The notes beneath the pieces were generated by a model. That model was not told the origin of the DNA and made no database searches. It saw only the letters and a program-made list of their open reading frames with translations. DNA of 64,000 nucleotides from Sulfurivermis fontis. GTDB taxonomy: Bacteria > Pseudomonadota > Gammaproteobacteria > Thiohalomonadales > Thiohalomonadaceae. The position numbers and the translations under genes are program-made. This document shows positions 1 to 64,000 of the stretch, in pieces (the first letter of the stretch is position 1; the number at the start of each line of letters is the position of its first letter). Location: positions 2,782,501-2,846,500 of the forward strand of contig NZ_AP018724.1 in NCBI RefSeq assembly GCF_004001245.1, given 5' to 3'.

Positions 1-1
1 G

Positions 2-697
2 GAACGCCTCAGCCGCAATCATCTCATCAGCGACGAGGAACTGGCCCGTGCCCGTACGGCTCTGGATATCGCCCTTGCCGAAGAACAACTGCTGCGCACC
101 CGCCTCGGCTACACGCGGATCAGCGCGCCCTTTGCCGGCGTGATCAGCGAACGCCGTGCAGAGCCCGGCGACATCGTGCCCAAATTCACCCATGTGCTGA
201 CCCTCACCGATCTCGACTCGTTGGTGACCACCACCAGTGTCTCGGAGTTGCTGCTACCGTTCCTGGCAGTAGGTGATGCGGTGAGCATCCATATCGATGC
301 GCTCGGCACCGCCCCCCATCCGGGGCGCATCCTGCGCATCCACCCCTCCATTGATGCCAGCACACGCCAGGGAGTGGTGGAAGTGGCGCTGGATCCTGTG
401 CCGGCCGCGGCGCGGCCGGGGCAGCTATGCCGCATCCTGTTTACCGGGCATCCGCAGGTGCGTCGGGTCATCCCCTTCTCCGCCCTGCGCCGTGACAACA
501 GCGGCGAATTTGTCTTTACCCTCGACGCCGACGACAAGGTACAACGCCATGCCGTGGTCAGTGGCATGCACCTGGGTGAAGATATCGAGCTGTTGTCCGG
601 CCCCGATACCGGCACCCGCGTCGTCACCAAGGGCTTCCTCGGCCTGCTACCGGGCCGCAAGGTCAAAAGCGTCAACGCCATGCCAGCCACCTCATGA
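2..697 (+). CDS. RND efflux periplasmic adaptor (membrane fusion protein), 5' end missing
   Basis: The reading frame is open from base 2, so the N-terminus lies outside the window. The visible 231 residues begin with the end of an alpha-helical hairpin, continue into a lipoyl-like half motif (YTRISAPFAGVISER near residue 36) and then a beta-barrel and membrane-proximal domain (LGLLPGRKV at the end). This is the HlyD/AcrA-type adaptor that links an inner-membrane RND pump to an outer-membrane channel. The stop overlaps the pump start as ATGA, so the two are translationally coupled. The substrate cannot be told from the sequence. Confidence 0.88.
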   Translation, partial: ERLSRNHLISDEELARARTALDIALAEEQLLRTRLGYTRISAPFAGVISERRAEPGDIVPKFTHVLTLTDLDSLVTTTSVSELLLPFLAVGDAVSIHIDALGTAPHPGRILRIHPSIDASTRQGVVEVALDPVPAAARPGQLCRILFTGHPQVRRVIPFSALRRDNSGEFVFTLDADDKVQRHAVVSGMHLGEDIELLSGPDTGTRVVTKGFLGLLPGRKVKSVNAMPATS

Positions 698-3600
698 GCA
701 GAACCACTACGCATGGCGGTCTTGCCGCCTGGTCCATCCAGCATCCCATTGGCGTCAGCATGCTGGCCTTGACGGTGGTGGTACTGGGCTTCTTCGCCCT
801 CGGCCGCCTCGCCGTCGACCTCCTGCCGCAAATCATCTATCCGGAAATTCAGGTGCGGGTTCTCGATCCCGGCGTTCCGGCCAACATCATGGAAGACCGC
901 ATCACCCGCCAGCTTGAGGAACAGCTGGCGATCACGGAAGACGCCATCGGCGTGCAATCGCGCACCAACGAAGGCAGCAGCTCGGTGGAGCTGATGTTCG
1001 ACTATGGCAAGGACATCGACATCGCACTGCGCGACGCCAGCACACGACTGGATCGTGCCAAGCGCTTCCTCCCTACCACGATCGACCCGCCCATCATTTT
1101 CAAGCGTGACCCTTCGCAGATACCGGTAGCGGAATTCATCGTCAGTTCAACGACGCTAGATCCAGTCAAATTACGCGACTGGGTAGACTATGACTTTGCC
1201 AAGCAGTTCCTCAACCTCCCCGGCGTGGCAGCCGTGGAGGTCGGCGGTGGTCTGGTACGGGAAATCCACCTGCTGCCGGATCAGGAGCGTCTGGCCGCCA
1301 GTGGCCTTTCCCTGAACGACGTCATCACTGCATTGCAACGCGGCAACGTGGAACTGCCGGCCGGGCGCCTTACCATGGAGCGGCGCGAGCTCGGTGGACG
1401 CACGGCGGCACGCCTTCAGAACGTGCAGGAGATCGCCGCTTTGCCCCTGCGCCTCAAGGATGGCACCACCATTCGCCTCGATGAGGTCATGCAGGTACTG
1501 GATACCCATAGCGATGAACGCATCAAGGTGCGCCTCAATGGCACGCCCGGCGTGAAAATTTCCATTCAGAAACAGCCAACGGCCAATACCGTCGCCGTGG
1601 TCGATGCCGTGAAAGAGCGCATGGCCTGGCTGCGCCAGAATAAACTGCTGCTGCAGGATGCCGAAATCTTCAATGTCGACGACCAATCCATCTATGTGCG
1701 CAATGCCCTCAACAGCGCCACCCAGGCCGCACTGTCAGGCACACTGCTGGCGATGGCGGTGGTGTACCTGTTCCTGGGCAACCTGCGCCGCACTCTGATC
1801 ATCGGCAGTGCCATCCCGCTCGCCATCATGGTGACCTTCGTGCTGATGGGACTCGGTGATCTGACCTTCAACATGATGACGCTGGGCGGTCTGGCACTCG
1901 GTGTAGGCATGCTGGTGGACAACACCATCGTGATGTTGGAAAACATTCAACGTCATCAGCGTGAAGGCAAGGCAGCGGTAGAGGCGGGTACCCAAGCCGC
2001 CAGTGAGATTTATGGCGCAATTGTCGCCTCCACCTCCACCAATCTCGCTGCCGTGCTGCCCTTTCTGTTCATCAGTGGCCTGGTCGGCTTGCTGTTCCGC
2101 GAACTCATCTTCACCATCTCCGCCGCTATTCTCGCCTCCATGGTGGTGGCATTGACCCTGGTGCCGGCTCTTGCGGTACAGGTACACAATATCGACAGCG
2201 GGCGCCTGCGTCGCGTCGTCGATGGCCTAATCAACCAACTACAGGAAGGCTATGCCGGCGTGGTTGCCTGGCTGCTCGATCACCTGTGGGCACAGACACT
2301 GCTGGTCGCGGCCCTGCTGGCTGCGCTGGTGCTGACCCTGCCCGTATTCAGCGGTCCACAGGAATTTCTTCCCAGCATGGATGATGGTCAGATCCAGGTT
2401 TACCTCACTGCGGACCCCGGTGTATCCGTCGAAGAAATGGATCGCAGTGCCCACCGCCTGGAAGAACTGTTCCGCCGCCAACCGGAGGTGGTCAGCGCCT
2501 TTGCCACTATTGGTGGGTTCATTTTCGGTCGTACCGAACGTGAGTCCAGCAACAGCGGCTCGATCATGATTCAGCTGGTGCCGCGCAGCCAGCGGACCAT
2601 GAGTAGCAATGACTGGATTGTCCGTATGCAACAAGCCGTGGCTAGGGAAGAGCTGGCTGGGGTACGCGTACGCATGCGCAGCCGCGGCATTCGTGGTATC
2701 CGCATCGGCAGCGGTGACGATGACCTCAGCATCCGTATTCAAGGCACGGACCTGGAGATTCTGGCGCAGCTCGCCGACGATGTTGTCGGCCGCCTGAAGA
2801 ACATTCCAGGCCTGAGCAATGTAATGCACTCGGCAGAAGAGCAACGTCAAGAACTGGCCATCACACTCGACCGGCAACGTACCGCAGCACTGGGCCTCGA
2901 CGCCGAAGAAGTCGGACGTACGTTACGACGCGCCCTGGAAGGTGAGATCGTCACCGACTTCATCGAGCGCGACCGCAGCATCGATGTGCGGCTACGCCTA
3001 CCACACCGTGAGGTGGATACCCCGCGCGCCCTGGAAGAACTGGTGCTGTACAGCGGTAACGGACTGCCTCTGCGCCTCGGCGACGTCGCTCGTGTAACCC
3101 TGGTGGCCACACCGGCCGAGATACGCCGCGACAACCAACGCCGTATCGTCGAGATCAGCGCCAGTCTCGTTGCCGGCACCTCACTCAGCGAGGCCTATGG
3201 GCGTATTCATCAGGCGATGGCCGGTGTTGTACTGCCGGAAGGTTACACCTGGTATGACGGCGGCGAACTGAAGGCGCTGACGGAAGGCCGCAAGCTAGGG
3301 ATGTTGTTGCTATCTCTCGCCATCTTCCTGGTGTTTGTGGTGATGGCGGTGCAATACGAATCGCTGCGCAATCCACTGGTGATCCTGCTGTCTATCCCGT
3401 TTGCAGCGCTGGGCGTGGCAATCGGCCTGCTGGTGACTGGGCTGACGCTGTCCATGCCGGTATGGCTCGGCATGATCATGCTAGCCGGCATCGTGGTGAA
3501 TAATGCCATCGTGTTGGTGGAGTATGTGGAGATTACGCGCCGTGAAGGCGTTCCGCTGCGTGAGGCCATCGTCACTGCCGCGCGTCTGCGCCTGCGCCCG

Positions 3601-3789
3601 ATTCTGATGACAACCCTGACAACGGTAGCCGGCATGACGCCGCTTGCGTTGGGACTGGGCGAGGGCTCCGAGATGCTGCAGCCGCTGGCCGTGGCCATCA
3701 TCTTCGGCCTCGCCACTTCGCTGCTGGTGACCCTGTTACTGATACCGGTGGTCTACCGCCTGCTGCATCGCGTAACCACAACCGACTAG
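694..3789 (+). CDS. RND-family efflux transporter, inner-membrane pump
   Basis: 1031 residues, the usual AcrB-family length. There is an N-terminal membrane helix (about 15-35), a large periplasmic porter loop, a helix bundle around 345-480, a second periplasmic loop and a C-terminal helix bundle (about 865-1025). The TM4 motif reads GMLVDNTIVMLEN with Asp near residue 409. In AcrB this position carries two adjacent Asp, whereas here the second is Asn, as in SwrC-like and other divergent RND groups. Proton-driven export with the upstream adaptor is expected. No outer-membrane channel gene follows; the next gene, tatC, is convergent with a 9-bp gap. The substrate is unknown. Confidence 0.93.
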   Translation: MSRTTTHGGLAAWSIQHPIGVSMLALTVVVLGFFALGRLAVDLLPQIIYPEIQVRVLDPGVPANIMEDRITRQLEEQLAITEDAIGVQSRTNEGSSSVELMFDYGKDIDIALRDASTRLDRAKRFLPTTIDPPIIFKRDPSQIPVAEFIVSSTTLDPVKLRDWVDYDFAKQFLNLPGVAAVEVGGGLVREIHLLPDQERLAASGLSLNDVITALQRGNVELPAGRLTMERRELGGRTAARLQNVQEIAALPLRLKDGTTIRLDEVMQVLDTHSDERIKVRLNGTPGVKISIQKQPTANTVAVVDAVKERMAWLRQNKLLLQDAEIFNVDDQSIYVRNALNSATQAALSGTLLAMAVVYLFLGNLRRTLIIGSAIPLAIMVTFVLMGLGDLTFNMMTLGGLALGVGMLVDNTIVMLENIQRHQREGKAAVEAGTQAASEIYGAIVASTSTNLAAVLPFLFISGLVGLLFRELIFTISAAILASMVVALTLVPALAVQVHNIDSGRLRRVVDGLINQLQEGYAGVVAWLLDHLWAQTLLVAALLAALVLTLPVFSGPQEFLPSMDDGQIQVYLTADPGVSVEEMDRSAHRLEELFRRQPEVVSAFATIGGFIFGRTERESSNSGSIMIQLVPRSQRTMSSNDWIVRMQQAVAREELAGVRVRMRSRGIRGIRIGSGDDDLSIRIQGTDLEILAQLADDVVGRLKNIPGLSNVMHSAEEQRQELAITLDRQRTAALGLDAEEVGRTLRRALEGEIVTDFIERDRSIDVRLRLPHREVDTPRALEELVLYSGNGLPLRLGDVARVTLVATPAEIRRDNQRRIVEISASLVAGTSLSEAYGRIHQAMAGVVLPEGYTWYDGGELKALTEGRKLGMLLLSLAIFLVFVVMAVQYESLRNPLVILLSIPFAALGVAIGLLVTGLTLSMPVWLGMIMLAGIVVNNAIVLVEYVEITRREGVPLREAIVTAARLRLRPILMTTLTTVAGMTPLALGLGEGSEMLQPLAVAIIFGLATSLLVTLLLIPVVYRLLHRVTTTD

Positions 3790-3798
3790 CAGAGCGGC

Positions 3799-4698
3799 TC
3801 ATTCCTTCGGCTTGTCGCCTTTGTCGGTTTCGTCGCTGTTGCCCTGCCAGACCTCCAGCTCTCGACGCAGCGCTTCCTCGTCATGAATATAGCGATCGAG
3901 GGCAGCCTCCATCTTTTCGTCGCTATCGAGGTCGTCTTCCTCCTCCGGGCTCTTGCGCACGTAGTAGCGCGCAAAGAACACGCCGATCTCGAACAAAATC
4001 CACATCGGCACGGCAAGCAGGGTCTGGGAAAATACATCGGGCGGCGTCAGCAGCATGCCGATGACAAAGGCGCCTACAATGATGTAGGGACGCTTGGCCG
4101 TCAGGCTCTCCGGTGTCACCACCCCCATCCATACCAGCAAAATGGTGGCAACAGGCACCTCGAAGGCGACACCGAAGGCAAAGAACAAGGTGAGCACGAA
4201 ATCGAGGTACTTGTTGATGTCGGTCATCACCGCCACGCCCTCTGGTGCTGCAGAAGTGAAGAAGCCGAACACCAGGGGGAATACCACGAAATAGGCGAAG
4301 GCCATGCCGGCATAGAACAGCAGCGTGCTGGACAGCAGCAACGGCACAATCATGCGCCGCTCATGGACATACAACCCCGGCGCGATGAAGGCCCACATCT
4401 GGTACAGCAGATAGGGGATAGCGATGAAAATGGACGCCACCAGGGTCAGTTTGAGGGGGGTAAGAAACGGCGAAGCCACCTCGGTGGCGATCATCGAGCC
4501 ACCTTCCGGCAAATGGGACAGTAGTGGCTCGGCCAGCAACGCATAGATGTCGTTGGCGAAATAAAACAGGCCAAGAAAAATGGCCAGCACCACCAGTACC
4601 GCGCGCAGGATGCGATCACGCAGTTCGATCAGGTGAGAAATGAAGGGCTGCTCCAGTTCGGGGCCGTTACTGCCGCTGCTGGTCTGTCGCTCACTCAT
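3799..4698 (-). CDS. tatC: Sec-independent (Tat) translocase subunit TatC
   Basis: 299 residues, longer than E. coli TatC (258) because of a charged C-terminal tail rich in Glu, Asp and Lys. The N-terminus has the signature [16 protein letters not shown], whose Glu takes part in twin-arginine signal recognition, and six membrane helices follow. TatC with TatB forms the receptor for folded twin-arginine substrates. Its start overlaps the tatB stop (ATGA). It is the last gene of tatABC and is convergent with the RND pump. Confidence 0.96.
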
Positions 4699-5072
4699 GT
4701 CGGCGTTTTGTCGCCATCCGGCTTGGCGGACGGCGAGGTCGTTAATGTGGTATCGGGGGAAGACTCCAGGCTGGGCAGCTCAACCGGGCGATTCACGCTG
4801 TCCAAGCCGGATTTGATATCTTGCAACGAGGCCTTGGCCTCCTCCACCATGTCGAACAGACCTTCACTCTTGGTCTGCTCCTGCACGATACGCTTGAGTT
4901 CCTCGGCCTTGAGCTCACGATCGATGTCGGCCTTCACCGTACCGACAAAATGGCGTACCTTGCCATACCACAGCCCTGCGGTACGGGCGACCGCCGGCAG
5001 TCGTTCCGGTCCCAGCACCAGCAGGGCCACGATGCCGATAACCACCAGCTCCCAGAAGCCGACGTCGAACAT
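4695..5072 (-). CDS. tatB: Tat translocase subunit TatB
   Basis: 125 residues. It has one N-terminal membrane helix (about 3-20), the hinge motif GPERLP at about 21-26 and an amphipathic helix, then an acidic, low-complexity tail, the standard TatB plan. The Glu in the membrane segment (FWELVV) is typical of TatB rather than TatA. It lies 69 bp downstream of tatA and overlaps tatC by four bases. Confidence 0.95.
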
Positions 5073-5141
5073 GTTGTTTCCGATTTTATGTTAAAGGAAT
5101 CAGGCATCCGCCGCTGGCGCCACACCTGACAGCATTGAAAC

Positions 5142-5375
5142 TCAGGCCTTGTCCTTCTCGCGGGTGGACTCCCCCTCGATGACGGTTCCTTCCTTCTTCT
5201 CCTCCAACTTTTCGCCTTCCTGCGCCGCCGCCTGTTGTTCGCCGTCTTTAATCGAATTGCGGAAGTTCTTGATAGCCCCGCCCAGATCGCTGCCGATATT
5301 GCGCAGCTTCTTGGTGCCGAACAGCAGGATGACGATTGCCAGTACGATAAGCAGTTGCCAGATACTCGGTGCCAT
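5142..5375 (-). CDS. tatA: Tat translocase pore subunit TatA
   Basis: 77 residues. A membrane helix (about 5-20) is followed by [14 protein letters not shown], the TatA hinge and amphipathic helix, and a polar tail. TatA oligomers form the transient conduit for folded Tat substrates, probably including Rieske-type or other cofactor-bearing respiratory proteins here. In many gammaproteobacteria tatA directly follows hisE; here a 153-bp mobile element separates them (85 bp before the tatA start), so tatA may have lost read-through from the his promoter. Confidence 0.95.
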
Positions 5376-5460
5376 GATTCAACTCTCCACGATGGTAGTA
5401 ATGTCGGCAGCGCTGCACTGCCACAGTTCTAAGTATTGCGCTTCACTGGACCTGATTTAG

Positions 5461-5613
5461 GGTAGCTCTGAATAAGTTCAGAGCTACCGCGGCACAGGAA
5501 TGTGCCGCCATTTTTCAACGACGATAAGTCGTTGAAAAATGAAGCCAAGCGAAAATCACACTTTTCGCTTGGCGTGGTCTGAGAAGTCCAGGATGGACTT
5601 ATTCAGACCTTCC
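5461..5613 (+). mobile_element. IS5-type MITE, copy 1 (153 bp)
   Basis: Non-coding element with imperfect terminal inverted repeats: the left end begins GGTAGCTCTGAATAAGT and the right end, read inward on the other strand, begins GGAAGGTCTGAATAAGT. It is flanked by a perfect 4-bp duplication TTAG at 5457-5460 and 5614-5617. It contains five consecutive hairpins (about 5461-5488, 5490-5509, 5509-5542, 5543-5573, 5577-5611). The duplication supplies the TAA stop codon of hisE on the minus strand. It is nearly identical to the copies at 26140 and 35702. The ends and the YTAR target match what I recall of the IS5 subgroup. Confidence 0.9.
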
Positions 5614-5931
5614 TTAGTTGGTCCGGTTTGCCTTTTCTTCCAGCCCCGACAGGCCGAAACGCCGCTCCAGTTCGTTCAGCACCGCCTGCGGCTCCAGATT
5701 CAGGTGCTTGAGCATCACCATACAGTGGAACCACAAATCGGCCGTCTCGTAGATCACCTGCGCCGGGTCACCGCCCTTGGCGGCGATCACCGTCTCGGTG
5801 GCCTCCTCGCCAACCTTCTTCAGGATGCTGTCCAAACCCTTGGCATACAGCTTGGCCACATAGGAGCTGTCCGGATCGGCGCCTTTGCGCTGTTCCAGGA
5901 TTTCCGCCAACTGTTTAAGGATATCGCTCAT
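5614..5931 (-). CDS. hisE: Phosphoribosyl-ATP pyrophosphatase
   Basis: 105 residues from the ATG at 5931, which overlaps the hisI stop as ATGA; a further-upstream in-frame Met would run deep into hisI and is not needed. It is an all-alpha MazG-like fold with the metal-binding pattern [13 protein letters not shown] and DLWFH. It hydrolyses PRATP to PRAMP, the second step of histidine synthesis, as a protein separate from HisI as in Pseudomonas. The TAA stop lies inside the target duplication of MITE copy 1. Confidence 0.95.
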
Positions 5932-6319
5932 GAGGGCTTGCTGTATATCTGTTGCGGATCCAGCAGGACCGGATCGACGCTCCGCCATTGGCCGTTGTCG
6001 AAAATCTTATAGAAACAGCTGTGGCGTCCCGTGTGACACGCGATGCCTCCGACCTGCTCAATGGTGAGCAGGATGACGTCGTTATCGCAGTCGAGACGCA
6101 TCTCTTTCACGCGCTGCACATTACCGGACTCCTCGCCCTTGCGCCACAGCTTGCCGCGCGAGCGCGACCAATACACGGCGCGGCCCTCGCGCACGGTCAG
6201 CGCCAGCGACTCACGGTTCATCCAGGCGAACATCAGAACCCGGCCGCTCCCCGCCTCCTGGGCGATCACCGGCACCAGGCCGTCGTCCGTCCACTTGATT
6301 TCGTCGAGCCAAGCCTCGC

Positions 6320-6323
<4 letters not shown>
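5928..6323 (-). CDS. hisI: Phosphoribosyl-AMP cyclohydrolase
   Basis: 131 residues, the monofunctional form. The metal-binding signature is visible: DCDNDVILL followed by [14 protein letters not shown], whose Cys and His residues bind zinc and the nearby Asp residues bind magnesium. It opens the adenine ring of PRAMP, the third step of the pathway. It overlaps hisF upstream and hisE downstream by four bases each, consistent with tight translational coupling. Confidence 0.96.
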
Positions 6324-7093
<770 letters not shown>

Positions 7094-7094
7094 T

Positions 7095-7165
7095 ATTCAG
7101 TCACAAGTTGCAAGTGACAAGCTGCAAGCAAGACCATCGTTTTGGGACTTGCAACTTGGAACTTG
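7095..7165. repeat. Short CAAGTTGCAAGT-type interspersed repeat between hisA and hisF
   Basis: The gap holds CACAAGTTGCAAGTGACAAG on one side and, facing it, the related ACTTGCAACTTGGAACTTGTC, so it can fold as an imperfect hairpin. The same word family recurs at about 34738-34766 (ACAAGTTGCAAGATACAAGTGACAAG). It is an intergenic repeat of unknown role; it does not code. Confidence 0.6.
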
Positions 7166-7909
7166 TCACTTTTCTCCACAAAGTTCATCGGCCAGACGTT
7201 GGCCTGCTGCGAAGTCCAGCGTACCTTCATAGATCGCGCGGCCGGTGATGGCTCCGGTAATGCCCTCGTCCGCCACGGCACACAGGGCGCGGATATCATC
7301 CAGATTGGTAATGCCGCCGGAGGCGATGATGGGGATCGACACCGCCTGCGCCAGTTTCACCGTGGCCTCGACATTGACGCCGGACATCATGCCGTCACGG
7401 CCGATATCGGTGTAAATGATCGCCGACACACCGTCCTGCTCGAAGTGCCGTGCCAGGTCGATAACATCGTGCTTGGACAGCTTTGACCAACCGTCCATCG
7501 CCACCTTGCCTTCTTTGGCGTCGAGGCCAACGATGACATGACCGGGAAATTCGGCGCACAGATCACCGACAAAACCGGGATGATTCACCGCCTTGGTGCC
7601 GATGATGACGTACTGCACGCCGGCATCGAGATAGGCCTGCACTGTATCCTCGTCACGGATCCCGCCACCCACCTGGATCGGCAGGTCGGGGAAGGCCGCG
7701 GCAATGGCATGCACCACGTCGCGGTTCATCGGCCGGCCCTCGAAGGCGCCATTGAGATCCACCAGATGCAGTCGCCGCGCACCCGCCTCCACCCAACGCG
7801 CCGCCATGGCCACCGGATCGTCGGAGAATACCGTGGAATCCTCCATTCGTCCCTGACGCAGGCGTACACACTTGCCGTCTTTGAGATCTATGGCGGGTAT
7901 GAGCAACAT
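7166..7909 (-). CDS. hisA: Phosphoribosylformimino-5-aminoimidazole carboxamide ribotide isomerase
   Basis: 247 residues. It is a TIM barrel starting [20 protein letters not shown]; the first-strand Asp is the catalytic base and [14 protein letters not shown] carries the second Asp. The C-terminal phosphate site is [12 protein letters not shown]. It catalyses the Amadori rearrangement of ProFAR to PRFAR. It sits 35 bp after hisH. Confidence 0.97.
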
Positions 7910-7944
7910 CGATCAGTCCTCTTTACTACGCGGGTAGTGAATTG

Positions 7945-8589
7945 TCAGACGCCCTGTCCATCCCAACGCAGGAAATTGGCGTACAACGCCAATCCTGCGT
8001 GCTGACTTTTTTCCGGGTGAAACTGCACGGCGAACACGTTGTCGCGCGTCACCGCCGCGGTGAACTTCACGCCATATTCAGCACTGGCAGCAGTCAGCGC
8101 TGCCTCGGCCGGCTGCACATAATAGCTGTGCACGAAGTAAAAGCGTTCATCCTGTGCAATGTCACGCCAGAGCGGATGCTGCCGCTCCTGGTGGACCTGA
8201 TTCCAGCCCATGTGCGGCACCTTGAGGCGCTCGCCCTGCTGCATCAGGTTGTCACCGAAATATTCCACCCGGCCGGGCAGGATGCCGAGACAGGGAGTGC
8301 CACCATTTTCCGCGCTGAAATCCATCAGCGCCTGCATACCGACGCAGACGCCGAGGAACGGCTTGGTGCGTACCACTTCGTGGATCACCTCGACCACACC
8401 CTGGCGCGCCATCTCCGCCATGCAGTCACGGATGGCGCCGACACCGGGCAACACCACGCGGTCGGCGGCGCGAATGCGCTCCGGGTCATGGGTGACGATC
8501 ACCTGCTGGCCATCGGCCACATGCTCCAACGCCTTGGCCACGGAGTGCAGGTTACCCATGCCGTAGTCGATGACTGCAACGGTACTCAT
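7945..8589 (-). CDS. hisH: Imidazole glycerol phosphate synthase, glutamine amidotransferase subunit
   Basis: 214 residues. It is a class I glutaminase with the nucleophile Cys in FLGVCVGMQ (about residue 83) and the His-Glu pair in VQFHPEKS near the C-terminus. It supplies ammonia to HisF. The N-terminal [14 protein letters not shown] is typical. It lies 50 bp after hisB. Confidence 0.96.
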
Positions 8590-8639
8590 GATAGGAAAGA
8601 CATCCGGCTCGAATCAGATAGAGGAATAAACGCCGGGCG

Positions 8640-9233
8640 TTACAGGCTGCCCTTGGTGGAAGGAGTAATGCCCTGCATGCGCGGATCAGCTTCCAGTGCC
8701 ATGCGCAGGGCACGGCCGAAGGCCTTGAACACCGTTTCGGCGATGTGGTGCGCATTACGCCCGCGCAGATTGTCGATGTGCAGGGTCACCTGGGCATGAT
8801 TGACGAAGCCCTGGAAGAATTCCAGGAACAGATCGACATCGAACTCACCGATGCGGGCACGGGGAAAATCCACCTGGAACTCCAGGCCGGGTCGGCCGGA
8901 GAAGTCCACCACCACACGCGACAAGGCCTCATCCAGCGGGACGTAGGCATGACCATAGCGGCGGATCCCCTTCTTGTCACCGACGGCACGGGCGAAGGCC
9001 TGGCCGAGGGTAATGCCGATATCTTCGACCGTGTGGTGGGCATCGATATGCAGATCCCCCTGCGCCTTGACCACCAGGTCTATCAGACCATGGCGGGCCA
9101 CCTGGTCCAGCATGTGATCAAGAAACGGCACGCCCGTCTCGAAACGGCCACTGCCGCTGCCATCGAGATCGACACTCACCTCGATTCGGGTCTCCAGGGT
9201 CTCTCGCGTGACCGTGGCCCTGCGCTCGCTCAT
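8640..9233 (-). CDS. hisB: Imidazoleglycerol-phosphate dehydratase
   Basis: 197 residues, the monofunctional form without the HAD phosphatase domain of E. coli HisB. The two metal-binding motifs are present: [13 protein letters not shown] and [14 protein letters not shown], with a second HAHHIAET repeat near residue 150. It is the first gene of hisBHAFIE. A clear ribosome site (GGAGT on the minus strand) precedes the ATG at 9233, and the promoter must lie in the 200 bp shared with fnr. Confidence 0.97.
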
Positions 9234-9432
9234 CGCAACTCCTTATTTAGATACGCCACTCGGGCGGCCAGACTGCGCCCATAGCATACCGACTTCCGCG
9301 CCCGGATAGAACAAAAGCACCACCGGATAAGCACTATCGGTTGCATCGGCACGACACATGTACGAGGATACCTGTCTCGACAGCGTTGAAACCGGCCCTG
9401 GGTGGTGTATCACGGTGCCGGCCATGTGTGCA

Positions 9433-10200
9433 ATGCCGCAGACAAAAGCAAGCAATATCATTGAGTTATCGGCAATACGCGTTGCCTGCAAAGACTGTGG
9501 GCTGTTCCAGCTATGCCTGCCGGTGGGCATCGACGGCGCCGACCTGGAACTGCTGGACAGCATCATCAAGCGCCGTCGCCCGATCAAGCGCGGCGAGCAC
9601 CTGTTCCAGGTCGGTGACCCGTTCCAGGCCATCTATGCCGTGCGCTCCGGTTCCATCAAGACCTATGTGCCGACGGAAGACGGTTATGAACAGGTCACCG
9701 GTTTCCATCTGCCGGGCGAACTGGTCGGACTGGATGCCATCCATGCCGATATCCACCCCTGCGCGGCCAAAGCGCTGGAAACCACCAGCGTGTGCGAAAT
9801 CCCATTCGAACGCCTGGAAGAACTGTCCGAGCGCATTCCCTCCCTGCGCCATCAACTATTGAAGATCATGAGCCGCGAGATACTGCATGAGCAGTCGCTG
9901 CTCATGCTGCTGGGCAAGAAGAATGCCGAGGAACGCCTTGCCTCTCTGCTGCTCAGTCTGTCCGGTCGCTACCAACAACGCGGTTTCTCCGCCACCGAGT
10001 TCAACCTCAGCATGTCGCGCAACGACATAGGAAACTACCTGGGACTGGTGGTGGAAACCGTCAGCCGTCTTTTCACCCGCTTTCAGGACGAAGGTCTGCT
10101 GACGGTACAGCGCAAGCACATCCGCATCCTCGACCCGCAACGCCTGTACGCCATCGCCTGCCAGTCTCGCAGCTACACGCCGCGCCCCATTTCCGACTGA
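9433..10200 (+). CDS. fnr: FNR/ANR-type oxygen-sensing transcription regulator
   Basis: 255 residues from the ATG at 9433. This start places the iron-sulfur cysteines at 19, 22, 28 (CKDCGLFQLC) and 121 (SVCEIPF), almost the E. coli FNR positions (20, 23, 29, 122). Upstream in-frame starts at 9358 and 9424 are possible but would add residues not seen in FNR. Residues 30-160 are a cyclic-nucleotide-like domain with FHLPGELVGLDAI. The C-terminal helix-turn-helix reads DIGNYLGLVVETVSRLFTRF, with the E-SR recognition residues for TTGAT half sites. It activates anaerobic or microaerobic genes, and FNR boxes lie before the next operon. Confidence 0.95.
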   Translation: MPQTKASNIIELSAIRVACKDCGLFQLCLPVGIDGADLELLDSIIKRRRPIKRGEHLFQVGDPFQAIYAVRSGSIKTYVPTEDGYEQVTGFHLPGELVGLDAIHADIHPCAAKALETTSVCEIPFERLEELSERIPSLRHQLLKIMSREILHEQSLLMLLGKKNAEERLASLLLSLSGRYQQRGFSATEFNLSMSRNDIGNYLGLVVETVSRLFTRFQDEGLLTVQRKHIRILDPQRLYAIACQSRSYTPRPISD

Positions 10201-10707
10201 GCGACTGCGCCATTGCGCCGAGCATGGCCCTCCACGAAAACCTCGATAAAAACAGTACGAAATGTACTGTGGGATATGGCGCAGCCACTGCGTCGTAATC
10301 ACCAGTTTGTTTGACAAAAATCAATGTTCTGATATCTTCTCTTCGACTATATTTGGTCGCTAGTTCCGGTAGTGGGGTCTGGGAACGCAGCGATCGGCAT
10401 GTCTGGGAGGACAAAAGAATTTTATTGGCCTATCAGGGCGTTGCCCTCACTGACGATGCCTCCCGCCAGCACTCCCCGCCTCTTCCAGGAACTGCATAGT
10501 CACGACGTACCAGCGACTCGGCCAGATGCGTCCGGTAGCGTTGGCTGGATACAACACCATGGAGTCATGCGATCGCACACTCCGGATAAGTAAAGGTTTC
10601 GGTTTGTTCATGCATGGGGGTTGTCACAGAAAAATCAACAACGGTTTTTTGGGCGGTAAAGAGTTGGTCTTGGTTTAACCATTGGCTCACACAGAGGAGA
10701 GAAACTC
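10201..10707 (+). other. Intergenic region and probable long leader upstream of ccoN
   Basis: This 507-bp gap has an FNR-type promoter at its start (10311-10353). If that promoter serves ccoN, the mRNA has a leader of about 350 nt. Short open frames inside (for example 10372-10593) have no ribosome site or recognisable protein. A T-rich stretch occurs near 10640. Another promoter closer to ccoN is possible. Confidence 0.5.
10311..10324 (+). promoter_or_regulatory. FNR box of the ccoN promoter
   Basis: TTGACAAAAATCAA matches the TTGAT-N4-ATCAA consensus at nine of ten positions. A TATATT hexamer lies at 10348-10353, so a start near 10360 would put the box centre at about -42, the class II activator position. 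It lies 111 bp after the fnr stop and about 385 bp before ccoN. Confidence 0.78.
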
Positions 10708-12135
10708 GTGGAAGCGACACAAGCGGAACAGAAATATAACTTTGAGGTCGTCAGGTGGTTCACCATCATGGCGGTTGTTTATCTGGTGGTAGGCACCCTG
10801 GTAGGCGTGCTCGTCGCCTCCCAGCTGGCCTGGCCGGCGCTGAACTTCGACACGGCCGAACTCAGCTTCGGCCGACTGCGTCCGTTGCATACCAACGCAG
10901 TTATCTTCGCCTTCGGCGGCTGTGTGCTGATGGCAACCGCCTTCTACTCCGTGCAGCGCACCTGCGGTGTACGTCTGTGGAGCGACAAGATGGCGTGGTT
11001 CACCTTCTGGGGCTGGAACACCATCATCGTCCTCGCCGTCATCACCCTGCCGCTGGGCCTGACCCAGGGCAAGGAATACGCCGAGTTGGAGTGGCCGATC
11101 GACGTGCTGATCGCCGTGGTGTGGCTGTCCTATGCCTTCAACTTCGTGATGACCATCGCCAAGCGCAAGACCAGCCACATCTACGTGTCCAACTGGTTCT
11201 TCCTCGGCATGATGGTGATGATCACCTATCTGCACGTGGTCAACAGCCTGGCCATCCCGGTCGAGCTGTTCAAGTCCTACTCCGTGTTCTCCGGTGTGCA
11301 GGACGCCATGATTCAGTGGTGGTGGGGCCACAACGCGGTAGGCTTCTACCTGACCGCCGGCTTCCTCGGCATCATGTACTACTTCGTGCCGAAGCAGGCC
11401 GGTCGCCCGGTGTTCTCCTACCGTCTGTCCGTGATCCACTTCTGGGCGCTGATGTTCGGTTACGTCTGGCTGGGTGCGCACCACCTGCAGTACACCGCCC
11501 TGCCTGACTGGACCGGCTCCCTGGGCGCCGCCGTTTCCCTGGCCATGATCATCCCGTCCTGGGGTGGTGCCATCAACGGCATGATGACCCTGTCCGGCGC
11601 GTGGGACAAACTGCGCACCGACTACATCCTGCGTTTCCTGATCATGTCCCTGGCCTTCTACGCCATGTCCACCTTCGAAGGTCCGGTCATGTCCGCGAAG
11701 ACCGTCAACGCGCTGTCCCACTATACCGACTGGACCGTCGGCCACGTGCACTCCGGTGCCCTGGGCTGGGTCGCCATGGTCGGCGCCGGCGCGCTGTACC
11801 ACATGGTCGAGAAGCTGTGGAATACCCGCATGTACTCCGCCTCGCTGGTAAACCTGCACTTCTGGATGGCCACCATCGGCACCGTGATCTACATCACCGC
11901 CATGTGGGTATCCGGCATCATGCAGGGCCTGATGTGGCGTGACTACGACGAGTTCGGCACCCTGACCTACACCTTCGCCGAATCCGTCGCCGCCATGCAT
12001 CCCTACTATGCGATGCGTGCCATCGGCGGCCTGATCTTCTGGGCCGGTGGTGTGGTGATGCTCTACAACGTGGTGATGACTGTGCGTCAGGCCGTTGGCC
12101 AGCGCAGCAGCTCCGCCGCCGCAGCGACTGCCTAA
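10708..12135 (+). CDS. ccoN: cbb3-type cytochrome c oxidase catalytic subunit I
   Basis: 475 residues with twelve membrane helices. The start is GTG at 10708 with GAGGAGA 8-14 bp upstream. Conserved His residues for the low-spin heme (RPLHTNAV), CuB and heme b3 ([34 protein letters not shown]) are present. It reduces O2 at the heme b3-CuB centre and pumps protons, with high oxygen affinity. First gene of ccoNOQP. Confidence 0.97.
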
Positions 12136-12157
12136 GCGCGAGAGGAGTTCAAGAAAA

Positions 12158-12868
12158 ATGGCTGATCAAATTCATTCGACCAAACTGCAGGACAAGATTG
12201 AGCGCAGCGTCTTTGCCATGTTCCTGATGCTCGCCGTGCTGCTGTCTGTCGGCGGCCTGGTGGAAATCGTACCGCTGTTCTTCCTCGACGACACGATGGA
12301 GCACAACAAGCGTCCGGAAATCGTCTGGCAGCGCCAGGCGGGCCAGACCCTGGCGGACTGGAAGGCCGGCGAAGGTATCCGTCCCTACACCGCCCTGGAA
12401 CTGGCCGGCCGTGACGTCTACATCCGCGAAGGCTGCTACACCTGCCACTCACAGATGATTCGCCCGTTCCGTGACGAGAAGGAGCGTTATGGCCACTACT
12501 CACTGGCCTCCGAGTCCATGTACGACCATCCCTTCCAATGGGGCTCCAAGCGTACCGGCCCGGATCTGGCCCGCGTGGGCGGCAAGTACTCCGACGCATG
12601 GCACTACCAGCACCTCCGTGCACCGCGCTCCGTGGTACCGGAATCTGTGATGCCCAACTACCCCTGGCTGGACAACAACAAGGTTGACGGCTCCCGCGTC
12701 GCCAAGCGCATGCGCGCGATGAAGGCCCTGGGCGTTCCGTACACCGAGGACGACATCTCCGCCGCCTCCGCCATCACCGGCAAGACCGAGATGCAGGCCA
12801 TTGTTGCCTACCTGCAGGTACTGGGAACCATGGTGAAGTTCGAAGAGGGCGTGGATTACCGTGAGTAA
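12158..12868 (+). CDS. ccoO: cbb3 oxidase monoheme cytochrome c subunit II
   Basis: 236 residues from the ATG at 12158 with AGGAGT upstream; the frame is open further upstream but that part overlaps ccoN. There is one N-terminal membrane anchor (about 18-40), then a periplasmic c-type heme domain with CYTCH at about 93-97 and the typical MIRPFRDE following it. It passes electrons from CcoP to CcoN. Confidence 0.96.
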
Positions 12869-13070
12869 TCTCCGCGAGTACTTCCACACAGACTGGGCGG
12901 CCATGACCAGCAGCGACTGGGTTGGCCTGATTACGACGGTCGGCATCTTTCTGCTGTTTATCGCCCTGTTTGTGTACGTACTCCACCCGAAGAACAAAGC
13001 CAGACTGGAATCAAAACGTCACATTCCGATAGACGAAGACGACCGTTTCGATACGGAGGATAAAAAATGA
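12861..13070 (+). CDS. ccoQ: cbb3 oxidase small subunit CcoQ
   Basis: 69 residues from a GTG at 12861 that overlaps the ccoO end by eight bases. It has a single membrane helix (about 20-42) followed by a Lys/Arg-rich then acidic tail ([14 protein letters not shown]), as in CcoQ/FixQ. It stabilises the assembled oxidase. It overlaps ccoP by four bases. Confidence 0.9.
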
Positions 13071-13909
13071 GCGAGCAAAACAACCCGTACGGTGCCCCGA
13101 CCACCGGGCATCTGTGGGATGACAACCTGGCGGAGCTGACCAACCAGCCGCCCAAATGGTGGATGATTGGCCTGCATGCCAGTTGGATCCTGGTGCTGCT
13201 GTACGGCATCGTGTACCCGATGTGGCCGTGGTTCGGCGGCGCGACCCAGGGCCTGATGGGCTGGACCGCCATCGGCGAATACAAGGCCGATGTGGCCGCC
13301 ATCCAGCAGGTACGTTCCCAATACGAAGACAAGCTGCCGGGCATGAGCGCGGCCGCGATCCTGGCCGACAGCGAGCTGTCCGAGTACGTGGTACGTTCCG
13401 CCAAGGTGCTGTTCGGCGACAACTGCGCCGCCTGCCACGGTGGTGGCGGCCAGGGCAATCCGGGCTACCCCAACCTGGTGGATGACGACTGGCTGTACGG
13501 TGGCGACATCGACACCATCGTTACCACGATCACCAACGGCCGCATGGGCATGATGCCCGCCAAGGCCGGCGTGGCGATGACCGAAGCCGAGATCGATCAG
13601 TTGGCGGCTGCCGTTGCCAAGGGCGAACCCACCTCCACCCCGCTGTTCATGGAGAAGGCCTGCTTCGCCTGCCACGGCATGGACGGCAAGGGCATGCATG
13701 CCCTGGGCGCTCCCAACCTGACCGATGCCATCTGGCGCTTCGGTGACGGTTCCGTCGAGGCCATCAAGTACACCATCACCCACGGTGTCAACGACCCCTC
13801 CGATCCGCAGACCCGCAACGCGGTGATGCCGAAGTTCGGTGGCGGCAAGCTGAGCGAGACCGACATCAAGAAGCTGGCAGTGTATGTGGCCAAGCTGGGC
13901 GCCAACTAA
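13067..13909 (+). CDS. ccoP: cbb3 oxidase diheme cytochrome c subunit III
   Basis: 280 residues. An N-terminal membrane helix (about 34-55) is followed by two cytochrome c domains with heme motifs CAACH near residue 120 and CFACH near residue 199. Met axial ligands are likely in GMMPAKAG and AVMPKFGG. It accepts electrons from soluble cytochrome c or bc1. Last subunit of the core operon. Confidence 0.96.
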   Translation: MSEQNNPYGAPTTGHLWDDNLAELTNQPPKWWMIGLHASWILVLLYGIVYPMWPWFGGATQGLMGWTAIGEYKADVAAIQQVRSQYEDKLPGMSAAAILADSELSEYVVRSAKVLFGDNCAACHGGGGQGNPGYPNLVDDDWLYGGDIDTIVTTITNGRMGMMPAKAGVAMTEAEIDQLAAAVAKGEPTSTPLFMEKACFACHGMDGKGMHALGAPNLTDAIWRFGDGSVEAIKYTITHGVNDPSDPQTRNAVMPKFGGGKLSETDIKKLAVYVAKLGAN

Positions 13910-13943
13910 GTTATAGCGTCCTCACACCTTCCATAACGTAAGC

Positions 13944-13971
13944 AGGTGACCGCGCTCCCGCGCGGTCACCT
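13944..13971 (+). terminator. Strong GC hairpin after ccoP
   Basis: A perfect 12-bp stem (AGGTGACCGCGC, loop TCCC, GCGCGGTCACCT) lies 35 bp after ccoP and 22 bp before the small gene at 13993. No T-run follows on the plus strand, so it is more likely an mRNA-end or processing hairpin than a full terminator. It may set different mRNA levels for ccoNOQP and the small gene. Confidence 0.55.
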
Positions 13972-13992
13972 CAGGAAAAAAGGGGTGTTGCA

Positions 13993-14109
13993 ATGACTGA
14001 CTGGGTAGCAATTGCGTCGTATCTGACCGTGGCCGTTGCGGCCATCATCGTCATCTTCCTTGGCATCAAGGGCTACAGCCTGATTTACAAGGACAGTGAC
14101 AAGAAATAA
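13993..14109 (+). CDS. 38-residue single-pass membrane protein, possible cbb3 accessory subunit (CcoM-like)
   Basis: An open frame begins MTDWVAIASYLTV and ends YKDSDKK, with one hydrophobic helix (about 5-27) and a short charged tail. A GGGG stretch lies about ten bases before the ATG, and an intrinsic terminator follows 19 bp after the stop. Its place between ccoP and ccoGHIS, its size and its topology recall CcoM, a small single-helix subunit of the Pseudomonas stutzeri cbb3 oxidase. That assignment is inference; sequence similarity to CcoM was not tested. Below the length cut-off of many gene callers. Confidence 0.7.
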   Translation: MTDWVAIASYLTVAVAAIIVIFLGIKGYSLIYKDSDKK

Positions 14110-14127
14110 GTCACCTGCAGTAATCGA

Positions 14128-14159
14128 AGAGGGGGACTGAATGGTCCCCCTCTTTTTTT
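14128..14159 (+). terminator. Rho-independent terminator closing the ccoNOQP transcript
   Basis: GAGGGGGAC pairs with GTCCCCCTC around a six-base loop and is followed by TTTTTTT. It separates ccoNOQP and the 38-codon gene from ccoG, which has its own FNR-type box downstream. Confidence 0.92.
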
Positions 14160-14177
14160 GTATACTGTGCCGCCGAC

Positions 14178-14191
14178 TTGATATTTTTCAA
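14178..14191 (+). promoter_or_regulatory. FNR-like box upstream of ccoG
   Basis: TTGATATTTTTCAA matches TTGAT-N4-ATCAA at nine of ten positions. It lies just after the terminator and about 127 bp before the ccoG start. A GAGAAT hexamer at 14214-14219 would place the box centre near -41.5 of a start at about 14226. It would co-induce the oxidase assembly genes with the oxidase. Confidence 0.65.
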
Positions 14192-14317
14192 TTACAGGCG
14201 TTTTCCCCGGTGCGAGAATTGCCAGTGGCCTGCTGAAAGCCCGCGCTTTCAACAGGGCATTTGCCCTAACATTTTTTGTGACAGCGACCTTTTTTGCTGT
14301 CCTCCCAGGAGGTATCC

Positions 14318-15733
14318 GTGAACGACCAGGTCGACAAGCAGGCGCACGCCGACGAACTCTACGCCGAAGCCCATCATTGGCATGTCAACACCGGCAAGGA
14401 AACCATCCATGCCAAGCGCATGCCAGGTCGCTTCCGCAACCTGAAATGGGCCACGGCTGCCGTCTGGCTGGTGTTCTTCATCGGCCCCTATCTGCGCTGG
14501 GGCGAACGCCAGGCCGTGCTGTTCGATATTCCGGGCCGCCAGTTCCACATCTTCGGCATCACCATCCTGCCGCAGGACGTGTGGATGCTGTCTCTGGTGC
14601 TGCTGTTCTTCGCCATCCTGCTCGCCGTGGTGACGTCCATCGCCGGCCGCGTCTTCTGCGGTTATTTCTGCTTCCAGACCGTGTGGACCGACGTGTTCAC
14701 CTGGATCGAGGAAAAGCTGGAAGGCGCACCGCAGAAGCGCCGCAAGCTGGATGAGGCGCCATGGGACTTCACCAAGATCCGCATCAAGGTAGTGAAGCAT
14801 GCCATCTGGATCCTCATCGGCATGCTGACCGGCATCAGTTTTACCCTCTGGTTCGGCGATGCCTTCGAGATGTGGAAAGGCTTCCTGACCCTGAGCGCCA
14901 ACCCTGTGGCCTGGGGCGCGGTGGCCGTGTTCACCTTCTTCACCTATCTGTTCGCCGGCCACATGCGCGAGCAGGTTTGCTTCTGGCTGTGCCCCTATGC
15001 CCGTATCCAGGGCGTGATGTACGACAAGGAAACCATCCTCCCGGCCTACGACTTCAAACGCGGCGAACCGCGCGGCAAGCTGAAAAAGGGCCAGATCGAG
15101 GAAGGGAAGGGCGACTGTATCGACTGCGGCCAGTGCGTGGCGGTCTGCCCGACCGGCATCGACATCCGCCACGGCCAGCAGGAGGGTTGCATTACCTGCG
15201 CCCTGTGCATCGATGCCTGCGACGCGGTGATGGACAAGATCGGCCGTCCGCACGGCCTGATCCGCTACGCCTCGATGGATGAGTTGGAGGGCAGGCCGAC
15301 CCTCAAGCTGTTCCAGCGCCCGCGCGTGCTGGTCTACCTGACCATCCTCACTGTAGCCCTGTCCGGCATCATCTACGGCCTGTTCAACCTGTCCGGCCTT
15401 GAGGTAAAGGTGCTGCACGAGCGTCAACCGCTGTTTGTGATGCAAAGCGATGGCTCGATCCAGAACAAGTACAGCGTTAAGATTCTCAACAAGACACCAC
15501 AGGATCAGAAGGTGCGTCTGGTGGTCGATGGCCTGCCGGGGCTGGTGGTCAGTGGCGGCGAAGGCAGCCTGATCGCCAACAAAGGCCGTATCACCAGCTA
15601 TACGGTGTTCGTGCGCGTACCGCGCGAAAATCTCAAGGCCGAGAGTACCCCGCTCATTTTCCGCGTACAGGCGGAGGGGGACGAGTCACTGACTTCCGAC
15701 TACACCAGCATGTTTATCGGGCCGCGCCGCTGA
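14318..15733 (+). CDS. ccoG: cbb3 oxidase assembly protein CcoG (copper-handling ferredoxin-like)
   Basis: 471 residues from the GTG at 14318, chosen because a perfect AGGAGGT lies five bases upstream; a TTG at 14294 lacks this. Several membrane helices carry FCGYFCFQTVW and FWLCPYARIQ, followed by a 4Fe-4S ferredoxin segment (CIDCGQCVAVCPTGID and CITCALCIDACD) and a C-terminal Ig-like periplasmic domain. In the family it reduces Cu(II) to Cu(I) for delivery to CcoI and cbb3 assembly. Confidence 0.95.
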   Translation: MNDQVDKQAHADELYAEAHHWHVNTGKETIHAKRMPGRFRNLKWATAAVWLVFFIGPYLRWGERQAVLFDIPGRQFHIFGITILPQDVWMLSLVLLFFAILLAVVTSIAGRVFCGYFCFQTVWTDVFTWIEEKLEGAPQKRRKLDEAPWDFTKIRIKVVKHAIWILIGMLTGISFTLWFGDAFEMWKGFLTLSANPVAWGAVAVFTFFTYLFAGHMREQVCFWLCPYARIQGVMYDKETILPAYDFKRGEPRGKLKKGQIEEGKGDCIDCGQCVAVCPTGIDIRHGQQEGCITCALCIDACDAVMDKIGRPHGLIRYASMDELEGRPTLKLFQRPRVLVYLTILTVALSGIIYGLFNLSGLEVKVLHERQPLFVMQSDGSIQNKYSVKILNKTPQDQKVRLVVDGLPGLVVSGGEGSLIANKGRITSYTVFVRVPRENLKAESTPLIFRVQAEGDESLTSDYTSMFIGPRR

Positions 15734-15765
15734 GGCGCGGCCGCCAACCACGACGGGTAAGGAAC

Positions 15766-16299
15766 ATGACGACTATCGACGCCACCGGCGACAACCGTAT
15801 TTCGCAGTCCAACAAGCGCGCCATGCGCAATCCCTGGGTGCTCGGCGGACTGGCCCTCATCGGCACGGTGCTGGCGGTGAACGTGGCAATGATCACTCTG
15901 GCCGTCGTCACCAATCCGGGGCTGGTCAGCAAGGACTACTACGAGCGCGGCCGCTACAACGAGCGCCACTACATCCAGCGCGTGACCGAACGCAACGCCC
16001 TGGGCTGGACCGCCAGCCTCGAGGTGCCGGAGAACATCCAACTCGGCGCCACTCAGACTTATCGCGTGGCCATCGTCGACAATGTCGGCGAACCATTGCG
16101 CGGTGCACAGGTGGTGTTGAATGCCTTCCGCCCCTCTGATGCCAAGGCCGACTTCAACCTACCGCTGGAAGAGGTCGGGGCCGGCATCTACCAGGCCCCG
16201 GTCGAGTTCCGCCTGAAGGGTATCTGGGACATACTCATCGACGTCAAGCGTGACGGCAAATCCTTCGAACTGCCGCGCCGCATCTCCGTCCAGGGCTAA
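15766..16299 (+). CDS. ccoH: FixH/CcoH family cbb3 assembly protein
   Basis: 177 residues. One N-terminal membrane helix (about 24-48) is followed by the family motif VSKDYYERGRYNE and a periplasmic beta-sandwich domain. FixH/CcoH is required for stable assembly of cbb3 oxidase. It sits between ccoG and ccoI with a 32-bp gap upstream, in the usual order. Confidence 0.92.
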   Translation: MTTIDATGDNRISQSNKRAMRNPWVLGGLALIGTVLAVNVAMITLAVVTNPGLVSKDYYERGRYNERHYIQRVTERNALGWTASLEVPENIQLGATQTYRVAIVDNVGEPLRGAQVVLNAFRPSDAKADFNLPLEEVGAGIYQAPVEFRLKGIWDILIDVKRDGKSFELPRRISVQG

Positions 16300-16363
16300 A
16301 CGGCAGTACCCCGCCCGCACCCTCCCCACACGGGTGCGGGCGTCATAACCCATAACGATCCCC

Positions 16364-18835
16364 ATGGCCAGTGCACATTCCCACAGCGGCTGTTTCCACT
16401 GCGGCCTGCCCCTCCCACCCAAGGATGACTACTCCGCAGAGATCGCCGGAGAGAAACGCCAATTCTGCTGCATCGGCTGCCGCGAAGTGTGTCGTGCCAT
16501 CTACGACGCCGGCCTGGAGGGCTTCTACCAACGCACGCCGGAAGGCACCCTGCTGGCCCCCCCGCCGGAACTCCCCAAGGATCTCGCGCTGTATGACCTG
16601 GACGAGGTGCAGGAAGAATTCATTGTCAAACACGGCGAGGAGCGGGAAATCAATCTGCTGGTGGAGGGTATCCACTGTGCCGCCTGCGTCTGGCTCATCG
16701 AGCGTACCCTGGCCGCTGTCCCTGGCATCGCCTCGGCCCAGGTCAACCTGGCCGGCCGCCGCCTCTTGGTGCGCTGGGACAACAGCCGCCTCAAGCTATC
16801 CGACATCATTCGCCGTCTGGGTGAAATCGGCTATGCCGCCGTCCCCTTCGACCCGGAGGTGGCAGAGGGGGCGTTGAAGAAGCAGAACCGCGCCTTCCTG
16901 TTCCGCATGGCCTTTGCCGGCTTCGCCATGATGAACCTGATGTGGATATCCATCGCGCTGTATGCCGGTGCCGATGAAGGCGAATTCCGCAGCCTGTTCC
17001 ACTGGATCGGTTTCGTACTGGCCACCCCCACCCTGCTCTATTCCGGCTGGCCGTTCTTCAAGGGGGCCTGGACCGGCCTGCGCCGCCGTCACCTCACCAT
17101 GGACCTGCCCATCGTCGTGGGCGCCACCACCACCTATCTGTACTCCCTCTACATCACGGTGACGCAGTCCGCGGTCGGTGAGGTGTACTGGGACACGGTG
17201 GTGAACTTCATGTTCATCATCCTCATCGGTCGCCATCTGGAATCGGTGTCCAAACGCCGGGCCATCGCCGCCACCCAGCGCCTGCTCGACCTGCAGCCGC
17301 GCGGCGCCACCGTGCTGCGCGACGGCGAGGAGCAGTTGCTGCCGATCCGCGCCGTGAAACCGGATGACGTGGTGTTGGTTAAGGCCGGCGATCGCATTCC
17401 GGTGGACGGCGTGGTGCTGGAGGGCCACAGCGCGGTGGACGAGGCCATGCTGTCGGGCGAGTCCCGTCCGGTGGACAAGGGTCCGGGTGACAAGGTTTCC
17501 GCCGGCACCATCAACATCCACAGCGCGCTCACCCTCAAGGTCAGCGCCACCCTCAAGAACACTGCTCTCGGACGCATCATCCGCCTGGTGGAAGAGGCCC
17601 AGGCCTCCAAGGCGCCGATCCAGTGCACCGCCGATCGCATCGTGCCCTGGTTCGTCGCCGTCACCCTGCTGCTCGGTACCCTGACCTTTGCCTACTGGTC
17701 GTTCTTCGATGTCGAAGTGGCCCTGCTCGCCGCCTGCTCGGTGCTGATCATCACCTGCCCCTGCGCCTTCGGCATGGCCACCCCCATGTCCATCGCCGTC
17801 GCCTCCGGCCTCGCGGCGCGCCACGGCATCCTGATCAAGAACGGCGCGGTACTGGAAACCCTGTCCCACATCACCCATTTCGTGTTCGACAAAACCGGCT
17901 CCCTCACCGAAGGACGCATGGCGGTGCAGGAACTGCACCCCGCCGTCGGCATCGACACCGACACGCTGTTGCTCAAGGCCGCCGCGGTGGAGCGCTATTC
18001 CGAGCACCACATCGCCCGCGCCATCGTCGAGGAGGCGCGCCAGCGCGGCATCAACCCGGCGGTACCGACCCTGATCGACTTCGCCAGCAGCGCCGGCCTC
18101 GGCGTGGTCGGACAGGTGGACGGCACAACGGTCCTGCTCGGTAACGAAACCTGGCTGGCACAGCACGGCATTACCCTGCCGGACGCCATGCTGAGCGACA
18201 TCGGCGCACTGGAGCGGCGCGGCATCACCTGTATCCATGCCGCACTGGACGGACAGTACGCGGGCTTCATCGCCATCGCCGATCGCCTGCGCCCCGATGC
18301 CCGCGCGCTGGTCGACAGCCTGCGCAGCCAGGGCATCCGCATGACCCTGCTCTCCGGCGATCGGCGCCGCGTGGCCGAGGCCGTGGCCGAACAGCTCGGC
18401 GGCATGGAGGTGCTCGCTGAGGTGCTGCCGGAAGACAAGGATCGCGTCATCGCCGACTTGCAACGCCAGGGCGAACAGGTGGCGATGATCGGCGACGGTG
18501 TCAACGACGCTCCGGCGCTGATCCGCGCCAACGTCGGTATCGCCATCGGCTCCGGCACCGAGGTGTCGGCGGAAAGCGCCGACATCGTGCTGATCAGCAA
18601 CGAGCTGGAGAAGGTCAACCTGGCCACCCGGCTGTCGCGCCGCACCCTGCGCACCATCCGCCAGAACATCGGTATCTCGCTGACCTACAACGTGATCATG
18701 GTGCCGCTGGCGATGGCGGCCTTCGTGACACCGCTGGTGGCCGCCATCTCCATGCCGATCAGTTCGCTGCTGGTCATCGGCAACGCCGCACGCATCCGCA
18801 CCCTGTTCGCCCACCGGCGCGAACTGGGCGACTGA
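16364..18835 (+). CDS. ccoI: Copper-exporting P1B-type ATPase for cbb3 assembly
   Basis: 823 residues, FixI/CcoI type. The N-terminus is cysteine-rich (CFHCG at about 10-14; CCIGCREVC at about 37-45), as in the DUF2318-like extension of this subgroup. A heavy-metal domain follows with GIHCAACVW near residue 105, then eight helices with the metal-site CPC near 465. The phosphorylation site is DKTGSLTEG near 508 (Ser in place of the usual Thr) and the hinge GDGVNDAPAL near 710. It moves Cu(I) to the periplasm for loading CcoN. Confidence 0.95.
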   Translation: MASAHSHSGCFHCGLPLPPKDDYSAEIAGEKRQFCCIGCREVCRAIYDAGLEGFYQRTPEGTLLAPPPELPKDLALYDLDEVQEEFIVKHGEEREINLLVEGIHCAACVWLIERTLAAVPGIASAQVNLAGRRLLVRWDNSRLKLSDIIRRLGEIGYAAVPFDPEVAEGALKKQNRAFLFRMAFAGFAMMNLMWISIALYAGADEGEFRSLFHWIGFVLATPTLLYSGWPFFKGAWTGLRRRHLTMDLPIVVGATTTYLYSLYITVTQSAVGEVYWDTVVNFMFIILIGRHLESVSKRRAIAATQRLLDLQPRGATVLRDGEEQLLPIRAVKPDDVVLVKAGDRIPVDGVVLEGHSAVDEAMLSGESRPVDKGPGDKVSAGTINIHSALTLKVSATLKNTALGRIIRLVEEAQASKAPIQCTADRIVPWFVAVTLLLGTLTFAYWSFFDVEVALLAACSVLIITCPCAFGMATPMSIAVASGLAARHGILIKNGAVLETLSHITHFVFDKTGSLTEGRMAVQELHPAVGIDTDTLLLKAAAVERYSEHHIARAIVEEARQRGINPAVPTLIDFASSAGLGVVGQVDGTTVLLGNETWLAQHGITLPDAMLSDIGALERRGITCIHAALDGQYAGFIAIADRLRPDARALVDSLRSQGIRMTLLSGDRRRVAEAVAEQLGGMEVLAEVLPEDKDRVIADLQRQGEQVAMIGDGVNDAPALIRANVGIAIGSGTEVSAESADIVLISNELEKVNLATRLSRRTLRTIRQNIGISLTYNVIMVPLAMAAFVTPLVAAISMPISSLLVIGNAARIRTLFAHRRELGD

Positions 18836-18876
18836 AACGGGTACACTGGCGCAGCAGACAGACAGGGGCACATACG

Positions 18877-19101
18877 ATGGAAGTGATCTACAGCCTGATC
18901 CCCGCCATGATCTTCCTGGGTCTCGCCATGGTAGTGGTGCTGGTGTGGGCGATACGACGGGGCCAATACGAGGATCTGGAGGGCGATGCCCACCGTATCC
19001 TGCACGACGACGACGACCCCAATCTACCGGTGGAGATGCGCGGGCGGAAAGAGAAGGCGACACGCAGCGACAAGGTGATGCCGGACACCGACGAGGACTG
19101 A
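18877..19101 (+). CDS. ccoS: cbb3 oxidase assembly protein CcoS
   Basis: 74 residues. It has one N-terminal helix (about 5-25) and the conserved WAIRRGQYEDLEGDAHRIL signature of CcoS/FixS, with an acidic then basic tail. It is needed for cofactor insertion into CcoN. It lies 41 bp after ccoI and ends the ccoGHIS group. Confidence 0.94.
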   Translation: MEVIYSLIPAMIFLGLAMVVVLVWAIRRGQYEDLEGDAHRILHDDDDPNLPVEMRGRKEKATRSDKVMPDTDED

Positions 19102-19110
19102 AGGATACTC

Positions 19111-19129
19111 GGGCGCGCGTTGCGCGCCC
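19111..19129. terminator. Bidirectional terminator hairpin between ccoS and a convergent gene
   Basis: GGGCGCGC pairs with GCGCGCCC around GTT. It lies in the 32-bp gap between ccoS (plus) and the minus-strand gene ending at 19134 and could stop both transcripts. The T-tract is weak (CTCTT). Confidence 0.65.
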
Positions 19130-19133
19130 GCTC

Positions 19134-19808
19134 TTACGGCGTGGCCTGGCGCTCCAGCAGCGGCGCCACCAGACGGCTAAAATCCCGCGGCGCCACGTAT
19201 TGCAGTACTTCCTTGCCGCCGGCACTGACGGCCACATCGAGTCCACGCTCCGGATACAGCCAGTGCACCACCTCGCCTCCCGGTTCGCCCAGCTTCTGTG
19301 CCGGCACGCCGAAACGCTTTTCCACCAGGACCTCGTCCAGGTGCGTCCGTGGCAGATAGGTCAGACTGGCGATGGGCGTGGCGCGCAACCGGGCAATATC
19401 GTCGGGATGCAGCGTCACCTTGCGGCTGCCGTTGCCCATGGTGGCGATGCGCACACCGCGCTCGAACATGGCCCGCAGCTCCGCCTCGCTCAGCGCCGCC
19501 TCCACCACCAGCTTGGCCGCCAGCCCACTCAGGGTGACGCCATCGAAATAACCTTCCGCGGCTCGACGTCCTTGCGGCGACTGGAACAGGATCAGCTCCA
19601 GCTCCGTCTGGAACAGCTGTTCGGCGTCCCCCAGGGTATTGTGTCCAAGCCGCAGACCAAACACGGTGCTGCTGCCGTCTTCATGCGTGGTGATGGCCCA
19701 GGGTAGCAACTCGGGACGATGGTCCTGTCGGCCCGGGATCAGCATCGCCACGGCGATGGCCAGGAGGGCGAAACCCAGCACGCCAAGGAAGAGATGACGC
19801 TCCCGCAT
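19134..19808 (-). CDS. Uncharacterised membrane-anchored protein, 224 residues
   Basis: The start is the ATG at 19808 (MRERHLFLGVLGFALL), followed by one signal or anchor helix (about 5-23) and a long soluble domain. The same frame stays open upstream to 20336, but that part is the shadow of the next gene. The protein has GVRIATMGNGSRKVTLHPDDIARL in its middle and no motif I recognise. It lies five bases after the membrane protein gene at 19814, so the two are one operon and may act together in the envelope. Confidence 0.7.
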   Translation of the reverse strand: MRERHLFLGVLGFALLAIAVAMLIPGRQDHRPELLPWAITTHEDGSSTVFGLRLGHNTLGDAEQLFQTELELILFQSPQGRRAAEGYFDGVTLSGLAAKLVVEAALSEAELRAMFERGVRIATMGNGSRKVTLHPDDIARLRATPIASLTYLPRTHLDEVLVEKRFGVPAQKLGEPGGEVVHWLYPERGLDVAVSAGGKEVLQYVAPRDFSRLVAPLLERQATP

Positions 19809-19813
19809 CGTAC

Positions 19814-20317
19814 TCAGTCGGCCACCGGCGCCAGGGCGCCATCGGGATAACGCTGTACCAGCCAGTCCGGCATCTTGCCGAAGCGCGCCAGGTGCAGGGC
19901 ATCGGACTCCATCACGATCAGCACCAGCACGGTGACCAGGGTCGGCATGATGCCGACGCCGAAGAAGGCCCAGTGCTGCGGCCGCATGTTGCCACCGGAG
20001 ATCAGGTAGATGGCGATCATCACCACCACCATGATGCCGAGCATGATGACGAAGGCCCGGCTGCGCCGTGCCGCCAGTTGCCAGTGGCATTTCACGAACC
20101 AGGGGTCCACCCGCAGCGATTTGCGCGCCCGCCACAGGATATAGGCCAGGATGACAAAGGAGATGACCGGGACGATGAGCGCCAGCTTCTGCAACGAACT
20201 GGCGCTGAGGAAGGCGACAAACAGCAGGATATGATTGAAGATCAGGTTGATGAGGAAGATCTCGTGGGGCCACTTGGCCGCCTTGGCGGTGTCTTCGGAG
20301 ATGGCGTAGCGGTTCAT
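19814..20317 (-). CDS. Uncharacterised integral membrane protein, 167 residues
   Basis: It has about four membrane helices (around 23-42, 48-64, 90-108, 118-138) after a hydrophilic start MNRYAISEDTAKAAKW and a soluble end with RFGKMPDWLVQRYPDG. It is conserved-looking but I cannot name the family. It forms a two-gene unit with the downstream secreted/anchored protein. The role is unknown. Confidence 0.7.
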   Translation of the reverse strand: MNRYAISEDTAKAAKWPHEIFLINLIFNHILLFVAFLSASSLQKLALIVPVISFVILAYILWRARKSLRVDPWFVKCHWQLAARRSRAFVIMLGIMVVVMIAIYLISGGNMRPQHWAFFGVGIMPTLVTVLVLIVMESDALHLARFGKMPDWLVQRYPDGALAPVAD

Positions 20318-20395
20318 GGATAATGCCTTTTGTCATGTCCTCCAGGGGGCGCCCAAGTTAGCATGCTCTACCGCCGAATGCCACGCGCTGCGGTG

Positions 20396-20842
20396 TCAGT
20401 GGGGACTCACCTGCAGCCAGAAGGTCACCGGCCCGTCATTGGTGAGGCTGACCTGCATGTCGGCGCCGAAACGGCCGCTCTGCACATCGGGATGGGCCTC
20501 CCAGGCGCGCTGCAGCAGATGGTCGAACAGGTGCAGCCCCTGCTGCGGCTCGGCGGCGGGGGTGAAACTGGGGCGGGTGCCCTTGCCGGTGTCCGCCGCC
20601 AGGGTGAACTGCGGCACCAGCAGCAGGCCGCCGCCGATATCGCGCAGACTCAGATTCATCCTTCCCTCCGCGTCTGGAAACACACGGTAAGTGAGTATTC
20701 GCTCCAGCAGGCGCTCGGCCTGCGCCTCACCGTCGCCCCGCTCGACCCCCACCAGCACCAGCAGGCCGCGGCCGATGGTTCCCACGGTTTCACCGGCAAC
20801 GCTCACCCGTGCTTCGCTTACCCGTTGCAGCAATCCAATCAT
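20396..20842 (-). CDS. dtd: D-aminoacyl-tRNA deacylase
   Basis: 148 residues, full length. It begins [15 protein letters not shown] and carries the two chirality-proofreading motifs, [12 protein letters not shown] (about residue 75) and [12 protein letters not shown] near the C-terminus. It removes D-amino acids and glycine from mischarged tRNAs in the cytoplasm. Its ATG overlaps the stop of the upstream iminopeptidase (ATGA), a pairing common in gammaproteobacteria. Confidence 0.96.
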
Positions 20843-21789
20843 GCGTAGCGCCTCGCCATGGCGTCGGTGGCCTGCAACAGGGCTTCAGTGGTGCCGCGCT
20901 CGCTGGCCGAGTGGCCGGCATCGGGGACGATGGTGAGCTCGGCCTCGGGCCAGGCCTTGTGCAGTTCCCAAGCGTTTTCGATGGGGCAGATCACGTCGTA
21001 GCGGCCATGGACGATGGCGCCGGGGATGCCGTGCAGGCGCGGGGCATCGGCCAGGATCTGGTTGGGGCGTAGAAAGCTGTCGTGCGTGAAATAGTGGGCC
21101 TCGATGCGCGCCAGGCTGAGGGCGACAAAGGGGTTGCCGAAATGGTCGATCACCGCCTGACTCGGGCGCAGGGTCGCCGTGCGTCCTTCCCACAGCGACC
21201 AGGCCTTGGCCGCCGCCATGCGCTCCAGCTCGTTGTCGCTGGTCAGGCGGCGGTAATAGGCGGCGAGCAGATCGCCGCGTTCGCTGGCAGGGATCGGGGC
21301 CAAGAACGACTCCCACAGATCGGGGAACAGGCGGCTGGCGCCCTCCTGGTAGAACCAGTGGATTTCATGGGGCCGGCACAGAAAGATGCCGCGCAGGATC
21401 AGTCCCAGCACCCGTTCGGGATGGGTTTCGGCATACACCAGGCTCAGGGTGGAACCCCAGGAGCCACCGAACAGCACCCAGCGCGCGATGCCGAGGTGTT
21501 CGCGGATGCGCTCCATGTCGGCCACCAGGGCCTGGGTGGTGTTGTTCTCCAAAGAGGCATGCGGCGTGGAGCGGCCACAGCCGCGTTGATCGAACAGGAC
21601 GATGCGGTAGCGTTCCGGATCGAAAAAGCGGCGGTGATAATCCTCACAACCGGCACCCGGCCCGCCGTGGACGAACAGCACCGGCAGGCCCGCCGGGTTG
21701 CCGCACTCCTCGACATACAGGATATGGGGCGGCTCCACGGCCAGGCTGTGGATGACATAAGGTTGCAGTTCGGGATAGAGAATGTGCAT
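20839..21789 (-). CDS. pip: Proline iminopeptidase (alpha/beta hydrolase)
   Basis: 316 residues from the ATG at 21789 ([18 protein letters not shown]); the frame extends further upstream but runs into the GacA-box region. The alpha/beta hydrolase signatures are VHGGPGAG (oxyanion hole), [10 protein letters not shown] (nucleophile Ser, about residue 110), GRYDVICP (Asp) and DAGHSASE (His). It releases N-terminal proline from peptides. It is co-translated with dtd. Confidence 0.94.
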
Positions 21790-21858
21790 GGCGGCCACCG
21801 GAATCGTCGGGTAGACCCCCATTCTAACCGCTCCGGCAGGGTGTGCCGTGGGCAGATT

Positions 21859-21876
21859 TGTAGGAATCAGCTTACA
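21859..21876 (+). promoter_or_regulatory. GacA/UvrY-type upstream activating sequence
   Basis: TGTAGGAATCAGCTTACA resembles the palindromic box TGTAAG-N6-CTTACA that GacA uses at rsmX/Y/Z genes: eleven of the twelve half-site bases match, with A to G at position five. It lies about 68 bp before the inferred sRNA start, with TATAGC at 21924-21929 as a possible -10. Confidence 0.78.
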
Positions 21877-21935
21877 AGGACTGTAGTGAGGGGCTGACTT
21901 ACATCCCACACGACTTTTGGCAGTATAGCCTCGAC

Positions 21936-22100
21936 TTCGCAGGGAGGCGGGGTCTTCGCAAGGATGCTTGATAGGGATTATCGCCGCCTGACAGGATGAC
22001 AGGCTTCCGGAAACGAATGAGACCAGGACGGTCGCGAACATCGCCCTCCGGACAGGGATGGATCAAGGACACTAAACCCCGGCTTGCCGGGGTTTTTTTT
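21936..22100 (+). ncRNA. RsmZ/CsrB-like small RNA that titrates CsrA/RsmA
   Basis: About 165 nt between two minus-strand genes, with no protein frame. It contains ten GGA motifs before the terminator. At least five lie in loops of perfect short hairpins: GCA-AGGA-TGC (21958-21967), GATA-GGGAT-TATC (21970-21982), GCCTG-ACAGGATGA-CAGGC (21986-22004), GACC-AGGAC-GGTC (22021-22033) and CCCT-CCGGAC-AGGG (22044-22057). A strong intrinsic terminator ends it and a GacA-type box precedes it. This is the architecture of RsmY/RsmZ/CsrB RNAs, which bind the translational repressor CsrA/RsmA. The 5' end is inferred from the -10 and is uncertain by several bases. Confidence 0.82.
22074..22100 (+). terminator. 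Rho-independent terminator of the sRNA
   Basis: AAACCCCGG pairs with CCGGGGTTT around a CTTG tetraloop, followed by eight T. No plus-strand protein gene precedes it, so it supports a non-coding transcript. Confidence 0.92.
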
Positions 22101-22180
22101 CACCTGAACGACACTTCCCCGCTATCCCACAGAGACGCGCGAACGCCACGGCATCCGCGCATCTCCGGCAACTGCAGCCG

Positions 22181-24004
22181 TCAGCCTTCGGCGCTGGCGC
22201 GGCCGGCGCGCTTGCGCTCGTTCTCGCCCAGCAGCTTCTTGCGCAGGCGGATGGACTTCGGCGTCACCTCCACCAGTTCGTCGTCGTCGATGAACTCCAG
22301 CGCCTGCTCCAGCGACATGCGGATCGGCGGGGTGAGCAGGATGTTCTCGTCGGAACCGGCGGCACGGATGTTGGTGAGCTGCTTGCCCTTGAGCGGATTC
22401 ACCACCAGGTCGTTGTCGCGCGAGTGGATGCCGATGATCATGCCCTCGTACACCTCCTCGCCATGGCCGATGAACAGACGGCCGCGCTCCTGCAGGCTGA
22501 ACAGGGCATAGGCCAGGGCCTTGCCGGCGCCGTTGGCGATGAGCACGCCGTTGACCCGCTGGCCGTAGTCACCCTTCTTCACCGGGCCGTAATGATCGAA
22601 CACGCTGTAGAGCAGACCCGAGCCCTGGGTGGCGGTGAGGAACTCGGTACGGAAGCCGATCAGGCCGCGGCTCGGGATGATGTAATCGAGACGCACGCGG
22701 CCCTTGCCGTCGGGCATCATGTTCTTCAGTTCGCCGCCGCGCTCGCCCAGCTTCTGCATAACCGCACCCTGGTGGATTTCTTCCACGTCCACGGTGAGCT
22801 GCTCATACGGTTCCTGCTTCACGCCGTCCACCTCGCGCACGATGACTTCGGGACGCGACACGCCCAGCTCGTAGCCTTCGCGACGCATGTTTTCGATCAG
22901 GATGCCGAGGTGCAGTTCGCCGCGGCCGGAGACGCGGAACTTGTCCGGGTCGTTGGTATCGGCCACGCGCAGCGCCACGTTGTGCACCAGCTCGCGCTGC
23001 AGGCGGTCGCGGATCTGGCGGCTGGTGACGAACTTGCCTTCCTTGCCGGCAAAGGGCGAGTTGTTCACCTGGAAGGTCATGCTCACCGTCGGCTCGTCCA
23101 CGGTCAGCGGCGGCAGTGCCTCCACCGCCTTGGGGTCACACAGGGTGTCGGAGATGTTCAGCTCCTCGAGGCCGGTGAAGGCGATGATGTCGCCGGCCTG
23201 GGCCTGCGGCACCTCGATGCGCTCCAGGCCATGGAAGCCGAGGATCTGCAGCATGCGGCCATTGCGCTTGTTGCCCTCGCGGTCGATCAGCGTCACCTGG
23301 GTATTGGGTTTGACGGTGCCGCGCTGGATGCGGCCGATGCCGATGACGCCGACATAGCTGTTATAGTCGAGCTGGGACACCTGCATCTGGAACGGGCCGT
23401 CCACATCCACCTGCGGTGGCGTGACATGCTTGACGATGGCCTCGAACAGCGGGGTCATGTCGCCGCCGCGCACATCGGCATCCAGGCCGGCGTAGCCGTT
23501 CAGGCCGGAGGCATAGACCACCGGGAAGTCGAGCTGCTCGTCGGTGGCGCCGAGGCGGTCGAACAGATCGAAGGTCTGGTCCAGCACCCAGTCGGGGCGG
23601 GCGCCGGGGCGATCGACCTTGTTGATGACCACGATGGGCTTGAGACCGCGGGCGAAGGCCTTCTGGGTGACGAAGCGGGTCTGCGGCATGGGGCCGTCCA
23701 TCGCATCCACCAGCAGCAGTACCGAGTCGACCATGGACAGCACGCGCTCCACCTCGCCGCCGAAGTCGGCGTGGCCCGGGGTGTCGACGATGTTGATGTG
23801 GTAGCCGTTCCAGTCGATGGCGGTGTTCTTGGCCAGGATGGTGATGCCGCGTTCCTTTTCCAGGTCGTTGGAATCCATCACGCGTTCGCCCAGGTTGGCG
23901 CGCGCGTCCAGGGTGCCGGACTGCTGCAGCAGCTTGTCGACGAGGGTGGTCTTGCCATGGTCGACGTGGGCGATGATGGCGATGTTGCGAAGCTTTTCAA
24001 TCAC
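22181..24004 (-). CDS. typA: Translational GTPase TypA/BipA
   Basis: 607 residues, full length. The G domain shows [15 protein letters not shown] (G1), RGITILAKN (G2), [15 protein letters not shown] (G3) and NKVDRPGAR (G4), followed by EF-G-like domains and the TypA C-terminal domain. It acts in 50S ribosome assembly and stress adaptation. It is monocistronic; the sRNA terminator lies convergent downstream. Confidence 0.97.
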
Positions 24005-24134
24005 GAGGGCGTTACCGGAAATAGGGGGGTATTGGGGGGAACGGCGGAAAATAGCCGCGCATTCTACCCCAGATGGGGGTTGCTCACCAGTTGAACAGGG
24101 GAAACGGCGTTGGGAGAGGGATTACCGGAACCGG

Positions 24135-24311
24135 TCAGGCGGCTGCCGACAGGCTCGGGTAATCCCACTCACGCCGCTGCTGCACCTTGGCGCCGCGGCG
24201 CTCGGCCTTGCGGCTCTTGCCGTGGGCGGCGCCCTTTTTCAGCAACGGGTGATCATGCAGCAGGTTGCGCGCGCGCCCCAGTGGCGCCTGTGGTGCGGGT
24301 TTCTTGGCCAT
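24135..24311 (-). CDS. Small basic protein, 58 residues
   Basis: The reading frame starts at the ATG at 24311 ([18 protein letters not shown]), with GAGG about eleven bases upstream, and ends at 24135 ([10 protein letters not shown]). It is very rich in Lys and Arg ([27 protein letters not shown]), suggesting nucleic-acid or ribosome binding. The basic composition and clean start support it as a real gene, but I do not recognise the family. Confidence 0.7.
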
Positions 24312-24374
24312 GGTTTCATCCTCGGGTCAGTTTGGGGTCGGTCGTAAGACCACCGGGGTAATTTTTGGTTGCAC

Positions 24375-25409
24375 TCAGGCCAGGCTGACACCCAGCAGCA
24401 TGCCGATGAGGTAGGTCACCACGCCGGCACCGCCACCGATGAGCACCATGCGCAGGCCGGAGCGCAGGGCGCCACGTCCGGTGAACAGACTCAGGGTGGC
24501 ACCGACCGCGAACAGGCCCAGCACGGCCAGGCTGGCGGCGGTGGGCACCGGCGGCATCCCCAGCGGCAGCAGAAAGGGCAGCAGGGGCAGGACCGCGCCC
24601 GCCGTGAAGGCGGCAAAGGACGAGGCGGCGGCGCCCCAGGGAGAGCCGAGGTCGTCGGGATTGAGGCCCAGCTCCTCCCGCGCCAGGGTATCCAGGGCAT
24701 GCGTCGGATCCTGCATCAGCGCCGCCGCCAGCTCGCGCGCCCGCTCCAAAGGCACGCCGCGCGCATGGTAGATCAGCGCCAGCTCCTCGGTCTCCTCCGC
24801 CGGATATTCCGCCAGCTCCTCCCGTTCCAGACCGATCTGATACTCGAACATCTCGCGCTGGGAGCGCATGGAAATGTATTCGCCGGCGGCCATGGACAGC
24901 GCGCCCGCGAGCAGGCCGGCGACGCCGGAAGTCAGGATGAAGGCGGTATCCGCGGTGGCACCGGCCACGCCCATGATCAGGGCGGTGTTGGATACCAGAC
25001 CGTCATTGACACCGAACACCGCCGCGCGCAGGTTGCCGCCGCTGCCCACGCCGCGGTGGCGCCCGCCCACCTGTTCCACCGTGGTGGGCATGGGATGGCC
25101 GGGCATGGCGGCGCCATACACCGAGATGCCGCGCACCTTCATCGCCGCCAGCACCGGGCGGATGGCACGCGGTCCCAGCCGGCGCAAGAGAGCTGCCACC
25201 AGTCGTGCGCGCTGTGTCGGCGCGAAGCCCGTTGGCACGTCCTCACCATCCGCTGCCATCTGCCGCTCCCAGATGCACGCCTGATCTTCCGCCGCCGCCG
25301 CCAGCGCGTTGAACAGCGCGCGCTTGCCACCGTCGGTTTCCACCCCGGCCAGCACCCGGTACAGCCAGGCCGACTGCATCTCCTCGTGCCAACTGTCGTA
25401 TGCAGCCAT
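24375..25409 (-). CDS. VIT1/CCC1-family metal transporter with N-terminal ferritin-like domain
   Basis: 344 residues. Residues 1-95 are hydrophilic and helical with E/H patterns (YDSWHEEMQSAWLYR, AAAAEDQACIWERQ) of a rubrerythrin/ferritin-like domain. From about 125 the VIT1/CCC1 signature AVFGVNDGLVSNTALIMG begins, followed by GEYISMRSQREM and helices to the C-terminus. Such proteins move Fe or Mn across the membrane, with the ferritin-like part oxidising or sensing iron. It follows the Crp/Fnr regulator by nine bases and is probably controlled with it. Confidence 0.85.
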   Translation of the reverse strand: MAAYDSWHEEMQSAWLYRVLAGVETDGGKRALFNALAAAAEDQACIWERQMAADGEDVPTGFAPTQRARLVAALLRRLGPRAIRPVLAAMKVRGISVYGAAMPGHPMPTTVEQVGGRHRGVGSGGNLRAAVFGVNDGLVSNTALIMGVAGATADTAFILTSGVAGLLAGALSMAAGEYISMRSQREMFEYQIGLEREELAEYPAEETEELALIYHARGVPLERARELAAALMQDPTHALDTLAREELGLNPDDLGSPWGAAASSFAAFTAGAVLPLLPFLLPLGMPPVPTAASLAVLGLFAVGATLSLFTGRGALRSGLRMVLIGGGAGVVTYLIGMLLGVSLA

Positions 25410-25418
25410 GACCTCCCC

Positions 25419-26036
25419 TTATGACACCCGTGCGATGCGGTTACCGTCGATCTGTATCACGCCGTCCTCGCGCAGGCGACGCAGGGTGCGATACAGCACC
25501 TCATGGGACAGCCCCAGCTCCGCCGCCCAGGCCTTGCGCGATTGCGGCAGTATCAGCGCGCCGTCGCGGCCCTCGGTTTCCAGGTAATGCAGGATGCGCT
25601 CCGCGGCGCTGTGCAGACCGAGCCGCTCGTTTTGCGCACGCAGCTTGCGCACTTCCTGCGCCAGGCGCCGCATCCACGCCTGGCGGAAGGCGGCGTCCTG
25701 TTCCAGCACGGCACGAAACACCGGCAACGGAAAGCGCAGCAGGTGCCCGGCGGCGGCGGCCATCACGTCGCAATGATAGGCCCCCGCCTCCATGCTCGCC
25801 TCGGCGATGAAACCGGAACGCACCCGCTGCAAGATGAGTACGCTGCCGTCAATGGCCGTGCGCACCAGACGCAACTCGCCGTCCAGCACCCAGAGCATGG
25901 CCGTGGGACGATCACCGCGCCGGTGCAGGGTTTCCCCGGCGGCAAAGCGGCGCAGCTGCGCCGCCTCCCGCAGGGTGGTGGGGATGGCCGCCAAGGCCGG
26001 CTGCCCGCGCCCAAGGCTGTCCCAATCGATGTTCAC
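25419..26036 (-). CDS. Crp/Fnr-family transcription regulator without FNR cysteines
   Basis: 205 residues. A cyclic-nucleotide-like beta barrel (residues about 25-115) leads to a dimer helix and a winged helix with ELGLSHEVLYRTLRRLRED as recognition segment. It lacks the FNR cysteine cluster, so the signal is unknown. The HTH residues (SHEVLYR) differ from FNR (VETVSR). It is the first gene of an operon with the ferritin-like/VIT1 gene, and a perfect palindrome lies 30-45 bp upstream. Confidence 0.85.
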   Translation of the reverse strand: MNIDWDSLGRGQPALAAIPTTLREAAQLRRFAAGETLHRRGDRPTAMLWVLDGELRLVRTAIDGSVLILQRVRSGFIAEASMEAGAYHCDVMAAAAGHLLRFPLPVFRAVLEQDAAFRQAWMRRLAQEVRKLRAQNERLGLHSAAERILHYLETEGRDGALILPQSRKAWAAELGLSHEVLYRTLRRLREDGVIQIDGNRIARVS

Positions 26037-26064
26037 GGCTCTCCCTGTTTGTCGGTCGGACAGA

Positions 26065-26080
26065 TATGATTCAAATCATA
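26065..26080. promoter_or_regulatory. Palindromic FNR/CRP-like operator before the Crp/Fnr regulator
   Basis: TATGATTCAAATCATA has perfect 7-bp arms. Its core TGAT-N6-ATCA fits the FNR/DNR half-site type. Centred about 37 bp upstream of the regulator's ATG, it could overlap the promoter and mediate autoregulation or FNR control. Confidence 0.65.
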
Positions 26081-26139
26081 ACGCTGTCCACCCGGCACGC
26101 CATAGCATGCGGCCGATAAAATGTCAGCAAGACACCGAA

Positions 26140-26292
26140 GGAAGCTCTGAGTAAGTTCAGAGCTTCCGCGGCACAGGGATGTGCCGCCAATTTTCAACGA
26201 CGGTAACTCGTTGAAAATTGAAGCCAATCGAAAATCACACTTTTCGCTTGGCGTGGTCTGAGAAGTCCAGGATGGACTTATTCAGACCTTCC
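26140..26292 (+). mobile_element. IS5-type MITE, copy 2 (153 bp)
   Basis: Same length, ends and hairpin order as copy 1; it begins GGAAGCTCTGAGTAAGTTC and ends ACTTATTCAGACCTTCC. The right flank is CTAA (26293-26296) and the left CGAA (26136-26139), a target duplication with one change. Its right end lies only about 20 bp before the start of the DUF4395-like gene, whose ribosome site GGAGGA follows immediately, so any promoter must lie in or beyond the element. Confidence 0.9.
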
Positions 26293-26312
26293 CTAATATG
26301 GAGGAGAACGGC

Positions 26313-27011
26313 ATGGGCAAGATTTTCGCTTTCGGCGAAGCCGTCGCCGGCTATGACCTGCCGGTGCTCAACGAGCGCGAGGTGCGCGCCGCCGCCGGCA
26401 TCCTGTTCTTCGGCGCGCTGGTGTCGTTCATGAACGCCTGGCTGGCCGGCAACTTCCAGCCCATCCGCGTGTTCGTGGTCGCCTTTCTCATCGATTTCAC
26501 CCTGCGCGTGCTGGTCAATCCGCGCTACGCACCGAGCATGGTGCTGGGACGGCTGGCGGTGGCGCACCAGGCGCCGGAGTGGGTGGGCGCGCCGCAGAAG
26601 CGCTTCGCCTGGAGCATCGGCCTGGTCCTGGCGACGGTGATGCTGTATCTGGTCATCGTCGAGCGGGTGGTCGGCCCGCTCAATCTGGCCATCTGTTCGC
26701 TGTGCCTGCTGCTGCTGTTCTGCGAGACCGCCTTCGGCGTCTGCCTCGCCTGCATCGTCTACAACGCCTTCCATCGCCAGCGGGCCCGCCACTGCCCCGG
26801 CGGCGTCTGCGACACGCAACCGCGCCTGCGCATCGGCACCGCGCCCCTCGTCGTGCTCGCCGCCTTCGCCGCCGTCATCACCCTGGTCGCCTACAGCCTG
26901 CCGGCCGATCGGCCGACCGCGGCCAGCGCCGATCCGCGTTGCGTCGTGCCGGACTGGGCCAAGGCCATCGGCCACGAAGAGATGTGGAAACTGCACAACA
27001 ACTGCCAGTAA
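26313..27011 (+). CDS. DUF4395-like integral membrane protein
   Basis: 232 residues from the ATG at 26313, chosen because GGAGGA lies seven bases upstream. There are about four membrane helices (around 27-45, 47-65, 95-145, 175-195). The sequence VNPRYAPSMVLGRL and the Cys-bearing helix CETAFGVCLACIVYNAF resemble DUF4395 proteins as I remember them. A C-terminal periplasmic tail has a Cys (DPRCVVPDW) and ends in LHNNCQ. It is followed by a thioredoxin-fold and a heme protein, suggesting a periplasmic redox role. Function unknown. Confidence 0.7.
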   Translation: MGKIFAFGEAVAGYDLPVLNEREVRAAAGILFFGALVSFMNAWLAGNFQPIRVFVVAFLIDFTLRVLVNPRYAPSMVLGRLAVAHQAPEWVGAPQKRFAWSIGLVLATVMLYLVIVERVVGPLNLAICSLCLLLLFCETAFGVCLACIVYNAFHRQRARHCPGGVCDTQPRLRIGTAPLVVLAAFAAVITLVAYSLPADRPTAASADPRCVVPDWAKAIGHEEMWKLHNNCQ

Positions 27012-27036
27012 GGCCCTGAACCCGGAGTCATCGTCC

Positions 27037-27444
27037 ATGCCCAGCCGCCGCCGCTTTCTCTTCTCCCTCGCCATCCTGGCCGCACTGCCCGCCGCCGCCC
27101 ACGCGGCGCCGCCCAGCGTCGAGATCATCGCCATGGCGCACCCGCCGGTGCGCGCGGCCCTCGCGCCTGTGCGCAGCTGGCTGGCGGCACAAGGCAGCAA
27201 GGTCAGCGTGCACGAGATCGACATGGAAACCCCGGCGGGACACCAGCGCCTGGCGGCGATGGGGCTCCGCGGCCATATCCCGATCCTGATCCTCATCGAT
27301 GGGCAATACCGCTTCCAGCGCGCCGACGGCGGCACGGTGGCCCTGGTCAACTTCCCCGACTCACCCGCCAGCCCGCCCGGCGTGCGCGGCAACTGGCAGC
27401 CCGCCGATGTCGAGGCTGCGGTGCAGGAGCGCATGCAACCATGA
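27037..27444 (+). CDS. Periplasmic thioredoxin-fold-like protein lacking CxxC
   Basis: 135 residues with a signal peptide (RRRFLFSLAILAALPAAAHA, cleavage about residue 23). The mature part has a beta-alpha-beta start (VEIIAMAHPPVRAALAPVRSWL) and a cis-Pro-like GHIPILILIDGQYRF. The position where a CxxC would lie reads AHPPV, so it is not a disulfide enzyme of the usual kind. It overlaps the downstream cytochrome gene by four bases. Confidence 0.6.
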   Translation: MPSRRRFLFSLAILAALPAAAHAAPPSVEIIAMAHPPVRAALAPVRSWLAAQGSKVSVHEIDMETPAGHQRLAAMGLRGHIPILILIDGQYRFQRADGGTVALVNFPDSPASPPGVRGNWQPADVEAAVQERMQP

Positions 27445-27875
27445 AGACGAAATCACGACTGTTGGCCCTGGCGCTGCTCACCTCCGCCGCGCTACCCGTG
27501 GCGTCGGCCGCGGAGCCCGATGGCGATCCGCGCCATCGTCTCGGCATGACGCCAGCCGAGCGCGTCGAGTTCCTTGCCGAAATGCGCCAGATGCTGACCA
27601 GCATCCAGGGCATCATCGCCGGCATCGGCACCGAGGATCGCGAGCGCATCGCGGCGGCGGCGCGCTACTCCGGCAACCGCATGGCGCGCGCCACGCCGGA
27701 CTCCCTGCGCCGGCGGCTGCCCCGGGAGTTCCAGGAGATCGGCGGCCCCACCCACATGCTGTTCGAGGAAATCGCCATCCGCGCCGAAACCGACGACATG
27801 GCCGACCTCGCCGTGCTGACCGGCCAGACGATGCAGCAGTGCCTGGCCTGCCACGCGATGTTCCGCGCCGACTGA
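27441..27875 (+). CDS. Cytochrome c'-like monoheme periplasmic protein
   Basis: 144 residues with a signal peptide (about 1-23). A four-helix pattern ends in the heme motif CLACHAMFR near residue 133, the C-terminal position seen in cytochrome c' and c556. There is a possible Met ligand in FLAEMRQM. It is probably a gas-binding or electron-transfer protein in the periplasm, co-translated with the preceding gene. Confidence 0.8.
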   Translation: MKTKSRLLALALLTSAALPVASAAEPDGDPRHRLGMTPAERVEFLAEMRQMLTSIQGIIAGIGTEDRERIAAAARYSGNRMARATPDSLRRRLPREFQEIGGPTHMLFEEIAIRAETDDMADLAVLTGQTMQQCLACHAMFRAD

Positions 27876-27972
27876 TTCCACAGAAGCAAGCCGCGCCACG
27901 GGCTGGTAGTATTTGGTGAACAGCCGGCGCCACAACACACCGGCTGCATCGAATAATCACAGGAGAGTTCCC

Positions 27973-28665
27973 ATGAGTCTGGTCCAAGCCGCCGGCCTGG
28001 AAAAAAGCTACCGCGTCGGCGAGGTCACCGTGCCCGCCATCCGCGGCGCCGACTTCACCATCGAGCCGGCCTCCTTCGTCTCCTTCGTCGGCCCCTCGGG
28101 CAGCGGCAAGAGCACCCTGCTCAACATGATCGGCTGCCTCGACCGCCCCACGGGCGGCTCGCTCAAGGTACTGGATACCGACGTCGGCGCACTGGACCGC
28201 AGGCAGGCCGCCGCCTTCCGCGGCGCGCACATCGGCTTCGTGTTTCAGGACTTCAACCTGGTGCCGGTGCTCTCCGTATATGAAAACGTCGAATATCCGC
28301 TGGTGATGGTGCAGAACTGGCCGGCCGCGCAGCGCCGTGCGCGGGTACTGGAATTGCTGGAGGCGGTGGGTATGAGCGACCAGGCGGACAAGCGCCCCGA
28401 CCAGCTCTCCGGCGGCCAGAAGCAGCGCGTCGCCGTGGCGCGCGCCCTGGTGACCCGCGCCAAGCTGGTGCTGGCCGACGAGCCCACCGCCAACCTCGAC
28501 CACGCCACCGCCTACCGCGTCATCGAGCTGATGAAGAAGATGCGCGACGAATCCGGCACCACCTTCCTGTTCTCCACCCACGACCCCAAGATCATGGAGG
28601 CCGCCGAGGTGATCTACGCGCTGGAAGACGGCCGCATCGTGCCGGGAGGGGCACATCATGGTTAA
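27973..28665 (+). CDS. ABC transporter ATP-binding subunit, LolD/MacB type
   Basis: 230 residues from the ATG at 27973 with AGGAGAG upstream. The Walker A is [12 protein letters not shown], the signature [15 protein letters not shown] and the Walker [13 protein letters not shown]. It belongs to the LolD/MacB/FtsE subfamily that drives mechanical extrusion rather than channel transport. It overlaps the permease gene by eight bases and leads a five-gene cluster. Confidence 0.93.
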
Positions 28666-29905
28666 CGTGCTGAAACTCGCCACCCGCAACCTGCTGCGCT
28701 ATCACCGCCGCACCGCCCTCACCGCCAGCCTGATCACCCTGGGCATCGTCGCGGTGCTGATGTTCGTCGCCCTGTCCGGCTCGTTCAAGGCGCTGATGAT
28801 CGGCCAGATCACCGACTCGATGCTCGGCCACCTGCAGATCCACCGCAAGGGCTATGTAGCCTCCATCGACAACCTGCCGCTCAACCTGCTGATGAAGCCC
28901 GGCGCGGTCGCCAAGGTCGAGGCACAACTGCAACAGATGCCGCAGCTCGCTGCCTGGTCGCCGCGCATCAAGTTCAGCGCCATGTTCAGCAACTTCACCG
29001 AAACCACCGGCATCCGCCTCAACGGTGTCGACCCACAACGCGAGGCCGCCACCTGCCCGCTGCTGCCGGGCCGCCTCATCGATGGCAGCGCCAATGGCGG
29101 CCTGGTGGAACAGGGCAAGCTGCTCATCCCCGACATCATCGCCAAGGGCATGAAGGTGAAGGTGGGCGATACCGTGGTGCTGGTCGCCACCAACCAGGAC
29201 GGTTCGGTCAACGGCCAGACCTTCGTGGTGCAGGGCGTGCTGGAAAGCGCCACCGGACCCGGCGGGCGCGATGCCTACCTGCACATCGACGACGCGCGCC
29301 GCCTGCTGCGGCTGGAAGACGCCTCGCTGAGTGAGTTCGCGGTGCGCCTGCACGACCCGGCGCAACTGCCGCAGGTGATGGCCGAACTGGACGCCACCCT
29401 GGGCCAAATGAAAAACCAGCAGGGCCAGCCGGCGCTGGAAGTCCACGACTGGAAGAAGCTGACGCCGTTCACCGCCATCGCCAACATGATCGACCTGCTC
29501 ACCCTGTTCATCAAGGTGATGCTGGTGGCCATCGTGCTGATCAGCATCCTCAACGTGATGATCATGGCGGTGTACGAACGCATGCGCGAGATCGGCACCC
29601 TCGCCGCCATCGGCACGCCGCCGCGGCGCATCCTCGGCCTGTTCGTGGCCGAGGGGCTGCTGCTCGGCGTCACCGGCACCGTGATCGGCACATTCATCAG
29701 CCTCGCCGCGGTCGCCCTGCTGCGCGTGTATCCGGTGTCCTTCGCCTTCGGCCGTCAGGACAGCCTGCAACTGGTGCCCAGCCTCGCCGCCGGCGACGTG
29801 CTGTTCATCGGTGTGCTGGTCACATTCATCGCCGTGCTCGCCAGCCTGCAACCGGCCTGGAAGGCCGCGCGCATGGACCCGATCACCGCTTTGCGTTCCG
29901 TATAA
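28658..29905 (+). CDS. ABC transporter permease, LolC/E-FtsX type
   Basis: 415 residues. One N-terminal helix (about 20-42), a periplasmic domain of about 230 residues and three C-terminal helices (around 275-300, 325-355, 375-400) give the four-helix topology of LolC/LolE/MacB. The coupling region reads YERMREIGTLAAIGTPPRRILGLF. A single permease implies a homodimer, unlike the LolCE pair. With the next two genes it looks like an envelope lipid or lipoprotein export route. Confidence 0.92.
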   Translation: MVNVLKLATRNLLRYHRRTALTASLITLGIVAVLMFVALSGSFKALMIGQITDSMLGHLQIHRKGYVASIDNLPLNLLMKPGAVAKVEAQLQQMPQLAAWSPRIKFSAMFSNFTETTGIRLNGVDPQREAATCPLLPGRLIDGSANGGLVEQGKLLIPDIIAKGMKVKVGDTVVLVATNQDGSVNGQTFVVQGVLESATGPGGRDAYLHIDDARRLLRLEDASLSEFAVRLHDPAQLPQVMAELDATLGQMKNQQGQPALEVHDWKKLTPFTAIANMIDLLTLFIKVMLVAIVLISILNVMIMAVYERMREIGTLAAIGTPPRRILGLFVAEGLLLGVTGTVIGTFISLAAVALLRVYPVSFAFGRQDSLQLVPSLAAGDVLFIGVLVTFIAVLASLQPAWKAARMDPITALRSV

Positions 29906-29916
29906 AAGGACACCCC

Positions 29917-30651
29917 ATGAAACATCTCGCCGTCACCCTGTTGTTGCTCGTGGTCGCACCGCGGGTGTATGCCATTGACGCCGCCGACCTGCTGCGCCAG
30001 GTGGACCGCAACCTGCAGCCGGAAAGCTACGAGATGTACCGCAAGCTCATCAACATCGAGCCCGACGGCCGGCGCAAGGAGTTCGTGCTGTACAGCGTGA
30101 AGAAAGGCGGCGACAAGGTGCTGGCGCTGTTCCTCGATCCACCCAGCGAGAAGGGGCGCAGCACCCTGCGCCTGGGCGACAACATGTGGCTGTACATCCC
30201 CAATGTCGGCAAGCCGCTGCGCATCACCTCGCTGCAATCGGTGATCGGCGGCGTGTTCAACAACGCCGATATCCTGCGCGTCGATTTTGCCGCGGAGTAC
30301 GATGCCGAGAGCCTGGAAGAAACCAGCAACGGCTACACACTGCAACTGAAGGCGAAGAATACGACGGTGGCCTACGACCGTCTGGTGATGCAGGTGGACC
30401 GCAAGCACAAGGTACCGGTGATCATCGAGGCCTATGCCGCCAGCGGCATGCTGATCAAGACCCTGCGCTACAGCCAGATGAAGGATTTCGGCGACGGCCG
30501 CCCGCGCCCCTCGGTGCTGGAGACCGACAGCCCGCTGTACAAGGACTACAAGTCGATCATGATCTACGCCAGCATCAAGGCCCGCGACCTGCCCGACGAG
30601 GTGTTCAGCCTCAACTACATGGGGCGCGTGGACGACCTGCGCGGCAAGTAG
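29917..30651 (+). CDS. LolA-like periplasmic carrier (outer-membrane lipoprotein-sorting family)
   Basis: 244 residues with a signal peptide (about 1-19). The mature part is a half-barrel fold of the LolA-like kind (DAADLLRQVDRNLQPESYEMY, LGDNMWLYIPNVGKPLRI, DKVLALFLDPPSEKGRSTLR). It belongs to the longer COG2834/LolA-like group found with MacB-type transporters rather than housekeeping LolA. It would carry a hydrophobic cargo from the permease to the outer membrane. Confidence 0.85.
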   Translation: MKHLAVTLLLLVVAPRVYAIDAADLLRQVDRNLQPESYEMYRKLINIEPDGRRKEFVLYSVKKGGDKVLALFLDPPSEKGRSTLRLGDNMWLYIPNVGKPLRITSLQSVIGGVFNNADILRVDFAAEYDAESLEETSNGYTLQLKAKNTTVAYDRLVMQVDRKHKVPVIIEAYAASGMLIKTLRYSQMKDFGDGRPRPSVLETDSPLYKDYKSIMIYASIKARDLPDEVFSLNYMGRVDDLRGK

Positions 30652-30685
30652 CCACGGGCCTTGGAACTGCTCAGTTTCGTGCATC

Positions 30686-31951
30686 ATGAAACATCTTGTG
30701 GCTGTCGTTCTGTCCCTGTGCGTCACCCTCCTTGCCCACGCCGCCGATGAGTTCAGCTTCGATCTTTCCGCCTATACCGCGCCCAGCCCGTTCGAGCTGC
30801 ACGGTTATGCGGAGCTGCGCCAGGAATACCAGAGCCTGGATGAGGACAGCCCGCTGTATCGCCTCAATTTCGCCGACAGCGGACGCGATGCGCTGAACCG
30901 CAGCATCGCCGCGCTGGAGCTGAGCGGCAGCTACCGCAATGGCGATTCGCGCATTGCCGGCACCTGGCACGGCGAGCAGCAGCACGATGAACTGGCCGAT
31001 CATGGCGCCGGGCGCCTGTACGAACTGTATCTGGCCCATCAGCCCGATGCCGGCACCACGGTGGAGGTGGGCAAGCGGGCGGTGAAGTGGGGCAAGGGCT
31101 ATGCCTGGAATCCGGTGGGCTTCATCGAGCGCCCCAAGGATCCCAACGATCCGGAGCTGTCGCGCGAGGGCTACGTCATCGCCGCTGCGGACTTCATCCA
31201 CACCCGTGGTGGCGACCTGCACACCCTCGCCTTCACGCCGGTACTGCTGCCGGTCACTGCATCTGTCAACGACGACTTCGGCCAGGAGACGGGACTCAAT
31301 GCCGCGGCCAAACTCTATCTGCTCTACCGCGACATCGACATCGACCTGCTGTGGCTCAGCAACGGCAGCCGGCCGGGACGCATCGGCCTCGATTTTTCCA
31401 CCAACCTGGCGCCCAACTTCGAGATCCACGGCGAGTACGCCTACATCCATGACCATGAGCAGAAGGTGCTCGACGCCGGCGCCATGATCACCCGCAGCTA
31501 CGACGCGCAGACCTGGCTGCTCGGCCTGCGCTATCTGAGCGAACGCGAAACCACCTGGATCGTCGAGTACTACCACGATGACCGCGGCTACAGCGAGGCG
31601 CAGATGCAGGACTTCCTCGGCCGCGTGGACACCGCGTCGGAGGCCATGCTGCCGCAACTGCGGTCTATCGGTCAGACCGGTTACACGCGTCCCACCGCCA
31701 TGCAGGACTACGTCTATCTGCGCGTCGCGCAGAAGGACCCCTTCGACATCCTCTATTTCACGCCGGCCCTCACCGCCATCGGCAACCTCGATGACGACAG
31801 CTGGTCGCTGACCCCGGAGCTGCTCTACACCGGTATCGACGATCTGGAGCTGCGCCTGCGTGCCACCGTCCTGCACGGCGATCGCCTGAGCGAGTTCGGC
31901 GCCAAGCCCAATGACCGCAAGATCGAGCTGCGCCTGCGCTACAGTTTCTGA
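30686..31951 (+). CDS. Outer-membrane beta-barrel protein of the ABC/LolA-like cluster
   Basis: 421 residues with a signal peptide (about 1-20). The mature protein alternates amphipathic strands (HGYAELRQEYQSL, RLYELYLAHQ, FEIHGEYAYIH, WLLGLRYLSE) and ends in an aromatic terminal residue (LRLRYSF), the outer-membrane assembly signal. It has many charged residues and a DUF1302/porin-like character. It follows the LolA-like carrier by 34 bp, so it is the likely outer-membrane receiver of that route. Confidence 0.8.
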   Translation: MKHLVAVVLSLCVTLLAHAADEFSFDLSAYTAPSPFELHGYAELRQEYQSLDEDSPLYRLNFADSGRDALNRSIAALELSGSYRNGDSRIAGTWHGEQQHDELADHGAGRLYELYLAHQPDAGTTVEVGKRAVKWGKGYAWNPVGFIERPKDPNDPELSREGYVIAAADFIHTRGGDLHTLAFTPVLLPVTASVNDDFGQETGLNAAAKLYLLYRDIDIDLLWLSNGSRPGRIGLDFSTNLAPNFEIHGEYAYIHDHEQKVLDAGAMITRSYDAQTWLLGLRYLSERETTWIVEYYHDDRGYSEAQMQDFLGRVDTASEAMLPQLRSIGQTGYTRPTAMQDYVYLRVAQKDPFDILYFTPALTAIGNLDDDSWSLTPELLYTGIDDLELRLRATVLHGDRLSEFGAKPNDRKIELRLRYSF

Positions 31952-33100
31952 ATGCACAAGCCCGACTACGACCGCAGCATCGTCAATCTCATGGCCAGCC
32001 TGGCCGCGGCGTGGGGCGGCGGCGACACCGGCTACGCGCCGCTGGCCGAGCTATCGCCGGACCGGCTGCGTGACCGTCCGGTAGCGTTGCTGCTCATCGA
32101 CGGCCTGGGCGATGCGCTGCTGCAACAGTTCCCGGACAGCCATCTCGCCCGCGCGCGCATCGGCACACTCACCTCGGTGCTGCCCTCCACCACCGCCAGC
32201 GCCATCACCACCTTCGCCACCGGCGTGGCGCCGCAACAGCACGCCATCACCGGCTGGCACATGTGGCTGCGCGAGCTGGGCAGCGTCGCCACCATCCTGC
32301 CCTTTGTCCCACGCCACGGCGGCGCCGCGTACAATACCACCGGCTGGACCCCGGCCCAGTTCATCGGCGCGCCGCCGCTGTACGACCGCATGGATATCCC
32401 GGCCACCGTCCTCAGCCCGAACTGGATCGCCGACTCGGCCTACAGCCGCGCCACCGGCGGCCGCGCCCGCCGGCTCGGCTACAGCGGCATGGATGATTTT
32501 TTCACGCAGCTGACAACGCGGCTGGCCGATGGCCGGCCGCAGTATGTCTACGCCTACTGGACCGAACTGGACAGCCTGGCCCATGAACACGGCAGTGCCT
32601 CCCGCCAGGTGCGCGAGCACTTCCTCGCCCTGGACCGCGCCTTCGCCGCCGCCTGTGCCAGGTTGCGCGGCAGCGGTGCCCTGCTGCTCGGCTGCGCCGA
32701 CCATGGCTTCGTCGACACCGACGATCGGCACACGCTGCATCTGGCCGACCATCCGCGCCTGGCCGACACGCTGGCAATGCCGCTGTGCGGCGAACCGCGC
32801 ACCGTATACTGCTACCTGCGCCCGGGCCGCGAGGCGGAGTTCCTGAGCTATGTGCGCGGGGAGCTGGGCCGGCAATGCGAAGCGGTGGCCAGTGCAGAGC
32901 TCCTGACCGAAGGCTGGTTCGGCCACGGCATTCCGCACCCGCGCCTGCACGAGCGCATCGGCGACCATGTGCTGCTGATGAAGGAAAACTACGTGCTGCG
33001 CGATCGCCTGGCCAATGAAAAGCCGTTCCGCCAGCTCGGCGTGCATGGCGGTATCAACAGCAGCGAAATGACGGTGCCGCTGTTGTATCGTGAACTGTGA
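31952..33100 (+). CDS. Alkaline phosphatase superfamily protein (nucleotide pyrophosphatase-like)
   Basis: 382 residues; the ATG follows directly on the previous stop (TGAATG). The metal and nucleophile region reads LLLIDGLGDALL then LPSTTASAITTFATG with a Thr nucleophile. Metal-binding DHGFVD and VHGGIN motifs follow. It lacks a signal peptide, so it appears cytoplasmic. It may act on phosphodiesters or phospho-head-groups; the link with the transport cluster is positional only. Confidence 0.8.
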   Translation: MHKPDYDRSIVNLMASLAAAWGGGDTGYAPLAELSPDRLRDRPVALLLIDGLGDALLQQFPDSHLARARIGTLTSVLPSTTASAITTFATGVAPQQHAITGWHMWLRELGSVATILPFVPRHGGAAYNTTGWTPAQFIGAPPLYDRMDIPATVLSPNWIADSAYSRATGGRARRLGYSGMDDFFTQLTTRLADGRPQYVYAYWTELDSLAHEHGSASRQVREHFLALDRAFAAACARLRGSGALLLGCADHGFVDTDDRHTLHLADHPRLADTLAMPLCGEPRTVYCYLRPGREAEFLSYVRGELGRQCEAVASAELLTEGWFGHGIPHPRLHERIGDHVLLMKENYVLRDRLANEKPFRQLGVHGGINSSEMTVPLLYREL

Positions 33101-33163
33101 TTGCCTGCACAGAATGCCCCCGGCCAGACCTTAACCTAAGCGACTCACCCGGACGCGAGAATC

Positions 33164-33769
33164 ATGGCCAGAACGCTCACCGCACGCCTGCACCAGACCG
33201 ACGGCCCCAATGGCATCCGTCTGTTCGAGGTGTTCGACCACCGCTTCCTGCGCGTGCGTCAGACCGTCGGCCCCAACACCCTGCGCGACTATGCCATGGA
33301 TGTCGCCATCCTCGGCCCCACTGCGCGTACCGTCCAGCACAATGACCGCCACTGGCTGTGGCTGGCGGCGGCGGCTGCCGGCGTCCTGCTGCTTAGCCTC
33401 CTGGTACTGTACCTCGGCCAGGCCAGCCCGCTGCTGCTGCTGCCGCTCGCCGGGCTGCTGCTGGCGGCCACCATCATCTGCATCAACCAGTTCCTGCACA
33501 GCCGGCGCCAGCTGCTGATCTTCGACAGCCGCTACGCCGCCGTGCCGCTGGTCGAGCTGCTCGTCAACCAGCCGGAGCCGGACAGCTATCAGGCCTTCGT
33601 CGCCGGCCTTTGCGCCGACATCGAAAGCCTGGTGCGCGACAAGGGACTCAGTCCCGCCGACCTGCGCGCCGGCGAACTGCGCTCCCTGCGCAAGCTGCTG
33701 GAGCAGCAGGCCATCGACCTGCCGACCTACGAAGGCGCCAAGCAGACCCTGCTCGCCCAGGCTGGCTGA
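33164..33769 (+). CDS. Uncharacterised protein with two membrane helices, 201 residues
   Basis: A hydrophilic start (RTLTARLHQTDGPNGIRLFEVFDHRFLRVRQ) is followed by two adjacent helices (about 64-85 and 88-110) and a cytoplasmic C-terminal domain of about 90 residues (FDSRYAAVPLVELLVNQPE). I do not recognise the family. An AGAAT spacer precedes the ATG without a strong ribosome site. Confidence 0.65.
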   Translation: MARTLTARLHQTDGPNGIRLFEVFDHRFLRVRQTVGPNTLRDYAMDVAILGPTARTVQHNDRHWLWLAAAAAGVLLLSLLVLYLGQASPLLLLPLAGLLLAATIICINQFLHSRRQLLIFDSRYAAVPLVELLVNQPEPDSYQAFVAGLCADIESLVRDKGLSPADLRAGELRSLRKLLEQQAIDLPTYEGAKQTLLAQAG

Positions 33770-33828
33770 ACGCCGGCAGGACTTGCCATCGGCGCGCCGA
33801 TGGCCCACCCTTGCGCCATCCACTGCAA

Positions 33829-34257
33829 ATGACCGGCACAGGTATGGAACAGGTATTCAGCCCGCAAAACGATCTCGAACGCCAGCTGCTCGCCGCCCAG
33901 GAGGGCCAGCTCGGCGAAGAGGAATTCATGCACGCCCTGCTCGGCGCACAGGTGTTCATGCCCATCCACGACAAGCACGGCATCGGCGGCCTGCAAAGCT
34001 CCAGGAGCGCCACGCCGCTGACCCTGGACAGCGGCGCCGGCTTCGACGTCATCGTGCTGTTCACCAGCCCGGAACGCGCCAAGGACTTCGTCAAGGATTA
34101 TCCCGGCTATGAGGGCGGCCTGCTGGCCGAGTTCACCTGGGTGCTGGAAAAGATGGGCAGCGGCCTCGGCCTGACCCTCAACCCGGGCTGGGACGCCGGC
34201 CTCGACATGGAGCCGGAAACGGTACAGCAGTTGCTGGCCGCGGGAGGCGAACAGTGA
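33829..34257 (+). CDS. SseB-domain protein
   Basis: 142 residues from 33829 (a second ATG at 33844 is equally possible). The central part (VFMPIHDKHG, SGAGFDVIVLFTSPERAKDF, GLGLTLNPGWDAGLDMEPE) matches the SseB N-terminal domain, which occurs in enhanced-serine-sensitivity and many uncharacterised cytosolic proteins. It overlaps the PilZ gene by four bases. Confidence 0.75.
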   Translation: MTGTGMEQVFSPQNDLERQLLAAQEGQLGEEEFMHALLGAQVFMPIHDKHGIGGLQSSRSATPLTLDSGAGFDVIVLFTSPERAKDFVKDYPGYEGGLLAEFTWVLEKMGSGLGLTLNPGWDAGLDMEPETVQQLLAAGGEQ

Positions 34258-34532
34258 GCCGCGATCAGCGCCGCCACCCGCGCATCAACATCCAGATCGA
34301 AGTGGAGCTGATCGCCCCTGAGATCGGCGCCGTCACCCTGCAGAGCGGCAACCTGAGCGACTCCGGCCTCTATCTCTGCGCCGACCAGTCCATGCCACTG
34401 CAGATCGGCAGTGAGGTATGCGTGCGCCTGAAGCAGGCGCTGGGTGACGGCGAGGCGCCGCTGGTCAAGGCGCGCGTGGTGCGCATCGAGGAGCAGGGCA
34501 TCGGCCTGCACTTCCACGAGGACGCGGAGTAG
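34254..34532 (+). CDS. PilZ-domain protein, putative c-di-GMP receptor
   Basis: 92 residues from a GTG at 34254. It shows the RRHPR (RxxxR) and NLSDSGLYL (D/NxSxxG) motifs required to bind cyclic di-GMP, separated by the usual distance. It is a single-domain PilZ; targets are unknown. It is overlapped by SseB upstream and the zinc-ribbon gene downstream. Confidence 0.85.
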   Translation: MSRDQRRHPRINIQIEVELIAPEIGAVTLQSGNLSDSGLYLCADQSMPLQIGSEVCVRLKQALGDGEAPLVKARVVRIEEQGIGLHFHEDAE

Positions 34533-34729
34533 TGAGCGGGCAACAGCCGGTCAAGTGTCTCTACTGCGGCGGCGACGTGCCCGCCGAGAGTGCCGACTGC
34601 CCCCACTGCGGCGCCCCCTCCCACTTCCAGCAGCAGGGCGAAAACCCGCGCCGCCAGCGCCGCTTTCTCATCTTCGTCATCCTCGTCGCCCTGTTCTGCG
34701 CGGCGATGATTGTGTATCTGCCCAGGTGA
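34532..34729 (+). CDS. Small zinc-ribbon membrane protein
   Basis: 65 residues from a GTG overlapping the previous stop. Two CxxC pairs (CLYCGG and CPHCGA) form a zinc ribbon, followed by a basic stretch and one C-terminal helix (about 44-63). It is a tail-anchored cytoplasmic zinc ribbon of unknown role, in the SseB-PilZ unit. Confidence 0.75.
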   Translation: MSGQQPVKCLYCGGDVPAESADCPHCGAPSHFQQQGENPRRQRRFLIFVILVALFCAAMIVYLPR

Positions 34730-34861
34730 GGCAGATACAAGTTGCAAGATACAAGTGACAAGTTAAAACCCTGTATTGCAGGAACCCGCTGCGCAGCGGC
34801 ATCTCCAACGTATTCACCGAGGGGATTCGGTTCCTGCAAGCGGACCGCAAGGGAGGCCACC

Positions 34862-35701
34862 ATGTCCAGACTGCACATCATTCTGTTGCTGATATTCCTG
34901 CTGAGCGGCGCCGCCCTGGCACAGGAACAGGTGCGCACCCTGCCGCTGCCGCCGGATTCGCTGGCACAATGGTACCCGCCTGCCAACCAGCGCCAGGTGT
35001 GGCTGCATACCATGTTCTCCCTGCGCCGCTCCATGCAGGCGGTGGGCGAATACAATGCCCTGGGCGATCACAAACTCGCGGCACGCTGGGCCGAACGTTT
35101 CGCCAGGGACTACAAGCGCCTCGCCGAGATGGTGCCGGAGTGGAAGGACGAGATCGAACATGAGCAGGCCGACAGGCTGGTGGCCGCCGCGCAGCAGGGC
35201 GATGCCAGCGGCGTCAACAGCGCCCTCAACCGCCTCGGCACCAGCTGCCGCTCCTGCCACAACGAAAACCGCGCCATCGTCACCCTCATCTACCGCATGC
35301 CGGACTACAAGGACGTGATGGTGGAAAACAGCGACACCATGGAAGAGGTGGCGTATCCGCAGCACATGGAGCGGCTGGGCACGCTGATGAACCGCGTGAA
35401 GATCGCCCAGGAGGACGGCCGCCACGCCGTGGCACAGGAGGCCGGCAGCGCCTTCATCGCCGGCGTGAAGGATCTCGCCACCAGCTGCGGCGCCTGCCAC
35501 AAGGACGACGCGCCGCGCGAACGCATCTTCGGCCCGGCCATCCAGCAGGCCCTGGTCAAGCTGGACGGCGAACTGCAGCAGAACAACCGCAAGGGCACCG
35601 ACGAGGCCCTCGGTACCCTCGGTGCCTACGCCTGCGGCCGCTGCCACAGCATCCACAAGAACAGCGCCGAACTGCGCCGCGCCCTGCTGCCGCGCGACTA
35701 G
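34862..35701 (+). CDS. Periplasmic triheme cytochrome c
   Basis: 279 residues from the ATG at 34862, chosen for GGGAGG upstream and the signal peptide MSRLHIILLLIFLLSGAALA. Three heme motifs occur: CRSCH (about 129), CGACH (about 210) and CGRCH (about 258). The first two follow cytochrome-c'-like helices, suggesting two duplicated helical domains plus a third site. The stop TAG is part of the CTAG duplication of MITE copy 3. It is a possible electron carrier near the respiratory genes. Confidence 0.85.
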   Translation: MSRLHIILLLIFLLSGAALAQEQVRTLPLPPDSLAQWYPPANQRQVWLHTMFSLRRSMQAVGEYNALGDHKLAARWAERFARDYKRLAEMVPEWKDEIEHEQADRLVAAAQQGDASGVNSALNRLGTSCRSCHNENRAIVTLIYRMPDYKDVMVENSDTMEEVAYPQHMERLGTLMNRVKIAQEDGRHAVAQEAGSAFIAGVKDLATSCGACHKDDAPRERIFGPAIQQALVKLDGELQQNNRKGTDEALGTLGAYACGRCHSIHKNSAELRRALLPRD

Positions 35702-35854
35702 GGAAGCTCTGAATAAGTTCAGAGCTTCCGCGGCACAGGGATGTGCCGCCAATTTTCAACGACGATAAGTCGTTGAAAATTGAAGCCAAGCGAAAATCAC
35801 ACTTTTCGCTTGGCGTGGTCTGAGAAGTCCAGGATGGACTTATTCAGACCTTCC
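35702..35854 (+). mobile_element. IS5-type MITE, copy 3 (153 bp)
   Basis: Full-length copy with perfect CTAG duplication (35698-35701 and 35855-35858). The left duplication provides the TAG stop of the triheme cytochrome. Its five hairpins include GCGGCACA-GGGA-TGTGCCGC at about 35731-35750, with GGA in the loop on the plus strand, the strand of the neighbouring genes. Confidence 0.92.
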
Positions 35855-35961
35855 CTAGGGTGCATCGTGGGATGCCTGGCCTGCCGGGCGATTGCGGCCC
35901 GTCCCCTGCGAAGCGGCAACCCGGTACGAACACACCGGCGGAAGTCACAAGGAGGAAGCAA

Positions 35962-37152
35962 ATGCGCCATGGAAGGATGTCCGGACCGAAGCGGTTTGCA
36001 TATCAAGCGGTATTCTCAACGACCATCATCGCGGCAGCACTGTTTGCAGCGGCACCTGTCTGGGCGGCGAGTTTTGATTGTAGTAAGGCGACGACCACGG
36101 TAGAAAAACTGATTTGTAGCGAGCCGGAGCTCTCCGCCCTGGACGAGCAGTTGAGCAAGGCCTATGCCGGGGCGAAGGAAGCTGCCGGTTCATCCCAGGC
36201 GTTGATAGCGGATCAACGCCGTTGGCTTGCCGAGCGGAATCGGTGCGCCGACGCCGCCTGCATCAAGCTGGCCTACACGGCGCGCCTTGCCCAGCTGCAA
36301 CCTGCGGGCGGTGAAGCCGTTGCGCAGAAGGCTACAACGCCATCGGAACACCTCGAACCCTGGCGGGCCGCCTGCCCCGCGCCGAACATCGACTGGCGCA
36401 ACTACGAGTGGACCATCATCGTCGGCAACGGCTGGACGGCCTGCGAGGAAATGCTCGGCTATCTGCGATCGCGGCCGAAAGACCAGCCGCCTGCGGTATG
36501 TCCCGATGAGCGCCTGCCGCCCAATGGCAACTGGACACGCCCGGACTGGAAGGAGCCGGCGGAGCCGTTGCGCTCGGAGCTGCTCAGGGATTTGGCCGCG
36601 CATGGGCAGAAGAGCCAGACACCCAAGACCGTCCGAATCGCGCACATCGATATCACCCGCGATGGTGAAAATGAAATGCTGCTGCTCTATGGTGATACCG
36701 CTGACCACAGCGAAAAGGTCTGCCGGGATTCGGCCCGATGCGCACGGGTCGAGGGCTCGCTTGCCGGATATGTTTCGCTCCGAGGAGGGAATTTTTACAA
36801 CAAGCTGTATGCGATGAACGACGAGGGAACCGCCATTGATTGGAGGCGTTCCGCCTTGCTCGAATACGGCGAACTGGTCTACTACAAGGGCAACCCCTAC
36901 TGGCTGACAAATGCAAACTGGTCGCAGAAGTCCCATGATAATTTCGACAAGTCAAAGTTCGGTCCCAACGACCCCTATGCCGCCATATTTCGCTTGGCGC
37001 CGTTGGCGTACCTAAAGCGCGATAACGCTAACCCGAGAACGCCAGATAGTTTTAATAATATTTACAGTCTATTACCGGATGAAAACGCCACTTGTCATTT
37101 CGGCTATTTCCATCGTGACAACCTGAAGCAGAATCCGCCCAGAAGGAGATAG
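35962..37152 (+). CDS. Secreted protein with LprI/DUF1311-type N-terminal domain
   Basis: 396 residues from the ATG at 35962 with AAGGAGG upstream. A signal peptide (to about AAPVWA, residue 35) is followed by a cysteine-paired LprI-like domain (FDCSKATTTVEKLICSEPELSALDEQL ... RNRCADAACIKLAYTARL, about residues 36-112). The remaining 280 residues contain more cysteines (AACPAPN, TACEEML, VCPDERL) and a calcium-loop-like ITRDGENEMLLLYGD. LprI proteins inhibit lysozyme in some species. MITE copy 3 lies about 100 bp upstream. Confidence 0.75.
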   Translation: MRHGRMSGPKRFAYQAVFSTTIIAAALFAAAPVWAASFDCSKATTTVEKLICSEPELSALDEQLSKAYAGAKEAAGSSQALIADQRRWLAERNRCADAACIKLAYTARLAQLQPAGGEAVAQKATTPSEHLEPWRAACPAPNIDWRNYEWTIIVGNGWTACEEMLGYLRSRPKDQPPAVCPDERLPPNGNWTRPDWKEPAEPLRSELLRDLAAHGQKSQTPKTVRIAHIDITRDGENEMLLLYGDTADHSEKVCRDSARCARVEGSLAGYVSLRGGNFYNKLYAMNDEGTAIDWRRSALLEYGELVYYKGNPYWLTNANWSQKSHDNFDKSKFGPNDPYAAIFRLAPLAYLKRDNANPRTPDSFNNIYSLLPDENATCHFGYFHRDNLKQNPPRRR

Positions 37153-37274
37153 CGGCATCGGGGCCAGGTCTGGTCTTTCTCTCCAGCGAGGTCGATGGAT
37201 TCGGCCCCGCCACGCGCCGGCCGCCTTGTTGGTCATCGGTGATGAGGAAGGGGTAACGGGAACCGGCAATTCAT

Positions 37275-37643
37275 TCAGCGCAGCGCCGCCTCCAGGGCCA
37301 CCGCATCGATGGGCTGCGGCAAGGCGGTGAAGTGCGTAAAGCGCTGGCATAGCCGGTTGAACGGCTCCTGCTCCTCCGGCTGGTAGAACACCACCACGCG
37401 CGTCGCCGGCATCTGCTGCAGCGTGGCCAGCACCGACTCCAGCCAGCCGGTGCGATCGCGAAAGTCCGGCATGTAATTGAACTCCGCCACCACCGCCGCC
37501 GGGCGGTGCGTCTTCAGATAGCTGATCGCCTTGCGCCCCGAGGTCACCACCTCCACCGCATAACCGAGGGAACGGTACAGCGGCGTGAAGTCGGGATAGC
37601 CGCCCAGCTCGACAATCATCAGCAGTTGTCTGTTTTCAGTCAT
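37275..37643 (-). CDS. Receiver-like protein lacking the phospho-acceptor pattern, 122 residues
   Basis: The alternating beta-alpha pattern (QLLMIVELGGYPDFTPLYRSLGYAVEVVTSGRKAISYLKTHRPAAVVAEFNYMPD) looks like a CheY fold. The acidic pocket and the Asp at the end of strand three (here AEFNY) are not those of a true receiver. It may be a pseudo-receiver. It is monocistronic and divergent from the RRM gene. Confidence 0.6.
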   Translation of the reverse strand: MTENRQLLMIVELGGYPDFTPLYRSLGYAVEVVTSGRKAISYLKTHRPAAVVAEFNYMPDFRDRTGWLESVLATLQQMPATRVVVFYQPEEQEPFNRLCQRFTHFTALPQPIDAVALEAALR

Positions 37644-37709
37644 GGTCCTGTCCTGTGCAGGGCGTCAGTATAACGATCACCCCCTTCTCCCGCACAAACC
37701 GCAGGCTTA

Positions 37710-37723
37710 TTGCGTTAACGCAA
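37710..37723. promoter_or_regulatory. Perfect 14-bp palindrome in the divergent intergenic region
   Basis: TTGCGTTAACGCAA lies between the pseudo-receiver gene (starting at 37643, minus) and the RRM gene (starting at 37921, plus). It has the form of an operator for a dimeric repressor. The regulator is unknown. Confidence 0.45.
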
Positions 37724-37920
37724 CTCATTGAATCTGGCGCGCCATCGTTGGAGAATGGCAGCGAGTCCCGGCCGTCCACACCGGCCGCAGAGCTCCCGGC
37801 CCAGGCGCACGCCGACGACATAACACAATAACGGCGCGCCACATTTTTTCCTGCATCGTCACGTCCCTACGGACATGGCCGGTCTTTGCCATAACCACTA
37901 CAAAAAGGATATTCGACACC

Positions 37921-38406
37921 ATGAAACTTCATTTTCCGTCTGCTTCCGCCTATGGCGCCGCGCTGATCCTCGCCACGGTACTCGCCGTGTCCGGCTATGT
38001 CCTGTTCCCTGTCCTGGCACTGGAACTCGGCGGTGCCGCGCTGTTCGCCCTGGGCATCGCCATCGGCGCCGTGCTCGCCGTCCCGCTCGCGGGCCTGCGC
38101 CTGGAGGCCGGTCCGGCGCGCGCCGCGGACAACGGCGAAACCCGCTCCATCTTCGTCGGCAACCTGGCCTACCGCGCCTCCAAGGACGAGCTGGAACAGC
38201 TGTTCGGCCAGTATGGCGTGGTGCGTTCGGTGCGCATCATGACCGATCGCATGACGCGCCGGCCGCGCGGTTTCGGCTTCGTGGAGATGGAGGCCAAAAG
38301 CGCCCTCGCCGCCATCAAGGCCCTCGACGGTAAGGAATTCCATGGCCGCGCCCTCAAGGTCAACGAGGGCAACGAGCGCCGGCCGCGGGAGAGCCAGGCG
38401 GCCTGA
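37921..38406 (+). CDS. Membrane-anchored RRM RNA-binding protein
   Basis: 161 residues. Two N-terminal membrane helices (about 12-34 and 38-60) precede a complete RNA-recognition motif: RNP2 SIFVGNLAYRA (about 77-84) and RNP1 RPRGFGFVEME (about 117-125). The C-terminus is short and basic. Bacterial RRM proteins are usually small and soluble, cold-inducible; a helical hairpin anchor would hold the RRM at the inner membrane. It is preceded by AAAAGGATA. Confidence 0.85.
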   Translation: MKLHFPSASAYGAALILATVLAVSGYVLFPVLALELGGAALFALGIAIGAVLAVPLAGLRLEAGPARAADNGETRSIFVGNLAYRASKDELEQLFGQYGVVRSVRIMTDRMTRRPRGFGFVEMEAKSALAAIKALDGKEFHGRALKVNEGNERRPRESQAA

Positions 38407-38452
38407 GCGGCCGGGAGATTCTGCCCCCGCGCCTCCCGTTATACTGCCGGCC

Positions 38453-39223
38453 ATGTGGAGCCTGCGTGACTGGCGCCGCCGGTGCATACTGGCGCGCCAC
38501 CCCATCCCCGATGCGCTGTGGCAGGCAGTAAGCCGCCGCCTGCCCGTCATTGCCGCCCTCACGCCCGGTGAGCAGACGCGCCTGCGCGAGCAGGCTACCC
38601 TGCTGCTCGCCGCCAAAACCATCAGCGGCGCCGGCGGCCTCGACCCCGACGCCGCCATGCGCGTGCACATCGCCGCCCTCGCGGCACTGCCCCTGCTCGG
38701 GCTCGACCTGGACTGGTACGACAACTGGCACGAGATCGTGGTCTACCCGGACACCTTCGTGCAGGAACACGAATGGGAAGACGAGTTCGGCGTGATGCAC
38801 CGCGAGCGGCGCGAGCTGGACGGCGAATCCTGGCAACAGGGGCCGCTGGTGCTGGCCTGGCACGAGATCGAGGCCAGTGGTCAGGGCAGCGGCTTCAATC
38901 TGGTGGTGCACGAGATCGCCCACAAGCTGGACATGCAGAACGGCGACGCCAACGGCTACCCGCCGCTGCAGCGCGGCATGAGCCATGCCGACTGGAACGC
39001 CGCCTTCAGCGCCGCCTATGAGGACATGGTACGGCGCGACGAGAGCGGGATGGAAACACCGCTCGATCCCTACGCCGCCGACGCGCCGGAGGAATTCTTT
39101 GCCGTGGCCTGCGAGGCCTACTTCGAAATCCCTGCGCAGCTGCATGCCGCCTATCCGGCGGTGTACGACCAACTGTGCCTGTTCTTCCGCCGCGATCCAC
39201 TTGCACCAAGCGCGGTGCCGTAG
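38453..39223 (+). CDS. mtfA: MtfA-type zinc peptidase (Mlc titration factor family)
   Basis: 256 residues from the ATG at 38453; the frame opens earlier within the RRM gene but MWSLRDWRRR is the natural start. Zinc motif HEIAHKLDM (about residue 152-156) and the downstream Glu in FFAVACEAYFE are as in MtfA. In E. coli MtfA binds Mlc and has peptidase activity. It lies 46 bp after the RRM gene. Confidence 0.9.
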   Translation: MWSLRDWRRRCILARHPIPDALWQAVSRRLPVIAALTPGEQTRLREQATLLLAAKTISGAGGLDPDAAMRVHIAALAALPLLGLDLDWYDNWHEIVVYPDTFVQEHEWEDEFGVMHRERRELDGESWQQGPLVLAWHEIEASGQGSGFNLVVHEIAHKLDMQNGDANGYPPLQRGMSHADWNAAFSAAYEDMVRRDESGMETPLDPYAADAPEEFFAVACEAYFEIPAQLHAAYPAVYDQLCLFFRRDPLAPSAVP

Positions 39224-39232
39224 CGCTGCCGC

Positions 39233-39655
39233 TTACATATCCAGTACCGAGGCGCGTGTCAGTTTGGCCAGCCGCACGCCCTTGATGCCGCCGATCTCAC
39301 GGCTGATGCGCACGATCTCCTCCGCCGGTCCCTTGAGGATGATGGTTTCCAGGCACAGATGATGATCGAGATGGACATGGGTGCTGCACAACACCGCCGT
39401 GTGGTGGCTGTGCTGGGCATCCACCAGTTTCTGCGACAGGCCGCGCTGATGGTGGTCGTAGCTGATGGTCAGCACGCCGATCACCGGCTCGGCACTCTCC
39501 TCCCATGCCTCATCGACCAGTTGTTCGCGGATCAGGTCGCGCACGAATTCGGAACGCGAGGCATAACCCTTGCTGAGGATGCGCCGCTCCAGATCGTCGA
39601 GCAGTTCTTCCGGCAGGGAGATGGTGATGCGGGCCAGGTCGGCGTCGTTTTTCAT
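39233..39655 (-). CDS. nikR: Nickel-responsive regulator NikR
   Basis: 140 residues from the ATG at 39655 (MKNDADLARITISL). A ribbon-helix-helix domain (about 8-45) is followed by an ACT-like domain with the nickel ligands in HHTAVLCSTHVHLDHHLCLE (His, His, His and Cys spaced as H76/H87/H89/C95 of E. coli NikR). It represses nickel uptake when Ni is abundant. It lies just downstream of the nickel ECF transporter genes on the same strand. Confidence 0.93.
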   Translation of the reverse strand: MKNDADLARITISLPEELLDDLERRILSKGYASRSEFVRDLIREQLVDEAWEESAEPVIGVLTISYDHHQRGLSQKLVDAQHSHHTAVLCSTHVHLDHHLCLETIILKGPAEEIVRISREIGGIKGVRLAKLTRASVLDM

Positions 39656-39717
39656 CGTGGCAACCATAACGGGGGACGTCGCAACGTTAGCGCGCCGCGC
39701 CGGCCGCGCGCAACGGT

Positions 39718-40494
39718 TCACTCCCAGTCGTGGGCATGAAAGTGGCGGTGTTCCAGGCCGCCATGGCGGTGGCGGTGCCGGTGCAGCAGGTTGGCGGCCA
39801 GCAACACTTCCGGCCGGCGCAACAGTTCATCGACGGCGCCGTCGTAGATGATTTGATGCCGTTCCGACAGCACCACGGCGCGCTGCCCCAATTCGGCGGC
39901 GATGCTCAGGTTATGGGTGGAGATCACGCAGGTCACGGGAAGATCGGCCAGGAAATCGATCAGCCAGCCGCTGGAGCGCGGATCCAGGTTGGCGGTGGGT
40001 TCGTCCATCAGCAGCAGGCGCGGCTCCACCACCAACAGCGCCGCCAGTGCCAGCCGCTGCTGTTCGCCGCCGGACAATTCGTAGGGCGGACGCGTCAGAT
40101 GTTCGGCAAGGCGTAGTTGCCCGGCCATGCGCAATACGCGGCCGTCGACATCGTCGAGGCCGAACTGGCGCGGTCCGAAGGCGATCTCGTCATACACGGT
40201 GGGATTGAACAGCATCGCCGCGGGCTGCTGGAACAACAGTGCCACCTCGCGGCGAAAGCGGCGACTGAACTCCCGCTCGGCGAGCCGTGCCGCACTGAGC
40301 TCGCCGCCGTCGTAGCGCACGCTGCCCGCCGTGGGCGGAAGCAGTCCGGCGAGCAGACGCAGCAGCGTCGTCTTGCCGCAGCCATTGGCGCCGAGCAGCA
40401 CCACCCGCTCACCAGGCATTATCGCCAGAGTGACGCCGTCGACGGCGCAACGGCCGTCGGCGTAGCGATACGTCAAACCCAAGGTTTCAATCAT
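39718..40494 (-). CDS. nikO: Nickel ECF transporter ATPase with histidine-rich tail
   Basis: 258 residues from the ATG at 40494 (MIETLGLTYRYADG). Walker A LGANGCGKTTLLRLL, signature LSGGEQQRLALAAL and Walker [13 protein letters not shown] are intact. The C-terminus HRHRHRHGGLEHRHFHAHDWE has eight His in 21 residues and probably binds nickel, an uncommon tail that supports nickel over cobalt. It overlaps nikQ by eight bases. Confidence 0.9.
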   Translation of the reverse strand: MIETLGLTYRYADGRCAVDGVTLAIMPGERVVLLGANGCGKTTLLRLLAGLLPPTAGSVRYDGGELSAARLAEREFSRRFRREVALLFQQPAAMLFNPTVYDEIAFGPRQFGLDDVDGRVLRMAGQLRLAEHLTRPPYELSGGEQQRLALAALLVVEPRLLLMDEPTANLDPRSSGWLIDFLADLPVTCVISTHNLSIAAELGQRAVVLSERHQIIYDGAVDELLRRPEVLLAANLLHRHRHRHGGLEHRHFHAHDWE

Positions 40495-41038
40495 CGAAGA
40501 GCCCGCGCGCACGCATCGCCGCCGTCACCTCGCCGGCATCGTGCAACGCCTTTTCCAGCAGCGCGCCACCCTGGTGCGCCGCCTGCATGTAACGCACCCG
40601 CAAAGACTGCGCGCCGGCACAGCGGCTGCGCGCGGCAAGGCGGTAATCCTCCAGCAGGCGCGCCAGGACGCGGATCTGACCGTAGGCCAGCGTGATCAGG
40701 AACCGCAGCGGCGGCACCGCGGCACCGACGTGGTGCAGGGAAACGCGCCGCACGAACCACGCGCCGAGAAAGGCAAGCAACAGCACGCGCAGATTGAGCA
40801 GCAGCAGATAGTGCCACGACACAGCGCCGTGCGCCGCGGCGAACAGCAGGTAGCCGAGGGACACCGCGCCGTTGATCAGCGCGATGGCGAGCAGGGCGCG
40901 CCGCAGCAGGTAGGGCGTATCGCGGCCGGCACCGATGGCGGCGGCCAGCAGCCCCAGGGCCAGCAGGCGCACATCGTGCACCAGGGTCACGCTGACCGCG
41001 GCAGCCAGATAGGCCAGCAGCCACAGGCGCGCGTTCAC
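40487..41038 (-). CDS. nikQ: Nickel ECF transporter transmembrane coupling subunit
   Basis: 183 residues from the GTG at 41038, which overlaps the nikM stop (GTGA). About four to five helices and the coupling-helix pattern LLEDYRLAARSR ... AAMRARGLFDD are typical of the CbiQ/EcfT family, whose Ala-Arg-Gly motif docks on the ATPase. The protein is shorter than most CbiQ (about 220-260). Confidence 0.86.
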   Translation of the reverse strand: MNARLWLLAYLAAAVSVTLVHDVRLLALGLLAAAIGAGRDTPYLLRRALLAIALINGAVSLGYLLFAAAHGAVSWHYLLLLNLRVLLLAFLGAWFVRRVSLHHVGAAVPPLRFLITLAYGQIRVLARLLEDYRLAARSRCAGAQSLRVRYMQAAHQGGALLEKALHDAGEVTAAMRARGLFDD

Positions 41039-41679
41039 GGCGTCACCCAGCCGCGCTGGCGCGCGTGGCGCCAGATGAACCAGGTCAGGGCCGCCTCGCC
41101 GGCGGCGATGGCCAGGTGCGGCAGCAGCACGGCCGGCAGCGTGACGCTGAAGCCGAAGGGGAAGAACAGGGGCTGCCCGCCGGCATCGTGGGCGAGCAGG
41201 GGTTGCGCGCCGAGTACCAGGGCGATCAGCGCGGCGGAGACGAGCACGGCGCCGCCGCTGGCGACGAGCACCGCTGTTGCCTCGTGCCGGCGCACGAGCA
41301 GGCGGAACAGCGCGCGCGCCGCCGCCGCGCCGCACAAGCCGAGCAGCAGGGCGTTGAGCGCCAGCACGGTGACGCCGCCGGCGCCGAACAGAAACAGTTG
41401 CAGCACCAGCACCACGCTGTAGGCGAGAAACGCCGCGCCGACACCGAACAGCAGCGCCAGCAGCGGCACGCCGGACAAATGGGCCGAGGTGCCGCCCGGC
41501 AGCGGGATCATCAGCGTGGAGAGGACGAAGGCCAGCGCAGTGAGCACCGCCAAACGGGGGATTGCCTCATCGCGCAGGCGGGAACGCAGGCGCCGCAGGG
41601 CCAGCGCCCAGGCGGGCACCGCCAGGGCGATCGCCGGCAGGTACACCACCGGCGCGACGAAGCCGTCGGGGATGTGCAT
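41035..41679 (-). CDS. nikM: Nickel ECF transporter substrate-binding subunit
   Basis: 214 residues. The N-terminus MHIPDGFV is the signature of CbiM/NikM: the N-terminal Met and His2 form the metal site. Six to seven helices follow. It binds Ni(II) in the membrane. The start overlaps the preceding outer-membrane gene stop by one base. Confidence 0.94.
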   Translation of the reverse strand: MHIPDGFVAPVVYLPAIALAVPAWALALRRLRSRLRDEAIPRLAVLTALAFVLSTLMIPLPGGTSAHLSGVPLLALLFGVGAAFLAYSVVLVLQLFLFGAGGVTVLALNALLLGLCGAAAARALFRLLVRRHEATAVLVASGGAVLVSAALIALVLGAQPLLAHDAGGQPLFFPFGFSVTLPAVLLPHLAIAAGEAALTWFIWRHARQRGWVTP

Positions 41680-42659
41680 CAGAACAGAGCCGAGAAGCTG
41701 ACCACCAGCCGATACTTCTCCTTGCCCTCCGCCCCCTGCTGCTGAGCGGATTCATTGAGATCGGTCCAGGCCGGCCGCTTGTAGGCCAGGCCCAGGCTGG
41801 TGTTGTCCCAATAGGCGCGCACCCCCGGCACCAGGTAGAGCATCTTGCCGCCGGTGGCGGGTTCGTCCACCCCATTGCCGCTGTCACGCCCCAGTTGCAG
41901 GTAGTTGGCCTCCAGGTTGAGGTCGAGGCGGAAACGGCTCTCGGCATTGACCCGCAGGCGATAGGCCAGCGCGCCGTTGACGCGCAGCTCGTCGCCGAAG
42001 CGGGCGCGATTGCCGTCGGCATAGGTGTTTTCCTGGAACCACATATACCCCAGCTCGCCCACCGCCGTCAGGCGATCGGTGAGGGGTTTGGTAACGGTGA
42101 GGCCCAGGGAATAGCTAGGCTGGCCGAAACCGAGCGACATGCCAGGGTCGATGTCGCCGCTGGCGTCACGCAGATCGGCGTTGCCCGTCGGCAGCGTCAC
42201 CCCGCCGTACACGGTGAAGTGCCAGTCCTCCAGGTCATCCAGACTTTCGTTGGCCGGCACCAGGCGGAAGCCGTCGTCGTACTTGAAGCCGATGACGCCC
42301 ATCAGCGACAGGTCGGCGAAGCCGGCGCTGTTGAAGGCGTTGTCCTCGTTGACCTTCACGTTGTAGGGCTGGAACAGGTAGGCGGAAAACCAGGGCGTGA
42401 AACCGTAGCCGGCGCCCCACATGAGGAAGCTGCTGTAATCGGCCTCGTCGTCGCGCGCGGCGGTGTACTTTTCCCACACCGCATGATCGAGCTTCATGTA
42501 GGCCAGCCACCGGCCTTGCGGCAGGGTGGCCGAGCTGGAGGTTTCGATGGGCGCCCCCGGACCCGACAGCCCCGCCGCCCCGAGGGAGGCGACGCCGTGG
42601 TGGGCCGAGACCGTCAACGGCAACAAGGTGAGTGCAGCAGCGCATAACAGACGTTTCAT
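41679..42659 (-). CDS. Outer-membrane barrel protein inside the nickel operon
   Basis: 326 residues from the ATG at 42659. The signal peptide (1-19) ends in AHHGVASLG with His residues at the mature N-terminus. The rest alternates strands (GRWLAYMKLDHAVWEKY, WHFTVYGGVTLPTG, FRLDLNLEANYLQLG) and ends YRLVVSFSALF with terminal Phe, as in outer-membrane barrels. It is fused into the operon by one-base and four-base overlaps on both sides. A role in outer-membrane nickel passage is inferred from position. Confidence 0.8.
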   Translation of the reverse strand: MKRLLCAAALTLLPLTVSAHHGVASLGAAGLSGPGAPIETSSSATLPQGRWLAYMKLDHAVWEKYTAARDDEADYSSFLMWGAGYGFTPWFSAYLFQPYNVKVNEDNAFNSAGFADLSLMGVIGFKYDDGFRLVPANESLDDLEDWHFTVYGGVTLPTGNADLRDASGDIDPGMSLGFGQPSYSLGLTVTKPLTDRLTAVGELGYMWFQENTYADGNRARFGDELRVNGALAYRLRVNAESRFRLDLNLEANYLQLGRDSGNGVDEPATGGKMLYLVPGVRAYWDNTSLGLAYKRPAWTDLNESAQQQGAEGKEKYRLVVSFSALF

Positions 42660-43075
42660 GTCGACTCCTTGCGACGCGTGTAAACTGCCCAAAGCCCGAA
42701 CAAACCAAAGATCCAGCCGACACCGGCGCCGATGAGGACATAACGGGGCACGGCGGCGGCACCCGGCGTGCCGGCGCCAGCAAGCGCCGCCACCTTGATA
42801 TCGGCGCCGTGGCCGTCCTCGGTGAAGATGCGCAGGCGCCATTCGCCGTCCCGATCGGGAACGAAGGTGACACGCCCCAGGCCATCGCTGCGGCCGACCT
42901 GGAACGGAATGGTTTCGCCGGGACGGAACAGTTCGTACTGTTCGTAGCTGAGTGCTTCCGCTCCGGGGAAACGGAACGACACGGTCACCGCCTCGCCGCG
43001 CTCCACCGCGTGATGCAGATCGTGGGCATGGACCGGCAGCGCGCACAGCAGCCACCACAGCCACCAGCCTCTCAT
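42656..43075 (-). CDS. nikL: NikL-like single-pass periplasmic component of the nickel ECF system
   Basis: 139 residues. A signal peptide (MRGWWLWWLLCALPVHAHD, cleavage about AHA) leads to a beta domain (EAVTVSFRFPGAEALSYEQYELFRPG) and a C-terminal helix (about 112-132) with RRKEST tail. The size and topology match NikL of NikKLMQO systems. His residues (HDLHHAVERG) follow the signal. It overlaps nikK and the barrel gene by four bases each. Confidence 0.75.
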   Translation of the reverse strand: MRGWWLWWLLCALPVHAHDLHHAVERGEAVTVSFRFPGAEALSYEQYELFRPGETIPFQVGRSDGLGRVTFVPDRDGEWRLRIFTEDGHGADIKVAALAGAGTPGAAAVPRYVLIGAGVGWIFGLFGLWAVYTRRKEST

Positions 43076-43772
43076 TGCGGTGCGGTCTCGAAATTGAGCG
43101 CGGTGGCATGCACCTCTTCGTCGGCCTTGGGCGAGGCGAGCGGGCGCGACCAGCTCGCCTCCACCGCCTGAAAGCCGCCGTGGCGCAGGCGGATGTTGAC
43201 CGTGCCGTCATCCCCGCTCACGCCGCGCGGCTCTCCCTCATAGGCCACCGTCGCACCGGCCAGCGGTTGACCGTCGAACACCACCCGCAGACGCAGTTTG
43301 TCGCCGGGCTTGAGGGCGCGCGGATCGCTCAGGGGTAGCAGCTCCAGGCCCCGGCCGAAGGCGCCGGCCAGGGCCGTTCCCCAGGCATCGAGCCGCTTCA
43401 CGGACTCGAAGGACAGCCAGCTCTTCACCACCATGGCGCCGGCCTCGTCCCGCGCCAGGTTCTTGCTACCATAGGGCGTCTTGCTCCAGTAGCCCGACGA
43501 GGTCTGCACGAAGGCGCCAGCGCAACCGTGCAGGCGATAGGGATAGGACTCCGCCGGCGGGGCGGCACGCTCGCCGCCGTCGGCCGCCAGGCAGCGCGCC
43601 CATTGCACCTGGGCCGGGGAATATTCGATATAGTGCTGACCGTCGTGGCCGGCATGCAGGTGGCCGTAGTAGAGGGTGTAGCCATCATCGGAGCGCTCCA
43701 GCCACAGGTCGTGCGCCCCGGCGACGGCGATGCCGCCCCCCACAACAGGACACCGAGCAGTAACGGACGCAT
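43072..43772 (-). CDS. nikK: NikK-like DUF4198 periplasmic protein, with an apparent one-base frameshift
   Basis: The main frame reads AHDLWLERSDDGYTLYYGHLHAGH through a DUF4198-type metal-binding domain (LKPGDKLRLRVVFDGQPLAGATV). No signal peptide is present in that frame. The natural start MRPLLLGVLLWG at 43772 is in another frame. Adding one base to the six-base C run at 43736-43741 would join them into MRPLLLGVLLWGGGIAVAGA-HDLWLE, a perfect signal peptide. Either the gene is broken here, or the homopolymer is a sequencing error or a slippage site. First gene of the nickel operon. Confidence 0.75.
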
Positions 43773-43882
43773 GGCACACACCTCGCCGTCAGTGTGAATT
43801 ATTTTTGATTCGTAATACCGTAGCTCGTTGACTCCGCCCCCGCAAGGACGGCGGCGACACTATCCACAGGAGAGACCTGGCC

Positions 43883-45193
43883 ATGAGTGAACGCCCGCAA
43901 ATCATCGTGGTCGGCGGCGGCGCCGGCGGCCTGGAGCTGGTGACGGCGCTGGGCGACAAGCTGGGCCGGCGCAAGAAGGCCGACATCACCCTCATCGACA
44001 CCAGCCGCACCCATGTGTGGAAGCCGCTGCTGCACGAGGTGGCCGCCGGCACGCTGGACTCCCACGAGGACGAGCTGGAGTACCTGGCGCAGGCGCGCTG
44101 GCACCACTTCCGTTTCCGCCTCGGCCGCATGGTGGGGCTGGATCGGGAAAAGCAGGAGGTGCTGCTCGCCGCCACGCACAACGAAGACGGCAATGTCATC
44201 GTCCCCGAGCGGCGCTTCCGTTACGACATGCTGGTCATCGCCGTCGGCTCGCTGTCCAACGACTTCGGCATCCCCGGCGTGAAGGAACACTGCCTGTTCC
44301 TCGACACCACCGCCCAGGCCGAGCGCTTCCAGCGCCGCCTGCTCGACTGCATGCTGCGCGCCCACACCCAGGGCGAACCGGTACGCCCCGGCCAGCTCGA
44401 CGTGGCCATCGTCGGCGCCGGCGCCACCGGGGTGGAGCTGGCGGCCCAGCTGCACCACGTCACGCGCCAGCTCTCCGCCTTCGGCCTCGACACCATCGAC
44501 CCGGAACGTCACATCAAGCTGCACGTCATCGAGGCCTCGCCGCGCATCCTGCCGGCCCTGCCGCCGCGCCTGTCCGCCGCCGCCACCGCCGACCTGGCAC
44601 GCCTCGGCGTGGTGGTGCACACCAACGAGCGGGTGGTGGAAGTGACCGACGACGGCATCCGCACCGCCACCGGCCACTTCATCCCGGCGGCGTTCCGCGT
44701 CTGGGCCGCCGGCATCAAGGCGCCGGACTTTCTGCGGGACCTCGCCGGCCTGGAAACCAACCGCATCAACCAGCTGGTGGTGCGCCCCACCCTGCAGACC
44801 ACGCGCGACGACAACATCTACGCCATCGGCGACTGCGCCGCCTGTGCCATCGACGAGGCCGGCAACACCGTGCCGCCGCGCGCCCAGGCCGCCCACCAGA
44901 TGGCCTCCCTGGTGGCCAAGTCCATCCTGCGCCGCCTCCGGGGCAAGGCCCTGCCGACCTACCGCTACACCGACTACGGCTCGCTGGTGACCCTGGGCAA
45001 GTACAGCACCGTGGGCAGCCTGATGGGCGGCCTCACCGGCAGCCTGATGGTCACCGGCTTCATTGCCCGCGTGGTGTACCTTTCGCTGTACAAGATGCAC
45101 CAGGTGGCCCTGCACGGCTGGACCCGCACCGCCCTGCTCACCCTGGCCCACTTCCTGCGCCGGGCGGTGAATCCCGAGATCAAACTGCACTGA
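43883..45193 (+). CDS. ndh: Type II NADH dehydrogenase (NDH-2)
   Basis: 436 residues. FAD-binding VVGGGAGGLELVTALG lies at the N-terminus and the NADH-binding IVGAGATGVELAAQL near residue 175. YAIGDCAAC and PPRAQAAHQMA are typical of NDH-2. The C-terminal 60 residues (SLVTLGKYSTVGSLMGGLTGS ... LSLYKMHQVALHGW) are the membrane-binding helices. It oxidises NADH to quinone without proton pumping. It is divergent from nikK; a GGAGAG ribosome site precedes the ATG. Confidence 0.93.
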   Translation: MSERPQIIVVGGGAGGLELVTALGDKLGRRKKADITLIDTSRTHVWKPLLHEVAAGTLDSHEDELEYLAQARWHHFRFRLGRMVGLDREKQEVLLAATHNEDGNVIVPERRFRYDMLVIAVGSLSNDFGIPGVKEHCLFLDTTAQAERFQRRLLDCMLRAHTQGEPVRPGQLDVAIVGAGATGVELAAQLHHVTRQLSAFGLDTIDPERHIKLHVIEASPRILPALPPRLSAAATADLARLGVVVHTNERVVEVTDDGIRTATGHFIPAAFRVWAAGIKAPDFLRDLAGLETNRINQLVVRPTLQTTRDDNIYAIGDCAACAIDEAGNTVPPRAQAAHQMASLVAKSILRRLRGKALPTYRYTDYGSLVTLGKYSTVGSLMGGLTGSLMVTGFIARVVYLSLYKMHQVALHGWTRTALLTLAHFLRRAVNPEIKLH

Positions 45194-45492
45194 GCGGCGC
45201 CCCGGATAGGCGCTGTATCACAGATGCGCCCCGCTCCTGCGGACAATGGAAAGCGTGCCTGTTCCCACCCCGTGACCCTGGTTCCGGTTTGCCACACCAC
45301 CCTGCCCTAACATCACGCCCTTCATCGGCAAGGATGCGGCGGACCCAGGGATGAAAAATATTGTGTTGCCACCCCATCGACAGCCGGCGGCGGCAGGCCT
45401 AGAATCCCGCGCCGATCCCGGAGCATTTTCTTCGGTGAGGCCCTCCCCCTTCCTGTTGCCGGCCGTCGCCGGTTGATGCAGGTCGTGCCGCA
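45194..45492 (+). other. Intergenic gap between ndh and the glucan synthase gene
   Basis: About 300 bp without a convincing frame. I see no terminator with a T-run, no clear promoter and no repeat here. Confidence 0.5.
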
Positions 45493-48153
45493 ATGAAGTT
45501 CCCCCGTGCCGTCGCCGCCATCGCGCTGACCGTGATCAGCGTGAATCTGGCCCTATGGTCCGCCCTCAACCGGCCCGACACACCGCAGGACTGGAGCGGC
45601 CCCATCAACGGTGTTTCATTCAACCCCTACCGCGCCGGCGATGATCCGCGGCGCGGACGTCATCCCGACGTTTACGCCATCGACGCCGATCTGAAACAGG
45701 TGGCCGGCCACGTCAAGCGCGTACGCACCTATTCCTCCCTCGACGGCATGGAGCGCATCCCGGCGCTGGCGGACAAGCACGGCCTCACCGTCACCGCCGG
45801 TGCCTGGCTCGACACCCGGCGCGAACGCAATGCCGAGGAACTGCTCAACCTGATCCGCAACGCGCGCAACCACCGCAACATCGACCGTCTCATCGTCGGC
45901 AACGAAAGCCTGTTGCGCGGCGACCTGGAGGTGGTGGAGCTGGTGGCCTACCTGCGCGAGGTACGCCATCAGGTGCGCCTGCCGGTGAGCACCGCCGAAC
46001 CGTGGCATGTCTGGCTGGCCCATCCGGAACTGGCCGACGAGGTGGATTTCATCGCCGCCCACATCCTGCCCTACTGGGAAGGGGTGGCGGCGGACGAGGC
46101 GGTCAATTACGTGCTGCACCGCTACCAGCAGCTGACCCGTGCCTTCCCCGGCAAACCGGTGCTCATCGCCGAGGTGGGCTGGCCCAGTGCCGGCCATGCG
46201 CTCAAGGCGGCAGAGCCATCCAAGGCCAACGAGGCGCAATTCCTGCGCCGCTTCTTCAATGCGGCGCACGAACACCATATCGACTACTTCGTGATGGAGG
46301 CCTTCGACCAGCCCTGGAAGCGCGCCGAAGAAGGCAGCGTGGGACCGTACTGGGGACTGTGGGATGTGGAGCGCGAGCTGAAGCTGCCGCTCACCGGCGC
46401 AGTGTGGCAGAACCCGGGCTGGCCCTGGCAGGCGGCCCTGTCCGTGCTGCTGGCGCTGGCGCCGATGCTGTGGTTCCTGCAGCGCTGGCAGGCGCTGCGC
46501 CGCCGCGGCCGCCTGTTCTTCGCCTTCGTGCTGCAGTTCTGCGCCACCCTGCTGGTATGGACCCTGGCGCTGCCCTATACACTGCGCCTGGACTGGAACG
46601 AGACCCTGCTGTGGGCCCTGCTGATCCCCGCCCAGCTCGCCCTGCTCGCCGTAGTACTGATCAACAGCCTGGAGCTGGTGGAGCTGCTGTGGCAGCGCGG
46701 CCTGCGCCGCGGCTTCCACCCGCAGGAGCCCGCGCCAGGGCAACCGTTGCCCATGGTGTCGTTGCACCTCGCCATCTGCAACGAGCCACCCGCACTGGTG
46801 ATCGAAACCCTCGATTCGCTGGCACAGCTCGACTATCCGGAGTTCGAGGTCATCGTGGTGGACAACAACACCACCGACCCGACGCTGTGGCAGCCGGTGC
46901 AGGCGCATTGCGCGAAACTCGGCGCGCGCTTCCGCTTCTACACGCTGGGCAAGTGGCCGGGCTTCAAGGCCGGCGCCCTCAACTTCGCCCTGCGCGAAAC
47001 CGATCCGCGCGCGGAGGTGGTGGGCGTCATCGACGCCGACTACGTGGTGCAACCCTACTGGCTCAAGACCATGGTGCCCTACTTCGCCGACGGCAAGGTG
47101 GCCGTCGTGCAGGCACCGCAGGATCACCGCGACTGGGACGACAAGCCCTTCGAAGAAATCATCAACTGGGAGTACGCCGGCTTCTTCCACATCGGCATGG
47201 TGCACCGCAACGAGCGCAACGCCATCATCCAGCACGGCACCATGACCCTGGTGCGCAAGAGCGCGCTCATCGAACAACAGGGCTGGCCGGAGTGGTGTAT
47301 CTGCGAGGATGCCGAACTCGGCCTGCGCCTGTTCAAGGCCGGCTTTGATGCGGTGTACGTCAATCACCCCTTCGGCCGTGGCCTCACCCCGCACACCTTC
47401 GCCGGCTACAAGGGCCAGCGTTTCCGCTGGGCCTACGGCGCGGTGCAGATATTGAAAATGCACTGGCGCTCCCTGCTGCCCTGGGACGACAACCCGCTCA
47501 CCCCGGCACAGCGCTACCACTTCGCCATGGGCTGGCTGCCCTGGTTCGCCGACGCACTGCACCTGATCTTCACCGGTGCGGCGCTGCTGTGGAGTCTGGG
47601 CCTGGTGCTGCTGCCGCAATACTTCGCCTTTCCGCTGGCCGAGTTCCTGCTGCCGGTGCTGACGCTGTTCGGCTTCAAGCTGCTGCACTCGCTCACCCTG
47701 TACCGCGCCCGCGTACCCTGCACCTGGCGCCAGACCCTAGGCGCGGCGCTGGCCGGCATGAGCCTGACCCATACCGTGGCGCGTGCCATCATCCAGGGCC
47801 TGTTCACCTCCAGCCAACCCTTCCTGCGCACACCCAAGGCCGCGGAGAAGACCGCCTGGGTGCGCGCCCTGCTGCAAGCGCGCGAGGAACTGCTGGTGTT
47901 CACGGCCCTGCTGCTACTCGGCGGCGGCGTAATCGCCCGCTACGGCCTGGATAACACCGAGGCGGCACTATGGCTAGCCATACTCGCGGTACAGTCGCTG
48001 CCCTATCTCGCCGCCGCACTGGTATCGCTTGCCACTGTCCTGCCCGTGCCACTGCCGGCCTGGCTGCGGCGGCTACGCCGCCGCTTACCCACAGGTACTA
48101 GGGACAAGACACGGGATGCGAGCGCGGTGGGCGCTACGCGCACGACCATTTGA
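45493..48153 (+). CDS. GH17-GT2 fusion, NdvB-like beta-glucan synthase
   Basis: 886 residues. An N-terminal helix (8-26) is followed by a glycoside hydrolase 17 domain (about 35-315) with both catalytic Glu: VGNESLLRG (about 138) and AEVGWPSAG (about 226). Membrane helices come next, then a GT2 domain with VIDADYV (about 513), CEDAELGL (about 604) and QRFRWAYG (about 640), then four to five more helices. Similar fusions, such as Pseudomonas aeruginosa NdvB, make periplasmic beta-1,3-linked glucans tied to osmotic balance and biofilm antibiotic tolerance. The GH17 part may transglycosylate the product. Confidence 0.87.
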   Translation: MKFPRAVAAIALTVISVNLALWSALNRPDTPQDWSGPINGVSFNPYRAGDDPRRGRHPDVYAIDADLKQVAGHVKRVRTYSSLDGMERIPALADKHGLTVTAGAWLDTRRERNAEELLNLIRNARNHRNIDRLIVGNESLLRGDLEVVELVAYLREVRHQVRLPVSTAEPWHVWLAHPELADEVDFIAAHILPYWEGVAADEAVNYVLHRYQQLTRAFPGKPVLIAEVGWPSAGHALKAAEPSKANEAQFLRRFFNAAHEHHIDYFVMEAFDQPWKRAEEGSVGPYWGLWDVERELKLPLTGAVWQNPGWPWQAALSVLLALAPMLWFLQRWQALRRRGRLFFAFVLQFCATLLVWTLALPYTLRLDWNETLLWALLIPAQLALLAVVLINSLELVELLWQRGLRRGFHPQEPAPGQPLPMVSLHLAICNEPPALVIETLDSLAQLDYPEFEVIVVDNNTTDPTLWQPVQAHCAKLGARFRFYTLGKWPGFKAGALNFALRETDPRAEVVGVIDADYVVQPYWLKTMVPYFADGKVAVVQAPQDHRDWDDKPFEEIINWEYAGFFHIGMVHRNERNAIIQHGTMTLVRKSALIEQQGWPEWCICEDAELGLRLFKAGFDAVYVNHPFGRGLTPHTFAGYKGQRFRWAYGAVQILKMHWRSLLPWDDNPLTPAQRYHFAMGWLPWFADALHLIFTGAALLWSLGLVLLPQYFAFPLAEFLLPVLTLFGFKLLHSLTLYRARVPCTWRQTLGAALAGMSLTHTVARAIIQGLFTSSQPFLRTPKAAEKTAWVRALLQAREELLVFTALLLLGGGVIARYGLDNTEAALWLAILAVQSLPYLAAALVSLATVLPVPLPAWLRRLRRRLPTGTRDKTRDASAVGATRTTI

Positions 48154-48220
48154 ATTCATAGACACCACACGCTCATCCACCCTGCAAAAATACAGACTGC
48201 GGTTCTGGTAAAGTGCGGCT

Positions 48221-48934
48221 ATGCACCCGCTCGCCATCCTCTACCAGGACGAACACTATGTCGCCATCGACAAGCCCGCCGGCATGCTGGTGCACCGCAC
48301 CTGGATCGCCGAGGAGGCGGAATACGCCATGCAGCGGCTGCGCGATCAGCTCGGCCGGCATGTGTTCATCATCCATCGTCTCGACCGGCCTACCTCCGGC
48401 GTGCTGCTGTTCGCACTGAGTTCTGAAGCTGCACGCGCCATGTGTGCAGTATTCGAATCACGTCAGGTGGAGAAGCGCTATCTCGCCGTAGTGCGCGGCT
48501 GGACCGAGGAGGCAGGCGTCATCGACTACCCGCTGCGCGAGGAGAAACACAAGGAGGCACAGCATGCCGTCACCGCCTGGCGCCGCCTCGCCACCGTCGA
48601 GCTGGACATCGCCGTCGGCCGCTATCCCAAGGCGCGCTATTCATTGATTGAGGCAATACCGGAAACCGGGCGCATGCACCAAATCCGCAAGCATTTCGCC
48701 CACATCTTCCATCCCCTCGTCGGCGACACCACCTACGGCGAAGGCCGTCACAACCGCCTGTTCCGCACTCACTTCGACTGTGAACGCCTGCTGCTGATGG
48801 CCACGGAGTTGCGCTTCATCCATCCCTACTGCAATGCGCCCGTCGTCATCCACGCACCGCTGCCGCCGGATGTGACAGAATTGTTTGCGCGACTGGGTTG
48901 GAATGCGAGCTACCCGTACGCGGCAGCCTGTTAA
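48221..48934 (+). CDS. truC: tRNA pseudouridine synthase, TruC family
   Basis: 237 residues. The catalytic Asp is in IIHRLDRPTSGVLLF (about residue 54), and the substrate-contacting PETGRMHQIRKHFAHI follows. It matches RluA-family TruC, which modifies U65 of tRNA(Ile) and tRNA(Asp). It is 67 bp after the glucan synthase gene and has its own context. Confidence 0.9.
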   Translation: MHPLAILYQDEHYVAIDKPAGMLVHRTWIAEEAEYAMQRLRDQLGRHVFIIHRLDRPTSGVLLFALSSEAARAMCAVFESRQVEKRYLAVVRGWTEEAGVIDYPLREEKHKEAQHAVTAWRRLATVELDIAVGRYPKARYSLIEAIPETGRMHQIRKHFAHIFHPLVGDTTYGEGRHNRLFRTHFDCERLLLMATELRFIHPYCNAPVVIHAPLPPDVTELFARLGWNASYPYAAAC

Positions 48935-49068
48935 TGTGACCGGACATAGCGATAGCGGTGTCCGACAAACTGCCTCTGGCGACGGCAACCTGTAACGAGA
49001 AAGAGGTATCCTGATGGCAAAGGCCCAGGCCCGCCCCTGGTTCACAACCCGGAATTCAACGCAACACA

Positions 49069-49995
49069 ATGTGGTTCAAACAGGCCATTCTCTATAAAAA
49101 AGCGGAACTGACGCGCATGCTGGAGGCCCCGCTGGCGGCGCTGGCGGAACGCTGTGCCACCGTGTGGCCGGAGCCGGCGGCGCTGGACGCGCTGCTGCAA
49201 GACGGTATGGCCAGCGTACCCCATGCGCAACGTCTGTACGTGTGCGACGCCGACACGCGGCAGATATCCGCCGGGATCACCGCCGGGCAGGTCGAGGAAC
49301 ACCGCCGCGGCCGCCGTTTCAGCGAACAGCCTTACGATGCCGGCAACCTGCCGTTCCGCGGCATGACGCTCACCTCGGTATTTCTCGACGAGGACACCCT
49401 GAAACGCCGCATCGCCGCCATCCAGGCGGTGATCGGCGACGACATGCTGCGCGGCTTTCTGGTGGCGGAGTTCGAGCTGGATACCATACCGCTGCCGCAA
49501 AGCGCCTTCACCGGCGCCGGCTGGACGCAGTACAAGGGCGACCCGGCGATCCGCGCCGGGGTGTTCAACCAGTGCCGCAGCCGCAGCCGCCTGGATCAGC
49601 ACATCGACCAGGTGGTAGACACACTCGATGCCCTGATGCGCAGCCACGGCATCTATCACGTGATCCTGCACTTCTCCAGTTCGCGCGCCATCTTCTGGGT
49701 GTTCGACGATCCCTACAGCTACCGCTTTCACGGCGTGGACGAAATCCTCGACCCGGAGATCTGGCTGGCCTATCCCGCCCGCCCCTATCCGCGCAACGCC
49801 AAGGTGCCGGCGGCGCAGATCCGTTCCGTGCTGGAACGCTTCCAGGCGCTGCGCGAGTCGGACGAAAACATCTACCTGCGATCCGGTTCGCTCAACGTCA
49901 TGAACGGCATCGTCGGCCTCACCTTCTCCTGCGACGGCTCGCACTATCTGACGGTGGACGAGTTCCTCAACCAGCAGCATCCGTTCTGGGCCTGA
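49069..49995 (+). CDS. Uncharacterised soluble protein with cache/PDC-like pattern, 308 residues
   Basis: There is no signal peptide or membrane helix. It starts MWFKQAILYKKAELTRMLEAPLAAL, helical, followed by RLYVCDADTRQISAGI and FRGMTLTSVFLDEDTLKR, patterns seen in PDC-type sensor domains but here cytosolic. The C-terminal half (HVILHFSSSRAIFWVFDDPYSYRFHGVDE) resembles a second sensor-like domain. I do not recognise the family beyond this. It overlaps the convergent rhombosortase gene by 29 bp. Confidence 0.7.
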   Translation: MWFKQAILYKKAELTRMLEAPLAALAERCATVWPEPAALDALLQDGMASVPHAQRLYVCDADTRQISAGITAGQVEEHRRGRRFSEQPYDAGNLPFRGMTLTSVFLDEDTLKRRIAAIQAVIGDDMLRGFLVAEFELDTIPLPQSAFTGAGWTQYKGDPAIRAGVFNQCRSRSRLDQHIDQVVDTLDALMRSHGIYHVILHFSSSRAIFWVFDDPYSYRFHGVDEILDPEIWLAYPARPYPRNAKVPAAQIRSVLERFQALRESDENIYLRSGSLNVMNGIVGLTFSCDGSHYLTVDEFLNQQHPFWA

Positions 49996-50587
49996 CGCTA
50001 CGGCGGACCCGCAAGGACAGGGCATACAGCAATCCGCTGAGCGCTCCATAAAAGTGGGCGTCGACGATTACACCGCCCCCCACCCACTGGGCTGTCGGCA
50101 ATTCGCTGCCGCCAAACTGTTCCCAGGCAAGCTTGGCAGCCACAACCACAAGCACCAGCCGTGCCCTGTGTCGCTCCCGCGGCAACATGGCCACGGCCCC
50201 CGCCACCAACATGCCGTGCAGCACACCGGAAAGTCCCACGTACCACGCCAGGGCCGTAGCAAACAGATACAGTCCGGCACCAATGGCAAACGCGCACCAT
50301 ACAAAGGCGAACAGCCATGTCGCCGTGCGCATGGCTCTGCCGCACCAGATCCAGATCAGGAACATGCCAACCAGGTTCAAGGCGAGATGCGCCCAACCAA
50401 GATGGGCTACATGGGCAGTAAACAGCCGCCAGGGGGCTGCGCTCAGCAACGCGCGCTCATAACGCAGGTACGTACTCCAACCAGCCCACTGCACAAGCAC
50501 GCAGACAACCCCAAGAGTCAGCGGCAACCGCCACTGCCGCAACATTTGGCACACCGTCCGAAAACTCGCCGACCACGTAATCATCAT
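49967..50587 (-). CDS. rrtA: Rhombosortase (rhomboid-family intramembrane protease)
   Basis: 206 residues with six helices. The catalytic Ser is in YVGLSGVLHG and the catalytic His in AHFYGALSG; HLGWAHLALN carries the conserved His-Asn. These match RrtA, which cleaves GlyGly-CTERM tails of proteins exported by the type II system. No GlyGly-CTERM protein is present in this window. Its 3' end overlaps the previous gene's 3' end. Confidence 0.85.
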   Translation of the reverse strand: MMITWSASFRTVCQMLRQWRLPLTLGVVCVLVQWAGWSTYLRYERALLSAAPWRLFTAHVAHLGWAHLALNLVGMFLIWIWCGRAMRTATWLFAFVWCAFAIGAGLYLFATALAWYVGLSGVLHGMLVAGAVAMLPRERHRARLVLVVVAAKLAWEQFGGSELPTAQWVGGGVIVDAHFYGALSGLLYALSLRVRRSVRPRTDAAG

Positions 50588-50696
50588 GCAACCACAACCG
50601 ACATGTGCAGCAGAGTTGCTGTACGCATGGATCGGCAGTGTAGGGAGGCAGCCTGAGCCGCTTCTGAACGTTCCCGCGGTTGACGCTGAGGCCGAA

Positions 50697-53204
50697 TCAT
50701 TTTACATCATAGGCTGCAAGCGGCTGCAGCTTCCAGATGTCGGCGGCATACTCACTGATGGTGCGATCGGTAGAGAATTTTCCACTGGTGGCACTATTGA
50801 TGATGCTCATACGCGTCCAACTATCCTGATCGCGGTAGGCAGCAGCGGCTCGACGCTGGGCATCGACATAGCTACGGAAGTCGGCAGCAACCAGCCAGGG
50901 GTCGTGCGGGTTACGGATAGCATGCACGATAGAGTCGAAGATACCTGGCTCAAGCTGGTTGAATTGGCCAGCTTCAATCAGGGCCATCACGCGCATCAGA
51001 TCGGCATCGGCTGCAATAATGGCATTGGGGTCATAGTTACCGCGCAATGCCTCCACCTCGGCGGCGGTAAGCCCGAACAGGAAGAAATTCTCCTCCCCTG
51101 CCTCTTCGCGAATTTCGATATTGGCACCATCGAGTGTGCCGATGGTGATCGCGCCGTTCATCATGAACTTCATGTTGCCGGTACCCGATGCCTCTTTGCC
51201 GGCCGTCGAGATCTGTTCCGACAGGTCGGTACCAGGGCAGATGACTTCCATCGCCGAGACACGGTAGTCGGGCAGAAAGGCCAAGCGCAGCAGACCGAAG
51301 GTATCCGGGTCGCTATTGATGACATCAGCCACGTTGTTGATCAGCTTGATGATGCGCTTGGCCATGGCATAACCCGGCGCAGCCTTGCCGCCGATGAGCA
51401 CGGCACGCGGCGTCCAGTCTCCCATGTCACCACGCTTGATACGGTCATACAGATGTATCACATGCAGTACATTCAGCAACTGGCGCTTGTACTCGTGAAT
51501 GCGCTTGACCTGAACATCGAACATCATTTCGGGATCGAAACTCACACCGCAGTCGTCTTGCACCAACGCGGCCAGGCGCACCTTGTTGTCGAACTTCACC
51601 GTGCGCCAGCGCTCCCGGAACAAGGCGTCGTCAGCCAGCGGCAGCAGACGGCGTAGTTGCGCCAGATCGGATACCCAGTCACCCCCAATGGATTCAGTGA
51701 TCAGGCGACTCAACCCGGGATTGCAGGCTGCCAGCCAGCGACGCTGGGTTACGCCATTGGTTTTGTTGTTGAATTTATCCGGCCATAGTTCGTAAAAATC
51801 ACGGAACAACCCTTCCGTGAGCAATTGCGAATGTAGCGCAGCCACGCCGTTGACGGAGTAGCTACCGACGATCGCCAGATAGGCCATGCGCACCATCTGC
51901 TCGTGGTTTTCCTCGATAATGGACATGCGCGCCAGTCTTTCTGTATCCCCCGGCCAGCGCTGTGCCACCTGTTTGAGGAAGCGGGCATTGATCTCGAAAA
52001 TTATATCGAGGAGGCGCGGCAACAGGCGTCGGAACAGACGCACCGGCCACTTCTCCAGGGCCTCGGGCAGCAGCGTATGGTTGGTATAGGCCATGGTGCG
52101 TGAGGTGATGCCCCAGGCATCTTCCCACTCCATGCCATTCACATCCATCAGCAGACGCATCAATTCAGCGACAGCGATCGTGGGATGAGTATCGTTGAGT
52201 TGGAAACAGTTCTTCTCGGCAAACTGGCTGAAATCGCTGCCGTGAAACTTGATCCAGTGACGCAATACATCCTGTAACGAGGCCGAGGCAAGGAAATACT
52301 GCTGCTTGAGGCGCAGTTCCTTGCCGCTCTCCGAGGCATCGTTGGGATACAGCACCATGGTGATGTGCTCGGCATCGTTCTTGGCGCGCACCGATTCTGT
52401 ATAGGAACCGGCATTGAATTCGCCGAGATCGAACTCGTCTGTGGCCGCAGATTTCCACAGCCGCAGCGTGTTCACCGTACCGTTGCGATAACCGGGAATG
52501 GGAACGTCATAGGGCACGGCCAGCACATCATGGGTATTGAGCCAGCGCACATGCAGCTTGCCAAACTCATCGGTCCAGCTTTCCGTATGGCCGCCAAACT
52601 GTATGCGCTGGGTATATTCCGGCCGCTCCAGTTCCCAGACATGGCCGTTGCGCAACCAGTGATCCGGCTCCTCGACCTGATGGCCATCAGCTATCTCCTG
52701 ACGGAACATGCCGTACTCATAACGCAGCCCATAGCCGATGACCGGCAATTGCAGCGTGGCGCAGGAATCGAGAAAACAGGCCGCCAGACGACCGAGGCCG
52801 CCATTGCCGAGGCCCGCATCGCGCTCACAATCGGCCAGCTCCTCCATCACCAGTCCCAGTTCGCCAAGTGCTTGTGTCGCCGCATCCTGAATGCCGAGAT
52901 TGAGCATGGCATTGCCCAGCGCACGCCCCATCAGGTATTCGAGCGACAGATAGTAAGCGCGCCGGCTGTCCTGCTCGATATAGGCATAATTGGTATTTTT
53001 CCAGCGGTCCATCAGCCGATCACGCACCGTGAGGGCAAGCGCCTGATAGGCATAGTGCGGGGTAGTACAATATTTGTCGCGGCCGAGGGTATGGGAGTAA
53101 TGGCGCCTCAGATCGGATGCCAGTCCGTCCGCATCGAGGGTACGTGCCGGCAGTTCGGTCATGGCAGTGCTAGGGCGGAATTTATCGCCAGGGCAGGGGG
53201 ACAT
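50697..53204 (-). CDS. glgP: Glycogen/maltodextrin phosphorylase
   Basis: 835 residues from the ATG at 53204, chosen for GGAG seven bases upstream; M at 53216 and 53162 are alternatives. It contains SLEYLMGRALGNAM (about 85-98), ERDAGLGNGGLGRL, and the PLP-lysine motif EASGTGNMKFMMNGA (about 675). It releases glucose-1-phosphate from alpha-glucan. No other glg genes are next to it; it stands beside a scarred gap before aroK. Confidence 0.94.
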   Translation of the reverse strand: MSPCPGDKFRPSTAMTELPARTLDADGLASDLRRHYSHTLGRDKYCTTPHYAYQALALTVRDRLMDRWKNTNYAYIEQDSRRAYYLSLEYLMGRALGNAMLNLGIQDAATQALGELGLVMEELADCERDAGLGNGGLGRLAACFLDSCATLQLPVIGYGLRYEYGMFRQEIADGHQVEEPDHWLRNGHVWELERPEYTQRIQFGGHTESWTDEFGKLHVRWLNTHDVLAVPYDVPIPGYRNGTVNTLRLWKSAATDEFDLGEFNAGSYTESVRAKNDAEHITMVLYPNDASESGKELRLKQQYFLASASLQDVLRHWIKFHGSDFSQFAEKNCFQLNDTHPTIAVAELMRLLMDVNGMEWEDAWGITSRTMAYTNHTLLPEALEKWPVRLFRRLLPRLLDIIFEINARFLKQVAQRWPGDTERLARMSIIEENHEQMVRMAYLAIVGSYSVNGVAALHSQLLTEGLFRDFYELWPDKFNNKTNGVTQRRWLAACNPGLSRLITESIGGDWVSDLAQLRRLLPLADDALFRERWRTVKFDNKVRLAALVQDDCGVSFDPEMMFDVQVKRIHEYKRQLLNVLHVIHLYDRIKRGDMGDWTPRAVLIGGKAAPGYAMAKRIIKLINNVADVINSDPDTFGLLRLAFLPDYRVSAMEVICPGTDLSEQISTAGKEASGTGNMKFMMNGAITIGTLDGANIEIREEAGEENFFLFGLTAAEVEALRGNYDPNAIIAADADLMRVMALIEAGQFNQLEPGIFDSIVHAIRNPHDPWLVAADFRSYVDAQRRAAAAYRDQDSWTRMSIINSATSGKFSTDRTISEYAADIWKLQPLAAYDVK

Positions 53205-53769
53205 TGGTAGCTCCAAACATTCACGAAATTACAATCCGCACACTATAGCCAATCAGGCTGTGGATTAGCAGTCGCTAATCCGCCGGGTCACGCACCAGAT
53301 TGGTGCATAGCCCGGCAGAAATGTTGTGCTCAGTCGGGAACACTTTGCTGCCTCTGCATGAATCGCAGATTTCCCACCCCTGCTGTGTGTTTTCCCCGCC
53401 CAGCAGTGCCACTGCCTCTAGGCCTAACGCTGCCCATTGCCGGCTCCCCGCCAGAACGCCGCCATCAACGGCTCTGTCAAGCACCACAGGTCTTGTTTTC
53501 AACAACTTATTGTCATTCAAAATTGGCGGCACATCCCTGTAGCGCGGAAGCTCTGAACTTATTCTGAGCTTACTTACGTATGCGCGAGTTGGTCAGCGAA
53601 ACACTCATAGACATGCATGTCTATGGTGCCGTGCCGACTATGCCGGCAAGGAACAGAAGAGTTTATGGCAATCGTGGTAAGGCCGCCCACGGAGCGGAGC
53701 AAATCAAAGATTACGAGGCCCTGGAAGCTACGTGGCTGAAGCTGTGGCTGGGGACGTGGCAAGAACCCA
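53205..53769. other. Scarred intergenic gap between glgP and aroK
   Basis: This 565-bp region holds a MITE fragment (53495-53572) and no convincing gene. A minus-strand frame 53275-53532 and a plus-strand frame 53580-53789 are short, lack ribosome sites and are not recognised. The expected gene after aroK in most gammaproteobacteria, aroB, is absent. Confidence 0.6.
53495..53572 (-). mobile_element. Degenerate MITE fragment, copy 5 (left half, inverted)
   Basis: Reads TTGGCGGCACATCCCTG then GCGGAAGCTCTGAACTTATTC, the complement of the left half of the 153-bp element (hairpins 1-3), with several substitutions and no clean target duplication. It lies in the gap left downstream of aroK. Confidence 0.8.
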
Positions 53770-54318
53770 TTAGTTTCTTGTCACGTTAGCTGAGGGATGG
53801 TTCATCTCATCCAACCGGATGAGTATTTCCTTGATGACACTGCGTACGGAACGATCATCAGTGTACAGCACCATGTCCGCGACCTCACGATATAGCGGAT
53901 CACGCACGCTCATCAGTTCTTCCAACTTGGCACGCGGATCCGCTGTCTGCAACAGTGGCCGATTGCGATCACGCGCGGTTCGTTTGAGCAACTGGTCAAT
54001 GGAAGCAAACAAATAAATGACCACGCCCCGCTCGTGCAAATGCCGGCGATTCTCTTCATACAAAACCGCACCACCACCTGTGGCAAGAACGAGATTGTTT
54101 TCCTCGGTCAGGTCGGCTATCACGTCCCGCTCACGCTTGCGGAAGCCATCCTCACCTTCGATGTCGAAGATCAGCGGGATACTGGCACCGGTCCGGCGCA
54201 CGATCTCATGATCGCTATCCTTGAATTCCCATTGCAAGACATTGGCGAGCTGCCGACCGATGGTTGTCTTGCCGGCCCCCATGGGGCCGACAAGAAATAG
54301 ATTGTCATGTTTCGCCAT
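53770..54318 (-). CDS. aroK: Shikimate kinase
   Basis: 182 residues, full length. Walker A is [17 protein letters not shown] (about 10-20), shikimate-binding [13 protein letters not shown] and [13 protein letters not shown] are present, and the lid [10 protein letters not shown] has the ATP-contacting Arg. It follows pilQ by 26 bp, the usual pilMNOPQ-aroK order. In relatives aroB comes next, but here a gap with mobile-element remains follows. Confidence 0.95.
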
Positions 54319-54344
54319 CGGTCAAGAATACACCAGCAATCAAA

Positions 54345-56444
54345 TCAGCGGGCAACGGACATGTCCTTCATGATCTTGGGAGTAACAAAGATCAGCAGCT
54401 CGGATTTTTCATCCTTGTTATAACTGTTACGGAACAACGCACCAATCAGCGGGAGATCGGCGAAGAACGGAACTCTATTGACCTGATTCTGCTTGGTCTG
54501 CTCGTACACACCACCGAGCACAACCGTTTCGCCATTATCAACTAACACCTGTGTTGTTACATTTTGTGTATTGATAGGCGGTTGACCCAAAATCGAGCGC
54601 GCATAATCCGGGCTATCCTTGTTGACTTTCAAATCCATAATAATGCGATCATCCGGTGTAATCTGCGGTGTCACTTTCAGGCTGAGTACCGCCTTCTTGA
54701 AGGTAATGTTCGTAGCTCCACTTGAAGTAGCTTGCTGGTAGGGTATTTCCACGCCCTGCTCAATTGTTGCTTCCTGCTGATTAGCAGTAATTACACGCGG
54801 GCTGGATACCACTTCTGTTTTCCCCTCGGCTTGTGCAGCTGACAGTTCCAACTCCACCAGCGTCCCGAGCGGCAAACGAGCCAGTGCAATGCCAATAGTG
54901 CCGGCAGTACTTGCTAGATTAGTAACTGGTAAATTCACATTATACCGATCGGGTGCGGTAATCGTTTCACCATTAATTACCTGTGTTGTTGCATTCAGGC
55001 TACCGGAAGTAACAGCAGTATCTCGGGAGGTGGGTGGGAACTCCGGCGTACTAGTAACACCGAAGCGCACACCCAATTCTTTATTGAAGTTATCAGTTGC
55101 AAGAACGATGCGCGAATCGATCAATACCTGCCGCACGGGAATATCGAGCTCAGTCACAAGCTTCCTAATAGCTACCAAATTCTCCGCGGTATCTTTTACC
55201 AGCAATTTATTGGTGCGCTCGTCGATCGTAATACTCCCCTGCTCAGAAAGAAGAGAGTTATCTTTGGACTTGAGCAAAGCAGCCAAATCACTGGCCTTCG
55301 CATAGTTAACTTGAATACTATCGCTGTATAGCGGCGCAAGTTCGCGTAATTGCCTCTGTGCTTCCAGCTCTAACTTTTCACGTGCGGCAAGCTCATCGGT
55401 TGGTGCAATCATTACTACATTGCCCATCTGACGCATCCCAAGACCACGCGCCTTAAGGATGATATCCAGCGCCTGATCCCACGGCACGTTCTTCAGACGC
55501 AAAGTAATATTTCCACGCACGCTGTCACTGGTAACGAGATTCATCCCAGTGAAATCAGCCAACAACTGCAGCACGGCACGAACTTCGATATTTTGGAAAT
55601 TGAGCGACAGCTTCTCTCCTGTGTATTGCTCTTTTTCCTTACGCAAGGCATCCTCTTCGGCCTTGGACACCGGCTGGACCTCGATAATCAGCGTTTGCCC
55701 CGTCTGATAGGCCAGATGCTGATATTTGCCGCTCGCACCGATCTCCATACGGACATTATTGCCCCGTGTGAATGTATCTACAGTCTCAACCGGTGTCGCA
55801 AAGTCGACAACGTTAAGGCGGCGCTCCAGCTCCTCCGGCAGGTTCGTAGCCAAGAACTCCACTACAACCTTGCCGGCCTCCTCGGTAATATCCGCCACAA
55901 TGCCAGAATTAGACAGGTCGACAACTATGCGGCCTTCACCATTCTCACCACGACGGAAATCAATATTGGTCAATCGATTGCGAGACGACGCTTCCACAGC
56001 AGCTTCGGCCGTCTTGGCACTTGCAGAAACGGGGGACACTGCAGTCGCAGCCTGCCCCAAGGTCACAACAATTGCGCGTTCCTCCGTCTGCACCTGGTAA
56101 GGCACAAGACGCACCAGATTAATCACAACTCTTGTGCGCCCACCCGCCTCAACAGCCTGAATACCCCGTGCGACACCAATACCAATGGTCTGATTTTTTT
56201 GTACTTCACCCAGAGCAATGCCAGGCAGGTCCAGGGCGATGCGCGCCGGATTGTCAATGGTAAACGTGCCGGGCTTTGGCGCCTCACCGGAAAGGTCCAA
56301 CCTGATTTGAACATTGTCACCCGGCAATGAAGCGTAGGTAATTTCATCAAGTGTCAGGGACGCCGCTCGAGCAGCACCCACTGCCAGCAGAGCCAGTGCA
56401 ACCAATGCCGTCAGCCTGCGACCTAGATTCATAGCACGTTGCAT
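54345..56444 (-). CDS. pilQ: Type IV pilus secretin
   Basis: 699 residues from the ATG at 56444 (MQRAMNLGRRL), chosen for GGGAG eight bases upstream; longer in-frame starts reach 56510. A signal peptide is followed by two AMIN domains that bind peptidoglycan (about 30-250), an STN/secretin N domain (LSLNFQNIEVRAVLQLLADFTG), an N1 domain and the secretin core ending VPFFADLPLIGALFRN. It forms the outer-membrane pore for the pilus. Codon use here is less GC-rich than in flanking regions. Confidence 0.95.
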   Translation of the reverse strand: MQRAMNLGRRLTALVALALLAVGAARAASLTLDEITYASLPGDNVQIRLDLSGEAPKPGTFTIDNPARIALDLPGIALGEVQKNQTIGIGVARGIQAVEAGGRTRVVINLVRLVPYQVQTEERAIVVTLGQAATAVSPVSASAKTAEAAVEASSRNRLTNIDFRRGENGEGRIVVDLSNSGIVADITEEAGKVVVEFLATNLPEELERRLNVVDFATPVETVDTFTRGNNVRMEIGASGKYQHLAYQTGQTLIIEVQPVSKAEEDALRKEKEQYTGEKLSLNFQNIEVRAVLQLLADFTGMNLVTSDSVRGNITLRLKNVPWDQALDIILKARGLGMRQMGNVVMIAPTDELAAREKLELEAQRQLRELAPLYSDSIQVNYAKASDLAALLKSKDNSLLSEQGSITIDERTNKLLVKDTAENLVAIRKLVTELDIPVRQVLIDSRIVLATDNFNKELGVRFGVTSTPEFPPTSRDTAVTSGSLNATTQVINGETITAPDRYNVNLPVTNLASTAGTIGIALARLPLGTLVELELSAAQAEGKTEVVSSPRVITANQQEATIEQGVEIPYQQATSSGATNITFKKAVLSLKVTPQITPDDRIIMDLKVNKDSPDYARSILGQPPINTQNVTTQVLVDNGETVVLGGVYEQTKQNQVNRVPFFADLPLIGALFRNSYNKDEKSELLIFVTPKIMKDMSVAR

Positions 56445-56515
56445 CTGCGTATCTCCCGACCTATGGGCCATAAATATTTTTCCACCAGCATTCATTCTTG
56501 CGCACTCCATGACAC

Positions 56516-57064
56516 TTATTCTGCCAACATCAATGTAGCATCACGCTCTGTCCATCCTCCCAGACCGTTGGGGACAATCTCCCGCACGTCAATCTGGGTT
56601 TCACTAATATGAACAATCCGGCCGAAGTTCTGCCCCACGTAATTTCCTTCTTCGACACGGTACACCATGCTGTCCGGCGCGGTAATTACAGCCCAGACAC
56701 GCCCCTCCTGCTCAAGATGGCCAACGAACTGCAGAGAGTCCAGCGGGAATGCTTCCAACGGCTCCTTGTTTCGTTCAACATCAGGCTGCAGGCCTTGATC
56801 AGCGACACTCTCGGCTATTGCTTCTTCTACTGTCGGCTTGAACGGATCACGCAGATTTTCTTTTTTATAAGCATATGACTCGTAGCCTTTGATTTCCGGC
56901 AGAGGAGGTATCCGCCCGGCTTTGCGCGCCTTCACTTCTGCTACGTAATTGGCAAGGTCGGTATGGCTATCGCTCGTACATGCCGCCACACCCAGCACAG
57001 ACAATACGCATATTGCGATGATGCGCGCCACGGAACGAGGTGCAATATGTGGAACCATAACCAT
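56516..57064 (-). CDS. pilP: Type IV pilus assembly lipoprotein PilP
   Basis: 182 residues from the ATG at 57064, chosen for GAGGGG six bases upstream (57085 is an alternative). Lipobox LGVAAC is followed by a disordered segment (PPLPEIKGYESYAYKKENLRDPF) that binds PilNO and a C-terminal beta domain that contacts PilQ. It links the inner-membrane alignment complex to the secretin. Confidence 0.92.
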   Translation of the reverse strand: MVMVPHIAPRSVARIIAICVLSVLGVAACTSDSHTDLANYVAEVKARKAGRIPPLPEIKGYESYAYKKENLRDPFKPTVEEAIAESVADQGLQPDVERNKEPLEAFPLDSLQFVGHLEQEGRVWAVITAPDSMVYRVEEGNYVGQNFGRIVHISETQIDVREIVPNGLGGWTERDATLMLAE

Positions 57065-57084
57065 TATATTCCCCTCTATCGACA

Positions 57085-57738
57085 TCAGCGCCGCGCCTTC
57101 TTCTTCGCTGCGGCCTGACTCTTGCGCGCAGCAGCAATTTCTTCTTCATCCAGATATCGATAAGTTTTGGCATTTGCTTGCATTATCAATTCATCACTCT
57201 TGGCACCTTTTTTTGTCGACCTCGATATATTTATATCGTGGAGAGTGACGATACGCGGCAGAGCCGCCACACCACTCACAAACTCGCCAAATGAGTGATA
57301 TGCACCGTTAACAACGATCTGGATGGGAAGTTCAGCATAGAACTCTTTTGGAGTGTCGCCACCTGGCTTGAATATCTCAAACTCCAAACCACTCGCCAAA
57401 CCTGTCTGAGTAATATCTACTAGCAAATCTGCCACTTCCGTCTTGCTCGGCAACTGACGCAGCATGGTGCCGAACGATTCCTCCATTTCCACCATCTGTT
57501 GTCGATAGGCATCCAAATTGACAGCCTTGGCCTGTTTCGCTTCAAAGTCCTTTTTGAGCTTGATTTCCGATTGGCGCGAACGTTCCAACGCAGCCAACTG
57601 CTCCTTGGTATCAAACCAATAACCGAGCCCCAGCACCACAACACAAACCAAGCCAATCAACCCGCCCTTCGCAACTGCTGGCCAACTGCCGATGTTGTTG
57701 GGATCTAGATTCCTGAATTGCGACAGATCCAGTGCCAT
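57085..57738 (-). CDS. pilO: Type IV pilus alignment protein PilO
   Basis: 217 residues. One helix (about 22-40) is followed by a coiled coil (KEQLAALERSRQSEIKLKKDFEAKQ) and a ferredoxin-like periplasmic domain (QIVVNGAYHSFGEFVSGVAALPRIVTLHDI). It pairs with PilN. It lies three bases after pilN. Confidence 0.94.
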   Translation of the reverse strand: MALDLSQFRNLDPNNIGSWPAVAKGGLIGLVCVVVLGLGYWFDTKEQLAALERSRQSEIKLKKDFEAKQAKAVNLDAYRQQMVEMEESFGTMLRQLPSKTEVADLLVDITQTGLASGLEFEIFKPGGDTPKEFYAELPIQIVVNGAYHSFGEFVSGVAALPRIVTLHDINISRSTKKGAKSDELIMQANAKTYRYLDEEEIAAARKSQAAAKKKARR

Positions 57739-57741
57739 GGT

Positions 57742-58295
57742 TTATTCCTTTTCAGCGGTCGATGCTTGGCTTACCCGAAGGGTGAACGATCGCATCCCCT
57801 TGTCCGCTTTGCTGTCAGTCTGGATTATCTCAAGCACAGGATTTTCGAACCAAGGAGAAGCATCCAGATTACGCATAAAAGTTGAAACACGCGCGTTCGA
57901 CTGTGCCTGTCCCTGAATCGTCAGATTACGTCCGCTTTGCTTGACATTGGTTAGATACAAACCTTCCGGCACCGCCTTCGCCAACTCCTCGAACAGGTAA
58001 ACAATTTCGGAGCGATTACCCTGCAACTGCTCGATTACCTTCATGCGCGCAAGCAACTGTTGTCTTTGCCGCTCCAGGTTGTCGATCTCTTTTATTTTGG
58101 ACTCGACTTCCTTGATTTGCGTCTGCAGATAACTATTACGTGACTCCTGATTCTGAATCATGCCGTTGATGTGCAGATGCACATAGCCCACCACCAGCAA
58201 CATCAGGAAGGCGGAACCACCCAACATGACGAAAAACTGCCTGCGCTGTTCCTTGCGCAGTTCCTCACGCCAGGGAAGAAGATTTATGCGCGCCA

Positions 58296-58296
<1 letters not shown>
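57742..58296 (-). CDS. pilN: Type IV pilus alignment protein PilN
   Basis: 184 residues beginning MARINLLPWREELRKEQRRQF, the short cytoplasmic peptide that binds PilM. One helix (about 23-42), a coiled coil and a periplasmic ferredoxin-like domain follow. Its ATG overlaps the pilM stop by one base. Confidence 0.95.
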
Positions 58297-59417
<1,121 letters not shown>

Positions 59418-59522
59418 TTAAATACCAGTGTCAACTGCGGGTCAACAAATAATTTCGCCAACCTGCGCATAGTTCCGAGACAGCAAAACCTTTATACTCC
59501 AAGCCGTTATCCGGATGTGTTG

Positions 59523-61991
59523 ATGCCGTCGCAAAGCCCACCCCTGATGAAAAGCCCTCGGAAACTCCTCCGCCTCCTGCTATGGGGCCTAATTACCCTC
59601 TGCCTGCTGGGCGGAGTGGCAGCGGTCATACTCTATGTGCAGATCGCCCCCACGCTCCCTTCCACCGACACCCTGAAAGATGTCCGCATGCAGGTACCGT
59701 TGCGAGTGTACGCTCGTGGCGGCGAACTCATCGGTGAATACGGCGAGATGAAACGCACCCCCCTGGCCTATAAGGATATACCCGATCTGATGGTCAAGGC
59801 GGTTCTGGCAGCCGAGGATGATCGCTTTTTCGAACACCCCGGCGTCGATTACCAGGGCTTGCTGCGTGCGGCGGCACACCTGCTACGCACCGGTGAAAAA
59901 GGCCAGGGCGGCAGCACCATCACCATGCAGGTAGCGCGCAACTTTTTCCTCACCCCGGAAAAGACCTATACCCGCAAGATCACGGAAATACTGTTGGCCC
60001 TGAAAATCGATCGTGAGCTGAGCAAGGAGGAAATCCTCGAGCTCTACCTCAACAAGATATTTCTTGGCCAGCGTGCCTATGGCGTTGCCGTTGCCGCACA
60101 AACCTATTATGGCAAGGATATTCACGATCTGACCCTGGCTCAGTACGCCATGCTTGCCGGACTGCCCAAGGCACCGTCCACCATGAATCCGGTGAGCAAC
60201 CCATCCGCCGCACTGAACCGCCGCAACTACGTACTGGGCCGCATGCTATCTCTGGGCTATATATCGCAGGACCAATACGACGCAGCCGTCGCCAGTGGCG
60301 TCACTGCCAGCCTGCACGTGATGACACCCGACGCGGAGGCCCCCTATGTCGCCGAAATGGCCCGCGCCTGGATGGTGGATCGCTATAGCAACGATGCCTA
60401 CACCGCCGGTTACAAGGTCTACACCACCATCGACACCCGTCTGCAAACTGCCGCCAACAAGGCTCTGCGCGATGCCTTGCTCGCCTACGATCAACGCCAC
60501 GGCTACCGTGGTGCCGAGGCCCATATCGACCTGGCGAAGAATGCGTCGTTCGATGCCTGGGATCAGGCGCTGAGCGGCTACGGCATCATTGGCAACCTGC
60601 GTCCCGCCCTGGTTGTCGCCCTTGAGGAACAGTCCGTGATTGCTTATCACCCTGCCGTCGGCATGGTGCTCATCGAGTGGCCGGGACTGGCTTGGGCGCG
60701 CCGCCATGTCGACGAAAACACCCTCGGCCCAGACCCGGTGCGTGCGGCTGACATATTGAAGGTAGGCGACATCATCCGTATTCAGCTGCAGGACGACTGC
60801 AGCTGGCATCTGTCGCAAGTTCCCGATACCGGCGCCGCCCTGGTAGCGCTGCGCCCGCAGGATGGCGCCCTGCAGGCACTGACCGGTGGCTTCGACTTTT
60901 TCCACAGCAAGTTCAACCGCGCCATTCAGGCAGAGCGCCAGCCCGGCTCCAGTTTCAAACCCTTCATCTACGCGGCCGCCCTCGACAAGGGGTTCACCCC
61001 GGCCACAGTGGTAAACGATGCACCGGTGGTATTCGAGGATGCAGAGCTGGAAAGCGCATGGCGTCCGGAAAACTACAGTGGCCGCTTTTATGGACCTACG
61101 CGTCTACGCGTGGCGCTAACCAATTCACGCAACCTGGTCTCTATCCGGGTACTGCGCTCTATCGGCATCGGCTACACCCTGGAGTATCTGGAGCGCTTCG
61201 GCTTCAACCGCAGCAAGCTGCCGCGCGACTTGTCCCTGTCCCTGGGCAGTGGCAGCCTCACCCCCATGGAATTGACGCGCGGTTATACGGTCTTCGCCAA
61301 CGGCGGCTTCCTTGTCGAACCTTACTTCATCGAGCGGGTGGAAGATGCTGCCGGAAACATCATCTATCAGGCAGCACCCCTACGGGCCTGCAACGAATGT
61401 GAAACGACGTCTCCCGACGAGGCTCCGAACCAAACTCTGGAGGAAACGCCGACACAGGAACCACCGCCGCCATCCGCGAACCCGGCCGGCTTGGCGCCGC
61501 GGGTTCTGGATGCCCGCACCGCCTATATCAGCACCAGCATGATGCAGGACGTGATTCGCTACGGTACCGGCCGTCAGGCACTGGCACTGGGCCGCAAGGA
61601 TCTGGCTGGCAAGACGGGGACTACCAACGAACAACGTGACGCCTGGTTCGCCGGTTACAACCAGGCCCTCGCCGTGACCGCCTGGGTTGGTTTCGACACA
61701 CCCCGCCCGCTCGGCAACCAGGAGACCGGCGCCCGTGCCGCACTGCCGATGTGGATCGACTTCATGGCTGAGGCGCTGCGTGATGTACCACAGTTGCCGC
61801 TGCAACAGCCGCCAGGACTGGTCACGGCACGCATCGACGCGGAAACCGGCGAATTCACCAACGGTACCAACCCGAATGCCATCTTCGAAGTGTTCCGCAG
61901 CGAGGATGTCGTAACGGAGCCTACGCCTGCGATGGCCAACGGCACACCCGCTGGAGAGGACGCCGGCAACCTGTCGGAACAACTGTTCTAG
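59523..61991 (+). CDS. mrcA: Penicillin-binding protein 1A (bifunctional peptidoglycan synthase)
   Basis: 822 residues from the ATG at 59523 (59547 also possible); the frame extends far upstream but antisense to pilM. A membrane anchor (about 18-42) is followed by the GT51 domain with EDDRFFEHPGVD (about 97) and GGSTITMQVARNF. An OB-like insert comes next, then the transpeptidase domain with SSFK (about 475), TNSRN and KTGTT (about 697). A proline-rich insert EETPTQEPPPPSAN lies before the last third. Divergent pilM-mrcA is the common gammaproteobacterial arrangement. Confidence 0.94.
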   Translation: MPSQSPPLMKSPRKLLRLLLWGLITLCLLGGVAAVILYVQIAPTLPSTDTLKDVRMQVPLRVYARGGELIGEYGEMKRTPLAYKDIPDLMVKAVLAAEDDRFFEHPGVDYQGLLRAAAHLLRTGEKGQGGSTITMQVARNFFLTPEKTYTRKITEILLALKIDRELSKEEILELYLNKIFLGQRAYGVAVAAQTYYGKDIHDLTLAQYAMLAGLPKAPSTMNPVSNPSAALNRRNYVLGRMLSLGYISQDQYDAAVASGVTASLHVMTPDAEAPYVAEMARAWMVDRYSNDAYTAGYKVYTTIDTRLQTAANKALRDALLAYDQRHGYRGAEAHIDLAKNASFDAWDQALSGYGIIGNLRPALVVALEEQSVIAYHPAVGMVLIEWPGLAWARRHVDENTLGPDPVRAADILKVGDIIRIQLQDDCSWHLSQVPDTGAALVALRPQDGALQALTGGFDFFHSKFNRAIQAERQPGSSFKPFIYAAALDKGFTPATVVNDAPVVFEDAELESAWRPENYSGRFYGPTRLRVALTNSRNLVSIRVLRSIGIGYTLEYLERFGFNRSKLPRDLSLSLGSGSLTPMELTRGYTVFANGGFLVEPYFIERVEDAAGNIIYQAAPLRACNECETTSPDEAPNQTLEETPTQEPPPPSANPAGLAPRVLDARTAYISTSMMQDVIRYGTGRQALALGRKDLAGKTGTTNEQRDAWFAGYNQALAVTAWVGFDTPRPLGNQETGARAALPMWIDFMAEALRDVPQLPLQQPPGLVTARIDAETGEFTNGTNPNAIFEVFRSEDVVTEPTPAMANGTPAGEDAGNLSEQLF

Positions 61992-61993
61992 CC

Positions 61994-62620
61994 ATGAAGC
62001 GACGACGCGGCGCGGCCACCCGCTCCGGCAGTGACTCCCGCGCCTACCAGCAGGTGGTGCAGGAGGCAGCTCGTCTGCTGGCGCAGGGTGAAGCCGCGGG
62101 TTTCGACGACGCCAGGCGCAAGGCGGTCAGTCGCCTCGGCATCACCCTGCGCCAGACGCCTGACAATGCCGCCATCGAGCAGGCCATGCTGCAGTACCGC
62201 ACCCTGTTCCAGGCAGACGGCCAAACCAAGCAATTGCGGCATTTGCGTCAGACGGCCCTGCAGGCCATGCGCCTGCTCGCCCCCTTCGAACCCCGTCTGG
62301 TCGGTCCGGTGCTGGCCGGGACGGCACCGCCCCACTCACCCGTGCATCTGCACCTGTTTGCCGACACTGCAGAGGCCGTGGCACTGTTTCTGCTGGAACG
62401 GAACATCCCCTGCGAGCATGACGAGCGGCGCGTCCGCTATACGCTGGAGACATGGGAGAACCTGCCCCTCTATCGCTTCGTCGCCGGCGATGTCACTGTG
62501 GAGTTAACCGTCTTTCCGGCCCAGAGCCTGCGCCGCCGTCCCTTGAGCCCGGTGGACAACCGCCCCATGCAACGCGCCGATGCTGCGGCTGTAGCGCAAT
62601 TGCTGGGTGGCACCACCTAA
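61994..62620 (+). CDS. Uncharacterised cytosolic protein, 208 residues
   Basis: A basic start (MKRRRGAATRSGSDSRAYQQVVQEAARLLAQGEA) leads to a helical region and then an alpha-beta part (PVHLHLFADTAEAVALFLLERNIPCEHDERRVRY) that looks like a nucleotidyltransferase-type fold, though the catalytic residues are not clear. It begins two bases after the mrcA stop, so it is in its operon. The TAA stop is the left target duplication of MITE copy 4. Confidence 0.7.
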   Translation: MKRRRGAATRSGSDSRAYQQVVQEAARLLAQGEAAGFDDARRKAVSRLGITLRQTPDNAAIEQAMLQYRTLFQADGQTKQLRHLRQTALQAMRLLAPFEPRLVGPVLAGTAPPHSPVHLHLFADTAEAVALFLLERNIPCEHDERRVRYTLETWENLPLYRFVAGDVTVELTVFPAQSLRRRPLSPVDNRPMQRADAAAVAQLLGGTT

Positions 62621-62701
62621 GGAAGGTCTGAACAAGTCCATCCGTGGACAAAACCACGCCATCCCTGTGCCGCGGAAGCTCTGAACTTATTCAAAGCGTC
62701 C
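62621..62701 (-). mobile_element. Shortened IS5-type MITE, copy 4 (81 bp, inverted)
   Basis: Both ends are present (GGAAGGTCTGAACAAGTCC at the left, ...ACTTATTCAAAGCGTCC at the right), but the internal hairpins 3 and 4 are deleted. A perfect CTAA duplication flanks it (62617-62620, 62702-62705). The left CTAA includes the TAA stop of the preceding gene. Confidence 0.88.
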
Positions 62702-62730
62702 CTAACCTCCCGCGATGCACTTCAGTTACA

Positions 62731-62774
62731 AATGAACAAGGCCGCCGAATTTCCATCCGGCGGCCTTGTTCATT
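62731..62774. terminator. Long perfect hairpin downstream of the malic enzyme gene
   Basis: AATGAACAAGGCCGCCG pairs perfectly with CGGCGGCCTTGTTCATT (17 bp) around a ten-base loop. It lies 15 bp beyond the malic enzyme stop, so it probably ends that minus-strand transcript and also blocks read-through from the opposite side. The T-run is short. Confidence 0.7.
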
Positions 62775-62789
62775 GTCCAGAAACAAAAA

Positions 62790-64000
62790 TCAGAGCGGAG
62801 GATAATGCGCCGGCCACGGTGCCCGTGCCACCCCGGTAACAACGGCGGCACGCGCCACGGCAGGCGGCACATGGGTAATCAGGCGTGGATCGAACGGCTT
62901 GGGAATGATGTAGTCGGGGCCGAAGCTCAGGCTCTCCAGGCCATAAGCCTGCAGCACCTCCGCCGGCACCGGCTCATGAGCCAGCTGGCGCAGGGCCTCC
63001 ACCGCCGCAATCTGCATTTCACGGTTGATGCTCTTCGCCTGCACGTCGAGGGCGCCGCGGAAGATGAAGGGAAAGCCCAGCACGTTGTTGACCTGATTGG
63101 GATAGTCGCTGCGGCCGGTGGCCATGATCAGGTCGTCGCGCACCTCGCGTGCCACCTCGGGGCGGATCTCCGGCACCGGATTGGACAGGGCGAACACCAC
63201 CGGGCGCGGCGCCATTGCCGCCAGCGCCTCACGGCTCACCAGATCGGGGCCGGACACGCCGATGAACACGTCTGCACCGGTCATGGCATCGAGCAGGGTA
63301 CGGCGCTCGGTGGTGAGGGCGAACTGCTGCTTGTAGACACTGAGATCGTCACGGCCACTGTGAATCACGCCCTTGCGGTCCACCAGCGTGATGTTCTCAC
63401 GCATGGCGCCGAGGGCCACCAGCAGATTCATCGAGGCGATGCCCGCAGCACCGGCACCGAGACAGACGATGCGCGCCTCGGCCAGACTCTTGCCCTGCAA
63501 TTCCAGCGCATTGAGCAGGCCGGCGCCGATGATGATGGCAGTGCCATGCTGATCGTCATGGAACACGGGGATATCCAGCCGCGCCTGCAGGGCCGCCTCG
63601 ATCTCGAAGCAGTGTGGCGCCGCGATGTCCTCCAGGTTGATGCCGCCGAAGGTGGGGGCGATGCGCGCCACGGTGTCGATGAAGGCCTGCGGCGACTCCG
63701 CCTGCACCTCGATATCGAACACATCCACGTTGGCAAAGCGCTTGAACAACACGCCCTTGCCTTCCATCACCGGCTTGCCGGCCAGCGGGCCGACGTTGCC
63801 GAGTCCCAGCACCGCCGTGCCGTCGCTGATCACCGCCACCAGGTTGCCCTTGCCGGTATAGCGGTAGGCGGCGGCAGGGTCGTCCTTGATGGCCAGCACC
63901 GGCACGGCCACACCGGGCGTATAGGCCAGGCTCAGCTCCGCCTGGGTGGCGCAGGGTTTGGTGATGGCCGTGGCGATCTTGCCCGGCATCGGCTGGGAAT
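62790..64000 (-). CDS. Malic enzyme, N-terminus beyond the window
   Basis: The frame is open to the window edge ([19 protein letters not shown]), so about 15-20 N-terminal residues are missing. The visible 400+ residues have [59 protein letters not shown] and the NAD(P) motif [11 protein letters not shown]. It converts malate to pyruvate and CO2. It ends without the phosphotransacetylase-like domain of MaeB (about 420 in place of 760 residues), the short form. Confidence 0.92.

Follow-up and report, generated by a model that had tools for sequence, protein, structure and literature searches.

The window analysed here (64,000 nucleotides from Sulfurivermis fontis) contains, between the minus-strand genes pip and typA, a gap in which a palindromic box, promoter blocks, a GGA-rich segment and an intrinsic terminator follow each other on the plus strand (Table 1). 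A sequence-only reading of the same DNA had described an 18-bp GacA-type palindrome off by one half-site base, a TATAGC -10 element, ten GGA motifs in about 130 nt, five hairpins with GGA in the loop and a terminator with an eight-T tail, with no plus-strand gene, and each of these elements was recovered. Indeed, no credible plus-strand gene was found at the RNA locus: the ORF 21996–22511 runs antisense to typA, and a one-nucleotide insertion in the terminator loop of two congeners (L034 and L035) would frameshift this ORF, the only longer one that overlaps the RNA on that strand.

Table 1. Features of the pip–typA gap and its neighbours, in window positions; promoter-block distances take the box's first letter as their starting point.
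Feature	Position	Strand	Remarks
pip, prolyl iminopeptidase	20839–21792	-	Divergent neighbour; ORF 20839–22041, likely start 21792
GacA/UvrY-type palindrome TGTAGGAATCAGCTTACA	21859–21876	+	Presumed activator site; retained in the congeners, also in other families' pip-linked RNAs
CTGACT promoter block	21894–21899	+	Fixed distance from box; YYGAC 34–35 nt from box start in several families
TGGCA block, then -10 TATAGC (21924–21929)	21918–21929	+	GGCA 59–60 nt from box start in several families
Predicted small RNA, ~165–170 nt	21931–22100	+	Approximate start ~21930–21937; kept in three congeners; sole full-length R1 match in genome
5' hairpin GACTTCGC (AGGGAG) GCGGGGTC	21933–21954	+	GGA in loop; stem invariant in genus, loop varies
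Ten GGA motifs	21943–22069	+	First bases 21943, 21962, 21975, 21994, 22009, 22026, 22050, 22056, 22060, 22067; presumed CsrA sites
AACATCGCC, weaker form of the UCAAUCACC element	22037–22045	+	Place matches the element in 17 aligned members
Intrinsic terminator AAACCCCGGC TT GCCGGGGTTT	22074–22100	+	Stem 22074–22095; 8-T run 22093–22100
typA (BipA) GTPase	22181–24004	-	Convergent neighbour downstream of RNA; ORF; at the RNA locus in other families too

The box differs from TGTAAGN6CTTACA at one position and, in the whole 3.25-Mb genome (3,246,214 bases), it is the sole such site with one mismatch or fewer. The base off consensus (TGTAGG) is common to the lineage and at times mirrored in the second half-site (TGTAGGAAAATCCCTACA), which makes it a lineage variant. 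A second, relaxed box of the same genome (position 2630331, TGTAGGCATATGCCTACA) was set aside, having six to seven GGA per 250 nt on either side and no T run. A plain sigma-70 scan of the locus returned no standard -35/-10 pair. The -10 element, TATAGC in the window, reads TATACT in the congeners L033 and L035, and in the genus a TATACT-like -10 follows GGCA. As a guess, the YYGAC block (CTGACT in the window) might provide a second activator contact; in E. coli csrB, UvrY crosslinks both at the upstream 18-nt inverted repeat and near -35 (PMC4682653).

The ten GGA motifs lie within 127 nt, and the RNA represents the densest 140-nt GGA stretch on the plus strand of the window, where 14 of the 63,863 stretches of this length reach ten motifs; one equal peak occurs on the minus strand, near 24828. 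Ten GGA were reached in 3 of 5000 mononucleotide shuffles, which is unusual, and in 422 of 5000 dinucleotide shuffles of the body, which is not exceptional. Five of the motifs can occupy simple hairpin loops, versus 1.99 in shuffles (p 0.04), and the GG of GGA is predicted to be unpaired at 0.56, versus 0.25 for other G. The folding energy is ordinary and the fold not unusually stable (z -1.58). Taken alone, the box, the GGAs and the terminator are moderately improbable and suggestive only. Both the dinucleotide-shuffle count and the folding energy would suit a chance assembly, in which a GGA-rich gap and a palindrome happened to meet a terminator serving typA or pip; the terminator, however, follows neither gene's 3' end on that gene's own strand, and the comparative data described below speak against this reading.

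Beside pip, the RNA also occurs in three congeners (L033, L034 and L035, the last of them a MAG bearing the label Thiohalomonas denitrificans), and is followed by typA in L034 and L035; the L033 stretch examined ends before that point. In the four-species alignment the box half-sites, the promoter blocks, the terminator and nine of the ten GGA motifs are invariant, with variation in the bases around the GGAs. Of the GGA columns 28 of 30 were invariant, versus 88 of the 113 remaining transcript columns; the trend is as expected and by itself not significant (p 0.07). Within the genus, hairpin 1 and the GACC/GGTC hairpin keep their stems unaltered; the GCCTG/CAGGC hairpin is formed from different pairs in L035 and is longer in L033. 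The comparison of the pip–typA gap among relatives, which the sequence-only reading had proposed, was favourable, GGAs, box and terminator being kept beside pip. The covariation of GGA hairpins sought in the same comparison did not appear, no compensatory pair changes being found inside the genus, where the sequences are too similar.

At the pip locus of other genera of the window's own family the RNA was absent. A long candidate CsrB-like RNA, with 19 GGA in 250 nt and its own box TGTAAGTAATTCCCTACA, was seen in another genus of the same family (L121, ~1501–1850, G014:C1:204907 onward), in the gap separating dnaJ from a DsrE-like gene that adjoins dapB. From these two observations, the RNA has in some places been lost, relocated or replaced. 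Among the other TGTARGN6CYTACA sites of the family, most had no GGA cluster with terminator and were discarded.

A covariance model of the four genus transcripts (R1), holding no promoter, box or neighbour information, retrieved one full-length locus from its own genome at 221 bits, with the next best match at 13 bits. In a draw of 369 gammaproteobacterial genomes the best foreign match was L141 (E 8.8e-14), and L147 and L153 matched too. These RNAs belong to two other families; all three are located between pip and typA, with a one-mismatch GacA box 74–83 nt upstream of the R1 match. Many weak matches in the class (e.g. L143, L144, L149) were discarded as gene ends with similar terminators, and the phage collection searched gave no match. 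A box and GGA-rich sequence adjoining pip were also present in Ectothiorhodospira loci fetched via pip (L083, L086, L087), and in L086 and L087 a terminator run stands where it is expected; the far-side genes of L086 are not typA. Genus conservation and recurrence beside pip in other families make the feature far more than chance, and leave a fortuitous assembly as an extremely improbable account of the locus.

The box lies merely 67 bp from the pip start codon, and the region might be read as an untranslated leader or divergent-promoter region of pip/typA, the box serving pip and not an RNA. The promoter, the GGAs and the terminator, however, all read away from pip, towards the typA end; another gene separates pip from the RNA in L153; and the rigid promoter layout, conserved and directed away from pip, supports a real promoter pointing that way, so that we hold the leader reading to be very improbable.

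GGA motifs are present in every member of the pip-linked group, usually in excess. Across all 20 members the GG of GGA is more often predicted unpaired than other G (Wilcoxon p 1.9e-6; independence does not hold for every member). Simple hairpin loops contain 58 GGAs, versus 29.9 expected (maximum 50 in 300 trials with the GGAs held fixed and the other bases shuffled). Near the 5' end, hairpins with a GGA loop are built on entirely different stems from one family to another (GACTTCGC/GCGGGGTC, TTAATTGC/GCAATTAA, TAATCACC/GGTGGTTA, TCGCCA/TGGCGA and CACTC/GAGTG). The terminator loops read AAGGAA in L086 and AGGGAT in L087, and thus the terminator itself could be a CsrA site.

Besides the GGAs, a block AATC(A/G)CC, mostly CAATCACC, stands ahead of the terminator in seven foreign members that the model or synteny had identified (L141, L147, L153, L024, L083, L086, L087). 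This UCAAUCACC element lies ~55–60 nt upstream of the transcript's end, and among blocks other than GGA none is better conserved in the pip-linked group; CAATCRCC has a background frequency of 0.055 per kb on each strand. A protein-blind pattern (box, N153-183, AATCRCC) matched in 11 of the 369 gammaproteobacterial genomes, versus none for the reversed control. Two of the 11 matches were the L147 and L153 loci already found by R1; all 11 are GGA-rich (5–10 GGA) with a terminator-like end, and, in the flanks fetched, ten adjoin pip and five of the 11 adjoin typA too. Conservation extends beyond the pattern itself, namely to T at -2 (13/17), C at -1 (14/17) and T after the block (13/17). The sole match with neither pip nor typA in the fetched flanks, L176 (G305:C2:952127-952321), combines the box and UCAAUCACC with a GGA-rich RNA and a terminator whose loop carries GGA, at another genomic address. 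In L083 (Ectothiorhodospira magna) the copy upstream of pip looks degraded, with both box half-sites changed alike, a shorter spacing to the UCAAUCACC element and no clear long T run at its end.

The conservation of this block would fit a GacA-dependent small RNA acting mainly by base pairing with mRNAs, with UCAAUCACC as the seed and CsrA binding as a secondary property. In the window's genus, however, the place of the full UCAAUCACC of relatives is taken by the weaker AACATCGCC, whereas the GGAs are retained throughout the group, and we consider a mainly base-pairing RNA quite improbable. A different role may be suggested by CsrB, in which an initial RNase E cut is needed within an unstructured segment immediately ahead of the terminator, a segment protected by CsrA bound on neighbouring GGA sites (PMC5027483). 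Since the UCAAUCACC element lies in a region roughly comparable to the RNase E segment of CsrB, it is a reasonable idea that it is possibly a decay site. A broader proposal, which we put forward tentatively and with more doubt than belief, is that the pip-linked RNAs could form one old, vertically inherited gammaproteobacterial family outside Rfam, with UCAAUCACC as a dedicated handle, for example an RNase E entry site that would make decay of the sponge controllable, in the manner of the unstructured CsrB segment (PMC5027483).

The regulatory partners of a CsrA-sequestering RNA are encoded in the genome. One CsrA (61 residues) was found, together with a GacA 58% identical to Pseudomonas GacA (by an approximate query) and with uvrC directly downstream of gacA, which is the usual arrangement. 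A BarA-like hybrid kinase (L134:1320-3695; G000:C1 ~2852819-2855194) lies ~6 kb past the window end and has a BarA-type sCache_4 sensor, HAMP, kinase and receiver domains; no C-terminal Hpt domain is present, the protein ending after the receiver, so the Hpt step may come from another protein. The Gac-Rsm switch controlled by this RNA, as the sequence-only reading had it, is supported by the CsrA, the GacA-uvrC pair, the BarA-like kinase and the GacA box.

The computations directly show the anatomy of the locus, its conservation and its repeated occurrence beside pip, and they place csrA, gacA-uvrC and the BarA-like kinase in the genome; on these grounds the feature is very probably a GacA-activated, CsrA-sequestering small-RNA gene of the CsrB/RsmXYZ kind. 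From them we infer transcription, GacA binding, CsrA binding and CsrA titration. Phosphorylated GacA (UvrY) would bind the palindrome centred ~65 bp upstream of the start and switch transcription on; the resulting ~170-nt RNA, ending at the terminator, would offer about nine conserved GGA sites, several of them in hairpin loops, to CsrA dimers, and once bound it would draw CsrA off its mRNA targets. Counted against this explanation were the GGA count in dinucleotide shuffles, the lack of compensatory pairs in the genus, the lack of a standard -35 and the kinase without Hpt.

In gammaproteobacteria, Csr/Rsm RNAs govern a global switch of metabolism and lifestyle, but their sequences diverge so quickly that annotation misses them beyond the model genera. 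Together, an address that stays fixed (pip, often typA), the rigid layout of the promoter and the shared element give a simple finder for Csr RNAs in many unstudied lineages, sulfur oxidisers and phototrophs among them, and the shared UCAAUCACC element offers a testable idea on the turnover of such RNAs. The part of the literature covered contained no report in which a Csr RNA is tied to pip; some members may already have been predicted in the CsrB prediction paper of Kulkarni et al. (NAR 2006). What is new here is a predicted pip-linked group that spans many families, with a rigid promoter layout and the non-GGA element UCAAUCACC in common.

At gathering thresholds, Rfam gave for the window no match to CsrB, CsrC, PrrB_RsmZ or other CsrA-binding families, and likewise none for the other pip-linked loci. 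The search with CsrB/RsmY/RsmZ/PrrB models suggested by the sequence-only reading thus yielded nothing beyond a sub-threshold RsmY match (RF00195; 25.9 bits versus a gathering value of 57; E 2.7e-4 in the 601 bases scanned); the remaining matches, with high E-values, were dismissed as they look like terminator look-alikes. By Rfam, the window RNA is not RsmY, RsmZ, CsrB or another listed family. Of the RsmZ/CsrB-like identity first claimed for it, the GacA-activated, CsrA-sequestering kind is upheld by conservation, recurrence and partners, whereas no named Rfam family can be attached.

With RsmY, RsmZ and RsmX of Pseudomonas (RF00195, RF00166 and relatives) the window RNA shares its size, an upstream palindromic GacA box, a terminator, numerous GGA sites lying in loops or single-stranded parts and, for RsmY, the weak similarity just mentioned. 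It differs in falling far below the RsmY gathering value, in matching no other model and in its pip–typA address; moreover, the UCAAUCACC of its relatives is missing from the printed part of the RsmY consensus. CsrB and CsrC of E. coli have the same GGA-rich CsrA sponge architecture and an upstream UvrY inverted repeat (PMC4682653). They are, however, longer and richer in motifs (CsrB 369 nt with 22 GGA, CsrC 246 nt with 14 GGA, versus ~170 nt with ten GGA here), both are without AATCRCC, their neighbours differ, and the inverted repeat of csrB has its centre at -183/-182 (PMC4682653), versus ~-65 for the window RNA.

A close likeness is also seen with the RNAs of Ectothiorhodospira (L086, L087) and of the other gammaproteobacterial loci L170–L175 and L177–L180, unannotated in Rfam, which have the box, a GGA-rich RNA and a terminator and are adjacent to pip and often to typA; they carry the full UCAAUCACC, versus AACATCGCC in the window's genus, and their stems differ. 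The window RNA has the box, the GGA-rich RNA and the terminator beside pip that define this pip-linked group, and it also shows the traits of the CsrB/RsmXYZ kind, namely GGAs predicted unpaired or in loops, an upstream GacA/UvrY repeat, an intergenic non-coding position with its own terminator, and CsrA and GacS/GacA-type partners in the genome. It is best called, on this comparison, a putative RNA that would work like CsrB/RsmXYZ and that belongs to a pip-linked group outside Rfam.
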